From the NCBI RefSeq assembly GCF_001483745.1, contig NZ_LQBL01000031.1:1-64000 (forward strand): a stretch of DNA of 64,000 bases, written 5' to 3'. Both the position numbers and the translations under genes were made by a program. Below are positions 1 to 64,000 of the stretch, piece after piece. The stretch comes from Serinicoccus chungangensis (lineage in GTDB: Bacteria > Actinomycetota > Actinomycetes > Actinomycetales > Dermatophilaceae). Below the pieces are notes generated by a model that was not told the DNA's origin, made no database searches, and worked only from the letters and a program-made list of their open reading frames with translations. Each line of letters starts with the position of its first letter. The first letter of the stretch is position 1.

Positions 1-830
1 CCGTAGCCAGAGACGCCGTCGAACACCGGGCGCAGATCGAGCAGCTTACCCGGGCGCGGTGAGTCGTACATCATGCCGTCGCCGGCGTAGATGCCGATGT
101 GGTAGGCCGGGTAGCCGTAGAACACCAGGTCGCCGGGCTGCGGGTTGCTCACCGGGGTGGCGTACGCCTGCTGGGCGGCGGCGGTGCGCGGCAGCGAGAT
201 GCCCACCGCCGCGAAGACGTAGCTGGTGAAGCCGGAGCAGTCGAAACCGGCCGGGGTGCTGCCACCCCACTGGTACGGGGTCCCGACCAGGCCGGCGGCG
301 ATGCCGAGCACGCCACCGGTCGGGGCGGGAGCCGCGGCGGGCTCCGGCTGGGACTGCACGGCCGGCTCGGCCGGGGCCGCGGGCTCCGGGGTGGCGGTGC
401 GCTCGTTGGTGCGGCTCGCGCTGGTCTCCTCACGGGCGGAGACCTGCTCGGTGACCTGCTCCTGCGCGGGAGCGGCCTGCTCCTGCTGCGCGGGGGCGGC
501 CTGCGCCGGCTCCTCCACGGCGACCTCGACCTCGGGGGTGTAGGCGGAGAACCCGCCGATGCCGAAGGAGTCGAGCTCGATGTCGGACGGGGCGGCGACG
601 GCCTGCGCCGGACGGTCCACGGTGACCGTGCGGTCGGCGCTGACGCCGGGGCCGAGACGGAGCAGCCCGTCACGGTCCTGGGGCACCTCGGGTGCTGCGT
701 TGGCGCTGAGCGCCGCGCCGGCCAGCAGGCCGGTCGACGTCGCGGCCACGGCCGCCGTGCGGGTCAGGGTGGTGCTGGTCGTGCGGAGACGACCGGGCCG
801 ACGGTGGCGGCCGGTGGTGCGCTGCGTCAT
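1..830 (-). CDS. Secreted NlpC/P60 cell-wall hydrolase (C-terminus cut by window edge)
   Basis: A secreted peptidoglycan endopeptidase of the NlpC/P60 cysteine family, expected to cut stem peptides in the wall. The 276 codons in the window open with a basic segment and a hydrophobic stretch (roughly residues 25-45, ending in an Ala-rich cleavage region). A long Pro/Ala/Glu/Gln-rich linker follows, then the catalytic domain from about residue 180. Cys198 in FDCSGF and His244 in YHIGIY are the expected catalytic residues. The reading frame is still open at base 1 in the sequence FDGVSGYG. The paralogue at 46237 ends shortly after the same motif, so only about ten residues are probably missing. 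ATG at 828-830 follows a GGAGG ribosome site. A c-di-AMP riboswitch lies directly upstream, a known arrangement for actinobacterial wall hydrolases. Confidence 0.9.
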   Translation of the reverse strand, partial: MTQRTTGRHRRPGRLRTTSTTLTRTAAVAATSTGLLAGAALSANAAPEVPQDRDGLLRLGPGVSADRTVTVDRPAQAVAAPSDIELDSFGIGGFSAYTPEVEVAVEEPAQAAPAQQEQAAPAQEQVTEQVSAREETSASRTNERTATPEPAAPAEPAVQSQPEPAAAPAPTGGVLGIAAGLVGTPYQWGGSTPAGFDCSGFTSYVFAAVGISLPRTAAAQQAYATPVSNPQPGDLVFYGYPAYHIGIYAGDGMMYDSPRPGKLLDLRPVFDGVSGY

Positions 831-842
831 GTAGATCCTCCA

Positions 843-1000
843 GTGCCTGCGGGGTGAGCTGTCGGGCTTCGGGCTGGAGTGCCCCTGGACCGGGCTGGCC
901 GGTCCGTCGCCCCGAGGAGCCGCAGGGGCGGCTCCAGAGGTGGTTCCCCCGCTCCTGTCAAAGCGGTGTCGTACGTGCCACGGCCCCGATCGACGCGCGG
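843..1000 (-). promoter_or_regulatory. c-di-AMP riboswitch (ydaO-yuaA class)
   Basis: Read on the minus strand, the leader of the NlpC/P60 gene carries the hallmark blocks of the ydaO-yuaA riboswitch in the right order: AGGAGCGGGGGAACCA, then GGGGCGACGG after a strong GC hairpin, then CCCGAAGCCCGACAGCTCAC and CCGCAGGC. The 3' block ends only about a dozen bases before the start codon, next to the GGAGG ribosome site. Known actinobacterial copies respond to cyclic di-AMP and control resuscitation or wall-hydrolase genes. Boundaries are approximate, especially the upstream one, because the closing stem was not folded. Confidence 0.8.
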
Positions 1001-1052
1001 ACAGGACTAGGCAGTCGCGCTCGGGGGTCCCCCCAGGGAGGAGGACTCTTCG

Positions 1053-1082
1053 AGGTTACACAGAGCCGCCGCCAAATGTCAC
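1053..1082 (-). promoter_or_regulatory. Probable promoter of the riboswitch-NlpC/P60 transcript
   Basis: On the minus strand GTGACA (1082-1077) and TAACCT (1058-1053) are separated by 18 bases, an acceptable housekeeping sigma-factor pair for actinobacteria. Transcription would start near 1046 and give a leader of about 215 bases, long enough for the whole riboswitch. Between here and the DtxR-family stop at 1191 nothing else was recognised. Confidence 0.5.
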
Positions 1083-1190
1083 GCTCAGGTAACGACGGTG
1101 TGGACAACTCGTGTCGTCCTCACCCGCCACAGAGGCTCTGACCTGCGACGATGCCGGACGACTTGACCGTTCTTCCAGGTAACGAGTGAG

Positions 1191-1898
1191 TCATCTCACA
1201 GCAGCATCGGCACCGGTCACGACACAGAAGACGTGCCCTGCCACGTCCTGCGGCAGGGACACGGCCTCCCCGTCGACGGCGCCGACGATGGTCCGCCCCT
1301 CCTCGCCCCAGATCTCCACCTCGGCCCCCGGGCGGATGCCCGAGTCGAGGAGCAGACCCAGCACCTCGGGGTCCACCTGGACCGGTTCGCCGAGCCGCGC
1401 GACGCGGGCCGCCGTGCGCCCGCCCCGCTCGGCGATGTCGCTGCTGGCCTGCCCGTCCGCCGCCGGGGCGTCGTCGCGTCCGAGCTCGGCCAGACCCGGC
1501 ACCGGGTTGCCGTAGGGCGAGCTCGTGCCGTCCTCGACCAGCTCCAGGATGCGCCGCTCGACCTGCTCGCTCATGACGTGCTCCCACCGGCACGCCTCGT
1601 CGTGCACGAAGGCCGGGTCGAGGCCGATGACATCGGTGAGCAGGCGCTCGGCGAGCCGGTGCTTGCGCATGACCCGCACGGCTGCGGCGCGCCCGGCCTC
1701 GGTGAGCACGAGGTGGCGGTCCTCGGCCAGCTCGAGCAGGCCGTCGCGCTCCATCCTCGCCACGGTCTGGGAGACCGTGGGACCCGACTGGCCCAGGCGC
1801 TCGGCGATCCGTGCCCGCATGGGCAGGACGCCGTCCTCCTCCAGCTCGAAGACGGTCTTGAGGTACATCTCCGTCGTGTCGATCAGATCGCCGCTCAC
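1191..1898 (-). CDS. DtxR/IdeR-family metal-dependent repressor
   Basis: A 235-residue metalloregulator that, in this family, binds Fe2+ (or Mn2+) and represses uptake or storage genes. It has an N-terminal winged helix (about 8-65), a dimerisation helix region and a C-terminal SH3/FeoA-like domain. The metal ligands known from DtxR line up with an offset of one: Met11, His80 and the Cys103-Arg-Trp-Glu106-His107 cluster. Full-length family members are about 230 residues, so the gene looks intact. Iron versus manganese cannot be decided from sequence alone. No classical iron box was seen in the short upstream gap, so autoregulation is not evident. It stands alone between the NlpC/P60 gene and pdxH. 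Confidence 0.88.
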   Translation of the reverse strand: MSGDLIDTTEMYLKTVFELEEDGVLPMRARIAERLGQSGPTVSQTVARMERDGLLELAEDRHLVLTEAGRAAAVRVMRKHRLAERLLTDVIGLDPAFVHDEACRWEHVMSEQVERRILELVEDGTSSPYGNPVPGLAELGRDDAPAADGQASSDIAERGGRTAARVARLGEPVQVDPEVLGLLLDSGIRPGAEVEIWGEEGRTIVGAVDGEAVSLPQDVAGHVFCVVTGADAAVR

Positions 1899-1947
1899 GG
1901 CGCCATCCTACGGTCGGGGGCCGACACGGCGCCCCGGACGGCGGGGG

Positions 1948-2640
1948 TCACGGCTGGATCCGTCCGCGCCGCCACGCGTCGGGCTCGTCCAGCCCGCCGG
2001 GGGCCACCCGGGTCCAGACCAGCCGGTCGTGCAGGCGGTTGCGCCGTCCGCCCCAGACCTCGACCCGCTCGGCGCGCACGCGGTACCCGCCCCAGTGGGC
2101 CGGCAGGGGCACGTCCTCGGGGTCACCGGTGTCCGGCCAGCGCTCCTCGCAGCGGCGGTATGCCTCCTCCAGGGCCGCGCGGCCCGACACCGGGTCGCTC
2201 TGGGCCGAGGCGTGGGCGCTGATCCGCGACCCGTAGGGGCGGCTGCGGAAGTAGTCGGCGACGAGGTGGTGCTCCAGCGCCTCGGCATACCCTCGGAAGC
2301 GCACCGCGCGGAACATGGAGGGCCAGGTGAGCGAGACGGCGATCGCGTCGTTCTCCCGCAGCTGGCGCCCCTTGGCCGAGGCCGTGCTGGTGAGGAAGCC
2401 GGGGCCGCGGCCGTCGAGAAATCGCATGAGGACGGTGCGGACGTCGGGCATACCGTCGCCGTCGACGGTCGCCACCGAGATGGCCGACGGCTCCGGGACG
2501 TCGCCCTGCTCCTCCTGGCGCGCGATCGCGGCGTCCAGCCACGCCTGCACCAGCGGCAGCGGCGCGTCCGGTGCGTCCGCCTCGACGATGCCCTCGCCGC
2601 TGTAGTCGGTGCGCCCGCCGAGGGCCGGCGTGCCGGTCAC
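1948..2640 (-). CDS. pdxH: Pyridoxamine 5'-phosphate oxidase
   Basis: An FMN-dependent flavoprotein of 230 residues that oxidises pyridoxamine/pyridoxine 5'-phosphate to pyridoxal 5'-phosphate, the cofactor used for instance by HemL in this window. Family signatures are clear: TVLMRFLDGRGPGFLTS, SAKGRQL for FMN binding, RSRPYGSRISAHASAQS in the middle, and the C-terminal block ending near NRLHDR and RGRIQP. The ATG overlaps the stop of the upstream hypothetical gene by ATGA, so the two are probably translated together. Length is normal for the family (about 210-230). Confidence 0.95.
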   Translation of the reverse strand: MTGTPALGGRTDYSGEGIVEADAPDAPLPLVQAWLDAAIARQEEQGDVPEPSAISVATVDGDGMPDVRTVLMRFLDGRGPGFLTSTASAKGRQLRENDAIAVSLTWPSMFRAVRFRGYAEALEHHLVADYFRSRPYGSRISAHASAQSDPVSGRAALEEAYRRCEERWPDTGDPEDVPLPAHWGGYRVRAERVEVWGGRRNRLHDRLVWTRVAPGGLDEPDAWRRGRIQP

Positions 2641-3032
2641 CGCTTGCCCCGTCGGGGCAGGTGCACGGTGCGGCGCAGCTCGTCGGGGGTGTGCCGCTTG
2701 CCCGGGTCGGCGTTGAGCAGCAGCGTGTCGAAGGCGGCGTCGGTGTGCGGGTGGACCCCGACCGGCTCGTTGCGCGAGAACACCACCCAGTAGGGGTGCC
2801 CGCGGTGGAAGACCTGCTGCAGCGAGCCGTCCACGACGGTGTCGGCGTGCGCCAGGGCGTGCTTGCGCGGGTTGGTGCGGGCGCGGGACGCCTGGTCCTG
2901 CACGAACTTGGTCGCCGGCTCACGCTGCTTGAGGATCTGGTCCACCACCTGGGGGCCGTACTTCTGGGCCAGCGCGTAGACGACCGGACCGTACTTGATC
3001 GCCTGCTTGGCCAACCGTGTCTTGCCAGCCAC
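2637..3032 (-). CDS. Conserved hypothetical protein, translationally coupled to pdxH
   Basis: A 131-residue protein of unknown function. I chose the GTG at 3030-3032 because it is preceded by GCAGGAGGACCC, a strong ribosome site; upstream sequence in the same frame looks non-coding. The N-terminus is basic and amphipathic (KTRLAKQAIKYGP, then ALAQKYGPQVVDQILKQ). A compact domain follows with FHRGHPYWVVFSRNEPVGVHP, which looks like a beta-rich fold. No signal peptide or membrane segment is visible. It overlaps the pdxH start by four bases (ATGA), so it is probably the first gene of a two-gene operon. I do not recognise the family. Confidence 0.75.
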   Translation of the reverse strand: MAGKTRLAKQAIKYGPVVYALAQKYGPQVVDQILKQREPATKFVQDQASRARTNPRKHALAHADTVVDGSLQQVFHRGHPYWVVFSRNEPVGVHPHTDAAFDTLLLNADPGKRHTPDELRRTVHLPRRGKR

Positions 3033-3093
3033 GGGTCCTCCTGCGGGTCTCGGGGTGCGCTGCCAGCCTAGGCGGTGCACCGGTGTCGATAGG

Positions 3094-4920
3094 TCAACGC
3101 CCGACGGCATACCCCTGCATCCCGCGCGGGTTGGCGGCGGCACCGAGCACGCCGGTCTCCGGGTCGCGGCTGACCGCGCACATCCGCCCCAGGCTCCAAG
3201 GGCCCTGGTCCAGCACCTCGTGGCCACGGGCCCGCAGCCCGTCCAGCACGTCCTCGCCCAGCCGGGACTCGGCGACGAGGACGCCGGGCTCACTGGCGCG
3301 CGGGTGGAAGGAGCCGGGGAAGCTCGTCGTGTGCACGTTGGGGGCGTCGACGGCCTCCTGCAGCCCGAGCCCGCCGACGAGGTGACGCAGCAGGAAGACG
3401 CTCTGCCACTGGTCCTGCTGGTCGCCACCGGGGGTTCCGCAGGCGAGCACCGGTATGCCGTCGCGCAGGACCATGGTCGGCGTGAGGGTGGTGCGGGGGC
3501 GCCGCCCGGGGACCAGCGAGCTGGGCAGCCCCTGCTCGAGCCACATCATCTGCAGCCGGCTGCCCAGCGCGAACCCCAGCTCGGGGATGAACGGGCTGGA
3601 CTGCAGCCAGCCGCCGCTCGGCGTCGCCGAGACGAGCATGCCCCACCGGTCGACGACGTCGACGTGGCACGTGTCGCCGCGGGTGGCCCCGTCGCGCTGG
3701 ACCGTGGGCTCCCCGGCCGTGGCGTCGCCCGGGTCCACGTCGGCCCCCTCGGTCTGCCGGGCCTGGGCCGCGATGCGTGGGGTGCGGCCGCCGGGCGACC
3801 CCGGGCGCAGGTCGCGCGAGGCGTGGGCGTCGATGAGGGCGGCCCGCTGGGCGAGGTAGTCCGCGGCGAGCAGCTCGGCCACGGGCACGTGGGCCTCGGA
3901 GCCCTCCTCGGCGCTGTCCCCGAGCCACGCCTCCCGGTCGGCCATGGCCAGCTTCCAGGCCTCCACGAGGGTGTGCACGCCCTCGACGGTGTCGAGGGCG
4001 ACGTCGGCCTCCGGCCCGCCGGAGGCCTCGTCGACCATGGCGAGCACCTGCAGGAGGGCCGGCCCCTGCCCCCAGGGACCGGTCTTGGCGATCGTGTGCC
4101 CGCGCCAGGACGCGGTGACGGCGTCCTCCCAGGTCGCCTCGAAGGAGGCGATGTCGTCGGCGGTGATGACGCCCGGCAGCACGGCGCCGCCGCTGTGCCG
4201 GAACGCCCGCCCGGCGAAGGCCCCGATCGCCTCGGCGACGAAGCCCTCCCGCCAGGCGCGCAGCACGGCGTCGATGCCGCCCTCGCGGGTGGCCCCTCCC
4301 CGCACGGCTGCCTGCTCCTCGGCGAGCAGCCGCTCCAGGGTGTCCGCCCACGCGGGGTTGGTGACGAGGCTGCCCGGCTCGGGCGGCGCTCCGTCGACGA
4401 GCCACTGGTCGGCCGACGGGTGCCAGTCGGAGGTGAAGAGCTCGGCGACCGAGGCGATCGTGGCGCTCACCCGCGGCAGGACGGGGTGGCCGTGCCGGGC
4501 GTAGTGCAGGGCGGGCTCCAGGGCCTGCCGGGCGCTCGTCGTCCCGCGGTCGCGCAGGAGGGTCAGCCACGCGTCGACCGCACCGGGCACGGCGGTGGCC
4601 AACGGACCGGAGCCGGGGACCCGGTCCAGCCCCGCCTGCGCGAAGTGCTCCGGGGTGGCGCCCGCGGGGGCCGGCCCCTGGCCGCACAGCACCCGCGGGG
4701 TCGGGTCCTCCACCGAGGACACGATGAGCGGGAGGTCACCCCCCGGGCCGTTGAGGTGCGGCTCGACGACCTGCAGCACGAAGCCGGTCGCGACCGCCCC
4801 GTCGGCGGCGTTGCCGCCGAGCTCGAGCATCCGCATACCGGCCGAGGACGCGATCCAGTGCGTGCTCGACACCATGCCGAACGTGCCGGTGAGGGTGGGG
4901 CGCGTGGTGAACGTCGTCAT
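3094..4920 (-). CDS. ggt: Gamma-glutamyltransferase family protein
   Basis: A 608-residue member of the gamma-glutamyltranspeptidase N-terminal hydrolase family, which cleaves or transfers gamma-glutamyl groups from glutathione-like thiols or peptides. The N-terminus has the family block SSAGMRMLELGGNAADGAVA. The self-cleavage site and nucleophile should be the threonine in GDTCHVDVVDRWG (about residue 425), followed by GGWLQSS and the RRPRTTLTPTMVLRDG segment. No signal peptide is obvious, so it may be cytoplasmic. Actinobacteria such as this normally make mycothiol rather than glutathione, so the natural substrate is uncertain. The next gene upstream starts 90 bases away. Confidence 0.88.
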   Translation of the reverse strand: MTTFTTRPTLTGTFGMVSSTHWIASSAGMRMLELGGNAADGAVATGFVLQVVEPHLNGPGGDLPLIVSSVEDPTPRVLCGQGPAPAGATPEHFAQAGLDRVPGSGPLATAVPGAVDAWLTLLRDRGTTSARQALEPALHYARHGHPVLPRVSATIASVAELFTSDWHPSADQWLVDGAPPEPGSLVTNPAWADTLERLLAEEQAAVRGGATREGGIDAVLRAWREGFVAEAIGAFAGRAFRHSGGAVLPGVITADDIASFEATWEDAVTASWRGHTIAKTGPWGQGPALLQVLAMVDEASGGPEADVALDTVEGVHTLVEAWKLAMADREAWLGDSAEEGSEAHVPVAELLAADYLAQRAALIDAHASRDLRPGSPGGRTPRIAAQARQTEGADVDPGDATAGEPTVQRDGATRGDTCHVDVVDRWGMLVSATPSGGWLQSSPFIPELGFALGSRLQMMWLEQGLPSSLVPGRRPRTTLTPTMVLRDGIPVLACGTPGGDQQDQWQSVFLLRHLVGGLGLQEAVDAPNVHTTSFPGSFHPRASEPGVLVAESRLGEDVLDGLRARGHEVLDQGPWSLGRMCAVSRDPETGVLGAAANPRGMQGYAVGR

Positions 4921-4926
4921 GATGCC

Positions 4927-5010
4927 TCAGCCCAGCGTCGCGAGGACGGGGACGAGGATGAGGGCGGCCAGGGCCACCAGGACGACGACGCGACGGGTTC
5001 GGGCGCTCAT
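4927..5010 (-). CDS. 27-residue single-span membrane peptide coupled to the MFS gene
   Basis: A very short open frame encoding 27 residues. It begins MSARTRR, continues with an uninterrupted hydrophobic stretch of about 19 residues (VVVLVALAALILVPVLATL) and ends after a glycine. Its ATG (5008-5010) overlaps the stop of the MFS transporter by ATGA, the same coupling used elsewhere in this window, which argues for real translation. The positive N-terminus followed by one transmembrane helix suggests a small inner-membrane peptide, perhaps associated with the transporter. That role is inference; the family is not known to me. Confidence 0.5.
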   Translation of the reverse strand: MSARTRRVVVLVALAALILVPVLATLG

Positions 5011-6290
5011 CAGACCACCTTCTCAGGGAGGGGCTCGGTCATGCGCACCAGGTAGACCGGACGCGGCCAGGTGGCGCGGAAGCGCAGCCGCAGCTGGTCG
5101 TGGCGCATGAGGTAGAGGGTCGCCAGCACCGCGGTGCCGCCGCACATGAGGGTGGCGATGAGCACGGTCGGGCGGGCGCCGAACTGCTCGGCGAACCAGC
5201 CGAGGAACGGCGACCCCACCGGGGTCCCGCCCATGAAGACGGCCATGTAGAGCGCCATCACCCGGCCGCGGACCGCCTGGTCGACGGTGAGCTGCACCAT
5301 GGCGTTGGCGCTCACCATGACGGTGAGGGCGCACAGCCCGGTCGGCACGAGCAGGATCGTGTATGCCGTGAAGCTCGGCGCGAAGGCGAGCGCGCCGGTG
5401 AGGACCGCGAAGACGAAGAGCGAGCCGAGCAGGAGCCGCCACCGCGGACGCTCCCGCCGGGCGGCCAGGAGGGCCCCCGCGAGGGAGCCGATCGCCATGA
5501 CCGAGCCGGTGATGCCGAAGTCGGTGACGCCCTTGCCGAAGACCTGGGTGGACATGAGGGCGTTGAAGATCTGGAAGTTCATCCCGAAGGTGCCGTGCAT
5601 GAAGGCGACGACGAGGATGAGCATGATGTCCGGTCGACCGCGCACGTAGGCGATGCCCTCGCGGACCCGGCCGCGCGGGCCGGTGCGCGGCTTGCTCGTG
5701 AGCTGGCGGGGGTCCATGGCCAGCAGCGCCACGATGACGGCGACGAAGGTCAGCGCGTTGAGGAGCAGGGTGGGGCCGGTGCCGAAGGCGGCGATGAGCA
5801 GGCCCGCCACGCCGGGGCCGAGGAGCCGGCCGGAGTGGAAGGAGGCGGAGTTGAGGCCGACGGCGTTCGTCAGCTGCGCCTTGGGCACCATCTCGGAGAC
5901 GAAGGACTGCCGGGCGGGGGCGTCCACGGCGGCGGCGGTGCCGGAGAGGAAGGCCAGCACGAACATGTGCCACAGCTGCATGTGCCCCGTCAGCACCGCG
6001 ACCCCCATGACCACGGCGAAGAAGGCCATGGCCGACTGGCTGACGAGCATGACGTTGCGCTTGGAGAAGTTGTCGCTGATGGCCCCGGCCAGCGGGGTGA
6101 AGAGCAGGATCGGCAGGAACTGCAGGCCGGTGACGATGCCGAGGGCCTGGGCCGAGTTGTCGGTCAGCTCGGTGAGGACCACCCAGTCCTGGGCGACCCG
6201 GCCCATCCAGGTGCCGGTGTTGGAGATGATGGCGCCGGTGGCGTAGATCCGGTAGTTGCGCACCGACAGCGCGGAGAACATCGCGCTCAT
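5010..6290 (-). CDS. MFS exporter, DHA3/EntS-like
   Basis: A 426-residue major facilitator superfamily protein with about twelve hydrophobic segments, resembling the DHA3 drug/siderophore exporter group (N-terminus FSALSVRNYRIYATGAIISN followed by TGTWMGRVAQDWVV). Such pumps export toxic compounds or siderophores; the substrate cannot be told from sequence. The start at 6290 is chosen because its ATG overlaps the MarR stop (ATGA) and homologues begin with this MFSALxxRNYR motif. A longer in-frame extension to 6422 lies inside the marR gene and is rejected. Expression is probably controlled by the upstream MarR protein acting at the 6769-6798 palindrome. Confidence 0.88.
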   Translation of the reverse strand: MSAMFSALSVRNYRIYATGAIISNTGTWMGRVAQDWVVLTELTDNSAQALGIVTGLQFLPILLFTPLAGAISDNFSKRNVMLVSQSAMAFFAVVMGVAVLTGHMQLWHMFVLAFLSGTAAAVDAPARQSFVSEMVPKAQLTNAVGLNSASFHSGRLLGPGVAGLLIAAFGTGPTLLLNALTFVAVIVALLAMDPRQLTSKPRTGPRGRVREGIAYVRGRPDIMLILVVAFMHGTFGMNFQIFNALMSTQVFGKGVTDFGITGSVMAIGSLAGALLAARRERPRWRLLLGSLFVFAVLTGALAFAPSFTAYTILLVPTGLCALTVMVSANAMVQLTVDQAVRGRVMALYMAVFMGGTPVGSPFLGWFAEQFGARPTVLIATLMCGGTAVLATLYLMRHDQLRLRFRATWPRPVYLVRMTEPLPEKVV

Positions 6291-6763
6291 CGGTCCTCCC
6301 CCCTGCGGGAGGGCCGGTCGCCCGCCCGGTCCGCCTCGAGGACCTGCTCGAGGAGGTCGCTGGCCCGGCGCAGCAGCGCGCGGTCCTGCTCGCTCAGCCC
6401 CTCGAGCCGGGCGGCCATCCACGCGTCCCGGTGCTCGCGCTCGCGCTCGACGACCTCCCGGCCCTCCGCCGTCAGCGAGAGCCGCACGAGGCGGCCGTCG
6501 TCGGGGTCGGGCGAGCGGACGACATACCCCTGGTCGGCGAGCTGGGCGACGCTGCGGCTCATGCTCGGCGCGCTCACCTGCTCGATCGCGGCCAGCTCCC
6601 CCAGGGTGCGCGGTTGCTCGTGCAGGCGCACCAGGACGCTGAAGTGGTGCGGGGCGATGGTGTTGTCGGCGTCGAAGCGCACCCGCCGCGCCACCCGCAT
6701 GCAGGCGATGCGCAGGTCGTGCGCCAGCGCCGCGGTGGCGGGGTCCGGCGTGAGGTCAGGCAT
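6287..6763 (-). CDS. MarR-family transcriptional regulator of the MFS operon
   Basis: A 158-residue winged-helix regulator. The central segment (TLGELAAIEQVSAPSMSRSVAQLADQGYVVRSPDPDDGRLVRLSLT) is the MarR recognition helix plus the basic wing with its conserved DPDDGR motif. Helices at both ends would form the dimer interface. It is the first gene of a three-gene operon (marR, MFS pump, 27-residue peptide) with overlapping starts and stops. A 30-bp inverted repeat 5 bases upstream of its start codon is the likely operator, implying autorepression relieved by a pump substrate; the ligand is unknown. The start codon sits inside a GTATGCC octamer. Confidence 0.9.
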   Translation of the reverse strand: MPDLTPDPATAALAHDLRIACMRVARRVRFDADNTIAPHHFSVLVRLHEQPRTLGELAAIEQVSAPSMSRSVAQLADQGYVVRSPDPDDGRLVRLSLTAEGREVVEREREHRDAWMAARLEGLSEQDRALLRRASDLLEQVLEADRAGDRPSRRGEDR

Positions 6764-6768
6764 ACGGT

Positions 6769-6798
6769 CGTTAGTCTATCTCATTACCTCAACTAACG
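6769..6798. promoter_or_regulatory. Palindromic operator of the MarR/MFS operon
   Basis: CGTTAGT at 6769-6775 and ACTAACG at 6792-6798 form perfect 7-base inverted arms around a 16-base AT-rich centre, in DNA that is otherwise extremely GC-rich. The element sits immediately before the marR start codon. Its minus-strand centre contains TAATGAGATAG, which could supply a -10 box. Size and placement match known MarR autoregulatory sites. Confidence 0.7.
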
Positions 6799-6813
6799 AT
6801 CGGCCGAGGGTAT

Positions 6814-6987
6814 GCCGCCTGCCCCGGCATCACCCCTCCGGAGGCAAGTCCGTGTGCACTCATAGCCCCTGCAGGGCCACCACCGCGCACAGTCGTGTGC
6901 CCTGCGGGCGCCACCTGCCCCGGCACCACCCCTCCAGAGGCAAGTCCGTGTGCACCCATGGCCCTTACAGGGCCACCACCGCACACA
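6814..6987. repeat. Two tandem 78-bp repeats, each containing a palindromic core
   Basis: Bases 6814-6891 and 6910-6987 are two direct copies of a 78-bp unit differing at about eight positions, 96 bases apart. Each ends in a palindromic core of the same type found at 8065-8186 and 18396-18961 (GTGTGCAC, a GCCC..GGGC inner stem, then CACCACCGC(G/A)CACA). The block occupies the gap between marR and the DUF559-like gene and does not appear to encode protein. The remaining bases to 7043 show only further GC-rich degenerate repeat remnants. Confidence 0.8.
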
Positions 6988-7043
6988 CTCCCTGCCCGAC
7001 GGGCCCCACCGGCCCTCGGCCCGCTGCGGCGCTGGCCTCCTCC

Positions 7044-8003
7044 TCAGGACAGCCGTACATCGCCGGCGAGGGCGCAGCCCGGGGTGCAGCCGTGCGGGCG
7101 TCCGGGCCACCCGTGCCGGATCTGCACCAGAGCCACCTCGACGGCCAGCTCGCAGGGCCGCAGGACGACGTCGCTCCAGCCGGCCCGGAGCATGGCCCGG
7201 CCCGCCACCAGGCCGCTGCGGTCCCGTGCCCGGTCGAGGTGCACGCGGTCGTCGTGGAACAGCGCCCCGTCGATCTCGACCCCGACACCCCGCTCCGGGT
7301 CGAGGAGGTCGAGGTACTGCAGCCCCTGCGTCGGGGTGGCCCCTCGGATGCCGACCAGCTCACCCGACGGGGCCACTGCCACCTGCGGGGTCATGGTGGG
7401 GAGGCCGTGGGCCCGCTCGACGTCACGGACGTAGCGCCACTCGGCCACGCTGCCCAGGCCCAGCTCGGCCGCCTCCAGCACGTCGTCGAGCTCGGCCCGC
7501 CGGCGGTGGCGCGGGTGGTGGGCCAGCTCGGCCCGCAGCGCTGCCGGGCTGGAGCGGCCCGGCCGGCACGCCCGCAGCAGCAGGGCCACCATCTCGTCGT
7601 CGTCGGTCCGGGGCAGGGCCAGGACGTCGAGGACGCTCTGGTGCAGCCCGGTCACGGGGATACCGGAGCGGACAGCCCGGGTCAGCCGCCGTCGACGACG
7701 CACCCGGACACCGCGCAGGTCCGCGCGCAGCGTGCGGGCGGCCGGGATCGCGACGGTGACGACCGGGGGCCGGCGGTCGGTGAGGCCCCACAGGGGCAGG
7801 GCGCATCCCTCGCTCGCGACCGCTCCCGCACCGGCGGCCAGCACCGCCGCGGCGACGCGCTCCTCCCAGGAGACCGGCCCGGAATGGGTGAGGTAGACCC
7901 CGCGGTGCATCAGCTGCCACTGCCCGCGGCCGAGCAGGCCGCGGACCTGCTTGGCCGACCACCCGTCGGCCAGCGCCTGCGTCCTCGTCACGACCCCCTG
8001 CAC
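7044..8003 (-). CDS. DUF559/AbiEi-like protein (predicted Vsr-type nuclease fold)
   Basis: A 319-residue protein of the actinobacterial group that joins an AbiEi-antitoxin-like N-terminal winged helix (VVTRTQALADGWSAKQVRGLL, then QLMHRGVYLT) to a C-terminal domain resembling DUF559/very-short-patch-repair nucleases. The C-terminal part has GVGVEIDGALFHDD, a plausible PD-(D/E)xK-like acidic core, followed by RAMLRAGWSDVVLRPCE. Function is unproven; these proteins are common and often annotated hypothetical. I start it at the GTG 8001-8003. An upstream in-frame ATG at 8091-8093 lies within the palindromic repeat at 8065-8103 and is unlikely to be the true start. It is bracketed by repeats on both sides. 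Confidence 0.7.
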   Translation of the reverse strand: MQGVVTRTQALADGWSAKQVRGLLGRGQWQLMHRGVYLTHSGPVSWEERVAAAVLAAGAGAVASEGCALPLWGLTDRRPPVVTVAIPAARTLRADLRGVRVRRRRRLTRAVRSGIPVTGLHQSVLDVLALPRTDDDEMVALLLRACRPGRSSPAALRAELAHHPRHRRRAELDDVLEAAELGLGSVAEWRYVRDVERAHGLPTMTPQVAVAPSGELVGIRGATPTQGLQYLDLLDPERGVGVEIDGALFHDDRVHLDRARDRSGLVAGRAMLRAGWSDVVLRPCELAVEVALVQIRHGWPGRPHGCTPGCALAGDVRLS

Positions 8004-8064
8004 GGGACCAGCCTGGCAGCGCGACCACGCCGCCGGGCCCCGTCGTCCACAGGCCCCTCCCACC

Positions 8065-8103
8065 GTGCGCGGTCGTGGCCCCCAGAGGGCCACGCGTGCG
8101 CAC
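8065..8103. repeat. 39-bp imperfect palindrome, copy B1
   Basis: The element reads GTGCGCGGTCGTGGCCC, CCAGA, GGGCCACGCGTGCGCAC. Its two 17-base arms pair almost completely around a 5-base loop and would form a strong hairpin or cruciform. It differs from the copy at 8148-8186 by one base. It lies about 60 bases upstream of the DUF559-like gene. Confidence 0.85.
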
Positions 8104-8147
8104 GGTCACGGCCCCGAGGTGGCCTCGAGCCCGAGCGCGGCCCCACC

Positions 8148-8186
8148 GTGCGCGGTCGTGGCCCCCAGAGGGCCACGAGTGCGCAC
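8148..8186. repeat. 39-bp imperfect palindrome, copy B2
   Basis: It is the same element as 8065-8103 with a single substitution. The arms GTGCGCGGTCGTGGCCC and GGGCCACGAGTGCGCAC pair with one mismatch and one G-T. It ends two bases before the stop codon of the purine permease (minus strand), so it may also serve as that gene's terminator hairpin, although no T-run follows. The DNA between B1 and B2 is a more diverged, repeat-like GC-rich sequence. Confidence 0.85.
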
Positions 8187-8188
8187 GG

Positions 8189-9652
8189 TCAGACGCCGAG
8201 CAGGCCCCGGATCGGGTCGATGCCGAAGTAGACGATGAAGAGCACGGCCACGAGCCACATGAGCGGGTGGACCTGCCGGGCCTTGCCGCGCACCACCTTG
8301 AGCAGGACCCACGTGACGAAGCCGGCGCCGATGCCCGCGGTGATGGAGTAGGTGAAGGGCATGAACACGATGGTGAGGAAGGCCGGGAAGGCGATCTCCA
8401 GATCGTCCCAGTCGATGCCGACGACCTGCTGCATCATGAGGAAGCCGACGACGACCAGCGCGGGCGTCGCCGCCTCGTGCGGCACGATCGCGACCAGCGG
8501 CGACAGGAAGGTCGTCAGCAGGAAGAGCACGCCAGTGACCACGGAGGCCAGCCCGGTCCGCGCGCCCTCGCCGACCCCCGAGGCGCTCTCGATGTATGAC
8601 GTGTTGCTGCTCACCCCGCCGGCGCCACCGGCGATGGCGCCGATCGAGTCGACGACGAGGATCTGGCGGGTCCGGGGCGGGTTGCCCTCCTCGTCCAGCA
8701 GCCCGGCCTCCGCGCCCACCGCGACCATCGTGCCCATGGTGTCGAAGAAGTCGGCCAGCATGAGGGTGAAGACGAGCAGGAACAGCGCGGTGACGCCGAT
8801 GGCCTCGACCGAGCCGAGCAGGCTGAACTGCCCCAGCAGCGAGAAGTCCGGAGCGGCGACGACGCTGTCCGGCAGGGCCGGCACCCCCAGCCCCCACCCG
8901 GTGGGGTTGCTGCCGTCGGGGGTCTGCGGCCCGATCTCGAAGACCGCCTCCACGAGGATGGCCAGCAGGGTCCCGCCGACGATGCCGTAGAGGATCGCCC
9001 CCTGCACCCGCAGCGCCATGAGGGCGGCGATCGCGAAGAGCCCGACGAGGAAGACGACCGTGGGCCAACCGGCCAGGAAGCCTCCGACACCGAGCTCGAC
9101 CGGCACCGGCCCGCTGGCCGGCCGGCGCACGATCCCGGCGTCGACCAGGCCGATGATGGTGATGAACAGCCCGATGCCGACGCTGATGGCCGTCTTGAGC
9201 TGGGTCGGCACGGCCCGGAAGACCGCCTCCCGGAAGCCGGTGAGCACGAGGACGAGGATGATGATGCCCTCCAGCACCACCAACCCCATGGCGTCGGCCC
9301 AGGTCATCCCGTCCAGGCTGGCGATGCCGTAGGCGACGAAGGCGTTCAGGCCCAGCCCGGTCGCGAGCGCCAGCGGGTAGTTCGCCACGACCCCCATGAG
9401 CACGGAGAGCACCCCCGCGACGAGCGCGGTGCAGGCGGCGATGACGGCCAGGTCGCCGCCCGCGAGCAGCTCGCCCGTGCCGTCCGGCACGGTGCCGATG
9501 ATGAGCGGGTTGAGCACCACGATGTAGGCCATCGTGAAGAAGGTGGCGAGCCCGCCCCGGAGCTCTCGCGCGAGCGTGGACCCGCGCTGCGAGATCTGGA
9601 AGAAGCCGTCGAGAGAACCCGTGGAGCGCGTGTCCGGCGCGGTGGTCGACAT
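8189..9652 (-). CDS. NCS2-family purine permease (AzgA/PbuG-like)
   Basis: A 487-residue membrane permease of the guanine/hypoxanthine/adenine branch of the nucleobase-cation symporter 2 (AzgA-like) family. Diagnostic blocks include FFTMAYIVVLNPLIIGT near the N-terminus, TGLGLNAFVAYG, GIGLFITIIGL, DFFDTMGTMVAVGAEAG and SNTSYIESASGVGEGARTGL. About twelve to fourteen hydrophobic segments are visible. It should import purine bases by proton symport; which base is preferred cannot be judged. The ATG at 9650-9652 is 18 bases from the divergent DUF2530 gene, so both promoters must share or overlap that small region. It is followed on its 3' side by palindrome B2. Confidence 0.9.
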   Translation of the reverse strand: MSTTAPDTRSTGSLDGFFQISQRGSTLARELRGGLATFFTMAYIVVLNPLIIGTVPDGTGELLAGGDLAVIAACTALVAGVLSVLMGVVANYPLALATGLGLNAFVAYGIASLDGMTWADAMGLVVLEGIIILVLVLTGFREAVFRAVPTQLKTAISVGIGLFITIIGLVDAGIVRRPASGPVPVELGVGGFLAGWPTVVFLVGLFAIAALMALRVQGAILYGIVGGTLLAILVEAVFEIGPQTPDGSNPTGWGLGVPALPDSVVAAPDFSLLGQFSLLGSVEAIGVTALFLLVFTLMLADFFDTMGTMVAVGAEAGLLDEEGNPPRTRQILVVDSIGAIAGGAGGVSSNTSYIESASGVGEGARTGLASVVTGVLFLLTTFLSPLVAIVPHEAATPALVVVGFLMMQQVVGIDWDDLEIAFPAFLTIVFMPFTYSITAGIGAGFVTWVLLKVVRGKARQVHPLMWLVAVLFIVYFGIDPIRGLLGV

Positions 9653-9670
9653 GCGCGTTAGCGTAGTCGG

Positions 9671-9952
9671 GTGAGCACCGGTCCCCAGCACGCCGACGAC
9701 GACCCCGGCGCGGCCGGCCGCGGCGGCAGCCTCGCCCCCCTGCACCCGCCGGAGGTGCCGCTGCGCACGATCACGCTGGTCCGCTGGGGGATCCTCGCCT
9801 GGGGCGTCGTGCTGCTCGTGCTGCTGGTCGTGCCGACCCTGCGCAGCGGCGAGCGCGACTGGTGGGTGTGGGTGCCCGTCGCCGGGATCGTCGGTGGGCT
9901 GCTGGGGTATGCCTACCTGCGCCGCGGCAAGGGCAACGCCGCCGAGGCGTGA
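9671..9952 (+). CDS. DUF2530 small membrane protein
   Basis: A 93-residue protein with a short acidic/glycine-rich N-terminus, PPEVPLRTITLVRWG, and two hydrophobic helices (about 37-54 and 65-82) ending in a basic YLRRGKGN tail. This matches the actinobacterial DUF2530 family, whose function is not known. It starts with GTG at 9671 and is transcribed divergently from the purine permease. Its stop lies one base before the end of the convergent DUF3027 gene, so no space is left for a separate terminator. Confidence 0.75.
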   Translation: MSTGPQHADDDPGAAGRGGSLAPLHPPEVPLRTITLVRWGILAWGVVLLVLLVVPTLRSGERDWWVWVPVAGIVGGLLGYAYLRRGKGNAAEA

Positions 9953-9953
9953 C

Positions 9954-10709
9954 TCAGCGCTCGGTGAAGACGATCTCGGTCTCGTCGTCGAGCACCGGGG
10001 GGTCGATCTTCTCGCTGGGCCGCTGCTCGACGTCGACCTCGCTGTGCGCCCCGCAGCCGAAGTCGAGGGCCACGACGGCACCGTCGGCCGGCGACCACTC
10101 GTTGGCGCACACGCCGAAGACCGAGCGCAGCGCGCCGGACATGGGGACGAAGTAGCCGCAGGTGCGGCAGGGGGCCGGCGCCTTGCGGGCGGCCTCGCTG
10201 CCCGGGCCGCGCTCCCCGTCGTGCCAGCGGGTCGCGGCCGCCTCGCGACCCTCCGGGGACAGGACGCGCGGACGACCGAGGCCGAGCTCCCACAGGGCGA
10301 CGGCGTCGACGTCGTCCTCGCCGGTGGCCTCGAAGCCGGCCTCCAGCCGCGGGTCGTCCTCGACGTAGGCCGTGCGGTCCCCTGGGCCGATGTCACCGGG
10401 CGCGAGACGCTCGGCATACGGCACCCACTCGGGCGCGAGCAGGGCGCCCTCGCCGGGCAGCAGGTGGACCTCGCTGACGGTGGCCTTCCGGGCCCGGGGG
10501 ACCCGCGACAGGGTGACCGCCCAGCGCCAGCCCGGGTAGGCGGACGCGGAGCAGGCGAAGTAGTGCGTGGCCAGCCGCTCGGCCTCCAGCACCACCTCGA
10601 GGTGCTCCCCGACGGTTCCGGGCTCGGCGATCTCGAGCGCGGCGGCGCGGGCGACCTCGACCGCCCCGGTCAGGACGGCGTCGCTCTTGGGGATCCTGGC
10701 GGTCGGCAT
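9954..10709 (-). CDS. DUF3027 family protein
   Basis: A 251-residue cytoplasmic protein of the actinobacterial DUF3027 family, function unknown. Visible features are a helical N-terminus (VLTGAVEVARAAALEIA), HYFACSASAYPGWRWAVTLSR, a GDRTAYVEDDPRLEAGFE acidic segment, and a C-terminal metal-binding-like section with CRTCGYF, GVCANEW and DFGCGAHSEVD. These cysteines could hold a zinc ion. It follows the cold-shock gene by five bases on the same strand, an association often seen in actinobacteria, so a role in nucleic-acid or stress physiology is possible but unproven. Confidence 0.82.
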   Translation of the reverse strand: MPTARIPKSDAVLTGAVEVARAAALEIAEPGTVGEHLEVVLEAERLATHYFACSASAYPGWRWAVTLSRVPRARKATVSEVHLLPGEGALLAPEWVPYAERLAPGDIGPGDRTAYVEDDPRLEAGFEATGEDDVDAVALWELGLGRPRVLSPEGREAAATRWHDGERGPGSEAARKAPAPCRTCGYFVPMSGALRSVFGVCANEWSPADGAVVALDFGCGAHSEVDVEQRPSEKIDPPVLDDETEIVFTER

Positions 10710-10714
10710 CCGGT

Positions 10715-11116
10715 CTACTTCCCCGCCTCGAACTGGTCGGCGACCGCGCGCAGCGCCTTCGCCATGGCCGTGCCGTGCGGTCGGTCGGGGTAGTGCCCCC
10801 GACGCAGCGAGGTGGAGGCCTGGTCCAGCAGGGTGATGAGGTCCTCGACGACGACCACCATCTCCTCGGCCGGCTTGCGGTCCCGCATCGACAGGCCCCG
10901 GGACACCGAGGGCGCCGGGTCCATGATCCGCACGTGCAGCGCCTGGTCGCCACGCTTGCCCGCGACGATGTCGAACTCGACCCTGCTGCCGCGCTCCAGT
11001 GACCCGACGCCGTCGGGCAGCGCGGAGCGGGGGACGTAGACGTCGTTGCCCTCGTCGCTGGACAGGAAGCCGAAGCCCTTGTCCTCGTCGAAGAACCTGA
11101 CCTTGCCGGTAGGCAC
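10715..11116 (-). CDS. Cold-shock domain protein with C-terminal extension
   Basis: A 133-residue RNA-binding protein. Residues 1-65 form a cold-shock OB-fold with RNP1 (KGFGFL) and RNP2 (DVYVP) after PTGKVRFFDED. The remaining half is a helical extension (KPAEEMVVVVEDLITLLDQAS, then AMAKALRAVADQFEAGK) typical of long actinobacterial cold-shock proteins rather than the 67-residue CspA type. GTG at 11114-11116 is chosen because the protein then begins with the canonical TGKVRFF and a GAGGTG ribosome site precedes it; a longer frame to 11332 includes an apparent terminator and is rejected. It is likely co-transcribed with DUF3027. Confidence 0.88.
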   Translation of the reverse strand: MPTGKVRFFDEDKGFGFLSSDEGNDVYVPRSALPDGVGSLERGSRVEFDIVAGKRGDQALHVRIMDPAPSVSRGLSMRDRKPAEEMVVVVEDLITLLDQASTSLRRGHYPDRPHGTAMAKALRAVADQFEAGK

Positions 11117-11209
11117 GGAGCACCTCACGAAGGGTGTGGGGGATGGAACGGGTTCCTCCGAGGGTATCCCGCGTGAGGGCGCGGGTCGAATGGCTTCCCC
11201 CGGGGCAGA

Positions 11210-11249
11210 CCTCACCCCCGGTACCGGATGGGCGGCACCGGGGGTGAGG
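11210..11249 (-). terminator. Intrinsic-type hairpin after the ammonium transporter gene
   Basis: CCTCACCCCCGGTACC (11210-11225) and GGCACCGGGGGTGAGG (11234-11249) form a 16-base-pair stem with one mismatch and an 8-base loop, 24 bases downstream of the amt stop on the minus strand. There is no strong T-run, as is usual for such GC-rich genomes. Confidence 0.65.
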
Positions 11250-11273
11250 CGACTCGCGTGTCGCCCCGAGCGA

Positions 11274-12539
11274 CTAGACGCGGGCCTCCTCAGCGATGGG
11301 GTCGTAGGAGGCATCCCCCTCACTGAAGGCATAGGCGGACTCGCTGTGCTCGGACAGGTCGATGCCGCGCTCCTCGTCCTCCGGGCTGACCCGGAAGCCG
11401 ATGGTCTTGGCGATGGCGACGGCGATGATCGTCGTCATGATGCCGGTGTAGAGCAGCGTGAAGACGGTGGCCACGACCTGGGCGACCATCTGGTCCATGC
11501 CGCCGCCGTAGAACAGGCCGCCGCCCTCGCCGTCGACCGGCAGGGCGACGAAACCGATCATGACGGTGCCGATGATGCCGGCGACGAGGTGGACGCCGAC
11601 CACGTCGAGCGCGTCGTCGTAGCCGAACTTGTACTTCAGGCCGACGGCGAGCGCCGAGCCGATGCCGGCGACCACGCCGAGGAGCAGGGCGCCCAGCGGG
11701 GAGACGCTGGCGCAGGCCGGGGTGATGGCGACCAGACCGGCGACGACGCCCGAGGCCGCACCGATCGAGGTGGCGTGGCCGTCGCGGACCTTCTCGGTGA
11801 CCAGCCAGGCGAGCATCGCCGCGGCCGGGGCGGCCAGGGTGTTGACCCAGATGAGGCCGGCCTCCTCGGCGGAGCCCGCGGCACCGCCGTTGAAGCCGAA
11901 CCAGCCGAACCACAGCAGGGCGGTGCCGATCATGACCAAGGGGATGTTGTGCGGCTTGTGGAAGCCCTTGGCGAAGCCGGCGCGCGAGCCGATGACGTAG
12001 ACGAGGACGAGCGCGGCCAGCCCGGCGTTGATGTGGACGACCAGGCCGCCGGCGAAGTCGATGGCCTCGCCGAAGGTGCTGCCGATCCAGCCGTCGGCCG
12101 AGAGCAGGCCGCCGCCCCAGACCATGAAGGCCAGGGGGCAGTAGACGAGGGTGACCCAGACGGGCACGAAGACCGTCCAGGACGCGAAGCGGGTGCGGTC
12201 GGCGATGGCGCCGGAGATGAGGGCGACCGTGATGATCGCGAAGGTCGCGCCGAAGCCGATGCCGATGAGGTCTGCGGTGCCGACCGCCCCGGTCAGGCCG
12301 AAGTCACCGGCCGGGTTGCCGACGATGCCCCCGAGCAGCGGCGGGGCCGAGCTCATGCCGTAGCCCCACAGGACCCAGGTGACGCCGACCAGACCGATGG
12401 AGATGAAGGACATCATCACCATGTTGAGCGCGGCCTTGGCCCGGGCCATGCCGCCGTAGAAGAACGCGAGACCGGGGGTCATGAGCAGCACGAGCGCCGC
12501 GGACACCATGACCCAGACATCGCTTGTCGAGAGTTCCAT
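11274..12539 (-). CDS. amt: Ammonium transporter (Amt/AmtB)
   Basis: A 421-residue ammonium channel/transporter of the inner membrane with eleven hydrophobic helices. The signature TPGLAFFYGGMARAKAALNMVMMSF near the N-terminus and the DFAGGLVVHINAGLAALVL block containing the conserved pore histidine are present, as is GVHLVAGIIGTVMIGF. The cytoplasmic tail (PEDEERGIDLSEHSESAYAFSEGD) resembles actinobacterial Amt tails. No glnK or glnD follows, unlike many amt operons. A possible GlnR half-site pair lies upstream and a hairpin terminator downstream, so it is probably a single-gene, nitrogen-regulated unit. Confidence 0.95.
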   Translation of the reverse strand: MELSTSDVWVMVSAALVLLMTPGLAFFYGGMARAKAALNMVMMSFISIGLVGVTWVLWGYGMSSAPPLLGGIVGNPAGDFGLTGAVGTADLIGIGFGATFAIITVALISGAIADRTRFASWTVFVPVWVTLVYCPLAFMVWGGGLLSADGWIGSTFGEAIDFAGGLVVHINAGLAALVLVYVIGSRAGFAKGFHKPHNIPLVMIGTALLWFGWFGFNGGAAGSAEEAGLIWVNTLAAPAAAMLAWLVTEKVRDGHATSIGAASGVVAGLVAITPACASVSPLGALLLGVVAGIGSALAVGLKYKFGYDDALDVVGVHLVAGIIGTVMIGFVALPVDGEGGGLFYGGGMDQMVAQVVATVFTLLYTGIMTTIIAVAIAKTIGFRVSPEDEERGIDLSEHSESAYAFSEGDASYDPIAEEARV

Positions 12540-12663
12540 CGTTGTGCCTCCAGTGAGTGGTGCGGACGAGCGGCCTCCCAGGGGTCACGTCGTCGGGGTG
12601 GGAGGTCACGTCGCTGTGGGCACCAGTCAAGACCGGCCATGTTTCAGGACGAGGCGCATCCAC

Positions 12664-12699
12664 GTAACAAGTGTGTTGCCGATGTTTCCGTCGCGTAAA
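12664..12699 (-). promoter_or_regulatory. Possible GlnR binding site upstream of amt
   Basis: On the minus strand TTTAC (12699-12695), six bases, then GAAAC (12688-12684) matches the GTnAC-N6-GAAAC arrangement of actinobacterial GlnR boxes. A weaker second pair (AACAC, TACGT) follows at the expected spacing. The stretch is AT-rich for this DNA and lies about 145 bases before the amt start. GlnR control of amt is established in streptomycetes and mycobacteria; here it is only a pattern match. Confidence 0.45.
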
Positions 12700-12729
12700 T
12701 CTTTGGCCGGTGCGGCTGTCGACCGGCTC

Positions 12730-13740
12730 TCAGCTGGCCGGGAGGAGGGCGTGCGCGCGGGCCAGCCGCGCGCGCCACCAGGACTCGCGCCCCGCGTCCC
12801 CCCGGTATGCCGTGAGCGCGCCCGGGTCGACCGCGGCACGCGCCGCGTCGGCACGGGCGAGGGTGAGACCGCCCCCCACCGGCACGAGCGGGTCGGCGAC
12901 GACGTCGGCGGCGAGCAGGGCGCCGGTCCCCAGGCCGCAGTCGTGCTCCAGGACCGGCAGCGCCGCGGCGAGCCGCACCCCCAGGGCCAGCCCGACCGAG
13001 GTGTCCAGGGCGGAGGAGACCACGGCGGGGAGCCCGGCCTGCTCGATGATCTCCAGCGCCCGTGCGACGCCGCCCAGCGGCGCCGCCTTGACCACCACCA
13101 GGTCGGCCGCCCCCCGCCGGGCGACCTCCAGCGGGTCCTCGGCGCGGCGCACCGACTCGTCGGCGGCGACGGGGACGTCGACCCCGGCCCGCGCCAGCGC
13201 CAGCCGGAGGGCGGCCAGGTCGGCGACCGTGGCGCAGGGCTGCTCGGCATACTCCAGCCCGAGCGGCGCGAGCGCGGTGAGCGCCCGGACGGCGTCGTCG
13301 ACGGACCAGGCGCCGTTCGCGTCCACGCGGACCCGGGCCGCCGGGCCGAGGACGCGCCGCACCTCGCGGACCCGGGCGAGGTCGTCGGCGAGCGACTGGC
13401 CAGTCTCGGCCACCTTGACCTTGGCGGTCCGGCGCACGTCGTACCGGGCGAGCACCTGCTCGACGTCATGGGCGGGCACCGCCGGCACCGTCGCGTTGAC
13501 CCCCACCGCGTCGCGCACCGGGGCCGGCAGCCCGCCCCACCCGGCCTCGACCGCGGCCGCGAGCCAGCGCGCGGCGTCCGCGTCGGCGTACTCGGTGAAC
13601 GGTGCCCACTCGGCCCACCCGTACGGCCCGCGCAGCAGCACCGCCTCCCGCTCGGTCACCCCGCGGAAGCGCACCCGCAGCGGCAGGGTCACCACGTGCG
13701 CGGCGGCCAGCAGCTCGTCCAGGTCAGGCGTCGGGGGCAC
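12730..13740 (-). CDS. menC: o-Succinylbenzoate synthase
   Basis: A 336-residue enolase-superfamily enzyme that dehydrates SHCHC to o-succinylbenzoate in menaquinone synthesis. Active-site landmarks are visible: the KxK motif in AKVKVAE, the metal ligands in RVDANGAWS, EYAEQPC and VAADES, and the second catalytic lysine in VVVKAAPLGG. I start it at GTG 13738-13740 (PPTPDLDELLAAAHVV), which matches the length of actinobacterial MenC; a longer frame to 13848 would run into the divergent gene's upstream region. It faces away from menB/menE/menA, with a VOC gene between, so the pathway genes here belong to two transcription units. Confidence 0.9.
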   Translation of the reverse strand: MPPTPDLDELLAAAHVVTLPLRVRFRGVTEREAVLLRGPYGWAEWAPFTEYADADAARWLAAAVEAGWGGLPAPVRDAVGVNATVPAVPAHDVEQVLARYDVRRTAKVKVAETGQSLADDLARVREVRRVLGPAARVRVDANGAWSVDDAVRALTALAPLGLEYAEQPCATVADLAALRLALARAGVDVPVAADESVRRAEDPLEVARRGAADLVVVKAAPLGGVARALEIIEQAGLPAVVSSALDTSVGLALGVRLAAALPVLEHDCGLGTGALLAADVVADPLVPVGGGLTLARADAARAAVDPGALTAYRGDAGRESWWRARLARAHALLPAS

Positions 13741-13841
13741 GCCCCCAGGGTAGGCGTGCGCGCCGGCCGGGCTCACGGACAGCGGCTGACCGGGTGGCCG
13801 GGCACACTGAGGTCCTCGACCGAGGTCGGAGAGGACACCCC

Positions 13842-14252
13842 ATGGCACTGAAGTGGTACACCGTCGTCGTCGACTGCGCGGACCCCCAGGCGCAGGCGCG
13901 CTGGTGGGCGGAGGCCCTGGACTGGCTCGTGGTCTACGACACCCCCGACGAGGCGGTGGCGGTCCCGCGCCAGGCCATGGAGGCCCCGCAGCACGAGCCC
14001 GACCTCGACGCGTGGATGCGGCGCGGGCAGGGCCTGGTCTTCGTCCCGGTGCCGGAGGGCAAGGAGGTCAAGAACCGGCTGCACCTCGACCTCGCCCCGC
14101 ACGTCAGCCAGGACCGTGACGCCGAGATCCAGCGGCTGCTCGACCTGGGCGCGACCCGCGTGGACGTGGGTCAGACCGAGGAGGCCGGCTTCACCGTGCT
14201 GGCCGACCCGGAGGGCAACGAGTTCTGCGTGCTGTCGACCCGCGACGGCTGA
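13842..14252 (+). CDS. VOC/glyoxalase-like protein
   Basis: A 136-residue protein of the vicinal-oxygen-chelate superfamily (glyoxalase_6 type). It opens with LKWYTVVVDCADPQAQARWWAEALDW, the typical first beta-alpha module, and ends with GFTVLADPEGNEFCVLS, the characteristic closing strand. Full metal-ligand sets are not obvious, so it may be a binding protein rather than an enzyme. ATG at 13842 begins after a GGAGAGGAC ribosome site. It is 101 bases from the divergent menC start and 41 bases before menB on the same strand. No specific substrate can be proposed. Confidence 0.8.
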   Translation: MALKWYTVVVDCADPQAQARWWAEALDWLVVYDTPDEAVAVPRQAMEAPQHEPDLDAWMRRGQGLVFVPVPEGKEVKNRLHLDLAPHVSQDRDAEIQRLLDLGATRVDVGQTEEAGFTVLADPEGNEFCVLSTRDG

Positions 14253-14293
14253 CCCGCCCGGACCGGCGCCGCCCACCGCCTAGGCTGGCCCGC

Positions 14294-15235
14294 GTGAGCG
14301 ACCAGAGCAGCCAGGCAGGCCACCCCTTCGACCCGGACCAGTGGGAGCCGGTCGCGGGCTTCGACCTCACCGACGTCACCTACCACCGGCACCGCGAGCT
14401 GGGCTGCGTCCGCATCGCCTTCGACCGCCCGGAGGTCCGCAACGCCTTCCGCCCGCACACCGTCGACGAGCTCTACCGCACCCTCGACCACGCCCGGATG
14501 ACCCCGGACGTCGGCGTGGTCCTGCTCACCGGCAACGGGCCCTCGCCCAAGGACGGGGGGTGGGCGTTCTGCTCCGGTGGCGACCAGCGCATCCGCGGTC
14601 GCAGCGGCTACCAGTACTCCTCCTCCCCCGGCGCCGACCCCACCCGCGACGGGGTGGACGAGGCCCGGGTCCGGGCCGAGGGCGGTCGGCTGCACATCCT
14701 CGAGGTCCAGCGGCTCATCCGCACCATGCCCAAGGTCGTCGTGGCGGTGGTCGGCGGGTGGGCGGCCGGGGGCGGGCACAGCCTCCACGTCGTCTGCGAC
14801 CTGACGATCGCCTCCCGGCAGCACGCCCGGTTCAAGCAGACCGACGCCGACGTCGGCAGCTTCGACGCCGGCTACGGGTCGGCATACCTCGCCAAGATGG
14901 TGGGGCAGAAGAACGCGCGCGAGATCTTCTTCCTGGGCCGCGCCTACGACGCCGAGCAGATGCAGCGGATGGGAGCGGTCAACATCGTCGCCGACCACGC
15001 CGAGCTGGAGACCGAGGCGGTGCAGGCGGCCCGCGAGATCCTCGGCAAGAGCCCGACCGCGCAGCGGATGCTCAAGTTCGCGCTCAACCTCACCGACGAC
15101 GGCCTCATGGGCCAGCAGGTGTTCGCCGGCGAGGCGACCCGGCTGGCCTACATGACCGACGAGGCGGTCGAGGGCCGCGACTCCTTCCTGGAGAAGCGTG
15201 AGCCGGACTGGCGCGCCTACCCCTGGTACTTCTGA
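14294..15235 (+). CDS. menB: 1,4-Dihydroxy-2-naphthoyl-CoA synthase
   Basis: A 313-residue crotonase-family enzyme that closes the second ring of menaquinone by converting o-succinylbenzoyl-CoA to DHNA-CoA. The fold markers are RPEVRNAFRPHTVDELYR, the oxyanion segment WAFCSGGDQRIRGRSGYQY, VVAVVGGWAAGGGHSLHVVCDLTIAS, and the MenB-specific SFDAGYGSAYLAKMVGQKNAREIFFLGR block. The C-terminus ends DWRAYPWYF, also typical. The start is GTG at 14294. Together with menE and menA downstream on the same strand and menC on the other strand it covers the middle and late steps; menD, menF, the thioesterase and the final methyltransferase are not in this window. Confidence 0.95.
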   Translation: MSDQSSQAGHPFDPDQWEPVAGFDLTDVTYHRHRELGCVRIAFDRPEVRNAFRPHTVDELYRTLDHARMTPDVGVVLLTGNGPSPKDGGWAFCSGGDQRIRGRSGYQYSSSPGADPTRDGVDEARVRAEGGRLHILEVQRLIRTMPKVVVAVVGGWAAGGGHSLHVVCDLTIASRQHARFKQTDADVGSFDAGYGSAYLAKMVGQKNAREIFFLGRAYDAEQMQRMGAVNIVADHAELETEAVQAAREILGKSPTAQRMLKFALNLTDDGLMGQQVFAGEATRLAYMTDEAVEGRDSFLEKREPDWRAYPWYF

Positions 15236-15339
15236 GCCGTCCGCGTCCGTGACGGCGGCGCTCGCGCCCGGCCGCCGACGCCGCACCGTGAGAGGATGAC
15301 GGGGCCGATCACGGCCGCGACCAGGGAGGACCTTCCGCG

Positions 15340-15987
15340 ATGCGACGCCCACTCATGGCCCTGCTGGCCGCCCCCGTCCTGTTCCTCGCCGCCTGCGACG
15401 GCGGCGCAGAGGTCGTGGAGGCCACCGGCGGGGCCCCCTCGGAGGGCACGGACGACGCGGCCCTCACCAGCGGACCGGGCTCCTCCGACGGGACCGCCGC
15501 CTCCGCGGACCCGGCCGACCCCGGTGACGACGCCGCGGTGACCAGCGCCGCTCCCGAGGGGGTGGAGGGCGGCGAGGCGGGCCAGGCCGCCGCCGACCGG
15601 GCCAAGGCCTTCCTGCTCGCCCTCGTCGACGCGGACCCGGCGGCCTGCGGCCTCATGCTCTCCTTCACCGACACCAGCCGGCCGATGGCGCAGGTGCCGG
15701 AGGACCTCGAGCTCTGCGAGCAGCAGCTGCCCGAGACCATGTCGGCCGCCGTCGAGGCCCAGGGGCTCGGCGAGGAGGGCCGCGACATCCTCGGCGCGAT
15801 GCAGCTGCGGGGTGCCGAGATCAGCGCCGAGGGCGACACGGCCGTCATCGACGAGGACAACTACTCCGAGCTCTTCGCCGAGTCGATGGGCGAGTCGACG
15901 ATCACCCTGGTCCGGATCGAGGGCGAGTGGTACGTCGACGTCGAGCGCTTCCTGCAGACCCCCGAGCCCGGTGACGGCGGACGCTGA
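15340..15987 (+). CDS. Predicted lipoprotein of unknown function
   Basis: A 215-residue exported protein. A short basic start and hydrophobic core end in the lipobox LAAC (Cys19), so it is probably lipid-anchored on the outer face of the membrane. An acidic Ser/Gly/Ala-rich linker follows to about residue 80. The C-terminal globular part contains two cysteines (AACGLML, ELCEQQL) that could pair and ends in a strand-rich segment (STITLVRIEGEWYVDVERFL) reminiscent of NTF2-like or DUF4878 folds. It overlaps menE by 17 bases on the same strand, so it is transcribed with the menaquinone genes; a functional tie is not established. Confidence 0.75.
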   Translation: MRRPLMALLAAPVLFLAACDGGAEVVEATGGAPSEGTDDAALTSGPGSSDGTAASADPADPGDDAAVTSAAPEGVEGGEAGQAAADRAKAFLLALVDADPAACGLMLSFTDTSRPMAQVPEDLELCEQQLPETMSAAVEAQGLGEEGRDILGAMQLRGAEISAEGDTAVIDEDNYSELFAESMGESTITLVRIEGEWYVDVERFLQTPEPGDGGR

Positions 15988-17134
15988 CGACCTGGTCGTG
16001 CCGGCCGGCGCGACCTGGGCCGACCTCGGGCCGCCGCTGCGAGGGCTCATGACCGGTGCCCGGCCGCGACCGGTCGTCGTGGCGACCTCCGGGTCCAGCG
16101 GCACCCCGAAGCGGGTGCGGCTGCCCGCCGCAGCGCTGCGCGCCTCGGGCACCGGCACCGCCGAGCGGCTCGGCGGGCACGGCCAGTGGGTGCTCGCCCT
16201 GCCCACCCACCACGTCGCGGGGCTGCAGGTCCTCGCCCGGTCGGCGCTGGCCGGCACCGAGCCCGTCGAGCTGGATGCCGAGCGACCCTTCACCGCCGAC
16301 GCCCTCGCCGCGGCCGTCGGGAGGCTGGACCCCGGCACCCGGCGCTACGCCTCGCTCGTGCCGACCCAGCTGCACCGGGCGCTCGCCGACCCCGGGGGCG
16401 TGGCCGCGCTGCAGGACCTGGACGCGGTCCTCGTGGGCGGTGCGGCCGCCGACGACGCGCTGCTGGCGCGGGCGCGGGCGGCCGGCGCCCACGTCGTGAC
16501 GACCTACGGCATGTCGGAGACCTGCGGCGGCTGCGTCTACGACGGGGTGCCGCTGCCCGGGGTGCGGGTCGAGGTGACCGGGGAGGGCCGCGTCCGGCTG
16601 GGCGGACCGGTGCTGGCGGAGGGCTACGTCGACGACCCGGCCCGCACGGCGCGGTCCTTCGTCACCGACGCCTCCGGCCGGTGGTTCCTCACCGAGGACC
16701 GCGGGGTATGCCGCGAGGGCCGGCTCACCGTGCGCGGCCGGGTCGACGACGTCGTCGTCACCGGGGGGCACAAGGTCGAGCCACGCGACGTCGAGACGGC
16801 GCTGCGGGCGCTGCCGGGCGTGCGGGACGCGCTGGTCGTCGGGGTGCCGGACGCCGAGTGGGGCCAGCGGGTGGCCGCCCTGGTCGCCCTGGAGGGCGGG
16901 TCGGGATCCGTCACCCGTCACGAGGCCGGGGCCGGGGCGGATCAGCACCGCGGCGACCCCCCGACCGGCGAGGACCTGCGCGCCGCGCTGCGCCGCAGCC
17001 TGCCCGCGTACGCGGTGCCCCGGCAGGTCGAGGTGGTGGACGGCATACCCGCGCTGCCCACCGGCAAGCCGGACCGGGCGGCGGCGCGTCGGCTGCTCGA
17101 CGCGGGTGGCAGAATGGAGTCTCACCTGCACTGA
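15971..17134 (+). CDS. menE: o-Succinylbenzoate-CoA ligase
   Basis: A 387-residue adenylate-forming ligase that activates o-succinylbenzoate to its CoA thioester, between MenC and MenB. Motifs: the P-loop-like TSGSSGTPK, TTYGMSETCGG, the hinge region FLTEDRG and VRGRVDDVVVTGGHKVEP, and the C-terminal catalytic lysine in LPTGKPDRAA. It is shorter than the E. coli enzyme (about 450) at the N-terminus, as usual for actinobacterial MenE. GTG at 15971 overlaps the end of the lipoprotein gene. A Gly/Ser/His-rich insertion near residue 320 (EGGSGSVTRHEAGAGADQ) is unusual but in frame. The GGC-ATA-CCC in DGIPALP is an example of the octamer forcing a rare ATA codon. Confidence 0.9.
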   Translation: MTADADDLVVPAGATWADLGPPLRGLMTGARPRPVVVATSGSSGTPKRVRLPAAALRASGTGTAERLGGHGQWVLALPTHHVAGLQVLARSALAGTEPVELDAERPFTADALAAAVGRLDPGTRRYASLVPTQLHRALADPGGVAALQDLDAVLVGGAAADDALLARARAAGAHVVTTYGMSETCGGCVYDGVPLPGVRVEVTGEGRVRLGGPVLAEGYVDDPARTARSFVTDASGRWFLTEDRGVCREGRLTVRGRVDDVVVTGGHKVEPRDVETALRALPGVRDALVVGVPDAEWGQRVAALVALEGGSGSVTRHEAGAGADQHRGDPPTGEDLRAALRRSLPAYAVPRQVEVVDGIPALPTGKPDRAAARRLLDAGGRMESHLH

Positions 17135-17151
17135 CGTGGAAGGAGGCGGAC

Positions 17152-17430
17152 GTGCTCCGCGTGGTCGTCGCCGTGGCGCTCCTGGCGTTCGTCGTCTTCA
17201 CCGTCGTCGACGCCGTGCAGACCGACAAGCACGAGGTGCGCGGTCTGCCCAAGCCCGTGTGGGTCGTCGTGTGCCTCCTCCTCCCGGTCGTGGGCGGCCT
17301 GGCCTGGCTCGTCGCCGGGCGCCCCCGCAGCCTGCTCGACATCATCTTCGGTGACCGGGGCGGGCGCTCCGGGCGCCCGCGCGGCCCGCTCGGGCCGGAC
17401 GACGACCCCGACTTCCTGCGAGACCTGTAG
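17152..17430 (+). CDS. Small PLDc_N-type membrane protein
   Basis: A 92-residue protein with two hydrophobic helices (about 2-19 and 36-53) and a short soluble tail rich in Gly/Arg/Asp. The arrangement FVVFTVVDAVQTDKHEVRGLPKPVWVVVCLLLPVVGGLAWLVAGRP matches the phospholipase D-nuclease N-terminal (PLDc_N) family, which is a membrane anchor without a catalytic domain here. GTG at 17152 follows an AGGAGG ribosome site. It sits between menE and menA on the same strand; this placement is common in actinobacteria, but its job is unknown. Confidence 0.78.
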   Translation: MLRVVVAVALLAFVVFTVVDAVQTDKHEVRGLPKPVWVVVCLLLPVVGGLAWLVAGRPRSLLDIIFGDRGGRSGRPRGPLGPDDDPDFLRDL

Positions 17431-17440
17431 GAGCCCGCCG

Positions 17441-18316
17441 ATGGCAACCCTCGCCCAGTGGATCGAGGGCGCGCGCCCCCGCACGCTCCCCGCCGCCCTC
17501 GCCCCCGTGCTCGTCGGCACGGCCGCCGCCGACGCGCTCGGCGCGGCGGACCTGGGCCTGGCCGTGCTGGCGCTGTGCGTCGCGCTCGGCTTCCAGATCG
17601 GGGTCAACTACGCCAACGACTACTCCGACGGCATCCGTGGCACCGACGAGGACCGGGTCGGGCCGGTCCGGCTGGTCGGGCAGCGGCTGGCCGATCCTGC
17701 CAACGTGCGGACGGCCGCCTTCGCCGCCTTCTTCGGCGCGGGCCTGTGCGGCCTGGCGCTCGTGGCGCTGTCCGGGGCGTGGCTGCTCATCGTGCTCGGC
17801 CTGCTGGCCGTGTGGGCGGCCTGGCACTACACCGGCGGCGCCAAGCCCTACGGCTACCGCGGGCTCGGGGAGGTCATGGTCTTCGTCTTCTTCGGGCTGG
17901 TCGCCGTGCTCGGCACCACCTGGACCCAGGCGCAGACCCTCGACCTCGCGGCCCTGGGCGGCGCGGTCGGCTGCGGCCTCCTGGCCAGCGCCATCCTCGT
18001 GACCAACAACCTGCGCGACCTCGAGGGCGACCGGGCCGCGGGCAAGCGCACGCTGGCCGTCCGCATCGGCTTCCGCCGCACCCGCCGGCTCTACGCCGGG
18101 CTGCTCGTGGGCGCCTTCGTCGCGGTCCTGGTCGCCGCGCTGGCCCACCCCCTGGCCCTGCTCGGCCTGCTCGCCGCCCCGCTCGCGTGGCGCCCCTACC
18201 GCCTCGTCACGGACCCCGACGCCTACGGCCCGGCGCTGCTGCCCGCGCTGGCGCAGACCGGCGTCCTGCAGCTGGGGTATGCCGTCGCCCTCTCCGCCGG
18301 TCTCGTCCTGTCCTGA
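17441..18316 (+). CDS. menA: 1,4-Dihydroxy-2-naphthoate polyprenyltransferase
   Basis: A 291-residue UbiA-family membrane prenyltransferase that attaches the isoprenoid tail to DHNA. Two Asp-rich substrate motifs are clear: NDYSDGIRGTDEDR in the first cytoplasmic loop and NNLRDLEGDRAAGKRTLAVR in the second. About eight to nine membrane helices are visible. The N-terminus WIEGARPRTLPAALAPVLVG is typical MenA. ATG at 17441 is ten bases after the preceding stop. It is the last gene of the plus-strand menaquinone unit, and its stop leads straight into the palindrome-rich block that separates it from the convergent DUF4229 gene. Confidence 0.94.
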   Translation: MATLAQWIEGARPRTLPAALAPVLVGTAAADALGAADLGLAVLALCVALGFQIGVNYANDYSDGIRGTDEDRVGPVRLVGQRLADPANVRTAAFAAFFGAGLCGLALVALSGAWLLIVLGLLAVWAAWHYTGGAKPYGYRGLGEVMVFVFFGLVAVLGTTWTQAQTLDLAALGGAVGCGLLASAILVTNNLRDLEGDRAAGKRTLAVRIGFRRTRRLYAGLLVGAFVAVLVAALAHPLALLGLLAAPLAWRPYRLVTDPDAYGPALLPALAQTGVLQLGYAVALSAGLVLS

Positions 18317-18395
18317 GCCGGCGCGGGCCCGTCCGCCCGCATGGCCTTCCGCCCGCGTGCCTGCCCGCCCGCATGCCCGTCGCGAGCAGCCCTCC

Positions 18396-18961
18396 GTGCG
18401 CGGTCATGGCCCCCTGAGGGCCACTAGCGCGCACGGCACCCGCCAGTGGAGGGCCTGTGTGTGCGGTCGTGGCCCCCTGAGGGCCACCAGCGCGCACAGA
18501 TCCGGCCTGGTCGGTGAGCGGCCGGGACCGCATGGCCGGCGAGCCCCCGCGTGTGTGCCGCACCGCCCCCAGTGGCCCTTGCGTGTGCAATTGAGGCCCT
18601 CTCAGGGCCACCACCGCGCACGGCACCCGCCAGTGAAGGGCCTGCATGCGCGGTCATGGCCCCCACGGGACCACCGGCGCGCATGGCCCCGCCCGTGGTG
18701 GTCCTGCGTGCGCAGCCATGGCCCCTGACGGCCACCAGAGCGCACAGACCCAGCCTGGTCGGCGAGCGGCCGGGACCGAAGGGGGCCGGCGAGCCCCCGG
18801 CGGGTGCCGCCACCCGCAGAGGCCCCTGCGTGTGCGGTTGAGGCCCCCTCAGGGCCATGAGTGCGCACGGCACCCGCGAGTGGGGGTCCTGCGTGTGCGG
18901 TCATGGCCCCTGAAGGGCTTTCGTGTGCGGTTGAGGCCCCCTGAGGGCCACCACCGCGCAC
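18396..18961. repeat. Cluster of eight 39-bp imperfect palindromes in non-coding DNA
   Basis: The 678-base gap between menA and the DUF4229 gene holds no convincing gene. It contains palindromic units at 18396-18434, 18459-18497, 18583-18621, 18646-18684, 18708-18745, 18830-18868, 18893-18922 (right half lost) and 18923-18961. The first copy reads GTGCGCGGTCATGGCCC, CCTGA, GGGCCACTAGCGCGCAC: a 7-bp outer stem, an internal mismatch and a 6-bp inner TGGCCC/GGGCCA stem. The linkers are also repeated (CGGCACCCGCCAGTG followed by GGGCCTG), and a larger unit of about 247 bases has been duplicated (18494-18700 resembles 18742-18940). Open frames across it are repetitive and lack codon structure. Confidence 0.85.
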
Positions 18962-18994
18962 GACCCCCGTCCTCGGGGGCCACGAGCCCCCGGC

Positions 18995-19243
18995 TCAGTC
19001 TTCCTCGTCGACCCGCTCGTCCTCGAGCTGGGCCCGGCGACGCTCCATACGGTCCTCGACGCGCCGCTCGAGGCCGGCGGCGAGCCGCTCCCGGTCCGGT
19101 GCGAGGAGGAAGTAGGAGACGACCATCGAGGCCACGGCCGCCAGCACGGCCGCCCACAGCACGTTCAGCGTGAGCAGCCGTCCCAGGGCGAAGAAGCCGA
19201 TGAAGACCAGCAGCCGCATGGCGGTGTAGCGGGCGACGATCAA
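18995..19243 (-). CDS. DUF4229 small membrane protein
   Basis: An 82-residue protein with two membrane helices (RLLVFIGFFALGRLLTLNV and WAAVLAAVASMVVSYFLL) followed by a charged, Arg/Glu-rich coiled tail (ERLAAGLERRVEDRMERRRAQLEDERVDEED). This matches the actinobacterial DUF4229 family, found beside cytochrome c maturation genes. I choose the TTG at 19241-19243 because it overlaps the ccsB stop (TTGA) and gives the family-typical start with RYTAMRLL; an internal ATG at 19217-19219 would cut into that block. It is the last gene of the long rex-hem-ccs chain. Function unknown. Confidence 0.75.
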   Translation of the reverse strand: MIVARYTAMRLLVFIGFFALGRLLTLNVLWAAVLAAVASMVVSYFLLAPDRERLAAGLERRVEDRMERRRAQLEDERVDEED

Positions 19244-20238
19244 TTCGCGACCCCCGAGTAGGAGTGCAGCCCGGTCATGAGCAGATTGACCACGGTGTAG
19301 TTGACGACGATGCAGGCGAACCCGGCGATGGCGACCCACGTCGCCCGCCGCGTCGTCCACCCGGACGTCGCGCGCGCGTGCAGGTAGGCGGCGTACACCA
19401 CCCAGATGACGAAGCTCCACGTCTCCTTGGGGTCCCAGCCCCAGTAGCGACCCCAGGCCTGCTCGGCCCACACGGCGCCCGACATCACCGCGAAGGTCCA
19501 CAGCGGGAAGGCCACGATGTGCACGCCGTAGGTGATGCGCTCGAGCTTCACCGCCTCCGGCAGGGCGGCCAGCCAGCCCCGCACCTCCCCCTTGCGCTGG
19601 GCGCTGTCGCGCAGCAGGTATGCCGTGGCCACCGCCGCGCCGAGCAGGAACAGGGCGATGGAGAGGGTGGCGACGGTGACGTGGATGACCAGCCAGATGT
19701 TGTCCAGGGCCGGCATGAGCTGGGAGGCCTCGGTGTACCACCACAGCTTGGCGGCCCCGAGGATGAGCAGCACCGGCACGACGACGAAGGCGCCGAGCCA
19801 GAGCCGGTCCTTGCGCAGGCTCCAGGCGGAGTAGACCACGAGCGCGAAGGACGCGGTGAACAGGGCGAACTCGTACATGTTGCCCAGGGGCGCGCGGGTC
19901 ACCGAGAGCCCGCGCAGCACCGTCCCGGCCACGACGAGGAAGGTCGCCAGCCAGGTGAGCTGCAGGCCGACCACGCCCCACCGGCGGGTGGGCGCGGGAG
20001 CGTCGGAGGCCGGCGCGAGGACCGGGCCCGGACCCGTCACGGCAGAGCCGGTCGGCGTCGCGACACCGGCCCCGGCAGCGACCGGGACCTCCGCACGGGT
20101 CGTGCGGTCGGCGCGGCGGGTGCGCGTGGAACCGGTGACCGCGAGGTGCACCGAGAAGGCGACCATCGCCATGGCCAGCACCACGATGCTGGCCCAGATG
20201 GCGAGGTCGCTGGCCTGGGCCAGGGAAGCGTTCGTCAT
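19240..20238 (-). CDS. ccsB: System II cytochrome c biogenesis protein CcsB/ResC
   Basis: A 332-residue polytopic membrane protein that with ResB delivers heme and attaches it to apocytochrome c outside the cell membrane. The tryptophan-rich heme-handling motif WGRYWGWDPKETWSFVIW is intact, and histidines lie in the flanking helices (VHIVAFPLW and the C-terminal GLHSYSG). The N-terminus carries an Arg/Thr/Pro-rich cytoplasmic stretch (about 30-80) between the first helices. ATG overlaps the resB stop (ATGA). It follows the usual actinobacterial order resA-ccdA-resB-ccsB. Confidence 0.93.
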   Translation of the reverse strand: MTNASLAQASDLAIWASIVVLAMAMVAFSVHLAVTGSTRTRRADRTTRAEVPVAAGAGVATPTGSAVTGPGPVLAPASDAPAPTRRWGVVGLQLTWLATFLVVAGTVLRGLSVTRAPLGNMYEFALFTASFALVVYSAWSLRKDRLWLGAFVVVPVLLILGAAKLWWYTEASQLMPALDNIWLVIHVTVATLSIALFLLGAAVATAYLLRDSAQRKGEVRGWLAALPEAVKLERITYGVHIVAFPLWTFAVMSGAVWAEQAWGRYWGWDPKETWSFVIWVVYAAYLHARATSGWTTRRATWVAIAGFACIVVNYTVVNLLMTGLHSYSGVAN

Positions 20239-21926
20239 ACCTCATCCTTGTCTCGCGCGTCGTCCCGCGCCACGTCCGCGGCGTCACCGGTCGGCCGGTC
20301 GGGGTCGAGGACCCGGCCGCCGCTGGCCCCGACGATCTGCTCCACGAGCTCGTCGACCAGGTCGTCCAGGCCGGGGTCGGTGCCCTTGGGCAGGGCGGCG
20401 ACGCTCAGTCCAGTATGCCGCGAGCCCGGGTCGGCGGGATCGCCCGCACCCGGGTGGACGCGGACGAAGACCCGGCGCCGCCGGACGCCGAGCATGAGCA
20501 CCAGCCCGACCAGCGCCGTGCCGGCGAAGAGCAGGGCCGGCAGGCGGCCCGGGTCGTGCCGCACGAGCATGCCGCCCCACCGGATGACCGTCTCCATCTC
20601 GATGGTGCCCCGGTCGCCGGGGATCTCCAGGACGTCGCCCGGGCGCAGCAGCATCCGGCTCGGCTGCCCGTCGTCCTGCATGACCTGGTCCAGGGACTCG
20701 GTGGGCAGCGAGAAGACCGACTGCGAGCGACCCTCCGGGAAGAGCTCGCCCTCGTAGGCGGTGAGCACCAGGGCCGGGTCGACCAGCCCCGGGAAGGAGG
20801 AGGTCATCCCGGCCTCGCTGATGTCCAGGGTGGGCAGGAAGCCGCCGGCGAAGCCCAGCCCGGGCTCGGCGCCGGGCACCTTGATGACGCCGTCCGAGCC
20901 GTAGGTGTTGTCCTGGGGCAGGAAGGTCACGGCGTCGGAGAAGAGGATCTCGCCCTCGGCGTCCGTGACGGTGACGACGGGGGCGTAGCCGTTGCCGAGC
21001 AGGAACATCGAGGTGCCGTCGACGGACAGCGGGTCGTTGACCCCGAAGCCGACCTGGCGCTCGGACCCGTCGGCCTCGATGGTGGCCACCCCCCGGAAGA
21101 CCCGCGGCTGGCCGAACTGCGCACCCTCGGCCTGGGCCTCGAACTGCACGTCGAGGTCGTCCAGTCGGACGGTGAAGGCCGGGATGTCGGACTCGTCGAC
21201 GAGCGGGCCGAGGCTGAGGGTGTCGAAGGTGCCCGCCCCGGCCGTCCAGGACTCGCCCTCCTTGATGATGATCTCGCCGCGCCAGCCGAAGAGGTGGCCC
21301 ACCGCGACGGCCACGATGATCCCCAGCAGGGCCAGGTGGAAGAGCAGGTTGCCGGTCTCCTTGGCGAAGCCCTTCTCGGCGGCCACGACGAGGGCGCCGT
21401 CCTCCTCCTCGCGCAGCCGGAAGCGGCGCGCGGCGAGCTTGGCCCGGGCCGCCGAGACCACGTCGTCGGGCGCCGCGTCCAGGACGACGTGACGGTGCAC
21501 CGGGAGCCGCCCGAGCCGGGCCGGGGTGCGCGGCGGCTGCGCCCGCACCGCCCTTAGGTGCTGGCGCATCCGCGGCAGCACGCACCCGACGAGGCTGATC
21601 ATGAGCAGCAGGTAGATCGAGGCGAACCAGGGCGAGGAGTAGACCTCGAACATCCCGAGCCGGTCCAGCCAGCGGGCCAGGCCGGGGTCGTCCTCGAAGT
21701 ACTGCCGCACCCGGACCGGGTCGACGCCGCGCTGGGGGAAGATCGACCCGGGGACGGCGGCGACCGCCAGCAGCAGCAGCAGCGCCAGCGCCGTCCGCAT
21801 GCTCGTGAGCTGCCGCCAGGCCCAGCGCGCCCAGCCCACCGGGCCGAGCCGCGGGCCGCCGAGGGTGGTGCGGTCCTTGGGGTAGCTCGCCTCGATCCGC
21901 TGGCGGGCCTGCTGGTCGGTGGCCAT
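20235..21926 (-). CDS. resB: System II cytochrome c biogenesis protein ResB
   Basis: A 563-residue membrane protein, partner of CcsB in cytochrome c heme ligation. It has the family layout: N-terminal helices (SMRTALALLLLLAVAAVPGSIFPQRG; then ASIYLLLMISLVGCVLPR), a third helix (NLLFHLALLGIIVAVAVGHLFG), a large extracytoplasmic domain of about 300 residues, and a last helix (ALLFAGTALVGLVLMLGVRRRRVFVRV) with an acidic tail. ATG at 21924-21926 overlaps the ccdA stop; an upstream in-frame start at 21989 lies within ccdA and lacks a ribosome site. Its end overlaps ccsB. Confidence 0.93.
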   Translation of the reverse strand: MATDQQARQRIEASYPKDRTTLGGPRLGPVGWARWAWRQLTSMRTALALLLLLAVAAVPGSIFPQRGVDPVRVRQYFEDDPGLARWLDRLGMFEVYSSPWFASIYLLLMISLVGCVLPRMRQHLRAVRAQPPRTPARLGRLPVHRHVVLDAAPDDVVSAARAKLAARRFRLREEEDGALVVAAEKGFAKETGNLLFHLALLGIIVAVAVGHLFGWRGEIIIKEGESWTAGAGTFDTLSLGPLVDESDIPAFTVRLDDLDVQFEAQAEGAQFGQPRVFRGVATIEADGSERQVGFGVNDPLSVDGTSMFLLGNGYAPVVTVTDAEGEILFSDAVTFLPQDNTYGSDGVIKVPGAEPGLGFAGGFLPTLDISEAGMTSSFPGLVDPALVLTAYEGELFPEGRSQSVFSLPTESLDQVMQDDGQPSRMLLRPGDVLEIPGDRGTIEMETVIRWGGMLVRHDPGRLPALLFAGTALVGLVLMLGVRRRRVFVRVHPGAGDPADPGSRHTGLSVAALPKGTDPGLDDLVDELVEQIVGASGGRVLDPDRPTGDAADVARDDARDKDEV

Positions 21927-22693
21927 CAGAGCACCGTCTCGAAGTTGCTGACGAGCTGGGCCTGCACCCACGCCGTCAGGCCCGCCCACACCCCGCTGAG
22001 CATGAGCAGCCCCAGCACGACGAGGATGCCGCCGCCGACGCGCTGGATGACGAGGTAGTGGTCGCGCAGCCAGCGGGAGGCCCGGCTCACCCAGCCGACC
22101 CCCGCCGCCACGAGGAGGAAGGGCAGGCCCAGGCCCAGGCTGTATGCCGTGCCCAGCACCACCGCACGGCCCACCTGGTCCTCCCCCGGGACGATCGAGG
22201 TGCCGAGGGTCTGGATGGCCGCGAGCGCCGGGCCGGTGCAGGCGGTGAAGCCCAGCCCGAAGGCCACGCCGAGCAGGGGCGCCCCGGCCAGGCCGGCGGC
22301 GGGTCGCCAGCGCAGCTGCCAGGAGGCGCCGGGCTGCACGATCATCACGAGGCCCAGGACGAGCACGACCGCGCCGGCCACGCGCAACAGCAGGTCCTGG
22401 TGCTGCACGAGGGCCAGCCCCAGCCCCGAGATGGCCACGCTCATGAGGAGGAAGACGGCGGTGAAGCCCAGCACGAAGAGCAGCGCGCCGAGCACCAGCC
22501 GGCCCCGCGCCCGCCCGGCACCGCCGGCCGCCGCCGCGTCCTCGCCCGGGCGACCGGGCGTCATGCCGCCGAGGTAGCCGAGGAAGCCGGGCACGAGCGG
22601 GAGCACGCAGGGGGAGGCGAAGGACACCACGCCCGCGAGCGCGGCCACGCCCACGGCCAGCAGCAGCGGACCGGTGAGGACGAGGTCGCTCAC
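21926..22693 (-). CDS. ccdA: Cytochrome c biogenesis protein CcdA
   Basis: A 255-residue DsbD-type membrane protein that carries electrons from cytoplasmic thioredoxin to ResA across the membrane. Six hydrophobic segments are visible, and the two redox cysteines are in VVSFASPCVLPLVPG (helix 1) and GFTACTGPAL (helix 4). GTG at 22691-22693 overlaps the resA stop (GTGA). The gene sits between resA and resB, in the canonical arrangement for reducing apocytochrome c heme-binding cysteines before heme attachment. Confidence 0.93.
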   Translation of the reverse strand: MSDLVLTGPLLLAVGVAALAGVVSFASPCVLPLVPGFLGYLGGMTPGRPGEDAAAAGGAGRARGRLVLGALLFVLGFTAVFLLMSVAISGLGLALVQHQDLLLRVAGAVVLVLGLVMIVQPGASWQLRWRPAAGLAGAPLLGVAFGLGFTACTGPALAAIQTLGTSIVPGEDQVGRAVVLGTAYSLGLGLPFLLVAAGVGWVSRASRWLRDHYLVIQRVGGGILVVLGLLMLSGVWAGLTAWVQAQLVSNFETVL

Positions 22694-23337
22694 CCGGCCG
22701 CCCCCTCCCCGTCCGCCTGCACGGTGCCGTCCGCCAGGACGTCCTCGACGAGGCTGCGCAGGGTGCTGGCGTCGACCTCGCCGCTGACCCGGGCCGCGAG
22801 CCGCCCCTCGCCGTCGACCACCAGGGTCGTCGGGGTGGCCACCGCCAGGCTGCCGAGCTGGGCGCGGGTCCGGCCGCCGTCGTCCTGCAGGGACGGGTAG
22901 GGGACGTCGTACCTCTTCTCGAAGGCCAGCGCGTTGGGGATGGTGTCGCGCGAGTTGAGGCCGATGAAGGTCACCGGCTCCCCCGCCTCCCGCAGCGCGG
23001 TCTCGACCTCGACGAGGTCCGGGACCTCCGCGACGCAGGGCCCGCACCACGAGCCCCAGACGTTGACGACGACCACCTCGCCGGCGTGGTCGGCCATGCT
23101 CCAGGGCTCGTCCTCCAGGGTGGTGCCCTCGAGCGCCACCTCCTGGTCGCGCTCGCCGACGGCCACCTGCTGGATGGTGCCGTCACCGGCGACGTAGCCC
23201 TTCTGGTCGCCCTGTCGCATCTGCTCGTTGATGCTCGTGCCGTCGTCCCCGGTGCAGCCGGCGAGGGCGAGGGCGAGGGCGGGGATCAGCAGGGTCCGCG
23301 CGCCTCGCGGGCCGCGGCGCCGCACCCGGGTGCTCAC
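22690..23337 (-). CDS. resA: ResA/TlpA-like thiol-disulfide oxidoreductase lipoprotein
   Basis: A 215-residue thioredoxin-fold protein on the outer face of the membrane. The N-terminus carries a twin-basic start, a hydrophobic core and the lipobox LAGC, so it is probably a lipoprotein. The catalytic WGSWCGPC motif lies near residue 105 and the cis-proline loop is VATPTTLVVDGEGR. Its role is to keep apocytochrome c cysteines reduced, using electrons from CcdA encoded just downstream. GTG at 23335-23337 overlaps the phosphatase stop, and its own stop overlaps ccdA. Confidence 0.9.
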   Translation of the reverse strand: MSTRVRRRGPRGARTLLIPALALALAGCTGDDGTSINEQMRQGDQKGYVAGDGTIQQVAVGERDQEVALEGTTLEDEPWSMADHAGEVVVVNVWGSWCGPCVAEVPDLVEVETALREAGEPVTFIGLNSRDTIPNALAFEKRYDVPYPSLQDDGGRTRAQLGSLAVATPTTLVVDGEGRLAARVSGEVDASTLRSLVEDVLADGTVQADGEGAAG

Positions 23338-24044
23338 CGCGTCACCTCGCCGGCCTCGCCGGTCACGTCCACCGCGGCGTCGAGTAGGTGCCCGGCCGGC
23401 TCGGCATACATGACCCGCACGGGCAGCGGGCCGTGGAACAGGACGGTGGTCACCGAGGCCAGGCTGCACCGGCGCCGCCGCGGGTGGTGCCACAGCCGCT
23501 CCCCCTGCACGGCGCGGCGCAGCGTCCAGATCGGCAGCTGGTGGCTGACCACGACGCCCTCGTAGCCCTTGACCTGCTGGCGCAGGGCGTCCAGCCCGGC
23601 CCGCATCCGGGTGGCGATCTCGGCGTAGGGCTCCCCCCAGGAGGGCCGGAAGGGGTTGACGTAGAGCGGCCAGTGCCGGGGGTCGGCCAGCATGCGCCGG
23701 TCCACCCGCTCGCCCTCGAAGGCGTTGCCGCTCTCGACGAAGCGCTCGTCGACGTCGACCTCCAGGCCGTGGGCCCCCGCGATCGGCTCGGCCGTCTCCC
23801 GGGCCCGCTCCAGGGGGGAGCTCACGACCCGCCGGACGTCCCGGTCGGCCAGGTGCTTCGCGGTGGCCTGCGCCATCCGCCGACCGAGGTCGGACAGGTG
23901 GTAACCGGGCAGCCGGCCGTAGAGGACGCGCTCGGGGTTGTGCACCTCGCCGTGCCGCACGACGTGCACGAGGGTGACGGGGGTGCCGTCGTGGAGGGTC
24001 CGTGGGGTGCCTTCGCTGGGGGGCAGACCGTCGGCTCCAGACAT
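23334..24044 (-). CDS. Histidine phosphatase superfamily protein
   Basis: A 236-residue protein of the phosphoglycerate-mutase-like branch. The catalytic histidine is in VVRHGEVHNPERVLYGR near residue 30. Partner residues are in SSPLERARETAEPIA and in the second histidine motif VVVSHQLPIWTLRRA. The substrate is unknown. It stands at this place, between hemL and resA, in many actinobacteria, and is translationally coupled to resA (GTGA). A 46-base gap separates it from hemL. Confidence 0.88.
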   Translation of the reverse strand: MSGADGLPPSEGTPRTLHDGTPVTLVHVVRHGEVHNPERVLYGRLPGYHLSDLGRRMAQATAKHLADRDVRRVVSSPLERARETAEPIAGAHGLEVDVDERFVESGNAFEGERVDRRMLADPRHWPLYVNPFRPSWGEPYAEIATRMRAGLDALRQQVKGYEGVVVSHQLPIWTLRRAVQGERLWHHPRRRRCSLASVTTVLFHGPLPVRVMYAEPAGHLLDAAVDVTGEAGEVTR

Positions 24045-24090
24045 ACGCGCGATTCTCCCACGGCTCGCTGAGCAGCCGCTGGGACGCCCC

Positions 24091-25413
24091 TCAGGCGATC
24101 TCGGCGGCGCTCTGCCCGATCGCCCGCACCGCGTGCTCGACCGCCTCGTCGTCGTGCGCGGCGGAGACGAACCACGACTCGAAGCAGCTCGGCGGCAGGT
24201 GCACCCCCCGGCGCAGCATGGCGTGGAAGAAACGGCCGAAGAGCGCGGTGTCCTGGTCCTTGGCGTCCTCGTAGCCGGTGACCTGGCCCTCCCGGAAGAA
24301 GACGCTGAACATCGAGCCCGCCCACTGGATGCGGTGCGGTATGCCGTGGCGCGAGAAGGCGTCGGTCACGGCGGCGGCGAGCGCCTCGCTCACCTCGTCC
24401 AGACGCTGGTAGACCTCGTCCGTGCACCGCTGCAGGGTGGCGAGCCCGGCGGCCGACGCGACCGGGTTCCCCGACAGCGTCCCGGCCTGGTAGACCGGCC
24501 CGTCCGGGGCGAGCCGGGCCATGACGTCGGCCCGACCCCCGAAGGCCGCGGCCGGGAAGCCGCCGCCCATGACCTTGCCGAAGGTGAACAGGTCGGGTGC
24601 CCCGCCCTCGGGCACCCCCTCCAGCCCGAGCCAGCCCGAGGCCGAGCAGCGGAAGCCCGTCATCACCTCGTCGCTGACCAGCAGGGCACCGTGCGCGCGG
24701 GTGAGCCGCCGGAGCGCCTCGGTGAAGCCGGGCGCCGGGGGCACCACGCCCATGTTGCCCGCGGCGGCCTCGGTGATGACCGCCGCGATCTCCGACCCCC
24801 GCTCGGCGAAGGCGGCCTCGAGCGCGGGGACGTCGTTGTAGGGCAGGACCACCGTCTCGCCGGCCGCGCTCGCCGGGACACCCGGGCTGTCCGGCAGCCC
24901 GAAGGTCGCGACCCCGGACCCCGCCGAGGCGAGCAGCGCGTCGACGTGCCCGTGGTAGCAGCCGGCGAACTTCACCACGACGGACCGGCCGGTGAAGCCC
25001 CGGGCCAGCCGGATGGCGCTCATGGTGGCCTCGGTGCCCGAGCTGACCAGGCGCACCTGCTCGACCGGCTCCACCCGGGCCACGATCTCCTCGGCGAGCG
25101 CGACCTCGCGGGCCGTGGGCATGCCGAAGGAGAAGCCCTGGGCGGCGGCCTCGGTGACCGCGGCGCGGACCTCCGGGTGGGCGTGGCCGAGGATCATCGG
25201 GCCCCACGAGCAGACGAGGTCGAGGTAGCGGCGCCCGTCGGCGTCCCACAGCCAGGGGCCCTGCGCCCGCTCCATGAACCTCGGCGTGCCCCCGACCGAG
25301 CGGAAGGCCCGCACCGGGGAGTTCACGCCGCCGGGGATGACGGAGCGCGCGCGGGCGAGGAGGGCGTCGGAGGCCGGGGCGGTGTCCGGGTGGGTCACGG
25401 GGTCGGCGGTCAT
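24091..25413 (-). CDS. hemL: Glutamate-1-semialdehyde 2,1-aminomutase
   Basis: A 440-residue PLP enzyme that converts glutamate-1-semialdehyde to 5-aminolevulinate, the second step of C5-pathway heme synthesis after HemA. The family N-terminus [25 protein letters not shown] is present, as are the PLP-phosphate region [16 protein letters not shown], the YHGHVDALL segment, the Asp of [12 protein letters not shown] and the Schiff-base lysine in [17 protein letters not shown]. The C-terminal [18 protein letters not shown] block is intact. It is preceded by a 48-base gap after the MarR gene, so an extra promoter there is possible. Confidence 0.95.
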
Positions 25414-25461
25414 GTCGACCAGCCTACGAGTGGGCCGCGGCGCGCCGGCCCGGTGGGCGCC

Positions 25462-25944
25462 CTAGACGGCGTCGAGCGCCTCGTCCTCGCCGTGCCGGAT
25501 CGCCCGCACCACCCGGCGCATGAGGTCGCCGTGGGTGATGAGCTCCTCCCGGGTGAGGTGGTCCAGCAGCGCCGAGCGCACGCTCTGCACGTGCACCGGC
25601 GCGAGCTTGTGCAGCTGGTCCTGCCCGGACTCGGTGAGCACCAGGACGACGCCGCGGCGGTCCTGGGGGGTGCGCACCCGCTCCACCCAGCCGCGCTTCT
25701 CGAGCCGGTTGGCGGTGTGGCTCACCCGGCTGCGCGACTGCACCACCAGGTGGGCCAGCTCGGCCATCCGCATCCGGCCCCCCGGCGCCTCCGAGACCAT
25801 GCTCATGAGCTCGTACTCACCGAGGGAGACCCCCAGCTCGTCCAGCGCCTCCTCCATGAGCAGCCGCACGAGGTGCGAGCCCCGCAGGATCGAGCGCCAG
25901 GCCCGCTGCTCCTCGTCGTCCAGCCAGCGCACCATCCCCGTCAT
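25462..25944 (-). CDS. MarR-family regulator embedded in the heme operon
   Basis: A 160-residue winged-helix regulator. The sequence [66 protein letters not shown] shows the recognition helix and the wing with its DRRG motif. Flanking helices should form the dimer interface. ATG at 25942-25944 overlaps the hemB stop by ATGA, so it is translated with the heme genes and could sense heme, its precursors or an oxidant; this is inference. No obvious inverted repeat was seen in the 48 bases before hemL. Confidence 0.87.
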
Positions 25945-26933
25945 CCTCCTAGGAGTCGCGCCGCCTCCGTCGCGTAGTAGGTCAGCACCACCTGGGCCCC
26001 TGCCCGGCGGATCGACGTCAACGTCTCCACCACCATACGGTCCCTGTCCAGCAGTCCCTGGGACGCCGCCGCCTCGATCATGGCGTACTCCCCGCTCACC
26101 TGGTAGGCCGCGACCGGCACGTCCGCGGCAGCGGCCACGTCGGAGAGCACGTCGAGGTAGGGCAGGGCCGGCTTCACCATGACCATGTCGGCGCCCTGCT
26201 GGAGGTCCAGGCGCAGCTCGCGCAGGCTCTCGTCCCGGTTGGCCGGGTCCTGCTGGTAGGTCGCGCGGTCCCCGGTCAGCGTGGAGGCGACGGCCTCGCG
26301 GAACGGGCCGTAGCAGGCGCTGGCGTACTTCGCGGTGTAGGCGAGCACCGCGACGTCCGTGCGGCCGGCGCCGTCGAGGGCCTCCCGCACCACCTGGACC
26401 TGCCCGTCCATCATCCCGCTGGGGCCGACGACGTGCGCACCCGCACGGGCCTGCGCGAGGGCCATCTCGGCATACACCTCGAGGGTGGCGTCGTTGTCGA
26501 CCCCTCCGGCGTCGTCGAGGACGCCGCAGTGGCCGTGGTCGGTGAACTCGTCCAGGCACAGGTCGCTCATGAGCACCGTGGTGTCGCCCAGCTCCTCGCG
26601 CAGGGTGCGCAGCGCGGCGTTGAGCACGCCGTCCTCGCTCAGCCCGGCCCGACCCGTCGCGTCCTTGTCCTCCGGTCGCGGCACGCCGAAGACCATGAGA
26701 CCGCCCACGCCGGCGTCACGGGCCTCCCGCGCGGCACGCACGAGGCTGGTCGGTGTGTGCTGGACCACGCCCGGCATCGACCGGATCGGCTGCGGCTCGC
26801 CGATGCCGTCCCGGACGAAGACCGGGAGCACCAGGTCGGCCGGGTGCAACCGGGTCTGCGCCACGAGCCGGCGCAGGGCCGGGGTCGCCCGCAGCCGCCG
26901 CGGCCGCTCCTGCGGTCGGGTGTATGCCGTCAC
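25941..26933 (-). CDS. hemB: Delta-aminolevulinic acid dehydratase (porphobilinogen synthase)
   Basis: A 330-residue enzyme condensing two 5-aminolevulinate molecules to porphobilinogen. The catalytic lysines are in [17 protein letters not shown] and [12 protein letters not shown]. The metal-binding region reads [20 protein letters not shown], with cysteines retained, which suggests zinc use at the catalytic site. The N-terminus [31 protein letters not shown] is typical. GTG at 26931-26933 overlaps the hemD stop (GTGA); upstream sequence in the same frame belongs to hemD. The start includes a GTATGCC octamer (GTG-ACG-GCA-TAC). Confidence 0.94.
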
Positions 26934-28573
26934 CGGCGCGACCGGGCGCGCCGCGGCGCCGGCTTGCGGCGGCTCGGGCGCACGAACTCCTCGCCCTGGG
27001 CGTGGGCCTGCGCCATGAGCTCCCGGGTGTGCTCCGCGAGCGCGTCGACGAGGCTGGTCGAGCTGGGCTCGGGGGCCACCACGTCGACCCGCAGGCCGTG
27101 CTCCTCGGCCGCCTTCGCGGTCGCCGGTCCGATGCACGCGACCACGGTGTGGGGGTGCGGCTTGCCGGCGATGCCCACGAGGTTGCGGACGGTCGAGGAG
27201 GAGGTGAAGCAGACGGCGTCGAAGGCACCACCCTTGATGGCCTCACGGACCGAGGCGGCGGGCGGCGCGGCGCGGACGGTGCGGTAGGCGGTCACGTCGT
27301 CGACCTCCCAGCCCATGGCCTCCAGACCCGCCACGAGGGTGTCGGTCGCGATGTCCGCGCGCGGCAGGAAGACCCGGTTGATCGGGTCCAGGACGTCGTC
27401 GAAGGGAGGCCAGGACTCCAGCAGGCCCTGGGCCGACTGCTCGCCGTCCGGGACGAGGTCGGGCTCCAGGCCCCACTCGCGCAACGCCTCGGCGGTGACC
27501 CCGCCCACGGCCGCGAGCTTGAGACCGGCGAAGGCCCGGGCATCGAGCCCGAGCGCCTCGAACTTCTCGCGGACCGCCCGCACGGCGTTGACCGAGGTGA
27601 AGCCGATCCACTCGTAGCGGCCGGTCACCAGGCCCTTGACCGCGCGGTCCATCTGCTGCGGGGTCCGGGGCGGCTCCACGCTGATGGTGGGGACGACCGA
27701 GGCGCTCGCGCCGTACCCGGCGATCCGGTCGGCCATCGGCCCGGACTGCTCCTTGGTCCGCGGCACGAGGATGGACCAGCCGAAGAGCGGCTTGGACTCC
27801 CACCAGGACAGCTCGGCCTGGAGCTCGACCGGGTGACCGACGACGGCGACCGCGTCCTCGCCCAGGTCAGCGGCCTCCTCCAACGCCTCCCGGAGGGTCG
27901 TGACCCGGGTCTGCTGCGTGGTCGTGGTGCCGTGCTCGGTGAGGGCGGTGGGGCTGTCCGCGGGCCGACCCGCCTGCAGCAGCTGCTGCAGGGCGCGCTG
28001 CAGGCGTCCCTGGGCGCCGCGCACGACGACCGTCACCTCCTCGGCGACCGAGTGGGACCAGTCCACCCCGGTGTCGGCCGCGTCGACGACGTGGACCTGG
28101 CCGCGCTGGCCGTCGGGCAGCACGCCGGCGTAGGCCGGCACCGCCCAGGCGGCGCTCACCCCCGGGACGATCTCGAAGGCGATCCCGGCGTCGTGGCACG
28201 CGCGGGCCTCCTCCACCAGCGACCCGCCGGAGACGTCGTCGGCGAGCAGCCGGACCACCAGGTGGGTGGCGTCGTCGAAACCGCGGGCGGTCCGGACGAG
28301 CAGCTTGGACCGGGCGGCGGGGGTCAGGGCCGGGCCCTCCTCGCCACGGACGGTGCGCACGATCTCGGTGCGCTCCCCCACCCAGGAGCGCACGTCCTGC
28401 TCCTGGGTGGCCGCGTCGACGACGACGACGTCGGCGACCGCGAGGTAGTCCCGCGCCCGCACGGTGAGCAGCCCCGGGTCACCGGGACCGGCACCGACGA
28501 AGGCGACGCGGGCGGCGGCGCTCGTGGGCAGGGAGGCGTGGGTCAGGTGGACGGGGGCGGCGTCGGTGCTCAC
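26930..28573 (-). CDS. hemD: Fused uroporphyrinogen-III methyltransferase-like / uroporphyrinogen-III synthase
   Basis: A 547-residue two-domain protein. Residues about 20-260 resemble a SUMT/CobA tetrapyrrole methyltransferase ([40 protein letters not shown]). Residues about 270-525 are uroporphyrinogen-III synthase ([63 protein letters not shown]). The methyltransferase part lacks the usual GGDPFxFGRGxEE loop, having [13 protein letters not shown] instead, so its catalytic ability is doubtful; this divergence is common in actinobacterial versions. GTG at 28571-28573 overlaps hemC. The basic C-terminal tail ([16 protein letters not shown]) is unusual. Confidence 0.9.
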
Positions 28574-29577
28574 AGGTCGGACTCCGGGGTGTGTGACCCG
28601 GCGGCGACGAGGCCGGTCGGGTCGGGACGGTTCAGCAGGAGCGCGGCCATGGCACGGCCCAGCTCCTCCGGCGCGTCGACCGCGCCGGACGTCACGCGTC
28701 GCTGGGCCCCGGTGTCCAGGGCGGCGAAGGCGTGCAGGACGAGGGTGGCGGACGACGGGTCGTCCGCGGGGTGGCGCTCGTCGGACGAGCCCGGCTCGGC
28801 GAGGGCGCCCACGGGGGCGGTGCAGCCCGCCTCGAGCGCGGCGAGCGCGGCCCGCTCGGCGCTGACCTGCGCCCGGGTGGCGGGGTGGTCGAGGATCTCG
28901 GCCAGCTCGGCCGCGAGCCCGGTGTCGTCGGCCCGGCACTCGACGGCGAGCGCCCCCTGGCCGGCGGCCGGCACCATGTCGTCGGTGCCGAGGACCTCGG
29001 TGGCCTCGTCCAGCCGGTCCAGCCGGGCCAGTCCGGCCCGGGCCAGGACGACGGCGTCCAGCACCTGGTCACGGACCATCCGGATGCGGGAGTCGACGTT
29101 GCCGCGGATGTCGCGGACCTCCAGGTCCGGGCGCAGCAACCCCAGCTGGGCGGCTCGTCGCGGTGACCCCGTGCCGACCACCGCGCCGGGGGGCAGGTCC
29201 CGGAGCGCGAGGCCGTCGCGGGCGACCAGGACGTCGTGCGGGTCCTCCCGCTCGGGGACCGCCGCCACCACCAGGCCGTCGGCCGGGGCGGTGGGCAGGT
29301 CCTTGAGGGAGTGGACGGCCAGGTCGATGCGGCCGTCGAGCAGGGCCCCCCGCAGGGCGGAGGCGAAGACGCCCGTGCCGCCGATCTCGGTGAGGCTACG
29401 TCGCGAGGTGTCGCCCTCGGTCGTGACCAGCACCAGCTCGACCCCGCGCCCGGCCGCGCGCAGCCGGTCCGCGACCCAGCCGGACTGGCTGGTGGCGAGC
29501 GCGCTGCGGCGGGTGCCGAGCCGGAGCGGGCGGGTGGCGTCGGCCGGGGCGGTGGTTCCCGTGCCGGGGTCAGTCAT
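28570..29577 (-). CDS. hemC: Porphobilinogen deaminase (hydroxymethylbilane synthase)
   Basis: A 335-residue enzyme that polymerises four porphobilinogens to hydroxymethylbilane on a dipyrromethane cofactor. Family motifs: LRLGTRRSALATSQSGWVAD, IDLAVHSLKDLPT, VGTGSPRRAAQL, VRDIRGNVDSRIRM and PAAGQGALAVECR. The cofactor-attachment cysteine is in LEAGCTAPVGALAE (about residue 265). ATG at 29575-29577 lies within the end of hemA (8-base overlap). The product passes to the HemD domain encoded immediately downstream. Confidence 0.95.
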   Translation of the reverse strand: MTDPGTGTTAPADATRPLRLGTRRSALATSQSGWVADRLRAAGRGVELVLVTTEGDTSRRSLTEIGGTGVFASALRGALLDGRIDLAVHSLKDLPTAPADGLVVAAVPEREDPHDVLVARDGLALRDLPPGAVVGTGSPRRAAQLGLLRPDLEVRDIRGNVDSRIRMVRDQVLDAVVLARAGLARLDRLDEATEVLGTDDMVPAAGQGALAVECRADDTGLAAELAEILDHPATRAQVSAERAALAALEAGCTAPVGALAEPGSSDERHPADDPSSATLVLHAFAALDTGAQRRVTSGAVDAPEELGRAMAALLLNRPDPTGLVAAGSHTPESDL

Positions 29578-30940
29578 CGCCGCCCCCGTCCACCGTGGGG
29601 TCCGCGGCCCTCTCGACCACGCCGAGCGGTGGTGTCGACACGCTCGCGACCTCACGGCTGTCGAGGTCGAAGAGCTCGCGCAGGGCGTGCGCGTAGTCGG
29701 CGGGGACCTCGTCGTAGCCGGCCTGCAGCTGCTTGACCCGGGTGGTCGGCGTGTGCAGCAGCTTGTCGACGACGCGCTGCACGGTCTGCCTGACCTCGGC
29801 ACGCTCGTCCTCCGGCAGGTGCGGCAGCCGGTGGTCCAGCCGGCTCATCTCGGCGTCGACGACGCGGGCGGCGCTGGTGCGCAGCGCGGCCAGCGTGGGC
29901 CCCAGCCGGGCCGCGTGGCGTTCGGCGAGGTAGCCGGCGACCTCGCTGGTCACCAGCCCACGGACGGCCTCGACGGGGCCGGGCTCGCCCGTACCGGGGT
30001 CGGTGCGCTCCTGCGCGGGACGCTGGAGGTCGGCCAGACCCCAGAGGTGGACGCCGCGCAGGCGGGTGACCGTCGGGTCGACGTCGCGCGGGAGGGCGAG
30101 ATCGAGCAGGACCGTCGGCGCACCGCTGCGGCCGGCGTGGCTCCGGGCGCGAGCGACGAGGGGCTCGTCGAGGACGTGACCCACGGCGCCGGTGCAGGTG
30201 AGCACCAGGTCCGCGGACCCGACCGCGGCGGCGAGGTCGGCCCAGGGCAGGGCACGCACGCCGTGCTGCTCCGCCAGCCGCGCGGCACGGGCCGGGGTGC
30301 GGTTGACCACGACGACGTCGCCGACGCCCTCGCGCACGAGGGTGGCGACCGCCAGCCCCGACATCGCGCCGGCGCCGATGACCACGGTGCGCGCGCCACC
30401 CAGGTCACCGAGCACCGCCCGGGCCTGGTCGAGACCGAGGGTGACCAGCGACCGGGAGACCCCGTCGATGCCGGTCTCGGCGTGCGCCCGCTTGCCGACC
30501 CGCAGGGCCTGCTGCACGAGGGGGTTGAGCGAGGCCCCCAGGTGCCCGTGCCGCTGGGCCTGCGCGAGCGCCTGGCGGAGCTGGCCGAGCACCTGGCTCT
30601 CGCCGACGGCCATGGAGTCCAGCCCGCAGGCCAGCTCGAAGAGGTGGGCGACCGCACGGTCGTCGTAGTGGACGAAGAGGTGCTCGGTCAGCTGGTCCCG
30701 GGTGAGCCCCCCGACCTCGGTCAGGGCCGCGCCGATCTCCTCGAGCGCCCCGTGGAAGGTGCCGGCCTCGACGACGACCTCCAACCGGTTGCAGGTCGAG
30801 AGGACCAGCGCCTCGTGGACGTGGTCGCCGGCGCGGAGCCGGGACGCGAGCCGGTGCGACGCCTCGTCGTCCAGGACCACCTGCTCGAGCAGGGAGATGG
30901 GGGCCGAACGGTGGGACAGCCCCACCACGAGCGCGCTCAC
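29570..30940 (-). CDS. hemA: Glutamyl-tRNA reductase
   Basis: A 456-residue NADPH enzyme that reduces glutamyl-tRNA to glutamate-1-semialdehyde, the entry step of the C5 route to heme. The nucleophilic cysteine is in LVLSTCNRLEVVVE. The specificity helix region SMAVGESQVLGQLRQALAQA, the NADPH fold VVIGAGAMSGLAVATL and the C-terminal dimerisation helices are present. It starts with ATG and overlaps the rex stop by ATGA, so it is the first enzyme gene of a rex-led operon. The usual N-terminal heme-regulation motif cannot be judged from sequence alone. Confidence 0.95.
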   Translation of the reverse strand: MSALVVGLSHRSAPISLLEQVVLDDEASHRLASRLRAGDHVHEALVLSTCNRLEVVVEAGTFHGALEEIGAALTEVGGLTRDQLTEHLFVHYDDRAVAHLFELACGLDSMAVGESQVLGQLRQALAQAQRHGHLGASLNPLVQQALRVGKRAHAETGIDGVSRSLVTLGLDQARAVLGDLGGARTVVIGAGAMSGLAVATLVREGVGDVVVVNRTPARAARLAEQHGVRALPWADLAAAVGSADLVLTCTGAVGHVLDEPLVARARSHAGRSGAPTVLLDLALPRDVDPTVTRLRGVHLWGLADLQRPAQERTDPGTGEPGPVEAVRGLVTSEVAGYLAERHAARLGPTLAALRTSAARVVDAEMSRLDHRLPHLPEDERAEVRQTVQRVVDKLLHTPTTRVKQLQAGYDEVPADYAHALRELFDLDSREVASVSTPPLGVVERAADPTVDGGGDD

Positions 30941-31605
30941 GAGACCTCCTCCACGCCGGACCCCGGGACCGCCACCGCGCGCTGGTGCTGGTGGAAGGTC
31001 AGGATCTGCAGCTCGGTGGCGAGGTCCACGCGGCGGACGTCCACGTCCGAGGGGACCTCGAGGACCCCCGGGGCGAAGGTGAGCAGGGAGTGCACTCCCA
31101 GTCCGACCAGGACGTCGGCGACCTCCTGGGCGGCGTGCGGCGGGGTCGTGATGACGCCGACCGCCACCGGACCGTCGGGACGCAGGTCCCCCAGCGCCTG
31201 CACCGTCATCCCCTCGACCCGGCTCCCCACCACGGCGGGGTCGTTGTCGGCCAGGGCGACGACGTGGAAGCCCCGGGTCGCCAGACCCTCGTAGCTCGCC
31301 AGCGCTCGCCCGAGGTTGCCCATGCCCACGATGACCACCGGCCAGTCCCGGCTCAGCCCGAGCTCGGCCGAGACCTGCTCGGCGAGCCGGGCGACGTCAT
31401 ACCCCACACCGCGCACGCCGTAGGTCCCGAGGTGGGAGAGGTCCTTGCGCACCTGCGCCGACCGCACACCCGCGAGACCGGCGAGCTCCTCGCTGGAGAT
31501 CGAGGCCCGCCCCTGCTCGGCGAGGGTGGACAGCGCCTGCAGGTAGCCCGGGAGTCTGCCGACGGTGGCCTCTGGCACACCTCGCCGGTTCGACTCAGCC
31601 ATCAC
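30937..31605 (-). CDS. rex: Redox-sensing repressor Rex
   Basis: A 222-residue NADH/NAD+-responsive repressor. It has an N-terminal winged helix (RLPGYLQALSTLAEQGRASISSEELAGLAGVRSAQVRKDLSHLG), a Rossmann domain with the nucleotide loop VVIVGMGNLGRALASYEG, a central TPPHAAQEVADVLVG, and a C-terminal swapped helix. Rex homologues respond to the NADH/NAD+ ratio and control respiratory genes. It heads the heme operon and overlaps hemA. A possible -10 element (TATAAG on the minus strand, around 31656) lies in the 5' gap. I saw no clear TTGTGAA-type Rex operator there, so autoregulation is not shown. Confidence 0.94.
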   Translation of the reverse strand: MMAESNRRGVPEATVGRLPGYLQALSTLAEQGRASISSEELAGLAGVRSAQVRKDLSHLGTYGVRGVGYDVARLAEQVSAELGLSRDWPVVIVGMGNLGRALASYEGLATRGFHVVALADNDPAVVGSRVEGMTVQALGDLRPDGPVAVGVITTPPHAAQEVADVLVGLGVHSLLTFAPGVLEVPSDVDVRRVDLATELQILTFHQHQRAVAVPGSGVEEVS

Positions 31606-31757
31606 GGCGGCACCGGCTCCTCTCTGGATGGGCAGCGCCGACCCGGCGGGGGCTTATATCAGACCCTCGTGCACCGATCGGCGCGGACCCCGTCAACTCT
31701 AGGCTCGGACCCCGTCTTCCTCCAAAACGGCGCCGGGCCGACGGCTCCGGCGCAGCG

Positions 31758-32039
31758 CTACCGACGCCGCCCGGAGGACAGGGCGGTCCGCAGGTCGGCC
31801 GGGTCGATCTCCCAGCGGGCGACGGGCTCCCCGTCGACGAGCAGCACGGGCACCTGGGTGGTCCAGCCGTCGTGCTCACCCTCGTCCATGACCCCTGCCC
31901 GACGTTCCGCGTCGATGTCCCGGACGACCACGTCGGGCACCTGCTGCGAGACCACCCGGAGCATCTGCTCGCACAGGTGGCACCCGGGGCGCGACAGCAT
32001 CTCGACGCGCGGCGCGCGGGATCGTCGCGGCAGGCGCAT
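31758..32039 (-). CDS. Glutaredoxin-like DUF836 protein
   Basis: A 93-residue thioredoxin-fold protein. The N-terminal redox motif is RPGCHLCEQM (Cys-x-x-Cys), followed by VPDVVVRDIDAERRAG and the cis-proline region TQVPVLLVDGEPVARWEID, a layout matching the DUF836/glutaredoxin 2 family. It is probably a cytoplasmic thiol-disulfide protein. ATG at 32037-32039 follows a GGAGGG ribosome site; a longer frame to 32078 lacks one. It is located upstream of rex, an arrangement seen in several actinobacteria, but with a 150-base gap that contains the rex promoter region. Confidence 0.85.
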   Translation of the reverse strand: MRLPRRSRAPRVEMLSRPGCHLCEQMLRVVSQQVPDVVVRDIDAERRAGVMDEGEHDGWTTQVPVLLVDGEPVARWEIDPADLRTALSSGRRR

Positions 32040-32119
32040 GGACCCTCCCTCCGGAGACGACGAGGCGCCCCGGGTCACGGGGCGCCTCGGTCGGGTCGTC
32101 GGCGGTGTCGCCGGACGTC

Positions 32120-32218
32120 CTACTTCTTGTTGCGACGCTGGTGACGCGTCTTGCGCAGCAGCTTGCGGTGCTTCTTCTTGGCCATCCGCTTGCGGCGCTT
32201 CTTGATCACAGAGCCCAT
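32120..32218 (-). CDS. 32-residue basic AURKAIP1/COX24-domain ribosome-associated protein (bS22-like)
   Basis: A 32-residue, extremely basic peptide (begins [20 protein letters not shown], ends [10 protein letters not shown] in the second half). This is the AURKAIP1/COX24 domain found in actinobacteria and identified in mycobacterial ribosomes as protein bS22, bound near the 30S decoding region. It is short enough to be missed by normal gene callers. Position between an HTH gene and the glutaredoxin gene is the conserved context. Stop TAG at 32120-32122. Confidence 0.88.
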
Positions 32219-32332
32219 GGGGCCATCCTTCTCGTCGTCGGTCCGGGTGGTGCAGCCGGCGGCCCGGTCCAGGAGGACGTCGGGCGGCGCTGCACAGCCA
32301 CGTCAGCGTAGCGCGAGGGGCGCCGGGCTCCC

Positions 32333-32352
32333 AAAAGCCGGGGTCACCCGGC
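32333..32352 (-). terminator. Rho-independent terminator after the HTH gene
   Basis: On the minus strand GCCGGG-TGAC-CCCGGC is followed directly by TTTT. The stem is 6 bp with a 4-base loop, 36 bases downstream of the HTH gene stop. It is one of the few elements here with a T-run. The rest of the 32219-32387 gap is GC-rich and holds no other recognised signal. Confidence 0.7.
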
Positions 32353-32387
32353 GGGCGGGCGCCCGCCGACGACCGGCGGGGACGGGG

Positions 32388-32588
32388 TCACGCGGTGCCG
32401 TGGTAGGACTCCTCCAGGTAGGCGTGCACCGCCTTCTCGGGCACCCGGAAGGACCGGCCGACGCGCACCGCGGGCAACTCGCCCGAGTGCACCAGCCGGT
32501 ACACGGTCATCTTCGACACACGCATGACGGCAGCCACCTCGGCCACGGTCATGAACGTCATCTCAGCGAGCTGGCGCTCATCTGCCAT
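32388..32588 (-). CDS. Small excisionase-like helix-turn-helix protein
   Basis: A 66-residue MerR/excisionase-type DNA-binding protein: EMTFMTVAEVAAVMRVSKMTVYRLVHSGELPAVRVGRSFRVPEKAVHAYLEES. This is the chromosomal actinobacterial family related to BldC, conserved next to the COX24-like gene, not a phage excisionase; there is no integrase or attachment site nearby. I start it at the ATG 32586-32588. Two further in-frame ATGs at 32595-32597 and 32607-32609 are possible because no strong ribosome site distinguishes them. The upstream 224 bases contain AT-richer patches that may hold its promoter. Confidence 0.85.
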   Translation of the reverse strand: MADERQLAEMTFMTVAEVAAVMRVSKMTVYRLVHSGELPAVRVGRSFRVPEKAVHAYLEESYHGTA

Positions 32589-32812
32589 AGGACGCATCCC
32601 GTCTCTCAAATATGTGCAGGCAGCGCGCGCGGCTTCCCCTCCGGCATGCTGCCTGCCTCCGTTGTCGGGCTAACACTAGGGGCAGGAGTGCAGGTTGCGA
32701 AAGTCGTGACGACAAATTTGTCCAGCGCGACACGCCGTGCGTGACCAAAGATGCAGGTGGGCGCCGTGTGCCTCGATGGTGCTGGCGAGCGGACACGCCG
32801 CGCGACCGGCCC

Positions 32813-34000
32813 TCAGTCGAGGTAGGGGTCCAGTCCCCAGCCCGGGAAACAGGCTCGGCGGGTCGCCATGACGGCCAGGTCGACCGGGTCGTCGAGGTCG
32901 TGACCGTCCTCCCACCGACGGACCCGGATCTCCCGGCCGCCTCGGTCCCCCATGGTCCGCGGGGCGTCCTGTCCGTAGACCTCCTCCACGTGGCTCCGCC
33001 AGGTCTCCGGGACGGGGGTGGTGGGGTCGACCGGCCGGCCCGTGACCACCCCGATGAGGTGCGTCCAGGCGCGGGGCACCACCTCGACCAGCTCGTACCC
33101 CCCACCGCCGAGGGAGACCCAGCGGCCCTCCGTCAGGTCGTCGGCCAGGTCCCGGACCCAGCCGTAGGCGACCGCCAGCGCCTCCATCGACACGGCGAGG
33201 TGGGCCAGCGGGTCGGCGTAGTGGCAGTCGCAGCCGTGCTGGCTCACGACGATCTGCGGGTCGAAGGCCCGGGCGAGGGTCGGGACCACGGCCTGGTAGG
33301 CCCGCAACCACCCCTCGTCCCCGGTGCCCGGGGGGAGGGCGATGTTGACCGCCGTGTCCGGGGCCCGGGGGCCGCCGGTGTCTCCCGGGAAGCCGGTGCC
33401 GGGGAACAGCGCCCGGCCCGTCTCGTGGATCGACACCGTCATGACCCTCGGGTCGTTCCAGAAGCAGCGCTCGACCCCGTCGCCGTGGTGGACGTCCAGG
33501 TCGAGGTAGAGGACGCGTTCGGCGCCGGAGTCCAGCAGGTCCTGGATCCCGACGGCGATGTCGTTGTAGACGCAGAACCCGGAGGCGGCCTGCGGCATCG
33601 CGTGGTGCAGGCCGCCGGCGATGTTGCACGCGCGCACCGTCTCGCCCGACCACACCGCGCGGCAGGCCTCCAGCGTCGCCCCCACGGCCAGCGTGGAGGC
33701 GTCGTGCATCCCGGCGAAGGCAGGGGTGTCCTCGGTGCCCACCCCCTGTCGCCCGCGGGCGAGGGAGGGGTCGGCGGACGCCTCGCGCACCACCTCGACG
33801 AGATCGCGGGTGTGGACCGTGAGCAGCTCGTCGTCCGTGGCGTGCCGGGCCGGCAGCAGCCGCACGTCCTCGTGCCCCAGCAGCCCCAGGTCCAGCGCCA
33901 GGCGGTGGGTGAGGAGCAGGCGGCTGGGGTGCATGGGATGCCCCAGGCCGAAGTCGTAGGCCGCGTAGCGCTCGTCCCACATCACCCACGACGACGTCAT
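32813..34000 (-). CDS. acuC: Acetoin utilization protein AcuC / class I deacetylase-like
   Basis: A 395-residue arginase-fold deacetylase related to histone deacetylases. The zinc and catalytic motifs are GGLHHAMPQAASGFCVYND, YLDLDVHHGDGVERCFW, SQHGCDCHYADPLAHL and LGGGGYE. In bacilli AcuC deacetylates and so activates acetyl-CoA synthetase; a similar protein-lysine deacetylase role is likely but not shown. The N-terminus WDERYAAYDFGLGHPMHPSRLLLTHRL is typical of AcuC. No acetyltransferase partner of the AcuA type is adjacent; the neighbouring GNAT gene is a general one. Confidence 0.88.
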   Translation of the reverse strand: MTSSWVMWDERYAAYDFGLGHPMHPSRLLLTHRLALDLGLLGHEDVRLLPARHATDDELLTVHTRDLVEVVREASADPSLARGRQGVGTEDTPAFAGMHDASTLAVGATLEACRAVWSGETVRACNIAGGLHHAMPQAASGFCVYNDIAVGIQDLLDSGAERVLYLDLDVHHGDGVERCFWNDPRVMTVSIHETGRALFPGTGFPGDTGGPRAPDTAVNIALPPGTGDEGWLRAYQAVVPTLARAFDPQIVVSQHGCDCHYADPLAHLAVSMEALAVAYGWVRDLADDLTEGRWVSLGGGGYELVEVVPRAWTHLIGVVTGRPVDPTTPVPETWRSHVEEVYGQDAPRTMGDRGGREIRVRRWEDGHDLDDPVDLAVMATRRACFPGWGLDPYLD

Positions 34001-34030
34001 GGGCTCACGCTAGACCACGCGAGTCACGGC

Positions 34031-34570
34031 TCAGAGCGAGGTCGGCACCCCGGCGGCGTCACCGAGCGGGTAGACCATCATCATCTCCTCGGACTCGGCG
34101 TCCTCCTCGTCCACCCCGCGGATGCGCATGGGACGCCGGTCGTCCGTCGGTCGGAAGCCGAAGCTCGAGGCGAACGCGACGGCGCGCCCGTTGTCGGTCC
34201 CCACCCAGTAGACGAGCTGACGCAGGCCGATCTCGCGCCCCACCTTGGCGGCCTTCTCGAGCAGGCGTCGGGCCACGCCGGTGCCCCGGCGGGCCGGCGC
34301 CACCCACAGGCCGAACAGCTCGCCGGCGCCGGGGATGTTGGTCCGGTGGCCGGTGCCGACGCTGACGACGCCGACGACCTCGTCACCGTCGTGGGCCAGG
34401 ACCCGGCGGGAGCGCTCCATCCGCTCCTGCCAGCGGGAGTCGGGGAAGGCCTCCTCCTCCTCGGCCGAGGCGACGAAGGCCTCCGGGGACTCACGCAGGG
34501 CTCGCAGCCTGACGTCCTTGTACGACGCCCACTCGTCAGGGCCCAGCACGCGTACGTGAATCTCGCTCAT
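34031..34570 (-). CDS. GNAT-family N-acetyltransferase
   Basis: A 179-residue acetyltransferase. The acetyl-CoA-binding motif is LWVAPARRGTGVARRLLEKAAKVGRE (Arg-Arg-Gly-x-Gly-x-Ala) in the middle, with a preceding GVVSVGTG strand and a later YWVGTDNGRAVAFASSFGFRPTDDRRPM segment typical of motif B. The N-terminus RVLGPDEWASYKDVRLRALRESPEAF is common among actinobacterial GNATs of unknown substrate. It ends about 30 bases before the acuC start on the same strand; a functional acetylation/deacetylation pair is possible but speculative. Confidence 0.87.
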   Translation of the reverse strand: MSEIHVRVLGPDEWASYKDVRLRALRESPEAFVASAEEEEAFPDSRWQERMERSRRVLAHDGDEVVGVVSVGTGHRTNIPGAGELFGLWVAPARRGTGVARRLLEKAAKVGREIGLRQLVYWVGTDNGRAVAFASSFGFRPTDDRRPMRIRGVDEEDAESEEMMMVYPLGDAAGVPTSL

Positions 34571-34645
34571 AGCTGCCTACTCTTTCACACGCGTCGCCCG
34601 GGCCCCGCCGTCACGGGTGAACACTCGGTGACACGGCACCGAGGC

Positions 34646-35449
34646 TCATTCCTCGCGCGGCGACAGCTCGTGCGACCTCCTCGCGGCCGCCTCCATGGCG
34701 GTCAGGAAGGCGGCCCTGACCTTGTGATCCTCGAGCGCCCGCAGGGCGGCGACACTGGTGCCACCCGGGCTGGAGACCTGTTCCCGCAGCACCGTCGGGT
34801 GGGTCCCGGTCTCCCGGATCATCGTGGCCGCACCATACAACGTCTGGACGACGAGCTCGGTCGACGTGTCGCGCGGGAGCCCGAGCAGCACCCCCGCCTC
34901 GATCATCGCCTCCACCACGTAGAAGATGTAGGAGGGGCCGCTGCCGCTGATCGCCGTCACCGCGTCCTGGTGACCCTCGTCGAGCACCACGACCCGGCCG
35001 ACGTGCGCCATGAGGGCTCGCGCCCGCTCCACCTGCTCCGGGGTGCAGTGCCGCCCCGGGCTCATGGCGGACATGCCCTGGTCCACCAGCGCCGGGGTAT
35101 TGGGCATGACGCGCACCACCGAGGTGCCCTCCGGCAGCCGGCGCTCGAGGAACTCCGTGGTGATGCCCGCGGCGATGGACACCACGAGGGCGTCCGGGCG
35201 CACCTGGTCACGGATCTCGGCGACCAGGGCGGCCATGTCCTGCGGCTTGACCGCCAGCACCACGACGTCGGCGGCCCCCGCCGCGGCCGCCGGCGCGTCG
35301 TGCCGGGTGCCGTGCTGGGCCGCGACCTGCTCGGCCCGGGCGCTGACGCGGTCGCTGAGGACGAGGTCGGCGGGGTCGTGACCGGATCGGATGAGCGCCG
35401 CGGCGAGCGTGCTGCCCATGACGCCGGCCCCGAGGAGAGCGATCGGCAC
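34646..35449 (-). CDS. proC: Pyrroline-5-carboxylate reductase
   Basis: A 267-residue enzyme for the last step of proline synthesis, using NAD(P)H. The nucleotide fold begins immediately (PIALLGAGVMGSTLAAALIRSG). Further family blocks are VVLAVKPQDM, VSIAAGI, RVMPNTPALVDQGMSAM, AISGSGPSYIFYVVEAM and the C-terminal signature REQVSSPGGTSVAALRAL. I use GTG at 35447-35449, five bases after the proline dehydrogenase stop, because the Rossmann strand then starts at residue 2 as in homologues. The pairing of proline synthesis and breakdown genes in one unit is notable but seen elsewhere. Confidence 0.93.
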   Translation of the reverse strand: MPIALLGAGVMGSTLAAALIRSGHDPADLVLSDRVSARAEQVAAQHGTRHDAPAAAAGAADVVVLAVKPQDMAALVAEIRDQVRPDALVVSIAAGITTEFLERRLPEGTSVVRVMPNTPALVDQGMSAMSPGRHCTPEQVERARALMAHVGRVVVLDEGHQDAVTAISGSGPSYIFYVVEAMIEAGVLLGLPRDTSTELVVQTLYGAATMIRETGTHPTVLREQVSSPGGTSVAALRALEDHKVRAAFLTAMEAAARRSHELSPREE

Positions 35450-35454
35450 CGCGG

Positions 35455-36426
35455 TCAGCCCTTGGTCGCGAGGCTGCGCAGGAAGAAGGTCAGGTTGGCC
35501 GGGCGCTCGGCCATCCGACGCACGAGGTAGCCGTACCAGTCCTCGCCGTAGGGCAGGTAGACCCGCATGCGGGACCCGGCCCCGGCGAGGCGCAACTGCT
35601 CGTCCGGGCGGATGCCCAGCAACATCTGGAACTCGTAGCTGTCGGCGTCGCGCTGGGCCTTGGCGACGAGCACCGAGGCGATCTCGACCAGGCGCGGGTC
35701 GTGGGTGGCGATCATCGGGTACCCCTGACCCTCGACGAGGATCTTGAGGCACCGGACGTAGGCCTTGTCGACGTCGTCCTTGTCCTGGAAGGCGACCGAC
35801 TCCGGCTGCTTGTAGGCGCCCTTGCACAGCCGGATGCGCGACCCCTCGTGGGCGAGGTCTCGGCAGTCCTGCTCGGTGCGGTGCAGGTAGGCCTGCAGCG
35901 CCACGCCCACCCACGGCCAGTCCTGGCGCAGCTCGGCGAGGGCGGACAGCGTCGGGTCGGTGGTGGTGTGGTCCTCCATGTCCAGGGTGACCGTCGTGCC
36001 GGCGTTGGCCGCTGCCTGGCAGATGACCCGGGCGTTGTCCAGCGCGATGGCGTGGCCGTCGCGGCCCAGGAACTGGCCGAGGGCCGAGAGCTTGAGGCTC
36101 ACCTCCGCCGCGCCGTTCTGGGTCAGGCCCGCCTCGGACAGGGCCGCGATGAGCCCCAGGTAGGCGTCCCTCGTGGCCTCGGCCTGCGCCGGGTCGGTCG
36201 TGTCCTCGCCGAGGTAGTCGATGGTCACCTGCCGGTGGGTGTCGACGAGCTCGCCCGTCACGCGCACGGCGTCCGGGGTGCTGTCACCGGCGACGAACCG
36301 CCGGACGACGTCCCGGCTCACCGGAGCCTGCTCGATCACCTGGCGCAGGGTCGTGTTGCGGCTGACGCCCAGCAGCGTCTGGCGCATCAGGGCGGACGGG
36401 TTGAGGTCGGCGAGCTCCATGGCCAC
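35455..36426 (-). CDS. Proline dehydrogenase
   Basis: A 323-residue FAD-dependent TIM-barrel enzyme that oxidises proline to pyrroline-5-carboxylate. It is the monofunctional type (no aldehyde dehydrogenase domain), so P5C must be processed by another enzyme. Signature regions are VSLKLSALGQFLGRDGHAIALDNARVI, VTLDMEDHTTTD, the LVGVALQAYLHRT-like WVGVALQAYLHRTEQD, RIRLCKGAYKQPE, PMIATHDPRLVEIA and FQMLLGIRPDEQ. GTG at 36424-36426 has a GAGG ribosome site at good spacing; the ATG two codons later is an alternative. Confidence 0.92.
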   Translation of the reverse strand: MAMELADLNPSALMRQTLLGVSRNTTLRQVIEQAPVSRDVVRRFVAGDSTPDAVRVTGELVDTHRQVTIDYLGEDTTDPAQAEATRDAYLGLIAALSEAGLTQNGAAEVSLKLSALGQFLGRDGHAIALDNARVICQAAANAGTTVTLDMEDHTTTDPTLSALAELRQDWPWVGVALQAYLHRTEQDCRDLAHEGSRIRLCKGAYKQPESVAFQDKDDVDKAYVRCLKILVEGQGYPMIATHDPRLVEIASVLVAKAQRDADSYEFQMLLGIRPDEQLRLAGAGSRMRVYLPYGEDWYGYLVRRMAERPANLTFFLRSLATKG

Positions 36427-36436
36427 AGGCTACGCC

Positions 36437-37171
36437 TCACGGGGTGCGCCGTCGCAGGGTGAGCGAGGCGAGCGCGAGGGAGCCCACGACGAAGGCGGCC
36501 AGCACCGCCAGATCGGCACTCAGCTCCCCCGCGGGCGCCACGGTGGTGGCCACGGCACCCAGGGCGTCGACGGCGTAGGACAGGGGCAGGGCGGCCGAGA
36601 GGAGCTCGAGCGCGCGCGGCATCTGGTCACGCGGCACGAACAGCCCGCAGAGCAGCAGCTGCGGCAGCACGAAGGCGGGCATGAACTGGACCGCCTGGAA
36701 CTCGGTACGGGCGAAGGCACGGGCGAGCAGACCCAGGGAGGCGCCCAGGACCCCGCTCGCGACGGCGACGACCACCAGCCACCCCACCGGTCCCTGCACC
36801 TCCAGCCCGCACACCCAGACGGCGAACCCGGTGGCCACGAGGGCCTGCAGGACCGCCATGGCACCGAAGGCCAGGGCGTACCCGGCCAGGAAGTCGGTCC
36901 TGCCCAGCGGGGTGGAGAGCAGCCGTTCCAGGGTGCCGGAGGTCCGTTCGGCCAGGGTCGTCACGCTGGTGACGACGAACATCACGAGGAGCGGGAAAAG
37001 CCTGAGCAGCTGGGCCCCCGAGCGGTCGAAGAGCGGGGTGTCCAGGCTCATCCAGGCCAGCAGCCCCAGCAGGACGCAGGGGACCACGAGCATGAGCGCC
37101 AGGGTGCGCCGGTCGGCCCGCAGCTGGGCGAGCACGCGGCGGGCGGTCGCGGCGGTGCGGGTGGGGTTCAT
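36437..37171 (-). CDS. ABC-2 type transporter permease
   Basis: A 244-residue integral membrane protein with about six hydrophobic segments and the ABC-2 layout (RTLALMLVVPCVLLGLLAWM, then FPLLVMFVVTSVTTLAERTSGTLERLLSTPLGRTDFLAGY, then QLLLCGLFVPRDQMPRALELLSAALPLSYAVDAL). The RTSGTLERLLSTPL motif is characteristic of this family of drug or antibiotic exporters. ATG at 37169-37171 overlaps the stop of the upstream ATPase gene. Because that ATPase is interrupted, the permease may lack a functioning energy subunit unless another ATPase substitutes. Confidence 0.85.
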   Translation of the reverse strand: MNPTRTAATARRVLAQLRADRRTLALMLVVPCVLLGLLAWMSLDTPLFDRSGAQLLRLFPLLVMFVVTSVTTLAERTSGTLERLLSTPLGRTDFLAGYALAFGAMAVLQALVATGFAVWVCGLEVQGPVGWLVVVAVASGVLGASLGLLARAFARTEFQAVQFMPAFVLPQLLLCGLFVPRDQMPRALELLSAALPLSYAVDALGAVATTVAPAGELSADLAVLAAFVVGSLALASLTLRRRTP

Positions 37172-37935
37172 CGCCGCCTCCGGCGGGGTGCCGGCCCGGA
37201 CGCCGACGAGGCGGTCCGGGCGCCCGTGGCGTCGTCGACCAGGTGGAGGAAGGCACCCTCGGCGTCGTCGGCCCCGGTGCGCTCCAGCAGGGCCGGGAGG
37301 GTGTCGTCGGCGAGGATGCGCCCCTCGTGCAGCAGGACCAGCCGGTCGCACCGGGCGGCCTCGTCCATGACGTGGCTGCTGACGAGCACCGTGGTGCCGG
37401 CGGCGGCGAGCGCGGTGAAGAGCTGGCACAGGCTGCGGCGCAGCACCGGGTCCAGGCCCACGGTGGGCTCGTTGAGGACCAGCAGCTCGGGGCTGCCCAC
37501 GAGGGCGGCCGCGAGGGACACCCGGGAGGCCTGGCCGCCGGACAGGTCGGCCACCCGCTGGTCGACCTGCGCGCCCAGGTCGACCTGCCCGAGGACCTGG
37601 TCGACCCGATCGCCGTCCGCGCCGACGAGGGTCGCGAATCAGCGCAGGTTCTGGCCGACGGTGAGGTCCCGGTAGACGCTCGGGCTCTGGGTGACGTAGC
37701 CGACCCGGCGGCGTAGGGCCGCCGACCCGGCCGGTTCGCCGAGCACCTCGACCGTCCCCGACACCCGCTCCTGGACCCCGACGACGGAGCGCATCAGGGT
37801 GGACTTGCCCCCACCGCTGGGCCCCGGCAGGCCGACCACCTGGCTGACCGGGACGGCCAGGTCGACGTCCAGGAGGACCTCGTGCCGTCCGCGGCGCACG
37901 GTCAGCCCCTCGGTCCGCACGGCATATTTCATCAT
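37168..37935 (-). pseudogene. ABC transporter ATP-binding protein interrupted by an in-frame TGA
   Basis: Read through, this is a 255-residue ABC ATPase: Walker A GPSGGGKST (38-46), Q-loop YVTQSPSVYRDLTVGQNLR, signature LSGGQ (131-135), Walker B region LLVLNEPTVGLDP and the switch histidine in VLVSSHVMDEA. Codon 99 (37641-37639) is TGA where homologues have Tyr or Trp in NLR-x-FATL. Both sides are in the same frame with family-like sequence, so this is a single nonsense change, not a frameshift. Walker B also has Asn for the usual Asp. A GTG at 37554 could restart a C-terminal fragment lacking Walker A. It is a decaying gene, a readthrough case or a sequencing error. The start is ATG 37933-37935. 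Confidence 0.75.
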
Positions 37936-37944
37936 GTGATGAAA
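37927..37944. promoter_or_regulatory. Palindromic operator overlapping the ABC ATPase start
   Basis: TTTCATCA (37927-37934), TG, TGATGAAA (37937-37944) is a perfect 8-base inverted repeat in an AT-rich patch. It covers the start codon at 37933-37935. On the minus strand TATTTT (37947-37942) lies six bases before the ATG, consistent with a -10 box for a leaderless transcript. The tetR gene ends about 50 bases upstream, so TetR binding here would block expression of the ABC genes. Confidence 0.7.
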
Positions 37945-37991
37945 ATACTCCCGCCGCGTCCGCCCCCGCAAGGCCCCGGACCCGACCGGCC

Positions 37992-38594
37992 TCAGCGAGG
38001 CAGCAGGTAGCCCTGGAGCACCGGGCCTACGCGCCGCACGAGGGTCTCCGGGTCGGCGTCGGCGACCCCCGGCAGCCGCACCACGTAGCGCCCCATCGCC
38101 AGGCCCGTCGCCGCGGTGGCGGCGAGACCGGCCCGCAGGTCGCGCTCGTCCTCCTCCAGCCCGGGTTCCAGACCCGAGACCACCCTCCCGAAGATCTCCT
38201 GGGTGAGGAACTCGCGCACGGCCCGCGCCACCTCCTCGCTGGTGACGATGCTGCGCAGCAGGGCCTCGAAGCTCGACCTGCGGGCCTCCCACACCCCCAG
38301 GAAGGTCCGCACCGCCCGCAGCCCCACCTCCTCGCGCGGCCCCTCCATCACCTGCGCCGCCAGCGACGCCGGGGGGCCGGGCAGCGAGACGAGCACCACC
38401 GACTGCGCGAAGAGGTCGTCCTTGCCCTCGAAGTAGTGGTGCACCAGCGCCGGGTCCACCCCGGCCGCCCGAGCGACGGCGCGCAGGCTGGTCCCGGCAT
38501 ACCCGGCCCGGGCGAACTCGCCCCGGGCCGCCTCCAGGATCGCCGCCCGGGTGTCCTCGCCCCGCCGCGGGCCCCGTCTGGCCTCGGCAGCCAC
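37992..38594 (-). CDS. TetR-family regulator of the ABC operon
   Basis: A 200-residue repressor. The N-terminal HTH reads TRAAILEAARGEFARAGYAGTSLRAVARAAGVDPALVHHYFEGKDDLFAQSV, the classic TetR DNA-binding domain. The remaining helices form a ligand pocket/dimer region resembling the TetR_C_17 type (LRAVRTFLGVWEARRSSFEALLRSIVTSEEVARAVREFL). It lies just upstream of the interrupted ABC ATPase on the same strand, and the 18-bp palindrome at the ATPase start is its likely operator. Its own promoter is probably separate, in the six-base gap or within the epimerase 5' region. Confidence 0.9.
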   Translation of the reverse strand: MAAEARRGPRRGEDTRAAILEAARGEFARAGYAGTSLRAVARAAGVDPALVHHYFEGKDDLFAQSVVLVSLPGPPASLAAQVMEGPREEVGLRAVRTFLGVWEARRSSFEALLRSIVTSEEVARAVREFLTQEIFGRVVSGLEPGLEEDERDLRAGLAATAATGLAMGRYVVRLPGVADADPETLVRRVGPVLQGYLLPR

Positions 38595-38600
38595 GACCGC

Positions 38601-39410
38601 TCAGACCCCCCGGGCACCCGGGAGGTCGTGCTGGCCCAGGTGCTCACGGGCGAAGGCCAGCGACTCGGCCAGCGCCGCCTCCCGCTCGGCGGTCTTCATG
38701 GTGCGCGTCCCGACCTCGAGGCTCACCACCCCGGGGAAGCCGGTGGCCACGAGGTGCTCCAGCACCTCGCGGCAGCGCTGGTCGCCGCGTCCGGGGACGA
38801 GGTGCTCGTCGCGGAAGGAGCCGAAGGAGTCCCCCAGGTGCACGTGGCGCACCCGGTCCCCCAGGTCGCGCACCATGTCGAGGGCGTCCTCCCCGGCCGT
38901 GGCGGCGTGGCTGATGTCGAAGGTCACGTCGCTGTAGGGGTAGTCGCGGGGGTCGGGGCCGGGGAGGTAGGCCTGCATGGCCGAGCCTCCGGTACGCCAG
39001 GGGAACATGTTCTCCACCGCGATGGGGATGCCCCAGCGCTCCTGCCGCTGCGCCACCCCCTCGACGAAGCCCTCGGCATACCCCCGCTGCCAGCGGAACG
39101 GCGGGTGGACGACCACGCACTGCGCCTGCACGTCGTGGGCGAGGTCGAGCGCCCGCTCGATCTTGCCCCAGGGCTCCCAGCCCCACAGCCGCTGCGCCAG
39201 CAGCAGGGTCGGTGCGTGGATGGCGCCGATCTGCAGCTCGTGCAGGGCGGCCAGCGCGCTGAGCGCCCCCGCCTCCTGCGTCACCGGGTCGGTCCAGACC
39301 ATGATCTCGACACCGTCGTAGCCGAGCCGCTCGGCCAGGTCGAAGGCGTAGGCGGCGTTCTCGGGGTAGACCGAGGACGTGGACAGGTGGACGGGGATGC
39401 GCGCGGTCAT
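38601..39410 (-). CDS. Sugar phosphate isomerase/epimerase-like TIM-barrel protein
   Basis: A 269-residue AP-endonuclease-2/xylose-isomerase-like TIM barrel. It begins [35 protein letters not shown] and carries metal-site candidates in [48 protein letters not shown] and [10 protein letters not shown]. The family binds a divalent metal and acts on sugars or cyclitols; the substrate here is unknown. ATG at 39408-39410 overlaps the stop of the Ppx/GppA gene, a linkage common in actinobacteria. It is followed by tetR six bases away. Confidence 0.87.
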
Positions 39411-40144
39411 CGGCCGAGCCCGTCCAGGAAGCGCAGGATGAGGCCCTCGCGCAGCGCCCACGGGCAGACCGCCAGCTCCTCGACACCGCTCAGCTCGAGG
39501 ACGGTCTTGCTGGTGCCGGCCACGAGCTGGGGCGTCCCCACCTTGGTGAGGGCCGGCTGGGCGGCGGCGACCTCGGACCGGACCCGTTTGCGCAAGGCCC
39601 TGGTCTCGGCCGGCTCCGGGGGGTCGTGCGCCAGCTCACGGCTCAGCCGGCCGGCGCCGAGAGGGAGGGAGACCGCGACGTCCGGCTGCTCGTCGAGCCC
39701 GGCCGCCAGCTCCAGGGAGCCGCCGCCGATGACCACGGTGAGCAGGCGGCCGGCGGACCAGCCGAACCACCGTCGGGCGGCCAGGAAGGTCGTCCGCGCC
39801 TCCTCCTGCCCCGGCAGGACGTCGAGCTCGACCCCCGAGCGGTCCCGCACCAGGGCCAGCACCTCGTCGGTGTTGCCGGCGTCACGGATCGCGCTGGTGG
39901 CGAAGGGCAGCAGCTCGGTCGCCCCTCGGCTCTCGGCGACCTCCACGCAGTCCGCGACGAACCCGGCGAGCGTCTGCGCCCCCTCCTGGCTGATGTCTCC
40001 GGTCTCCGTGAGGTGCTCGGCGAGGCGCAGCTCCACCTTGTGCGAGAAGTCGGGCGTCGGGTGGCCGCCGGGGTGGGCGTCCACGACCAGCAGGTGGACC
40101 GTGTTCGATCCGACGTCGATGACACCCAGGCGCATGCGGGCCAT
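39407..40144 (-). CDS. Ppx/GppA phosphatase family protein, shortened
   Basis: A 245-residue member of the exopolyphosphatase/guanosine pentaphosphatase family (ASKHA fold). N-terminal blocks [64 protein letters not shown] and [13 protein letters not shown] are all normal. The C-terminus jumps from [12 protein letters not shown] almost directly to [21 protein letters not shown]. Actinobacterial homologues, about 310-330 residues, carry roughly 65 extra residues there, including a GVSxxRAxQLLAG-like segment. The frame is kept, so this looks like an internal deletion rather than decay. ATG at 40142-40144 has a GGGGAGG ribosome site. Confidence 0.82.
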
Positions 40145-40273
40145 GATGCCGCACCTCCCCGGGGACGGACCCACAGGCGTGCGGCGGACCGCCGGCCGGG
40201 CCTGCGCCCGGCCGGGTCCCGGCGCCGTGCCCGACGCGGCGGGACTGTCGGGACCGGCACCTACCCTGGGGGC

Positions 40274-41680
40274 GTGGCCAAGGCGAACAGGACGGCATAC
40301 CGCTGCACGGAGTGCGGCTGGCAGGGCGTGAAGTGGGCGGGGCGGTGCCCGCAGTGCCAGGCGTGGGGCACCGTCTCCGAGAGCGGTGGGGCGGCCACGG
40401 TCCGCACCAGCGCGGTGCGTCCCTCCCGGCCGGCCGTGCCCATCGCGACGGTGGACGCCGACGCCGCCCAGGCGCGCCCCACCGGGGTCGGCGAGTTCGA
40501 CCGCGTGCTGGGGGGCGGGATCGTGCCGGGCGCGGTCGTGCTCATGGCGGGCGAGCCCGGCATCGGCAAGTCGACCCTGGCGCTGGACGTCGCCGCCCGC
40601 GCGGCCCGCGAGGGCCGGTCGGTGCTCTACGTCTCCGGGGAGGAGTCCGCCGCCCAGGTCAAGCTGCGGGCCGAGCGCATCGGAGCCGTGGCCGACACCC
40701 TCTACCTCGCCTCGGAGACCGACCTCGCGACGATCCTCGGACAGCTCGAGCAGACCGACCCCGACCTGCTCGTCGTCGACTCGGTGCAGACGGTGGCCAG
40801 TGCCGAGGTCGAGGGGGCCCCCGGCAACGTCGGGCAGGTGCGCGAGGTCGCCTCGGCCCTCATCCAGGCGGCCAAGACCCGCGGGACCGCCGCCGTCCTC
40901 ATCGGGCACGTCACCAAGGACGGCGGCATCGCCGGCCCCCGGGTGCTGGAGCACCTGGTGGACGTCGTCGTCGCCTTCGAGGGCGAGCGGCACAGCCGGC
41001 TGCGCCTGGTCCGGGCGGTCAAGAACCGGTTCGGCCCGACCGACGAGGTGGGCTGCTTCGACCTCGGCGACTCCGGCATCTCGGGTCTCGCGGACCCCAG
41101 CAACCTCTTCCTGTCCAGCCGCGACCGGCCGGTGCCCGGCACCTGCGTGACGGTGACCCTCGAGGGCAGGCGGCCGCTCGTCGCGGAGGTGCAGGCACTG
41201 GTCAGCGAGGCGGCTGCCGGGTCGGCCCGGCGGACGACGAGCGGGCTCGACCCGGCCCGGCTGGCGATGGTCCTCGCCGTGCTGGGGCAGCGCGGCGGGG
41301 TCCCCCTGGCCAAGGACGACTGCTACGCCGCGACCGTCGGCGGGGTGCGCCTCTCCGAGCCGGCCGCGGACCTCGCGCTCGCCCTGGCCCTGACCAGCGC
41401 CAAGGCCGACCTGGCGCTGCCGGTGAGCACCATCGCGGTGGGCGAGGTGGGCCTGTCCGGCGACCTGCGCCCGGTGACGGGTGCACCGCGGCGGTTGGCC
41501 GAGGCCTCCCGCATCGGCTTCACCGAGGCGGTCATCCCGGTGGGCTCGCTCACCGAGGGTCGTCCGCCTGCCGGCATGCGCGTGCACGAGGTCGCGACGC
41601 TGAGCGACGCCGTCGCCCTGGTGCTCGCGGCGGCGCAGGCGAGCACCGGCGCGACCGCGTCCGCGGCACCGGGCCGCTGA
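40274..41680 (+). CDS. radA: DNA repair protein RadA
   Basis: A 468-residue RecA-related branch-migration protein that helps process recombination intermediates. Domains in order: a four-cysteine zinc finger ([24 protein letters not shown]), the ATPase core with Walker [10 protein letters not shown], the RadA-specific KNRFGPTDE motif, and a C-terminal Lon-like domain ([27 protein letters not shown]). GTG at 40274 fits the standard family start, and is divergent from the Ppx gene with a 129-base gap. It is followed on the same strand by disA and mutY, forming a genome-maintenance group. Confidence 0.95.
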
Positions 41681-41799
41681 TCAAGAATCCATAACGGTCC
41701 GACCGGCTCGCCGGAGCGGACCGCGGGGCCGCCTAGGATCGGCCCAGTGCCCCACCGGCACGCGAGCACCGCCGGCTGCGCAACAGGAGGGAGGTGGGC

Positions 41800-42882
41800 A
41801 TGCCTGAGCGCAACGACGAGGCCCTGCTGCGCGCCACCCTGGGCGCGGTCGCACCGGGCACCGACCTGCGGGACGGGTTGGAGCGCATCCTGCGCGGTCG
41901 GACGGGGGCGCTCATCGTCCTCGGCAGCGACCGGACGGTCGACTCCATCAGCACCGGAGGCTTCGAGCTCGACGTCGAGTTCTCCGCCACCCGGTTGCGG
42001 GAGCTGGCCAAGATGGACGGGGGCATCGTGCTGAGCCGGGACGGCACCCGCATCGTGCGAGCGGCCACCCAGCTGGCTCCGGACCGCACCATCGAGACCC
42101 GCGAGAGCGGCACCCGGCACCGCACCGCCGAGCGCACCGCCAAGCAGACCGGCTTCCCCGTCATCTCGGTGAGCCAGTCCATGTCCCTCATCGCGCTCTA
42201 CGTCGGCGACATCCGGCACGTCCTCGAGGACCGCAGCCAGCTGCAGGCGCAGGCCAACCAGGCCCTGCAGACCCTGGAGCGCTACCGCTCGCGGCTCGAC
42301 GAGGTGACCGGGACGCTGTCCGCGCTCGAGATCGAGGACCTCGTCACCGTGCGGGACCTCGCCTCGGTGCTGCAGCGGCTGGAGATGGTGCGCCGCATCA
42401 GCGCCGAGATCGAGCAGTACGTCGTCGAGCTGGGGGTGGACGGACGGCTCATCGGCCTGCAGCTGGAGGAGATGACCGGTGGGGTCGAGCGCGAGCGCGC
42501 CCTCGTCGTCCGCGACTACATCGGCGCCTCCGACGGGGCCCGGGACCCGGTGCAGGTGCAGGCGGCGCTCGGCGCGCTGGACAGCACCGAGCTCCTGGAC
42601 CTTGCGGCCGTGGCCCGCTGCCTGGGCATCACGGTCGTCGGCGACGGCATGGACCACCAGCAGCTCAGCCCCTCCGGCTACCGGTTGCTGCACCGCATAC
42701 CCCGCCTCCCCGGGGCGATCGTGGACCGGCTGGTGGCGCACTTCGGCACCTTCCAGCAGCTGCTCTCGGCCGGCCTCGAGGACCTCATGCAGGTCGACGG
42801 CGTCGGCGAGGCGCGGGCGCGCGCGGTGCGGGAGGGGCTGTCGAGGCTCGCGGAGAGCTCGATCCTCGAGCGCTACTCCTGA
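41800..42882 (+). CDS. disA: DNA integrity scanning protein DisA (diadenylate cyclase)
   Basis: A 360-residue protein that makes cyclic di-AMP from ATP and scans DNA for branched structures. The N-terminal DAC domain contains the catalytic MDGGIVLS (Asp73-Gly-Gly, where many homologues have DGA) and SGTRHRTAERTAKQTG (Arg-His-Arg 106-108). A helical spine follows (about 150-280), then a C-terminal helix-hairpin-helix region (FGTFQQLLSAGLEDLMQVDGVGEARARAVREGL). ATG at 41800 is chosen because AGGAGG lies nine bases upstream; an in-frame GTG at 41794 is too close. It is one base from mutY. A riboswitch for its product lies at the left end of this window. Confidence 0.95.
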   Translation: MPERNDEALLRATLGAVAPGTDLRDGLERILRGRTGALIVLGSDRTVDSISTGGFELDVEFSATRLRELAKMDGGIVLSRDGTRIVRAATQLAPDRTIETRESGTRHRTAERTAKQTGFPVISVSQSMSLIALYVGDIRHVLEDRSQLQAQANQALQTLERYRSRLDEVTGTLSALEIEDLVTVRDLASVLQRLEMVRRISAEIEQYVVELGVDGRLIGLQLEEMTGGVERERALVVRDYIGASDGARDPVQVQAALGALDSTELLDLAAVARCLGITVVGDGMDHQQLSPSGYRLLHRIPRLPGAIVDRLVAHFGTFQQLLSAGLEDLMQVDGVGEARARAVREGLSRLAESSILERYS

Positions 42883-42883
42883 C

Positions 42884-43795
42884 GTGCCGGCCCCAGAGGT
42901 CCTGCACGACCGTCTGCTGCCCTGGTATGCCGCGCACCGCCGCGACCTGCCCTGGCGGGCTCCGGAGCGCTCGCCCTGGGGGGTGCTCGTCTCCGAGGTC
43001 ATGCTGCAGCAGACGCCGGTGGCGCGGGTCCTGCCCGTCTGGGAGCGGTGGATGAGCAGGTGGCCGACCCCGTCGGCGCTGGCGGCCGCGCCGACGGGGG
43101 ACGCCGTGCGGGAGTGGGGCCGGCTGGGGTACCCGCGGCGCGCCCTGCGCCTGCACGCCGCCGCCACCGCCGTCCGCGACGCCCACGACGGGCAGGTGCC
43201 CGCCGACGAGGCGGTCCTGCGCACCCTGCCGGGGGTCGGTGACTACACCGCGGCGGCCGTCTCCGCCTTCGCCTTCGGGCGGCGGGCCACCGTCGTCGAC
43301 ACCAACGTGCGGCGGGTGCAGGCGCGCTCGGTCAGCGGGCTCGCCCTGCCGGCCCCCGCCCTCACCCGGGCCGAGACCGCCCTCGCCGCACGGCTGCTGC
43401 CCGAGGACGACGAGCAGACCGCGACGTGGAGCGTGGCGGTCATGGAGCTGGGCGCGCTCGTGTGCACGGCCCGCGCACCCCGGTGCTCCGCCTGCCCCCT
43501 CGCCGACGTGTGCGCCTGGCGCGCGGCCGGGTCGCCGGCCCCCACCGGCCCCCCGCGCCGGGGTCAGCGCTGGACCGGCACGGACCGGCAGTGCCGGGGC
43601 ACCCTCCTGCAGGTCCTGCGCGACTCCGCGGGGCCGGTCCCCGCACACCGGCTGCAGGCCGCCTGGCCGGTGCCCGGGGTCCCGGACGAGCAGGGGCAGG
43701 CCGCGCGGCAGCGGGAGCGCTGCCTCGACGCGCTGGTCGCCGAGGGCCTGGTCGAACCCCTGCCCGGAGCCCGGTTCCGCCTCCCCGGCACCTGA
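42884..43795 (+). CDS. mutY: A/G-specific adenine glycosylase (MutY)
   Basis: A 303-residue base-excision repair enzyme that removes adenine opposite 8-oxoguanine. It shows the MutY/Nth core: PWRAPERSPWGVLVSEVMLQQTPVARV, helix-hairpin-helix LPGVGDYTAAAVSAFAFG, the catalytic Asp in VVDTNVRRVQ, and the [4Fe-4S] loop CTARAPRCSACPLADVC. The C-terminal part is short with a winged-helix-like end rather than a full NUDIX-like recognition domain, as in many actinobacteria. GTG at 42884 lies one base after the disA stop, so the two are coupled. Confidence 0.93.
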   Translation: MPAPEVLHDRLLPWYAAHRRDLPWRAPERSPWGVLVSEVMLQQTPVARVLPVWERWMSRWPTPSALAAAPTGDAVREWGRLGYPRRALRLHAAATAVRDAHDGQVPADEAVLRTLPGVGDYTAAAVSAFAFGRRATVVDTNVRRVQARSVSGLALPAPALTRAETALAARLLPEDDEQTATWSVAVMELGALVCTARAPRCSACPLADVCAWRAAGSPAPTGPPRRGQRWTGTDRQCRGTLLQVLRDSAGPVPAHRLQAAWPVPGVPDEQGQAARQRERCLDALVAEGLVEPLPGARFRLPGT

Positions 43796-43858
43796 GCGAC
43801 GCCGGCCGGGGCGGGTCGCGGACCGGCGGTGGGGGACGCCGTCGATACGATGCCTGGC

Positions 43859-44905
43859 ATGACGCTGCGCTGGGACACCTATGAGTCGGCCGAGCAGTGG
43901 CGCGCGCGCCTGCTGGAGACGCCGGGCCGCCCGTCAATGTTCCAGACCCCGGAGTTCGCCCAGGTCAAGAGCCTGGCCGGGTGGACGCCGAGGTATGCCG
44001 ACATCGACGGTTTCCCGCTCACCGTGCACGAGCGACGGGCCCCCGGTTTCGGGAAGGTCTGGTACCTCCCCAAGGGGCCCGGGGTGGCGTCCGTGCAGGG
44101 TCTGGCCGCGCTGCTGCCCGACCTGCGCACCGCCGCGCACGATGCGGGGGTCTTCCTCGTCAAGATCGAGCCCGAGCTGGTCGAGTCGCCGGAGACGCTG
44201 CAGGCGCTGGAGCGCCTGGGGCTGCTGCCCGCCGGGCGCATCCAGACCAACAAGTCCACCGTCTTCGTCGACGTGACCGGCACGCCGGACGAGCTCATGG
44301 CGCGCCTGCCGTCCAAGACCCGCAACACCATCCGCCGCGGCCTCAAGCAGGGCGTCGTCACGGAGGCGGCACCGCTGGAGGAGTCGACCTACGAGCGCAT
44401 GTGGACCCTCTGGATGGAGGTCGTGCAGGACCAGGGCATCGCCCCGCGCTCCCACGAGTACCAGGTGGCGATGTGGCGCACCTTCTGCGACGCCGGGCTG
44501 GGGCGCGTCTTCCTCGCCCAGCACGAGGGTCGCGACGTGGCCGGTGCGTTCGTCACCGTCGTCGGGGACGTCGCGTGCTACCGCGACGGCGCCAGCGTGC
44601 GCGAGCGCCCGGTCCGCGGGGGCAGTCACGCGCTGCAGTGGGAGGCGATGCGCTGGGCCCAGGAGCAGGGGGCGACCTCCTACGACATGGCGGGGACGCC
44701 GCACTCCACGCGGGTGGACGACCCCAGCGACCCCTACTTCGGCATCGGGGAGTTCAAGCGCAGCTTCAGCAAGGAGGTCACCGACTTCGTCGGCGCCTAC
44801 GACCTCGTGCTGCGACCGCGTCGGTATGCCACCTGGCAGCGGGTGGGGCACCGGGTCACGGCCAAGGTGGTCTCCGGCGGACGTCCCGGCGCGACCTTCT
44901 ACTGA
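43859..44905 (+). CDS. FemAB-family aminoacyltransferase (peptidoglycan cross-bridge)
   Basis: A 348-residue FemABX-like protein with tandem GNAT folds, which uses aminoacyl-tRNA to add amino acids to the third residue of the lipid II stem peptide. Typical sections are FQTPEFAQVKSLAGWTPRYA, GFGKVWYLPKGPGVASVQGL, TNKSTVFVDVTGTPDELMARLPSKTRNTIRRG, and the C-terminal ALQWEAMRWAQEQGATSYDMAGTPHSTRVDDPSDPYFGIGEFKRSF. ATG at 43859 is preceded at seven bases by TACGAT, suggesting a leaderless transcript; an ATG three codons upstream is possible. It is convergent with an ATP-grasp ligase gene, and a wall hydrolase follows. Confidence 0.88.
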   Translation: MTLRWDTYESAEQWRARLLETPGRPSMFQTPEFAQVKSLAGWTPRYADIDGFPLTVHERRAPGFGKVWYLPKGPGVASVQGLAALLPDLRTAAHDAGVFLVKIEPELVESPETLQALERLGLLPAGRIQTNKSTVFVDVTGTPDELMARLPSKTRNTIRRGLKQGVVTEAAPLEESTYERMWTLWMEVVQDQGIAPRSHEYQVAMWRTFCDAGLGRVFLAQHEGRDVAGAFVTVVGDVACYRDGASVRERPVRGGSHALQWEAMRWAQEQGATSYDMAGTPHSTRVDDPSDPYFGIGEFKRSFSKEVTDFVGAYDLVLRPRRYATWQRVGHRVTAKVVSGGRPGATFY

Positions 44906-44908
44906 GCC

Positions 44909-46186
44909 TCAGAACCCGGTCGCCGAGGGACGCGGGTAGAACCTGGCCAGCTTCTTGGCGTGGTTCAGCCGGTTCGCCATGACGTAGGCGCGCCGGCGCC
45001 AGTTCCCACGCTCGTAGAGCAGGGGGTGCACGATCCCGCGCCGGGCAGCGCGCAGGACACGACGGCGCAGGGCGCCGTCCCGGACGTAGTAGGGGAGCAC
45101 GGCCGGGCTGACGATGCTGTAGAGCACCTCGTCCGTGCCGCGGACCGGCTCGCGATCCACCCCGCGGACGAGGTCGTCCACCAGCGCCCCGGCGAGGTCG
45201 GCGCCGGCCGCGGTGGCGTAGAAGCTGTTGCGCCCCATGCGCGGGTTGACCTCCATGTAGTAGATCGTCCCGGTGCGCGGGTCCCGCTTGGCGTCGATGT
45301 TGGCGAAGCCCCAGTAGTCGACCGCCCCGAGGATGCGCTCGGCGGCGTCCATGAGCTCGGGCATGGGGGTGGTGATCATGGCGATGGGGTTGCCGACGGT
45401 CGTCGGGTCGTGCTCGCCCAGGAGGACCTGCGCCGTCGCGACCGCGGTCAGCCGGCCGGTGCGGTCGACATACCCCACGATCGAAAGCTGGTGGGTGTCG
45501 TCGCCGGGGATGTGCTCCTGCACCAGGAAGTCCTGGCGGACCCCGCCGGCCACCAGGACCTGCACGAGGTCCTCCCACTCCTGCGGCGTCTGCAGGAACC
45601 ACACCTTCTGCGCGCCCGGGAACTTCAGGTTCTCGAAGTGCGCGCTGTTGGCCGGCTTCGCGACGACCGGGTAGGTGACGTCGACCGGCTCGGGCGTCCA
45701 GCCGGGGCGGTCGGCGTCGCCGAAGCGCACGACGGTGGTCCGTGGGGTGGGCAGGCCCAGACGCTCGCAGAGCTGGCCGAACTGCTGCTTGTCGGCGACC
45801 TGCTCGAGGGTCCGCGGCGACATCCGCGGGAAGGCGAAGACCTCCCCCAGCTCCTCGGCGTGCTGGGCGATGAGGTCGGTGTGCGAGTCGGAGTTGCAGC
45901 CCAGCAGCAACGGCACGTCCGGCTCGCGCTCGCGGGCCGCCCGCCCCTCGGCGAGGAGCGTCGCGAGGAGCTGGGCGCGGCCCGTGTCGTGGCCCGCCTC
46001 GACGGGCCGCAGGATGCGCGAGTGCGCGATCGCGCCGGTCTGTCCGCGGGAGACGAGGGTCGTCTCGACGCCGTAGCTCTCGTGCAGCGCGCGGGCCAGG
46101 CCGTAGGTCCCCGGGTCGGTGCCGAGGAAGACCGGTCGGAAGGCGACGTCTGGGGCAGGCGAGGGCACAGGGGCGACCGAGGGCAT
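44909..46186 (-). CDS. ATP-grasp carboxylate-amine ligase, D-aspartate ligase-like candidate
   Basis: A 425-residue ATP-grasp protein. Features include an N-terminal pre-ATP-grasp fold (VFLGTDPGTYGLARALHESYGVETTLVS), ADKQQFGQLCERLGLPTPRTT, the phosphate-binding VVAKPANSAHFENLKFPGAQKV, LVQEHIPGDDTHQLSIVGYVD, and the metal-binding IYYMEVNPRMGRNSFYATAAGAD. The overall pattern resembles ligases such as the enterococcal D-aspartate ligase that attach a D-amino acid to the stem-peptide side chain. Its convergent FemAB neighbour and the NlpC/P60 gene support a wall role. The exact substrate (D-Asp, D-Glu or other) is inference. Its start codon lies inside a GGTATGCC octamer. Confidence 0.75.
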   Translation of the reverse strand: MPSVAPVPSPAPDVAFRPVFLGTDPGTYGLARALHESYGVETTLVSRGQTGAIAHSRILRPVEAGHDTGRAQLLATLLAEGRAAREREPDVPLLLGCNSDSHTDLIAQHAEELGEVFAFPRMSPRTLEQVADKQQFGQLCERLGLPTPRTTVVRFGDADRPGWTPEPVDVTYPVVAKPANSAHFENLKFPGAQKVWFLQTPQEWEDLVQVLVAGGVRQDFLVQEHIPGDDTHQLSIVGYVDRTGRLTAVATAQVLLGEHDPTTVGNPIAMITTPMPELMDAAERILGAVDYWGFANIDAKRDPRTGTIYYMEVNPRMGRNSFYATAAGADLAGALVDDLVRGVDREPVRGTDEVLYSIVSPAVLPYYVRDGALRRRVLRAARRGIVHPLLYERGNWRRRAYVMANRLNHAKKLARFYPRPSATGF

Positions 46187-46236
46187 ACCGCGAATGCTAC
46201 GTCACGGACCCTCGGCCGCCGGGCCGGCGAGACCGC

Positions 46237-47688
46237 TCAGCCGACCCCGTCGACGCGCCCGTAGCCGGACACCCCGCTGAAGATCGCGCGGTACTGCGTG
46301 GGGACGCCGGGCCGACCGGTGTCGTACATCATGCCGTCGCCGGCGTAGATGCCCACGTGGTAGGCCGGGGAGCCGTGGAAGACCAGGTCACCGGGCTGCG
46401 GGTTGCTCACCGGGGTGGTGGCCGCCTGTTGCATCGCCGCTGTGCGCGGGAGGGTCAGACCCACCTCGGCGAAGACGTACTTCGTGTACCCGGAGCAGTC
46501 GAAGCCCTCCTGCGGGCTGTTGCCGCCCCACTTGTAGGGCGTCCCGAGGTACTTCGCCGCGGTGTCGAGGATCAGCTGCCGGGTGGCGGTGGGCGCCGGA
46601 TCCGGAGCCGGGGCGGGCGCGGGGGCCGGCGTACTGCCGGAACCGGGGTCGCTGGCGGTGAGGACCGAGGAGGCCATGTACTGCGACCCGGCCATCTTCA
46701 GCCAGCCGTTGCTCGTGAGTGTGCCGGTGACCTTCGTCCCCCGGGCCTTGCTCCCGACGACGGAGTATGACGTGGACGGCCCGGAACGCACGTTGGCGAG
46801 GGAGGGGGTGACCCAGCGGGTCACCTCGCTCGGCGAGGGGTCCGGCTGCTCGCCACCGCCACCGCCCCCACCGGGGTTGGTCCCGGTGAGGATGGTGCCG
46901 GAGATGAACCGGCCGCCGCTGATCTCGAGCCAGCCGTTGCTGGTCCAGGTGCCCTGCACCTTGGTGCCCTTGCGCATCGTCGTGACGACCGAGTGGCCCA
47001 GACCCGGACCGGAGCGGACGTTGCCGATCGAGGCCTCCATCCACTGGGTGACCTCCTGGGCACCGCCACCGCCACCGCCGCCACCGCCGCCGGGGTCGGT
47101 GCTGGTGAGGATGGTGCCGGAGACGAACTTGCCGCTGCTGATCTTGAGCCAGCCGTTGTTGGTCCAGGTGCCTTGCACCTTGGTGCCCTTGCGCATCGTC
47201 GTGACGACCGGGTGACCCAGGCCCGGGCCGGAGCGGATGTTGCCGATCGAGGCGTCCATCCAGCGCGTGACCTCCTGGGTGCCACCGCCGCCACCGCCGC
47301 CCTCGGAGCCGACCCGGGTGAGGTTCCAGGCGGCGACGAAGCGGTTCTCCCCGATCTTCAGCCAGTTGTTGGAGGTCAGGGTCCCGGTGAGCTGCTTGCC
47401 CCGGGCGTAACCGCCGACGACGCCGTAGGAGGTCGACGGGCCGCTGCGGACGTTGACGCCCGCGGAGGCGCTCACCTCCATGGTGACCGTGCTCGTCGGC
47501 GCCGGGGTCGGCAGGATCCGGGGCTGGGCCACCGGGGTGGTGGGTGCGTTCGGCAGCAGGGGCTGCTGCGGCAGCTGTGGGGTGCTCGCGGGCGCGGCCT
47601 GCACGGCCGGAGCGAGAGTGACGACGGGGGCGGCCGCCGCGGTGACGGCGATCATGGTGCGAGACAGGCGCCGGGTGCTCAGGGTCAT
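46237..47688 (-). CDS. Secreted NlpC/P60 hydrolase with four SH3-like repeats
   Basis: A 483-residue exported wall hydrolase. A signal peptide (first about 35 residues, ending near AVQAAPA) leads into a Pro-rich linker. Four SH3_3-type repeats follow, each with an (I/V/A)N(V/I)RSGP motif and a (T/S)(N/S)NWLK or NGWLK core, joined by Gly-rich linkers. A second Pro/Ala linker precedes the C-terminal NlpC/P60 domain with the catalytic cysteine in FDCSGYTKY and histidine in YHVGIYAGDG. The catalytic domain is very similar to the one at 1-830. Repeats 2 and 3 are nearly identical at DNA level (46921-47060 and 47141-47280), a sign of recent duplication. The ATG is at 47686-47688. Confidence 0.92.
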   Translation of the reverse strand: MTLSTRRLSRTMIAVTAAAAPVVTLAPAVQAAPASTPQLPQQPLLPNAPTTPVAQPRILPTPAPTSTVTMEVSASAGVNVRSGPSTSYGVVGGYARGKQLTGTLTSNNWLKIGENRFVAAWNLTRVGSEGGGGGGGTQEVTRWMDASIGNIRSGPGLGHPVVTTMRKGTKVQGTWTNNGWLKISSGKFVSGTILTSTDPGGGGGGGGGGAQEVTQWMEASIGNVRSGPGLGHSVVTTMRKGTKVQGTWTSNGWLEISGGRFISGTILTGTNPGGGGGGGEQPDPSPSEVTRWVTPSLANVRSGPSTSYSVVGSKARGTKVTGTLTSNGWLKMAGSQYMASSVLTASDPGSGSTPAPAPAPAPDPAPTATRQLILDTAAKYLGTPYKWGGNSPQEGFDCSGYTKYVFAEVGLTLPRTAAMQQAATTPVSNPQPGDLVFHGSPAYHVGIYAGDGMMYDTGRPGVPTQYRAIFSGVSGYGRVDGVG

Positions 47689-47859
47689 GGATGTTCCGTA
47701 CGTGTGGTGGGACAGGCCGTGGTGTCCGGGTCGCCGGACGGGTGCTTCGGGACGACCCGCGGGCGGGCCAGGAGCAATCAAACCCACCCGCGCGAGCCCG
47801 TGCAACCCCCACCCCTACCCGGCGAGTGCATTTCTCGGGGGCACCACAAGCGTGTAACT

Positions 47860-47875
47860 AGTGATGTTCGTCACA
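47860..47875. promoter_or_regulatory. CRP-family-like site upstream of the NlpC/P60 gene
   Basis: AGTGA-TGTTCG-TCACA matches the TGTGA-N6-TCACA consensus of CRP/GlxR-type regulators at nine of ten positions, in an AT-richer patch 172 bases before the start codon. Crp control of wall-hydrolase-type (rpf) genes is known in mycobacteria; here it is a pattern match only. In the rest of the 464-base gap (47689-48152) I see no gene, only the clpC terminator near 48100 and AT-rich promoter-like DNA at 47880-47960. Confidence 0.4.
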
Positions 47876-48096
47876 TGCTCTCAGCATTTCCGCAGGTCAC
47901 CCCGGATATCACACGTATGTAGTTCGCTGACCTGCACTTTTCTCGCATTTCACACGTCTCTCGGGCGTCTCTGCGGCCTCGTGACGCCTGTGACTCACGC
48001 GGTGAGAAGTGGCCCCGGTGGGCGTGTCCCGCCGCTCCTGCGCCGTGGACCCCTTCCCGCCCCCGGCATCCCCCCAGGACGGCCTCGGACACGCCA

Positions 48097-48134
48097 GAGG
48101 GCGGGGAAGGGCATACCTGCCCCTCCCCGCCCTC
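48097..48134 (-). terminator. Strong hairpin terminator of clpC
   Basis: GAGGGCGGGGAAGGGCA (48097-48113) and TGCCCCTCCCCGCCCTC (48118-48134) pair over 17 positions with one mismatch around a TACC loop, 18 bases beyond the clpC stop on the minus strand. A GGCATACC octamer forms the loop edge. Confidence 0.75.
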
Positions 48135-48152
48135 GGCGGTGCTGCGCCTGCC

Positions 48153-50678
<2,526 letters not shown>

Positions 50679-50699
50679 GCTCTTCTCCTCCACTGTGGG

Positions 50700-51836
50700 C
50701 TACCACCCACTGTACGTGCGTCTGGTCCGGGTCAACGTCCTCATCCACCACCGATGTTCCGTGTTCGCCCCCGGCGCAATGGCCCGGGTGGGCCCCTCCC
50801 GGTGCGCGAGGACGGGCACGACACGGCATACCGGTCTCATCGTGCGGGACCTGGGCTCGTGGTGCCCGTCCGACGGCACGGGGGTATGCCGTGTGTCCCG
50901 AGTTCCTCGCGGGCCCTCAGGGTCTCCGCGCAACCGGACCGGCGTGCGCGGCGGGGCGGGCACCGGGTGGCCGTCCCGGGCGCGCACCCACGAGCGGACC
51001 GCCCAGCGGACGAACTCGGGCTGCAGCATGACGTCCTCCCAGGAGAAGCGCAGCACCGTCCAGCCGAAGACCACCATCTCGGTGTAGCGGCGGACGTCCT
51101 TGCGGAACCCCTTCCTCGTCGCGTGGAACTCGTGGCTGTCCGCCTCCACGACCAGCCTGCGCGAGGTGTCGACCAGGTCGGCCTGCGCCCAGAGGCCGTG
51201 GGCCACCACCTGGTGCTGACAGACGACGTCGAGCCCCTCCTCGAGGCAGATCGCCCGCAGGACGGACTCGAACGGGTTGGCGGCCCGCCCGTCGGCGAGC
51301 CGCGCCACGCGTCGCAGCTGACGCGACCCGTCCCCCCGGGCCTGGGCGGCGGCCGCCGCCAGCCGGCCGCGCCGGACCTGGCCGGAGCGAAGCGCCGAGT
51401 CGGCGACGGCGAGCGCCTCGTCGAAGGGCAGGTCCCGGGCGCAGTCCACGACGGTCCGCAACGGCGCCGTCACCCCGTCGGCGGCGTCCCCCGGCCCCAG
51501 GCGGCGCCACCGCACCACGGCCGTCCGTTGGTCCTGCGCGCAGACGTTGCGGTTGCGCGGCACGACCACCTCCGGCAGCTCGGGGTCGTTCTTGACGGCC
51601 CATCCGTGCTGCACGGCCGCCGAGCGGTGGGACAGGACGGCGCTCATCCGGTGCGCCTGCGCCGCGTGGGTCTCGAGCGAGGCGAGGCGGTACCGTCCCC
51701 GCCGGCTGCGATGCAACCGCCCCTCCCGCACGGCGGCCGCCAGGTCCCGGGCCCGTGCACCCGACCGCCGCAGCTGACGCGTCGTGGCGCAGCCGCCCAG
51801 CTGGGCGACGACGGCAGCGGGGTCAGGGGCGGACAC
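50700..51836 (-). CDS. DUF559-like protein, paralogous in layout to the 7044 gene
   Basis: A 378-residue protein with an N-terminal winged-helix-like region (LGGCATTRQLRRSGARARDLAAAVREGRLHRSRRGRYRLAS), a middle section with SHRSAAVQHGWA, and a C-terminal nuclease-like DUF559 core (HQVVAHGLWAQADLVDTSRRLVVEADSHEFHATRKGFRKDVRRYTEMVVFGWTVLRFSWEDVM). The acidic LVVEADSHEFH resembles the Vsr/PD-(D/E)xK site. The last 75 residues are Arg/Pro-rich and run through an inverted repeat (50821-50894), so the true end may have been extended by mutation. GTG at 51834-51836 is preferred over 51899. No recognised function. Confidence 0.68.
   Translation of the reverse strand: MSAPDPAAVVAQLGGCATTRQLRRSGARARDLAAAVREGRLHRSRRGRYRLASLETHAAQAHRMSAVLSHRSAAVQHGWAVKNDPELPEVVVPRNRNVCAQDQRTAVVRWRRLGPGDAADGVTAPLRTVVDCARDLPFDEALAVADSALRSGQVRRGRLAAAAAQARGDGSRQLRRVARLADGRAANPFESVLRAICLEEGLDVVCQHQVVAHGLWAQADLVDTSRRLVVEADSHEFHATRKGFRKDVRRYTEMVVFGWTVLRFSWEDVMLQPEFVRWAVRSWVRARDGHPVPAPPRTPVRLRGDPEGPRGTRDTRHTPVPSDGHHEPRSRTMRPVCRVVPVLAHREGPTRAIAPGANTEHRWWMRTLTRTRRTYSGW
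50821..50894. repeat. 12-bp inverted repeat containing the GGCATACC octamer
   Basis: ACACGGCATACC (50821-50832) and GGTATGCCGTGT (50883-50894) are perfect 12-base inverted copies separated by 50 bases. They lie inside the 3' end of the DUF559-like reading frame, about 150-200 bases upstream of clpC. They could form a cruciform stem or simply reflect two chance copies of the frequent octamer. Confidence 0.6.
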
Positions 51837-52001
51837 ACCCGCAGCCTGCCGCGGTCCGGCAGCACCCTGCGGAGGTTGTCCACAGGACGCCCCGGCCACG
51901 CCACGGGCGCGGCCCGACCCGGCTGCTGCCCCCCGGTTCGTCTGGTCACGACGGACGGGGGTATGCCGCCCCGGTGGGCTCGGCTGAGTCCGCAGCCCGG
52001 C

Positions 52002-52997
52002 TCAGCCCGCCTTCTTGGACTCCGAGTCCTTGGTCGAGGACTTCTTCTTCGAGGTGGACGACGACCTGCTCCCCGAGGCCTTCTTCTTCGAGGTCGACGA
52101 GGACGTGCCTGCCGAGGACTTCTTCGTGGAGGAGGACGAGCCCGCCGAGGACTTCTTCGCCGAGGACGTGCCCCCCGAGCCGCTGCCACCCCCGGAGCTC
52201 TCGCCCCGGCCCTTCTTGGCCCGGTCCACCGAACGCTGCAGCGCCGCCAGGAGGTCGACCACCTCTCCGCTGTCGGCCTCGTCCTCCTCGTCGGGGCTCT
52301 CGGTGACCTCTCCGCCGCTGATCTTCTTCTCCACCAGCGCGTCGACGGCCTCCTTGAAGTCGTCCACGTGCCCCTCGGGCTCGAAGTCGCCGGACATCGA
52401 GTCCACGAGCATCCGCGCCATCGCGACCTCGTCCTTCTTGGGCTCGCTCACCTCGTCGAGGTGGTCGAGCTGCTCGGAGGTGCGGATCTCGTCGGGCCAC
52501 AGGAGGGTCTGCAGGACGATCGCCGCGTCGTCCTCGCGCACCCGGAGCACCGCCATCGTCATCCGGCTGCGGACCGAGACGGTGACCACGGCGACGCGGT
52601 CGGACTCGCGCAGCGCCTCGCGCAGCAGCCCGTAGGCCTTGGCCCCCATGGCGTCGGGCTCGAGGTAGTAGGCCTTGTCGTAGAGGATCGGGTCGATCTG
52701 CTCGCGCGGCACGAACTGCTCGACCGAGATCTCCTTGCTGCTGCGGTGGGGCAGGGTGGCGAGGTCCTCGTCGGTGAGCACGACCGTCTTGCCGTCGTCG
52801 GTCTCGTAGGCCTTGGCGATGTCCTTGTAGGCCACCTCCTCGCCGTCGGCCTGCGCCACCCGCTTGTAGCGGATGCGGCTGCCGTCGCTGCGGCGGACCT
52901 GGTGGAAGCTCAGGTCGTGGTTCTCGGTGGCGGAGTACAACCGCACGGGCACGTTGACCAGGCCGAACGAGACGGCGCCCTTCCAGATCGCTCTCAC
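52002..52997 (-). CDS. ku: Non-homologous end-joining protein Ku
   Basis: A 331-residue bacterial Ku homologue that binds DNA double-strand ends as a homodimer. The core runs from RAIWKGAVSFGLVNVPVRLYSATENHDLSFHQV to about residue 255, with FVPREQIDPILYDKAYYLEPD, YGLLREALRESDRVAVV and LLWPDEIR as family blocks. The C-terminal tail is a long low-complexity Ser/Lys/Thr/Gly stretch (about 265-331), comparable to Lys-rich tails of mycobacterial Ku that aid DNA binding. GTG at 52995-52997 is 18 bases from the divergent ligase ATG, so the end-joining genes share one promoter region. Confidence 0.94.
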   Translation of the reverse strand: MRAIWKGAVSFGLVNVPVRLYSATENHDLSFHQVRRSDGSRIRYKRVAQADGEEVAYKDIAKAYETDDGKTVVLTDEDLATLPHRSSKEISVEQFVPREQIDPILYDKAYYLEPDAMGAKAYGLLREALRESDRVAVVTVSVRSRMTMAVLRVREDDAAIVLQTLLWPDEIRTSEQLDHLDEVSEPKKDEVAMARMLVDSMSGDFEPEGHVDDFKEAVDALVEKKISGGEVTESPDEEDEADSGEVVDLLAALQRSVDRAKKGRGESSGGGSGSGGTSSAKKSSAGSSSSTKKSSAGTSSSTSKKKASGSRSSSTSKKKSSTKDSESKKAG

Positions 52998-53015
52998 GCA
53001 CCCCAGGATGGACCC

Positions 53016-54011
53016 ATGCGCCCCATGCTCGCCACCCCGGGGGAGGTCCCCGCCCGTCCCCCGACGGGTCCGGCGTGGGTGCACGAGATCAAGTGGGACG
53101 GCATCCGGCTGCTCGCCGACGTGACCGAGGGCCGACTGCGGCTGCTGACCCGGGGCGGGCGCGACATCGCGCACGCCTTCCCCGAGCTCGCGGCGCTGGG
53201 TGCGGTCGCCGAGGACCTGCTCCTGGACGGCGAGGCCGTCTGCCTCGTCGAGGGCCGGCCCTCCTTCAGCCACGTCGTCGAGCGGGTCCACGTGGGTCGG
53301 GGGGCCGCCGCGGAGCGCCTGGCCGCCGCCCGCCCCGCCACCTACGTCGTCTTCGACCTGCTGCGCCTGGACGGCCTCGACCTCACCGCGCTCCCGTGGT
53401 CGTCGCGTCGGGAGGCGCTGGAGCAGCTCGTCGAGGACGTGCCGGGGGTCCAGCTCTCCCCCGTCTACGACGACGGCGCGATGCTGCTCACCGCCACCCG
53501 GGAGCAGCACCTCGAGGGGGTGGTGAGCAAGCGGCGGGACGCGGCATACCACCCGGGGACCCGCAGCACCGCCTGGGTGAAGTTCCCGCACCGCGACCGG
53601 GTGTCGGTCGTCGTCGGCGGGTGGCGGCCCGAGACCGACCGCCCGGGACGCATCGGCGCGGTGCACGTCGGTCTGCCGCTGCGCGGCCCCGACGGTATGC
53701 CGCAGCTCGCCGCCGACGGGTCGCTGCGCCTGCGGTACCGCGGCCGGGTCGGCAGCGGGCTGGCCGGGCGCGCCGGCGAGCAGCTGCAGCGGCTCCTGGC
53801 CGGGGTGCCCGCCGGGGACTACCCCTTCGACGCCCCGATCCCGCCGGTCGAGGCACGCGGGTCCACCTGGCTGCGGCCGCAGGTGGTCGTCGACGTCGCC
53901 GCGCTGGGCGCCGACGGCACGGTCGGCCGGCTGCGCCAGCCGTCCTTCCAGGGCGTGCGGCCCGACCTGGCCCCGGCCGACCTGGTCGCGCCCGTCGAGG
54001 AGCCCCGGTGA
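53016..54011 (+). CDS. LigD-type ATP-dependent DNA ligase domain as a stand-alone protein
   Basis: A 331-residue DNA ligase of the LigD ligase-domain type. The nucleotidyl lysine is in VHEIKWDGIRLLADV (about residue 28). Further motifs are LLLDGEAVCL, YVVFDLLRLDGLDL, LEGVVSKRRDAAYHPGTRSTAWVKF and the OB-fold end LRLRYRGRVGSGL and LRQPSFQGVRPD. It would seal ends gathered by Ku. No phosphoesterase or polymerase domain is fused to it. The ATG at 53016 is divergent from ku, and its stop overlaps the polymerase gene by GTGA. Confidence 0.92.
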   Translation: MRPMLATPGEVPARPPTGPAWVHEIKWDGIRLLADVTEGRLRLLTRGGRDIAHAFPELAALGAVAEDLLLDGEAVCLVEGRPSFSHVVERVHVGRGAAAERLAAARPATYVVFDLLRLDGLDLTALPWSSRREALEQLVEDVPGVQLSPVYDDGAMLLTATREQHLEGVVSKRRDAAYHPGTRSTAWVKFPHRDRVSVVVGGWRPETDRPGRIGAVHVGLPLRGPDGMPQLAADGSLRLRYRGRVGSGLAGRAGEQLQRLLAGVPAGDYPFDAPIPPVEARGSTWLRPQVVVDVAALGADGTVGRLRQPSFQGVRPDLAPADLVAPVEEPR

Positions 54012-54856
54012 GCAGCCAGCAGGTGAGCGTGGCCGGGCGCACGCTGCGGGTGAGCAACCTGGACAAGGTGCTCTACCCCGCCACCGGGACCACCAAGGGG
54101 GAGGTGCTCACCTACTACGTCACCCACGCCGAGCAGATCCTGCCCGAGCTCGCGGACCGGCCGGTCACCCGCATCCGGTGGCCGGAGGGGGTGACCGGGG
54201 CCCACTTCTTCGAGAAGAACCTGCCCTCGGGGGCGCCGGACTGGCTCCCCCGGGTGACGCTCCCGACGCCCGGCTCCTCCCGGGGCCACACCCACCTCAC
54301 CTTCCCGCTGGTGACCGACCTGGCCGTGCTGGTCTACCTCGTCAACCTCGGCAGCCTGGAGCTGCACGTCCCGCAGTGGCGGGTCGACGACGACGGCGCC
54401 GCGCTGCCGCCGGACCGGCTCGTGGTCGACCTGGACCCCGGGCCCGGCGCCGGCCTGCGGGAGTGCTCGCGGGTGGCCCTGCTCGTGCGCGAGCGCCTGG
54501 AGGCCGTGGGCCTGGGGCCGCGACCGGTGACGAGCGGGTCCAAGGGCATGCAGCTGTATGCCGGGCTCGAGGGCACCCGTGGTGCCGACGAGGTGAGTGC
54601 CGTCACCAAAGCCCTCGCCGAAAAGCTCGCCGAGGACCATCCGGACCTCGTGACCGCACGGATGAGCAAATCTTTGCGCTCACACAAGGTGTTTCTGGAC
54701 TGGAGCCAGAACAATGGCGCCAAGACCACCATCTGCCCGTGGTCGCTGCGGGCACGGGAACGGCCCCAGGTCGCCCTGCCCCGGGAGTGGGCAGAGGTCG
54801 AGGCCGCGGCCTCGGGAGAGGCCGATCTCGAGCAGATCACGATGGACCGCGTCTGA
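54008..54856 (+). CDS. LigD-type polymerase (primase-polymerase) domain as a stand-alone protein
   Basis: A 282-residue archaeo-eukaryotic-primase-type polymerase corresponding to the LigD polymerase domain. The N-terminus VAGRTLRVSNLDKVLYPATGTTKGEVLTYYV, HFFEKNLPSGAPDWL, the catalytic acidic motif LVVDLDPGPG, GSKGMQLYAGLEG and the closing KVFLDWSQNNGAKTTICPWSLRARE are all present. It fills gaps or adds bases at broken ends before ligation. GTG at 54008 overlaps the ligase stop, so the two domains are made from one message. The 3' phosphoesterase domain is absent from the locus. The stretch near 54600-54720 is slightly AT-richer. Confidence 0.92.
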   Translation: MSSQQVSVAGRTLRVSNLDKVLYPATGTTKGEVLTYYVTHAEQILPELADRPVTRIRWPEGVTGAHFFEKNLPSGAPDWLPRVTLPTPGSSRGHTHLTFPLVTDLAVLVYLVNLGSLELHVPQWRVDDDGAALPPDRLVVDLDPGPGAGLRECSRVALLVRERLEAVGLGPRPVTSGSKGMQLYAGLEGTRGADEVSAVTKALAEKLAEDHPDLVTARMSKSLRSHKVFLDWSQNNGAKTTICPWSLRARERPQVALPREWAEVEAAASGEADLEQITMDRV

Positions 54857-54881
54857 GGGCCCCGCGCCGTGGACGACGAGA

Positions 54882-54918
54882 AAGGGCCGGCCTCCCCGCA
54901 CGGGGACGACCGGCCCTT
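54882..54918. terminator. Bidirectional hairpin between the end-joining genes and lsr2
   Basis: AAGGGCCGG (54882-54890) and CCGGCCCTT (54910-54918) are perfect 9-base arms. Inside them CCCCG and CGGGG form a second stem. It lies between the convergent polymerase gene and lsr2 and can serve both strands. Confidence 0.7.
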
Positions 54919-54936
54919 CTCCTGGCCTCCGAGAGG

Positions 54937-55272
54937 TCAGTGAGCCGCCGCGTAGGCGTCCTGGAGCTCCTGCGAGACGCGGCCGCGAGAACTCACCTTG
55001 TAGCCGTTCTCCCGGCCCCACTCACGGACCTTGGCGAGCTCGTCGCTACGGCCTCCGGCCGCCGCGGTGGTGCCGCGCCGCCGGGTCTGGCGACGACCGC
55101 CGGCCCGACGGGCCTGACCGATCCACGTCGCGAAGTCCTCACGCAGCTTCGCGGCGTTCTCGTCGCTGAGGTCGATCTCGTAGTGAACCCCGTCCAAGGC
55201 GAACTCCACCGTCTGGTTCGCCTCCCCACCACTGAGGTCATCCACGAGGATGACCTGCACTCGCTGTGCCAT
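54937..55272 (-). CDS. lsr2: Lsr2 nucleoid-associated protein
   Basis: A 111-residue xenogeneic silencer of the Lsr2 family, functionally like H-NS. The N-terminal dimerisation domain reads AQRVQVILVDDLSGGEANQTVEFALDGVHYEIDLSDENAAKLRE. The C-terminal DNA-binding part binds the minor groove of AT-rich DNA; homologues use an RGR motif. Here SSRGRVSQELQDAYAAAH carries that Arg-Gly-Arg. An Arg/Ala/Gly-rich linker joins them. ATG at 55270-55272 follows an AGGAG ribosome site. Its 5' region (55273-55415) is comparatively AT-rich and may be self-bound. In a genome this GC-rich, few regions in this window look like natural Lsr2 targets. Confidence 0.95.
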   Translation of the reverse strand: MAQRVQVILVDDLSGGEANQTVEFALDGVHYEIDLSDENAAKLREDFATWIGQARRAGGRRQTRRRGTTAAAGGRSDELAKVREWGRENGYKVSSRGRVSQELQDAYAAAH

Positions 55273-55415
55273 TTCTTCTCCTTTGTGCCGAGCATGCACC
55301 GCTACAGGTTGCGGCGCAGGAGAAGACTAGCGCCATTTTCTCGCTGCGCGAAAGTCAGCACATTTAGTGGGGGAATTCTCGGGAAATGCTGGCAATGCGG
55401 TCGACGTGAAGATCC

Positions 55416-55655
55416 TCACGTGCGGTCGGCGGGGTCGGCGCCCTGCCCGGGGTCCGTCGTCGCCGGGCTCGGCCCGGGCCCGCCGTCCGGGTCCACGGCA
55501 CGGTCGGCCTCCCGGTCCGCCGCCCGCTGGGCCGCCCGCTCCCGACGGTCGCCCTCGACCATGTGCTTCATGACGACGTAGAAGAGGTAGAGCAGCCCGG
55601 CCGAGGGCAGCAGCGCGGCCAGGATCATCCACCCCTCGTGCAAGATCTCGCCCAT
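55416..55655 (-). CDS. Small single-span membrane protein coupled to lysS
   Basis: A 79-residue protein with one hydrophobic segment (WMILAALLPSAGLLYLFYVVMKHMV, about 9-33) followed by a charged, Arg/Asp-rich tail (DRRERAAQRAADREADRAVDPDGG). The family is not recognised. ATG at 55653-55655 overlaps the lysS stop by ATGA, which supports translation. The tail probably faces the cytoplasm. Many actinobacteria have such a small membrane protein after lysS; function unknown. Confidence 0.7.
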   Translation of the reverse strand: MGEILHEGWMILAALLPSAGLLYLFYVVMKHMVEGDRRERAAQRAADREADRAVDPDGGPGPSPATTDPGQGADPADRT

Positions 55656-57157
55656 CAGGCCTCCGGCTTGAGGAAGGGGAAGAGGATGGTCTCGCGCACT
55701 CCGCTCCCGGTGAGCAGCATGAGCACCCGGTCGAGCCCCATCCCGAGGCCCCCCATCGGCGGTGCGGCGTACTCCAGCGCCCGCAGGAAGTCCTCGTCCA
55801 GCTGCATGGCGTCGGCGTCCCCCCCGGCCGCGAGGAGGGACTGCTCGGTGAGCCGGGCCCGCTGGATCTCGGGGTCGACCAGCTCGGAGAAGGCCGTCCC
55901 CCGCTCGATCCCCCCGATGATGAGGTCCCAGGCCTCGACCAGGCCGGGACGGTCGCGGTGCGGTCGGGCCAGCGGCTGGGCGATCGCCGGGTAGTCGCAG
56001 ACGAAGGTCGGCTGGACGAGGGTCGGTTCCACGACGTCGCCGAAGATCTCCAGGGCGACCTTGTCGGCACCCCAGCCGGGCTGGACGGGCACCTCGTGAG
56101 CCGCGGCCAGCCGCCGCAGGTCGTCGACCGGCGTCTCGACGTCGACCCGCTCCCCCATCGCCGCGGACAGGCCCTCGTAGAACGACAGCCACTCCCACTC
56201 GGCATCCAGGTCGATCGTCCCGGCCGCGCTCTCCACCTGCCGGCTCCCGATCTCGTCCGCGGCGGCCAGGATCATCCGCCGCATGAGGTCGGCCATGGTG
56301 AACTGGTCGCCGTAGGACTGGTAGCACTCCAGCATGGTGAACTCCGGCGAGTGCGTGGAGTCGATGCCCTCGTTGCGGAAGATGCGCCCGATCTCGTAGA
56401 CCCGCTCCACCCCGCCGACGACGGCCCGCTTGAGGTGCAGCTCCAGCGCGATGCGCAGGGTCATCGGCAGGTCGAAGGCGTTGAGGTGGGTGTTGAACGG
56501 CCGGGCGTTGGCACCCCCGTGCAGGGCCTGCAGGACCGGGGTCTCGACCTCGACGTAGCCGTCACCCTCGAGCACCCGGCGGACCGCCCGGGTCATGGCC
56601 GCCCGCTTCAGGACCATCTGGCGCGCGTCCTCGCGCACCAGCAGGTCGACGTACCGCTGGCGCACGCGCTGCTCCTCGGAGAGCTCCTTGTGCAGCACCG
56701 GCAGCGGCCGCAGGGCCTTGGACGCCATGCGCCAGGAGGTGGCCATGACCGACAGCTCCCCCCGGCGCGAGCTGATGACGCGGCCCTCCACGAAGACGTG
56801 GTCTCCCAGGTCCACCCACGCCTTCCACCGGTCCAGGGCGTCCTGGCCGACCTCGGCGAGGGAGAGCATGGCCTGCAGCCGGGTGCCGTCACCGGACTGC
56901 AGCGAGGCGAAGCAGAGCTTGCCGGTGTTGCGGACGAACATCACCCGGCCGGCGACACCGACCACGTCGTCGGTCTCCTCACCGGTCTCCAGGTGCGCCC
57001 AGCCCTCGCGGACCTGGGCGAGGGTGTGCGTGACCGGCACCTCGACGGGGTAGGGGTCGACGCCGGCGTCGAGCATGGCCTGACGCTTGCCCTGGCGGAC
57101 CGCGATCTGCTCGGGCAGGTCGGTCTCGGGCACGCTCGGTCGGGTCTGCTCGCTCAC
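55655..57157 (-). CDS. lysS: Lysyl-tRNA synthetase (class II)
   Basis: A 500-residue class II aminoacyl-tRNA synthetase. The N-terminal OB-fold anticodon-binding domain spans about residues 60-170 (GRVMFVRNTGKLCFASLQSGDGTRLQAML). Class II motif 1 is around VRRVLEGDGYVEVETPVLQ, motif 2 around RVYEIGRIFRNEGIDSTHSPEFTMLECYQSY, and motif 3 is GGLGMGLDRVLMLLTG. It charges tRNA-Lys. The gene is complete and normally sized, with a clean start at ATG 57155-57157. It is coupled to the small membrane protein downstream. Confidence 0.96.
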   Translation of the reverse strand: MSEQTRPSVPETDLPEQIAVRQGKRQAMLDAGVDPYPVEVPVTHTLAQVREGWAHLETGEETDDVVGVAGRVMFVRNTGKLCFASLQSGDGTRLQAMLSLAEVGQDALDRWKAWVDLGDHVFVEGRVISSRRGELSVMATSWRMASKALRPLPVLHKELSEEQRVRQRYVDLLVREDARQMVLKRAAMTRAVRRVLEGDGYVEVETPVLQALHGGANARPFNTHLNAFDLPMTLRIALELHLKRAVVGGVERVYEIGRIFRNEGIDSTHSPEFTMLECYQSYGDQFTMADLMRRMILAAADEIGSRQVESAAGTIDLDAEWEWLSFYEGLSAAMGERVDVETPVDDLRRLAAAHEVPVQPGWGADKVALEIFGDVVEPTLVQPTFVCDYPAIAQPLARPHRDRPGLVEAWDLIIGGIERGTAFSELVDPEIQRARLTEQSLLAAGGDADAMQLDEDFLRALEYAAPPMGGLGMGLDRVLMLLTGSGVRETILFPFLKPEA

Positions 57158-57229
57158 CCTCCCAGGGTAGTCGGCGACGGGCGCGCCCCCGGCACCGCGT
57201 CGGGCCCCGACCCGGTCACCGGTAGCGGG

Positions 57230-57733
57230 TCAGACGGGCAGCGTGGGCGCGGTCCGCGACCGTTCCAGGTCCAGGAGGACCTGCTTGCGCTCCACCCCGC
57301 CGCCGTAGCCGGTGATCGAGCCGTCCGCCCCGACGACCCGGTGGCACGGCACGACGATGGACAACGGGTTGCGGCCGTTGGCGAGCCCGACGGCGCGGGA
57401 GGCACCGGGGCTCCCCAGGGCGCGGGCGAGCTCGCCGTAGGACCAGGTCCGGCCGTAGGGGATGGCCCGCAGCCGGGCCCAGACCCGCTGCTGGAAGTCG
57501 GTGCCCGGTGCGTCCGTCGGCAGGTCGAAGTCGGTGCGGTCGCCCGCGAAGTACTCCTCGAGCTGCCGGGCGGTCTCCCGCAGCACCGGGGGCGCCAGGG
57601 CGGCGTCGACCGGCTCGCCCAGGTCGTCGGGCGCGTGCCGGTGCTCGGTGAAGAACACCCCGGTGAGGTGCTCGCCGTCGCTGCGCAGGCGGAGGGGTCC
57701 GACCGGGGAGTCGGTGGTGAGGTGGACGGTCAT
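57230..57733 (-). CDS. ogt: Methylated-DNA-[protein]-cysteine S-methyltransferase
   Basis: A 167-residue suicide repair enzyme that removes O6-alkyl groups from guanine. The acceptor cysteine is in IVVPCHRVVGADGSITGYGGG, preceded by the DNA-binding helix region FQQRVWARLRAIPYGRTWSYGELARALGSPGASRAVGLANGRNP. ATG at 57731-57733 overlaps the stop of the Ada/AlkA gene (ATGA), making a two-gene alkylation-repair operon. The N-terminal domain is short, as in Ogt-type proteins. Confidence 0.94.
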   Translation of the reverse strand: MTVHLTTDSPVGPLRLRSDGEHLTGVFFTEHRHAPDDLGEPVDAALAPPVLRETARQLEEYFAGDRTDFDLPTDAPGTDFQQRVWARLRAIPYGRTWSYGELARALGSPGASRAVGLANGRNPLSIVVPCHRVVGADGSITGYGGGVERKQVLLDLERSRTAPTLPV

Positions 57734-59391
57734 GAGGTCTCCTTGGGGGCCGTGGGTATGCCGTCGCCCCGGCGGGACGACGGCGCGGGGGTGGCGGGCG
57801 TGGCGGCCGTGGCGGCCGTGGCGGCCGTGGCGGCCGCGGCGGGCAGGGTCGCGGCGGCGTGGCCGGAGGCCGCCCACAGGACGGCGGCGGCGTAGCTGCG
57901 CCAGGGGCGCCAGGCCTCGGCGTGCCGGAGCAGCCCCGCGCCGGCCGGGACCCCGGCCGCGGCCGCGGTGACCTTGACGCCGAGGTCGGTGGCCGGGAAG
58001 GCGTCGGGGTCACCCAGGCCGCGCAGCAGGACCATCTCGGCCGTCCACGGGCCGACGCCGGGCAGCGCCAGCAGCGCCTCCCGGGCGTCCTGCCGGTCGG
58101 CCCCCGGCCCCAGCCGCAGGTCCCCCTCGGCGAGCGCTCGGGCGACCGTCCGCAGGGTGCGCTGGCGGGAGGCCGGCATGGCGGGCAGCTGGGCGGCGGA
58201 CGCCTCCGCGACGGCCTTCGGCGTGGGGAAGAGGTGGGTCACGGACCCGGTCATCGGCTCCGGCAACGGCTCCCCCAGCGCCCGGACGAGACGCGCCGTG
58301 TGGGTGCCGGCCGCGGCGGTGGAGACCTGCTGGCTCAGGACCACGCGCAGCGCGAGCTCGTCGGCGTCCACTGTCCCGGGGAGCCGGACACCGGGGTGCG
58401 CGTGCACGAGCGGGGCCAGTCTCGGATCGGCCGCGAGGTGCTCGTCGACCGCGACCGGGTCCGCGTCGAGGTCCAGGAGCCGCCGGCAGCGCCCGATCGC
58501 GGCGGCCAGGTCGGCGACATCGCTGAGCCGCAGGGTGACGCCCACGTGCCGATCGCCCTCGCCACCGGGGCGCAGCACGATGAGGGCGGGTCCACCCGGC
58601 AGCCGCACCGCGCGGGTCAGGGCCCCGTCGGACCACGCCTCCGGGCCCCGGACGGAGGTCGCCACGAGGTGGCCGAAGAGGCTGGGCACGTGCAGCGGCG
58701 GCCGGAACGGCAGCCGCAGGGTGATGCCCACCGGGGCGGGACCGCTCGCCCGGTCGCCCCCGGCCCACCCGCCGGACGGTCCTCCGGCCGGACGACGCCG
58801 CCCGGCGGCGCGCAGCTCGGAGGGCGCGGCGGCATACACCTCGCGCACGGTGGCGTTGAAGGAGCGGGTGCTGGAGAAGCCGGCGGCGTGGGCGACGTCG
58901 ACCATCGGCAGCGTCGTCCCCTCGAGGAGCAGCCGCGCGGCCTGGGCACGTTGCGCCCGCGCGAGGGCGAGCGGCCCCGCGCCCAGCTCGGCCTGCACGA
59001 GCCGCTCGAGCTGGCGCACGGAGTACCCCAGCCTGGCCGCCAGGCCGGACACCCCCTCCCGGTCCACCACCCCGTCGGCGACGAGCCGCACCGCCCGGGC
59101 CACGACATCACCCCGGACGTGCCACTGCGGGGACCCCGGCGTCGCGTCCGGGAGGCAGCGCTTGCAGGCCCGGAAGCCGGCCCCCTGGGCGGCGGCGGCA
59201 CTGGGGTAGAAGCGCATGTTGCGCACCTTCGGCGTGATGGCCGGACAGCTGGGGCGGCAGTAGATCCTCGTGCTCAGCACCCCGGTGACGAACCAGCCGT
59301 CGAACCGGGGGTCCTTGCTGCGCACGACCGCGGCGCAGCGGTCGTGGTCGAGGTGGAGGTGAGGGGTGGGCACCCCTCCATGGTGCGACAC
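57730..59391 (-). CDS. Ada-AlkA fusion: methylation sensor and 3-methyladenine DNA glycosylase
   Basis: A 553-residue three-part protein. Residues about 15-85 are the Ada zinc domain (DPRFDGWFVTGVLSTRIYCRPSCPA, then RACKRCLPD). Residues about 95-195 are an AraC-type HTH (LAARLGYSVRQLERLVQAELGAGPLALARAQRAQAARLLLE). Residues about 220-510 are AlkA, with helix-hairpin-helix LPGVGPWTAEMVLLRGLG and the catalytic Asp in FPATDLGVK. It should sense methyl phosphotriesters and excise alkylated bases. The C-terminus ends in an Ala/Thr/Pro tail encoded by a 9-bp tandem repeat. The start is GTG 59391, or possibly GTG 59376; neither has a strong ribosome site. Confidence 0.9.
   Translation of the reverse strand: MSHHGGVPTPHLHLDHDRCAAVVRSKDPRFDGWFVTGVLSTRIYCRPSCPAITPKVRNMRFYPSAAAAQGAGFRACKRCLPDATPGSPQWHVRGDVVARAVRLVADGVVDREGVSGLAARLGYSVRQLERLVQAELGAGPLALARAQRAQAARLLLEGTTLPMVDVAHAAGFSSTRSFNATVREVYAAAPSELRAAGRRRPAGGPSGGWAGGDRASGPAPVGITLRLPFRPPLHVPSLFGHLVATSVRGPEAWSDGALTRAVRLPGGPALIVLRPGGEGDRHVGVTLRLSDVADLAAAIGRCRRLLDLDADPVAVDEHLAADPRLAPLVHAHPGVRLPGTVDADELALRVVLSQQVSTAAAGTHTARLVRALGEPLPEPMTGSVTHLFPTPKAVAEASAAQLPAMPASRQRTLRTVARALAEGDLRLGPGADRQDAREALLALPGVGPWTAEMVLLRGLGDPDAFPATDLGVKVTAAAAGVPAGAGLLRHAEAWRPWRSYAAAVLWAASGHAAATLPAAAATAATAATAATPATPAPSSRRGDGIPTAPKETS
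57800..57837. repeat. 9-bp minisatellite in the Ada-AlkA 3' end
   Basis: Four consecutive near-perfect copies of GTGGCGGCC encode an Ala-Ala-Thr repeat on the minus strand near the protein's C-terminus. The copy number is a multiple of a codon, so length changes by slippage would keep the frame. Confidence 0.85.
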
Positions 59392-59422
59392 CCGGCCCGG
59401 CGGGTCTAGCAGGAAAACGACA

Positions 59423-60547
59423 TCACGGCACGGGCTCCCCGTCGGCCACCTTCTGCCGCACGCGACGGCGCTCGGCCAGCACCCCGGCCTCGAAGGTGGC
59501 GGTGACGAGCAGGGTGAGCCCGACGAGCGGCAGCACGAAGATCACCATGACGATCTCGAAGCCCTGGAGCGCCTCGTGCCGGGTCGCATTGAGCACGACA
59601 AAAGCGGTGTAGGCGAGGTAGAGCAGCACGAAGAGACCGCCCTCCCACCGCGCGACCGTGAAGCCGGTGAAGACCACCGGCGCGAGCGCCACCGAGGCGG
59701 CGACCATGAGCGGGATGTCGAGGGCGATCGCCGGGAAGGGCACCGGCAGCCCGCCGGAGGAGATGATCGCCGGCACCCCGAGCACCAGACCGATGTTGGC
59801 GATGCAGCTGCCGACGACATTGCCGACCGCGAGGTCGCGCTCGCCGCGGACCGCGGCGATGACGGAGGCCGCGAGCTCGGGCAGCGAGGTGCCCACGGCG
59901 ACCACGGTCAGCCCGACGACGAGACCGCTGACGCCGAGCGCCTCGGCGATGTTCACCGCACCCGCCACCAGGAGGTTGGCACCGAGCACGAGCAGCGCCA
60001 CCCCGGCGACGACGAGACCGAGAGCCGGCAGGACCCCCATCGGCTCCCCCTCGCGGGACGCGGGGGCCCGACGCTTGCGCAGCTCCCGGCGCTGCTTCCT
60101 CCGGCTGACCACCACGGTGAGGACGGTGTGGGCGACCATGACGACCAGCAGGATGAGCCCCTCGACGGTCGTGATCACCCCGTCGAGCGCGACGAGCAGC
60201 AGCGCCACCGACAGTCCCACCATGACGGGCACGTCGATCTTCACCAGCTGCTCGCGCACCGTGAGCGGCAGCACGAGTGCCGCGATCCCGAGGATGAGCA
60301 GGATGTTGGCGATGTTGGAGCCGACGACATTGCCGACCGCGAGCTCGGGCTGCCCGTCGAGGACCGCCCCGACGGTGACCGCGAACTCCGGGGCGGAGGT
60401 CGCGACGGACACCACGGTCAGGCCGACCACCAGGGGGCTGAGACCAAGGCGGGTGGCGAGGTTGGAGGCCCCTCGCACCAAGAGCTCCCCGCCCACGACG
60501 AGCAGGACGAGGCCGCCCAGGATCCGGGCGATGTCGAGAAGGTCCAC
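59423..60547 (-). CDS. Calcium/sodium antiporter family protein (CaCA)
   Basis: A 374-residue membrane protein of the cation/calcium exchanger family, related to E. coli YrbG. Two alpha-repeats are visible: LVVGLTVVSVATSAPEFAVTVGAVLDGQPELAVGNVVGSNIANILLILG in the first half and LVVGLTVVAVGTSLPELAASVIAAVRGERDLAVGNVVGSCIANIGLVLG in the second. About ten helices flank a basic cytoplasmic loop (SRRKQRRELRKRR). I prefer GTG 60545-60547, which has an AGGG site at about eight bases and gives a family-like start (DLLDIARILGG). ATG 60566-60568 is possible and would overlap the divergent methyltransferase start. Confidence 0.88.
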   Translation of the reverse strand: MDLLDIARILGGLVLLVVGGELLVRGASNLATRLGLSPLVVGLTVVSVATSAPEFAVTVGAVLDGQPELAVGNVVGSNIANILLILGIAALVLPLTVREQLVKIDVPVMVGLSVALLLVALDGVITTVEGLILLVVMVAHTVLTVVVSRRKQRRELRKRRAPASREGEPMGVLPALGLVVAGVALLVLGANLLVAGAVNIAEALGVSGLVVGLTVVAVGTSLPELAASVIAAVRGERDLAVGNVVGSCIANIGLVLGVPAIISSGGLPVPFPAIALDIPLMVAASVALAPVVFTGFTVARWEGGLFVLLYLAYTAFVVLNATRHEALQGFEIVMVIFVLPLVGLTLLVTATFEAGVLAERRRVRQKVADGEPVP

Positions 60548-60566
60548 GATGCGGCACCCTAGTGCC

Positions 60567-61733
60567 ATGAGCCTCCCGGCACCTCCCCACGGGACCACGG
60601 TCTGGGAGCCGGCGTGGCAGGAGGCGCTCTACGGCCCCGGCGGCTTCTACCGCGCCAGCGCCCCGTCCGCGCACTTCGCGACCTCGGCCCAGGGCATCCC
60701 CGGGGGTGGGGAGCTGCTGGCCGCGGCGGTCGTCGCCCTCGCGCACCGGCACCGCTGCCGGCGCGTCGTCGACCTCGGGTGCGGCCGCGGCGAGCTGCTG
60801 ACGCAGGTCCGGCGGCTGGACCCGTCGCTGCACCTGACCGGGGTCGACGTCGTCGCCCGACCCGCGGGGCTCGACGTCGACGCGTGGCTGGTCTCCCCCG
60901 GCGGTGCGGCCCTGCCCGACGGGCTGCGGGACCTCGGGGCGACGCTGGTGCTCGCGCACGAGTGGCTCGACGTCGTCCCGTGCCCCCTCGTGGCCCGCGA
61001 CGAGACCGGGGTATGGCGCTCCCTCACCGTCGCCCCGGACGGCACCGAGCACCTCGGTCCGGTCCTGCGCGGCGACGACCTCGCCTGGGTGCGCCGCTGG
61101 CTCGACGACCACGGCGCTGACGACGACGGCGAGGCGACGGCCGCACTCGTACGCAGCAATCCTCCCTCCGGGGTGATGCATCGCGGCAGAGGAACACCTC
61201 CTGCAGGTGAGTGGTGCCGGCGCGGTGAGGTGGGTCGGCCGCGGGAGGCCGCGCTGGCCGACCTGGTCGGCCGGGTCCGCAGCGGCCTGCTGGTGGTGGT
61301 CGACTACGGCCACACGGCCGACGACCGGCCACAGGACGGCACCCTCACCGGCTTCCGCGGCGGGCGCGAGGTCGCCCCGGTGCCCGACGGCAGCTGCGAC
61401 CTGACGGCCCACGTCGCCGTCGACGCCCTGCTCGCCTCGCTCCCTGACCCCCACGCCGGACACGCTCCGGGCACGCCGCCGCCCGGTGCGGGACGGCCGG
61501 GAGGCCCGCCGCGGCTGGTCCGCCAGCGCGACCTCCTGGGCGAGCTCCTCGGCGACCCCGGACCGCCGGTGCCGCACGCGCTCTCCCGGAGCGACCCACC
61601 GGCATACCTCGCGGGGCTCGCCCGGCGCGCCGCCCTGACCACGCTCACCGGCGGGGCCCTGGGCGACTTCTGGTGGCTGCTCGTGCCGGTCCCACCAGAG
61701 CCCGGCGACGCCGCGGACCCGGGCATAGGGTGA
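60567..61733 (+). CDS. MidA/NDUFAF7-type SAM-dependent methyltransferase
   Basis: A 388-residue class I methyltransferase. The SAM-binding motif is [30 protein letters not shown] (near residue 70). The later segment [50 protein letters not shown] matches the MidA/NDUFAF7 family, whose mitochondrial member symmetrically dimethylates an arginine of the NDUFS2 (NuoD) subunit of complex I. The start ATG 60567 overlaps the divergent antiporter's alternative start. Around residues 190-217 is an in-frame insertion of different composition. It lies four bases upstream of an orphan nuoD-like gene on the same strand, so its likely substrate is encoded next door. This is inference. Confidence 0.85.
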
Positions 61734-61737
61734 GGGT

Positions 61738-62907
61738 GTGAGCAGCCGAGACGTGGACGTGACCCTGGGCGCCGCCGGCGTGGGCGGGCTCTCCACCACC
61801 GAGATGGTGCTCAACATCGGGCCGCAGCACCCGGCGACCCACGGTGTGCTGCGGCTGCGGATCACCGCCGACGGCGAGCGCATCACGGCCGCCGAGCCGG
61901 TCGTCGGCTACATGCACCGTGGCGCGGAGAAGCTCTTCGAGGTCCGCGACTACCGGCAGATCATGGTGCTCGCCAACCGCCACGACTGGCTCTCGGCGTT
62001 CAACAACGAGGTGGGGGTGGCGCTCACCGTCGAGCACCTGCTCGGCATGGAGGTGCCCGAGCGGGCCACCTGGGCACGCACCCTGCTCAGCGAGCTCGGC
62101 CGCGTGCTCAACCACCTCATGTTCCTCGGGTCCTACCCGCACGAGCTCGGCGCCATCACCCCGATGTTCTACTCCTTCCGCGAGCGCGAGGAGATCCAGG
62201 CTGTCATGGAGGAGTTCTCCGGCGGCCGGATGCACTTTATGGCGACCCGGGTCGGGGGGCTGCTGCACGACCTGCCCGAGGGCTGGCTGGACCGGGTCGA
62301 CGCGGCGGTCGCGACGGTCCGCGGCCGGATGCCGGACCTCACCGGCCTCGTGCTGGGCAACGAGATCCTGCAGGGCCGCACGCGGGGGGTCGGCGTGCTC
62401 GACCTCGACACGGTGCTGGGGTACGGCGTGTCCGGCCCCATCGCCCGCGCCTCCGGGCTCGACGTGGACCTGCGGCGCGACGAGCCCTACCTCGCCTACG
62501 CCGAGCTCTTCGCCGAGGGCGGTCCCGGGCGGGTGGTGACCCGCGAGGCCGGCGACTGCTTCGCCCGGCTCGAGGTGCTGGCCGAGCAGATCGAGGTCAG
62601 TCTCGACCTCGTCGAGGCCTGCACGGCCCGGCTGCGCGAGCTGGGCGAGGGACCGGTGAGCACCCGGCTGCCGAAGAAGCTCAAGGTGCCGGCCGGGGAG
62701 CACTGGTTCGCGGCGGAGAACCCGCTCGGCTTCAACGGCTACTACCTCGTCAGCCGCGGCGACACCGTCCCGCACCGGCTCAAGCTGCGCTCGGCGTCCT
62801 TCAACAACGTGCAGGTGCTCCGCGAGATGCTGCCCGGCACGGTCGTCGCCGACATGGTGGCGATCCTCGGGTCGATGTTCTTCGTCGTCGGGGACATCGA
62901 CAAGTAG
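61738..62907 (+). CDS. Orphan NuoD-like protein (complex I 49-kDa subunit family)
   Basis: A 389-residue homologue of NADH-quinone oxidoreductase subunit D/NDUFS2, of the stand-alone NuoD2-like type in some actinobacteria. It has [17 protein letters not shown] (His31, His35), [11 protein letters not shown] (Arg61, aligning with the methylated Arg85 of bovine NDUFS2), [15 protein letters not shown], and the C-terminal [24 protein letters not shown]. At the position of the quinone-binding tyrosine (bovine Tyr108) it has Trp84. No other nuo genes are present here. GTG at 61738 follows the methyltransferase stop by four bases. A strong hairpin follows its stop directly. Confidence 0.88.
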
Positions 62908-62957
62908 TTCTGGACATAGCTTTCTGGGGCCCGTTCCCCAGAAATCTATGTCCAGAA
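62908..62957. terminator. Long 22-bp-arm hairpin directly after the NuoD-like gene
   Basis: Bases 62908-62929 and 62936-62957 are inverted copies over 22 positions with one mismatch (left arm starts TTCTGGACATAG, right arm ends CTATGTCCAGAA) around a CCCGTT loop. It begins immediately after the TAG stop and is markedly less GC-rich than its surroundings. It may act as a terminator for the gene and for the convergent DUF3180 gene. Its length is unusual for one. Confidence 0.65.
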
Positions 62958-62963
62958 CGGCAG

Positions 62964-63003
62964 GTGGGCACGTGGGCACGTGGGCACGTGGGCACGTGGG
63001 CAG
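62964..63003. repeat. Octamer tandem repeat (GTGGGCAC)5
   Basis: Five head-to-tail copies of GTGGGCAC (the last ending in G) fill the space between the long hairpin and the end of the DUF3180 gene. The repeat is perfect apart from the last base, suggesting recent slippage. GGCAC/GTGGG combinations also make it partly self-complementary (CACGTG at each junction). Confidence 0.9.
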
Positions 63004-63005
63004 GG

Positions 63006-63509
63006 TCAGCCGTAGGCGAGGTCGCCGTCGCCCACGCCGTCGTCATCGTCGTCGTCGTGCTCGGTGGGCGGGATCCGGCACCACGCCTGGCCGAGGTAGC
63101 CCGCGCCGGACAGCCCCAGCGCCACCGCCGCGTGCACGAGCCCCCACACCAGCTGCACGCGCTCGCTGGGGACGTCGGCGTTGGGCAGGTGGACCAGGGC
63201 GTTCGCGGCGTACCACCCCACGAGCGCGGCGCCGCCCAGCGCGGCGGCCTGCGCGCCCACGAGGGTGCCCCGGCCGCGCTGCGGGGAGGGTCGCACGCTG
63301 CCGCGCCCGAGGAGGTAGCGGCGGATCTGCCAGCACATCACCAGCACGAGCAGCGCCACGGCGACCAGCGGGACCAGCCCGATCCAGGAGATCGCCGGGT
63401 AGCCGCCACCGAGCGAGCGCACCACCTGTAGCAGCAGCCAGCTCGCCATCGCCGAGAGCACGGCGAGGATGACGCCGGTGCCGACCCGCACCCCGTCCCG
63501 CGAGCTCAC
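63006..63509 (-). CDS. DUF3180 membrane protein
   Basis: A 167-residue protein with four hydrophobic segments (TGVILAVLSAMASWLLLQVV, ISWIGLVPLVAVALLVLVMCW, VGAQAAALGGAALVGWYAANAL, LVWGLVHAAVALGLSGAGYLG) and an acidic C-terminus with a run of six aspartates. The RRYLLGRG motif after helix 2 is typical of DUF3180, a family encoded next to folK in actinobacteria. GTG at 63507-63509 overlaps the folK stop (GTGA). Function is unknown; the link to folate genes is positional only. Confidence 0.85.
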   Translation of the reverse strand: MSSRDGVRVGTGVILAVLSAMASWLLLQVVRSLGGGYPAISWIGLVPLVAVALLVLVMCWQIRRYLLGRGSVRPSPQRGRGTLVGAQAAALGGAALVGWYAANALVHLPNADVPSERVQLVWGLVHAAVALGLSGAGYLGQAWCRIPPTEHDDDDDDGVGDGDLAYG

Positions 63510-64000
63510 CCCGCCTCCTCGACCGGTGTGACGGCCTGCCCGGCCAGGTCGGGTATGAGGTCGCGCACCGCCACTGCCCGGTCACCGACGCGCAGGGTGG
63601 CCGTGGGGTCGACGTCGTCCCAGGGGACGAGGACGAAGGCGCGCTCCCGGGCGCGCGGGTGCGGCAGCGTCAGGTCCGGGTCGTCGCTGCGCACGTCGGC
63701 GCCGGCAGCGGGATCGCCGTACTGGACGAGGTCGAGGTCCAGGGCGCGGGCCTCCCACCGCACGTCGCGGGTGCGTCCCAGGTCGGCCTCCACCCGGTGC
63801 AGGACCGCGAGCAGCGAGGCGGGGGCGAGGCTGGTGCGGGCCACCGCGACGGCGTTGACGTAGTCCGGCTGACCGGCGACGGCCGCACCACCCACCGGCG
63901 CCGTCCGGAAGGAGCGGGACACCCGGACCCGGTGCAGACCGCGCAGCCGACGCAGCCGGCGCGCCGCCCGGGCCACGGTCGCCGCCGGCTCCGACCCGTC
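63506..64000 (-). CDS. folK: 2-Amino-4-hydroxy-6-hydroxymethyldihydropteridine diphosphokinase (N-terminus cut by window edge)
   Basis: The C-terminal about 164 residues of HPPK, which transfers pyrophosphate from ATP to the pterin in folate synthesis. Visible motifs are SRSFRTAPVGG, PDYVNAVAVA, the catalytic RWEARALDLDLVQYGD (Asp-x-Asp) and LTLPHPRARERAFVLVPW. The frame is open at base 64000, so the GSN-LGD-like N-terminus lies outside. It is coupled to DUF3180 downstream. Upstream genes, outside the window, are probably folB and folP. Confidence 0.92.
   Translation of the reverse strand, partial: DGSEPAATVARAARRLRRLRGLHRVRVSRSFRTAPVGGAAVAGQPDYVNAVAVARTSLAPASLLAVLHRVEADLGRTRDVRWEARALDLDLVQYGDPAAGADVRSDDPDLTLPHPRARERAFVLVPWDDVDPTATLRVGDRAVAVRDLIPDLAGQAVTPVEEAG

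Follow-up and report, generated by a model that had tools for sequence, protein, structure and literature searches.

Towards the end of the window (the whole 64,000-nt stretch of DNA that was analyzed), a gene of the MidA/NDUFAF7 methyltransferase family lies upstream of a lone nuoD-like gene (Table 1). The original prediction placed the two genes four bases apart, and this was confirmed: the ORF coordinates leave a 4-nt gap, the upstream protein matched Pfam family PF02636 (42.2 bits; cut-off 23.3), of which it is the sole gene found in the genome, and the downstream protein matched PF00346 (227.3 bits; cut-off 24). The accompanying claim that there are no complex I genes nearby was borne out within the 64-kb window, where tblastn with 24 proteins of the same genome (queries without A1, C1, E1 and K1) detected no other nuo genes. 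The hairpin at the stop codon of the second gene (−42.7 kcal/mol, z −6.96, for 62895–62975) is not followed by a T run and is a probable transcript end or attenuator.

Table 1. Positions of the genes and features at the midA–nuoD2 locus.
Feature	Position	Strand	Remarks
MidA/NDUFAF7-family SAM-dependent methyltransferase gene	60567..61733	+	ATG 60567, TGA 61731-61733, 388 aa
nuoD2, gene of the 49-kDa/NuoD-type subunit	61738..62907	+	GTG 61738, TAG 62905-62907, 389 aa
His31 to His35 codons (HPATH loop)	61828..61842	+	Codons checked
Arg61 codon (checked) of the HRGxE motif near N2; the predicted target of MidA, equivalent to NDUFS2 Arg85	61918..61920	+	
Trp84 codon, replacing the quinone-binding Tyr	61987..61989	+	Codon checked
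nuoD2 residues 131-156, with the quinone-site acid Glu136 and the presumed region of NuoH contact	62128..62205	+	Intact here
In-frame insertion of ~30 residues in MidA of this strain relative to close relatives	61119..61217 (ends approximate)	+	Alignment with L005-L010
Strong hairpin from the nuoD2 stop codon on	62907..62958	+	Folding energy in the text

Against the NCBIfam models, the nuoD-like protein just reached the cut-off of NF004739 (361.6 versus 360) and scored below those of NF008974 (371.9 versus 522) and TIGR01962 (369.3 versus 459.35). The Group 4 [NiFe] hydrogenases (MBH, FHL), which include ferredoxin-linked members, have large and small subunits homologous to those of complex I, and this relationship was also seen in the PDB matches; in contrast to the large subunit of these enzymes, the window protein contains no CxxC motif (NiFe binding) anywhere in its sequence. 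The stretch between Arg61 and Trp84 aligned without gaps to the best five solved NuoD-type chains listed, all of which have Tyr in the place of Trp. The codons and this alignment agree with the residues named at the outset, i.e. Arg61, both loop histidines (His31 and His35) and Trp84 at the Tyr position. The protein lacks the tyrosine described in the cited passage of PMC8119997 as strictly conserved and quinone-binding, and has both the loop histidine His35 and the acidic partner Glu136 of the quinone site.

The genome encodes two NuoD, two NuoB and one MidA. In addition to a canonical nuo1 cluster, it carries a second nuo set (nuoA2-B2, C2 and H2-N2) on another contig, without D and without EFG; together with the window gene, this set has the pattern of an 11-subunit complex I (A, B, C, D and H–N, with no E, F or G). 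At NuoD2 loci of other actinobacterial classes, at least two nuo2 genes were present within 6 kb in 52 of 69 cases, and A2, B2, C2, H2 and I2 were all found beside D2 in 45; queries with F1 and G1 gave no match for F1 at these 69 loci and a single one for G1, in the adjoining nuo1 of L150. NuoD2 and NuoB2 were both present in 77 of the 198 genomes of the phylum sample and both absent from 117, with two genomes containing only D2 and two only B2 (p 5e-50); thus, 77 of the 79 NuoD2 genomes contain NuoB2. Other-class NuoB2 matches below 45% identity, NuoI2 matches below 38% and, throughout, L164 (the D2-less half of a split stretch) were excluded from the counts.

These comparisons identify the window gene, at the level of sequence, as nuoD2. 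It encodes the D subunit of Nuo2 (A2 B2 C2 D2 H2-N2), a second complex I without NuoEFG, and has moved beside the MidA gene. The nuo2 set elsewhere in the genome and the nuo2 operons of other classes rule out a partnerless NuoD, and the NuoB and NuoC partners that had been thought missing are NuoB2 and NuoC2. Nuo2 accounts for the orphan nuoD found across many actinobacteria. Extra genes in the C2–D2 gap of some operons were considered and rejected, since at the loci read the gap corresponds to a long NuoC2 tail (L121, L126, L135, L140, L145 and L106).

The equivalents of Arg61 and Trp84 were invariant in all 209 NuoD2 proteins, and Trp84 is therefore not random in the family. All 32 NuoD1 proteins have Thr and Tyr at these positions, and the 10 single-copy NuoD sampled all have Tyr at the second. 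The corresponding switch residue of NuoB is Thr in 88/88 NuoB2 and Arg in 25/25 NuoB1. The alignments, in which the switch columns correspond to Thermus Arg83 and Yarrowia Thr122, thus indicate that the arginine next to N2 is carried by NuoB1 in one complex, with Thr in NuoD1, and by NuoD2 in the other, with Thr in NuoB2. Passages of PMC8042128 state that arginines of the B and D subunits occupy the same space by N2, and that N2 is lost on mutation of the D arginine.

The gene pair extends beyond close relatives, spanning Actinomycetia and other actinobacterial classes. At 71 of the 80 named loci, MidA was located within 8 kb of nuoD2, with both sides and both strands represented. Of 15 displaced nuoD2 genes of other classes, 13 had MidA no more than 8 kb away on their contig. 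Among 197 genomes of the host's class, 70 contained both genes, 7 only NuoD2, 9 only MidA and 111 neither. The MidA-only genomes were dismissed as a break of the link, since six of the nine carry a diverged or split NuoD2; this leaves 3 of 79 MidA-bearing genomes without a resolved NuoD2. By gene content, MidA tracks NuoD2 across the class. Linkage and co-occurrence both favor the enzyme–substrate module that was originally proposed; against it, a PF02636 match was absent from 22 of the 79 NuoD2 genomes of the phylum sample. Arg61 is kept in these genomes, and MidA therefore does not appear to be indispensable. The match was also absent from 5 of 24 genomes without the membrane arm (see below), and was found in 16 of the 21 that form the older clade.

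A profile of 30 MidA proteins (that of the window and 29 others linked to nuoD2) matched the structures 4f3n (E 7e-21) and 1zkd (E 2.8e-14), as well as the NDUFAF7 homologue 5ztz (E 3.8e-9). NDUFAF7/MidA acting on NDUFS2 Arg85, as described in part in PMC3829151 and PMC3750175, involves the same methyltransferase family and the same HRGxE arginine by N2. The actinobacterial MidA differs in being divergent (42 bits to Pfam) and linked to nuoD2, with only one of the genome's two NuoD proteins having the arginine. The same arginine is present and unmodified in E. coli, according to a passage of PMC3750175.

The gene korA is divergent to nuoB2 at 20 of 34 class loci (nearest distance 102 bp), absent at 5 and undecided at 9, with L089 and L266-L268 left out of this count. 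It was found head-to-head in 13 of the 19 arm-less genomes examined. KorA of the window's genome scored 653.2 bits against TIGR03710 (cut-off 482.75). No korA was detected at the 69 other-class NuoD2 loci (36 of them at least 15 kb) or at four other-class nuo2 loci (L266-L269).

A genome-wide search for NuoH in 41 NuoD2 genomes revealed 24 without an H2-type match and 16 with one (1 was unscored), and the loss of NuoH2 corresponds to three changes on a 65-row tree. This search covered NuoH only, the absence of A2 and J2-N2 being seen within the stretches retrieved around the loci, where the gene layout of the remaining mini-clusters was read from tblastn maps. NuoB2 and C2 were kept in 19/19 of the arm-less genomes examined and I2 in 18/19 (the 19th stretch stops at a contig end); D2 lies at a separate locus. 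The four N2 cysteines were kept in all 19 NuoB2 proteins, 16 of which have lost the Q-chamber loop. NuoI2 persists although the genes that flank it in the intact order, before and after, are gone; its N-terminal helix is missing in 17 of 18 cases, and both cluster motifs are kept in all 18.

NuoD2 of the arm-less genomes retains Arg61 and Trp84, with residues 131–156 decayed in the older clade: mean conservation of residues 131–143 was 0.85 in 30 rows that have the arm and 0.31 in 21 that lack it, and that of residues 144–156 was 0.79 and 0.49, respectively. Glu136 was present in 18/18 class sequences with the arm versus 4/21 older membrane-less ones. Both loop histidines were present in all 18 and all 21 of these sequences, and His35 is Gln in three of four members of family f85. 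Of 19 comparisons, 17 yielded a dN/dS ratio, with values of 0.07–0.61. One recent arm-less case (L257) carries an H2 remnant.

These observations are, as a whole, probably best explained as follows. There is a strong case that MidA would symmetrically dimethylate the D subunit of Nuo2 at Arg61, in the second shell of cluster N2 of NuoB2, and that this modification would let N2 form and set its potential, by analogy with the proposal for mitochondria. With moderate confidence, electrons would enter via NuoI2 from the 2-oxoglutarate:ferredoxin oxidoreductase (KorAB), directly or via ferredoxin, pass along N6a, N6b and N2, and leave at the Arg61/His35/Trp84 site. Where the membrane arm is present, as in the window's genome, this flow would, with similar confidence, drive the Nuo2 pump; where it has been lost, the same B2-C2-D2-I2 core would be a soluble oxidoreductase that passes electrons to a small acceptor other than a quinone.

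The retention of N2 ligands, Arg61 and Trp84 in the arm-less genomes, alongside the decayed quinone-site and membrane-contact segments of the older clade, suggests that Arg61 and Trp84 serve something that needs neither the quinone pocket nor the membrane arm. Because Trp is kept where the pocket is gone, it may form part of this acceptor site and not of an ordinary quinone-binding one. Relatives that have lost the membrane part, yet keep NuoD2 and its Fe-S partners, thus hint at a new job for the complex I core. Our best guess is a Kor/ferredoxin-fed soluble oxidoreductase, for which we infer the methylation, donor and acceptor; in its strictest form, a quinone-independent, ferredoxin/2-oxoglutarate-linked enzyme with a MidA-methylated Arg and Trp for the quinone Tyr, whose optional arm was lost at least three times with the core kept, this reading is put forward tentatively. 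His35 is kept in all of the older membrane-less forms, and some quinone-like chemistry may therefore be possible. As for the different electron acceptor or non-complex I partner originally proposed, the main partners are complex I-type subunits, but a non-quinone acceptor is plausible in view of the genomes without the arm.

Nuo2 might instead be an ordinary ferredoxin:menaquinone proton pump, in which case the Tyr-to-Trp change would be a lineage mark that is tolerated and the membrane-less cases would have nothing to do with its mechanism. The window's genome has the arm genes, His35 and Glu136, and could therefore encode a quinone reductase that is plain apart from its Tyr-to-Trp change; both residues occur in 18/18 arm-bearing class sequences, and conserved quinone-site features are known from 11-subunit complexes (PMC11238625, in part). 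However, Trp is invariant even after loss of the quinone-site acid, the NuoB Q-loop and NuoH2, and the residue it replaces is the strictly conserved tyrosine (PMC8119997), so we regard this explanation as rather doubtful.

It is less likely still that MidA has another substrate, with a regulatory or historical link to nuoD2. The NuoD2 genomes without a PF02636 match would fit such a view, as would the lack of any NCBIfam family above cut-off for MidA and of any MidA structure among the matches of the window protein alone (phmmer against the PDB gave Hen1 only). Nevertheless, the linkage outlasts changes of order and strand and holds for displaced nuoD2 of other classes, MidA is rare in the class without NuoD2, and the MidA profile matches an NDUFAF7 homologue, with the target Arg invariant.

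The fast evolution, the loss of conserved segments and the H2 remnant seen here would be expected if the membrane-less B2-C2-D2-I2 sets were functionless, decaying leftovers. We consider this improbable, since NuoB2, C2 and I2 are kept together with a D2 at a separate locus, the cluster ligands are intact, the dN/dS values are 0.07–0.61, NuoI2 survives the loss of its flanking genes and PF02636 is still found in most of the older cases. Finally, NuoD2 is most improbable as an alternative D subunit swapping into the ordinary NADH complex (Nuo1), as the differential NuoL2/NuoM2 incorporation into complex I proposed for Streptomyces might suggest (PMC3765725 and PMC8388888, in part): its N2 arginine/threonine pairing is mismatched with NuoB1, its presence and absence follow NuoB2, A2, B2, C2, H2 and I2 stand beside it at 45/69 other-class loci, and it is 34% identical to NuoD1.

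The proposed MidA-methylated, KorAB-fed Nuo2 core has several known relatives. The Streptomyces nuo2, a second nuo set without N-module genes and with nuoD2 apart from the cluster, is the same system, and its displaced nuoD2 is already in print; the passages in question (PMC3765725, PMC8388888) list no nuoC2, and neither the Trp nor the Arg/Thr switch appears in them, nor do MidA, Kor or membrane-less forms. We did not find the invariance, the switch, the MidA link or the arm-less forms in the literature, and no description of the system emerged from searches on Kor with Nuo, membrane-less Nuo, MidA with NuoD and the loss of the Q-module (the usages of 'NuoBCDI' examined differ). Cyanobacterial NDH-1 is an 11-subunit complex I-like enzyme with A, B, C, D and H–N and without NuoEFG. 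The Desulfitobacterium enzyme has the same composition (PMC11238625, in part). Both resemble Nuo2 in this respect and in a donor that is perhaps a ferredoxin-type carrier. Unlike these enzymes, Nuo2 has Trp for the quinone Tyr, occurs beside a 14-subunit-type Nuo1, has its D gene displaced next to MidA, and yields membrane-less forms. The Chloroflexi 2M complex I also has its Q-module genes (B, C, D and I) apart from the membrane genes, which, according to the passages cited, are elsewhere in the genome (PMC7117926); here, in contrast, H2-type NuoH was not found in 24 genomes, and in the older clade the Q-site segments have decayed.

A common view is that complex I originated when a hydrogenase-like module joined an ion-pumping membrane module (PMC12361115, whose relevant passages mention incomplete and EFG-less complexes without the present case). 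Evolution here seems to have been reversed, repeatedly, giving a small natural four-protein core that has N6a, N6b and N2 ligands but lacks NuoH2 and, in the older clade, an intact quinone pocket; if so, the complex I core can leave the membrane. Such a core would permit the study of N2, its adjoining arginine and the chemistry of the site without the pump. With midA often near its predicted target gene, it would also offer a bacterial system for the effect of arginine methylation on N2, which mitochondrial work has not settled (PMC8042128, in part).

The genes beside the mini-clusters (encoding an M48 peptidase, CorA, DUF520, NUDIX, nucleotidyl transferase, AtuA and beta-helix proteins) were rejected as members of the system, as they vary between groups.

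The genes of the MidA methyltransferase and of the stand-alone NuoD-like protein (nuoD2) have the positions and 4-nt spacing of the original prediction, as borne out by ORF coordinates (see the table). Codon-level inspection also confirmed the claimed residues of the NuoD-like protein: Arg61 (the HRGxE arginine near cluster N2), Trp84, His31 and His35. The Arg61-Trp84 stretch could be aligned gap-free to solved complex I subunits; all five alignments listed place a Tyr opposite Trp84. Searching the window with 24 query proteins turned up no further nuo gene, again as had been proposed.

Coordinates and Pfam matches of the gene pair
Feature	Position	Strand	Pfam match
MidA gene	60567-61733	+	PF02636, above cut-off
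nuoD-like gene (nuoD2)	61738-62907, GTG start	+	PF00346, above cut-off

The view that this protein is an orphan lacking NuoB and NuoC partners was, however, not upheld, since B2 and C2 are encoded elsewhere in the same genome (G000; 3.56 Mb), on contig C11. This genome, whose four nearest named NuoD2 proteins are from Serinicoccus (94-98% identical), contains two NuoD, two NuoB and one MidA. On C11 the canonical nuo1 cluster is followed, approx. 17 kb further on, by a second nuo set ordered A2, B2, then C2, then H2, I2, J2, K2, L2, M2, N2, in which there is no D, E, F or G; the stand-alone gene is therefore the natural missing D of this set. Inserted genes (lipoprotein-like, protein-kinase-like, sigma-factor-like and others; named by eye) break the set into A2-B2, C2 and H2-N2 (L088 17703-20000; L089 1-1019 and 1641-3500), and it is contiguous in several relatives (L246, L256, L258, L270).

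A third NuoH-like gene (G000:C1:8477-9319; 148 bits), also present in G062 and G222, was found although searches of G000 gave only two NuoB and two NuoD; it is possibly an orphan hydrogenase-type membrane subunit. The same-family genome G309 (100% complete) has a nuo2 set, an H2-type protein as its sole NuoH match and no PF02636 match; it may have given up Nuo1 and rely solely on Nuo2.

Three comparisons support the assignment of NuoD2 as the D of nuo2: gene neighbourhoods in other classes, co-occurrence with NuoB2, and a residue switch. The first covered 69 NuoD2 loci of other actinobacterial classes (44-58% identical). In 52 of these loci two or more out of seven nuo2 genes lie within 6 kb, and A2, B2, C2, H2 and I2 are all present in 45, the order being A2-B2-C2-D2-H2-I2-J2-K2-L2-M2-N2, often straight after nuo1. 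In 15 of the remaining 17 loci nuoD2 is again displaced (families f12, f47 and f51), with MidA within 8 kb on the same contig in 13 of the 15; the other two (L163, L170) are short contigs. Four f12 nuo2 loci (L266-L269) each lack D, and the separation of nuoD2 from nuo2 is already reported for Streptomyces (PMC3765725, PMC8388888). In a phylum sample of 198 genomes, NuoD2 and NuoB2 occurred together in 77, D2 alone in two, B2 alone in two and neither in 117.

The N2-side arginine is described as being supplied by the D subunit in Yarrowia and, in Thermus, by Arg83 of the B subunit, a position occupied by Thr122 in the Yarrowia protein (PMC8042128). In our alignment this column is Arg in 25/25 NuoB1 and Thr in 88/88 NuoB2, and the Arg61 place is Thr in 32/32 NuoD1 (found in 34 loci) and Arg in 209/209 NuoD2. 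This reciprocal switch argues, from sequence, that NuoD2 fits NuoB2 and not NuoB1.

The best solved matches of the G000 NuoB2 are mitochondrial PSST/NDUFS7 chains, which share its Thr at the switch place, over actinobacterial NuoB (8e9g); NuoB1 shows the opposite preference. In some families (L121, L126, L135, L140, L145) NuoC2 has an acidic tail rich in Ala and Lys that is some 150-300 residues long, and these five genomes lack a PF02636 match.

Variants of the quinone-site tyrosine have reportedly been studied in Yarrowia. The tyrosine replaced by Trp84 is described as strictly conserved and as binding the quinone head group (PMC8119997). Neither Arg61 nor Trp84 varies among the 209 NuoD2 examined, of which 206 are distinct (80 named loci plus 129 other genomes, including that of the window, some genomes perhaps being in both sets). 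At these two places, ten single-copy NuoD sampled across the phylum (37-41% identical) carry Arg and Tyr. Trp84 is thus a signature of the NuoD2 clade and not random variation.

MidA is present in 71/80 named nuoD2 loci. In 63 it precedes nuoD2 on the same strand, with 24 of these having no more than 250 bp between the match ends; in eight it lies downstream (five on the opposite strand). Three of the nine loci without it have full flanks (L032, L049, L056); in the other six the upstream contig end is <2.5 kb from nuoD2. Among 197 genomes of the class of the window organism, 70 had NuoD2 and MidA, seven NuoD2 only, nine MidA only and 111 neither. Inspection of the MidA-only genomes revealed a diverged or split NuoD2 in six (two only as pieces), leaving G209 and G290 (both incomplete) and G256. 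The phylum sample gave 57, 22, nine and 110, respectively, and in five of five MidA-only genomes examined (of nine) NuoD carries Arg. The 22 NuoD2 genomes lacking a PF02636 match keep the Arg and, together with E. coli, where the Arg is reported to be unmodified (PMC3750175), speak against methylation being strictly required. A profile of 30 MidA proteins matched an NDUFAF7 homologue structure (E 3.8e-9), which the window MidA did not match as a single query.

At the cut-off used, 25 class genomes had NuoD2 and no NuoB2. Three (G200, G225, G240) have an H2-type NuoH; in each of 16 examined of the other 22 (all except G206, G210, G248, G254, G291 and G371) a diverged NuoB2 adjoins NuoC2 and NuoI2, and A2, H2 and J2-N2 are missing from the stretch covered (3-20 kb). 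A genome-wide NuoH search (46 genomes, 41 with NuoD2) found an H2-type match in 16 of the 41 and none in 24, while G248 (78% complete), with zero NuoH matches, was left unscored; H2-type matches scored 327-349 bits and H1-type 375-432. Weaker matches in the 24 were hydrogenase-like in G206 (97-125 bits, plus a 45-bit NuoH-like piece) and G214 (102 bits), a 33-bit stub in G228, and a 136-bit NuoH-like match with an H2 stub in G062. Four of the 24 genomes are <80% complete and 20 reach 92% or more. Assembly gaps do not explain the missing arm genes, because several B2-C2-I2 loci are internal to contigs of 95-893 kb.

A tree of 65 NuoD2 (54 scored: 30 with H2 and 24 lacking it) calls for at least three changes, i.e. 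losses in an older clade, in the pair G342 and G211, and in G062, where an H2 remnant persists between C2 and I2. The older clade has SH-aLRT 99, but its unity is less certain than this suggests because of long branches. Genome comparison shows repeated loss of NuoH2.

NuoB2 was examined in 19 of the 24 H2-less genomes (16 older, three recent losses), and the four cysteines that ligate N2 are retained in every one of the 19. The Q-chamber loop (pattern test) was found in 69/69 sets with H2 versus 3/19 without, these three being the recent losses. NuoI2 keeps both cluster motifs in 18/18 (in genome 19 the contig ends within the gene), whereas its N-terminal helix (pattern test), present in 64/66 scored sets with H2, is gone in 17/18, the exception being G062. 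For NuoD2 (21 older membrane-less genomes versus 30 rows with the arm), conservation around Arg61/Trp84 (residues 53-91, three 13-residue windows) is 0.82-0.87 versus 0.84-0.87 with the arm. It falls from 0.85 to 0.31 at 131-143, including the acidic partner of the quinone-site histidine, from 0.79 to 0.49 at 144-156, and less at 27-39 (0.95 to 0.73), 378-389 (0.88 to 0.67) and 196-221. Purifying selection holds on the compared sequences (dN/dS 0.07-0.61 in 17/19 comparisons; two without a value, one pair saturated at synonymous sites); for the pair G237/G276 constraint is moderate, since most values are 0.42-0.50.

In family f85 (L272-L275), the most diverged NuoD2, three of the four sequences have Gln in place of His35 (the second loop His), Arg61 and Trp84 are retained, and MidA is nearby. 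No NuoB2, C2 or I2 lies near D2 in L319 of this family.

The korA gene, of 2-oxoglutarate:ferredoxin oxidoreductase (Kor), was found near nuoB2 in 20/34 class loci (distance 102-7181 bp; 5.8 kb in G000), divergent in every linked case; these 20 include 13 of the 19 arm-less loci. It was absent from 5/34 with at least 6 kb visible upstream, and nine were undecided. Its absence from all 69 other-class NuoD2 loci makes the link particular to this class.

At the level of comparison, the identity of nuoD2, its partners and its residue pattern can be regarded as demonstrated. Arg61 would be methylated by MidA; electrons may enter NuoI2 from Kor or ferredoxin, and N2 would pass them on at the Arg61/His35/Trp84 site to an acceptor. 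Where the genome is membrane-less, this acceptor presumably cannot be a membrane quinone reached via NuoH2. The window genome has the arm genes, so the pump may work there. Taken singly, Nuo2, the HRGxE arginine, MidA and a nuoD2 apart from its cluster are already known; our literature search, outside which most subscription papers lay, found no description of the Trp signature, the MidA-NuoD2 link, the Arg/Thr switch that distinguishes the two complexes within a single genome, the Kor link or the membrane-less core.

The MidA of the window strain has ~30 additional in-frame residues (61119-61217), missing from relatives with NuoD2 86-98% identical; a 44-base piece of this insertion occurs once within the window. 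A highly stable hairpin (z -6.96), without a T run, begins at the nuoD2 stop codon (62907 onward), and 3' of it are nearly five tandem GTGGGCAC units (62964-63002). Downstream of 63006 and in L090 lie folate genes and ftsH (names by eye); ORF clustering placed folB/K in 46, folP in 38, folE in 37 and ftsH in 41 of the 80 named nuoD2 loci.
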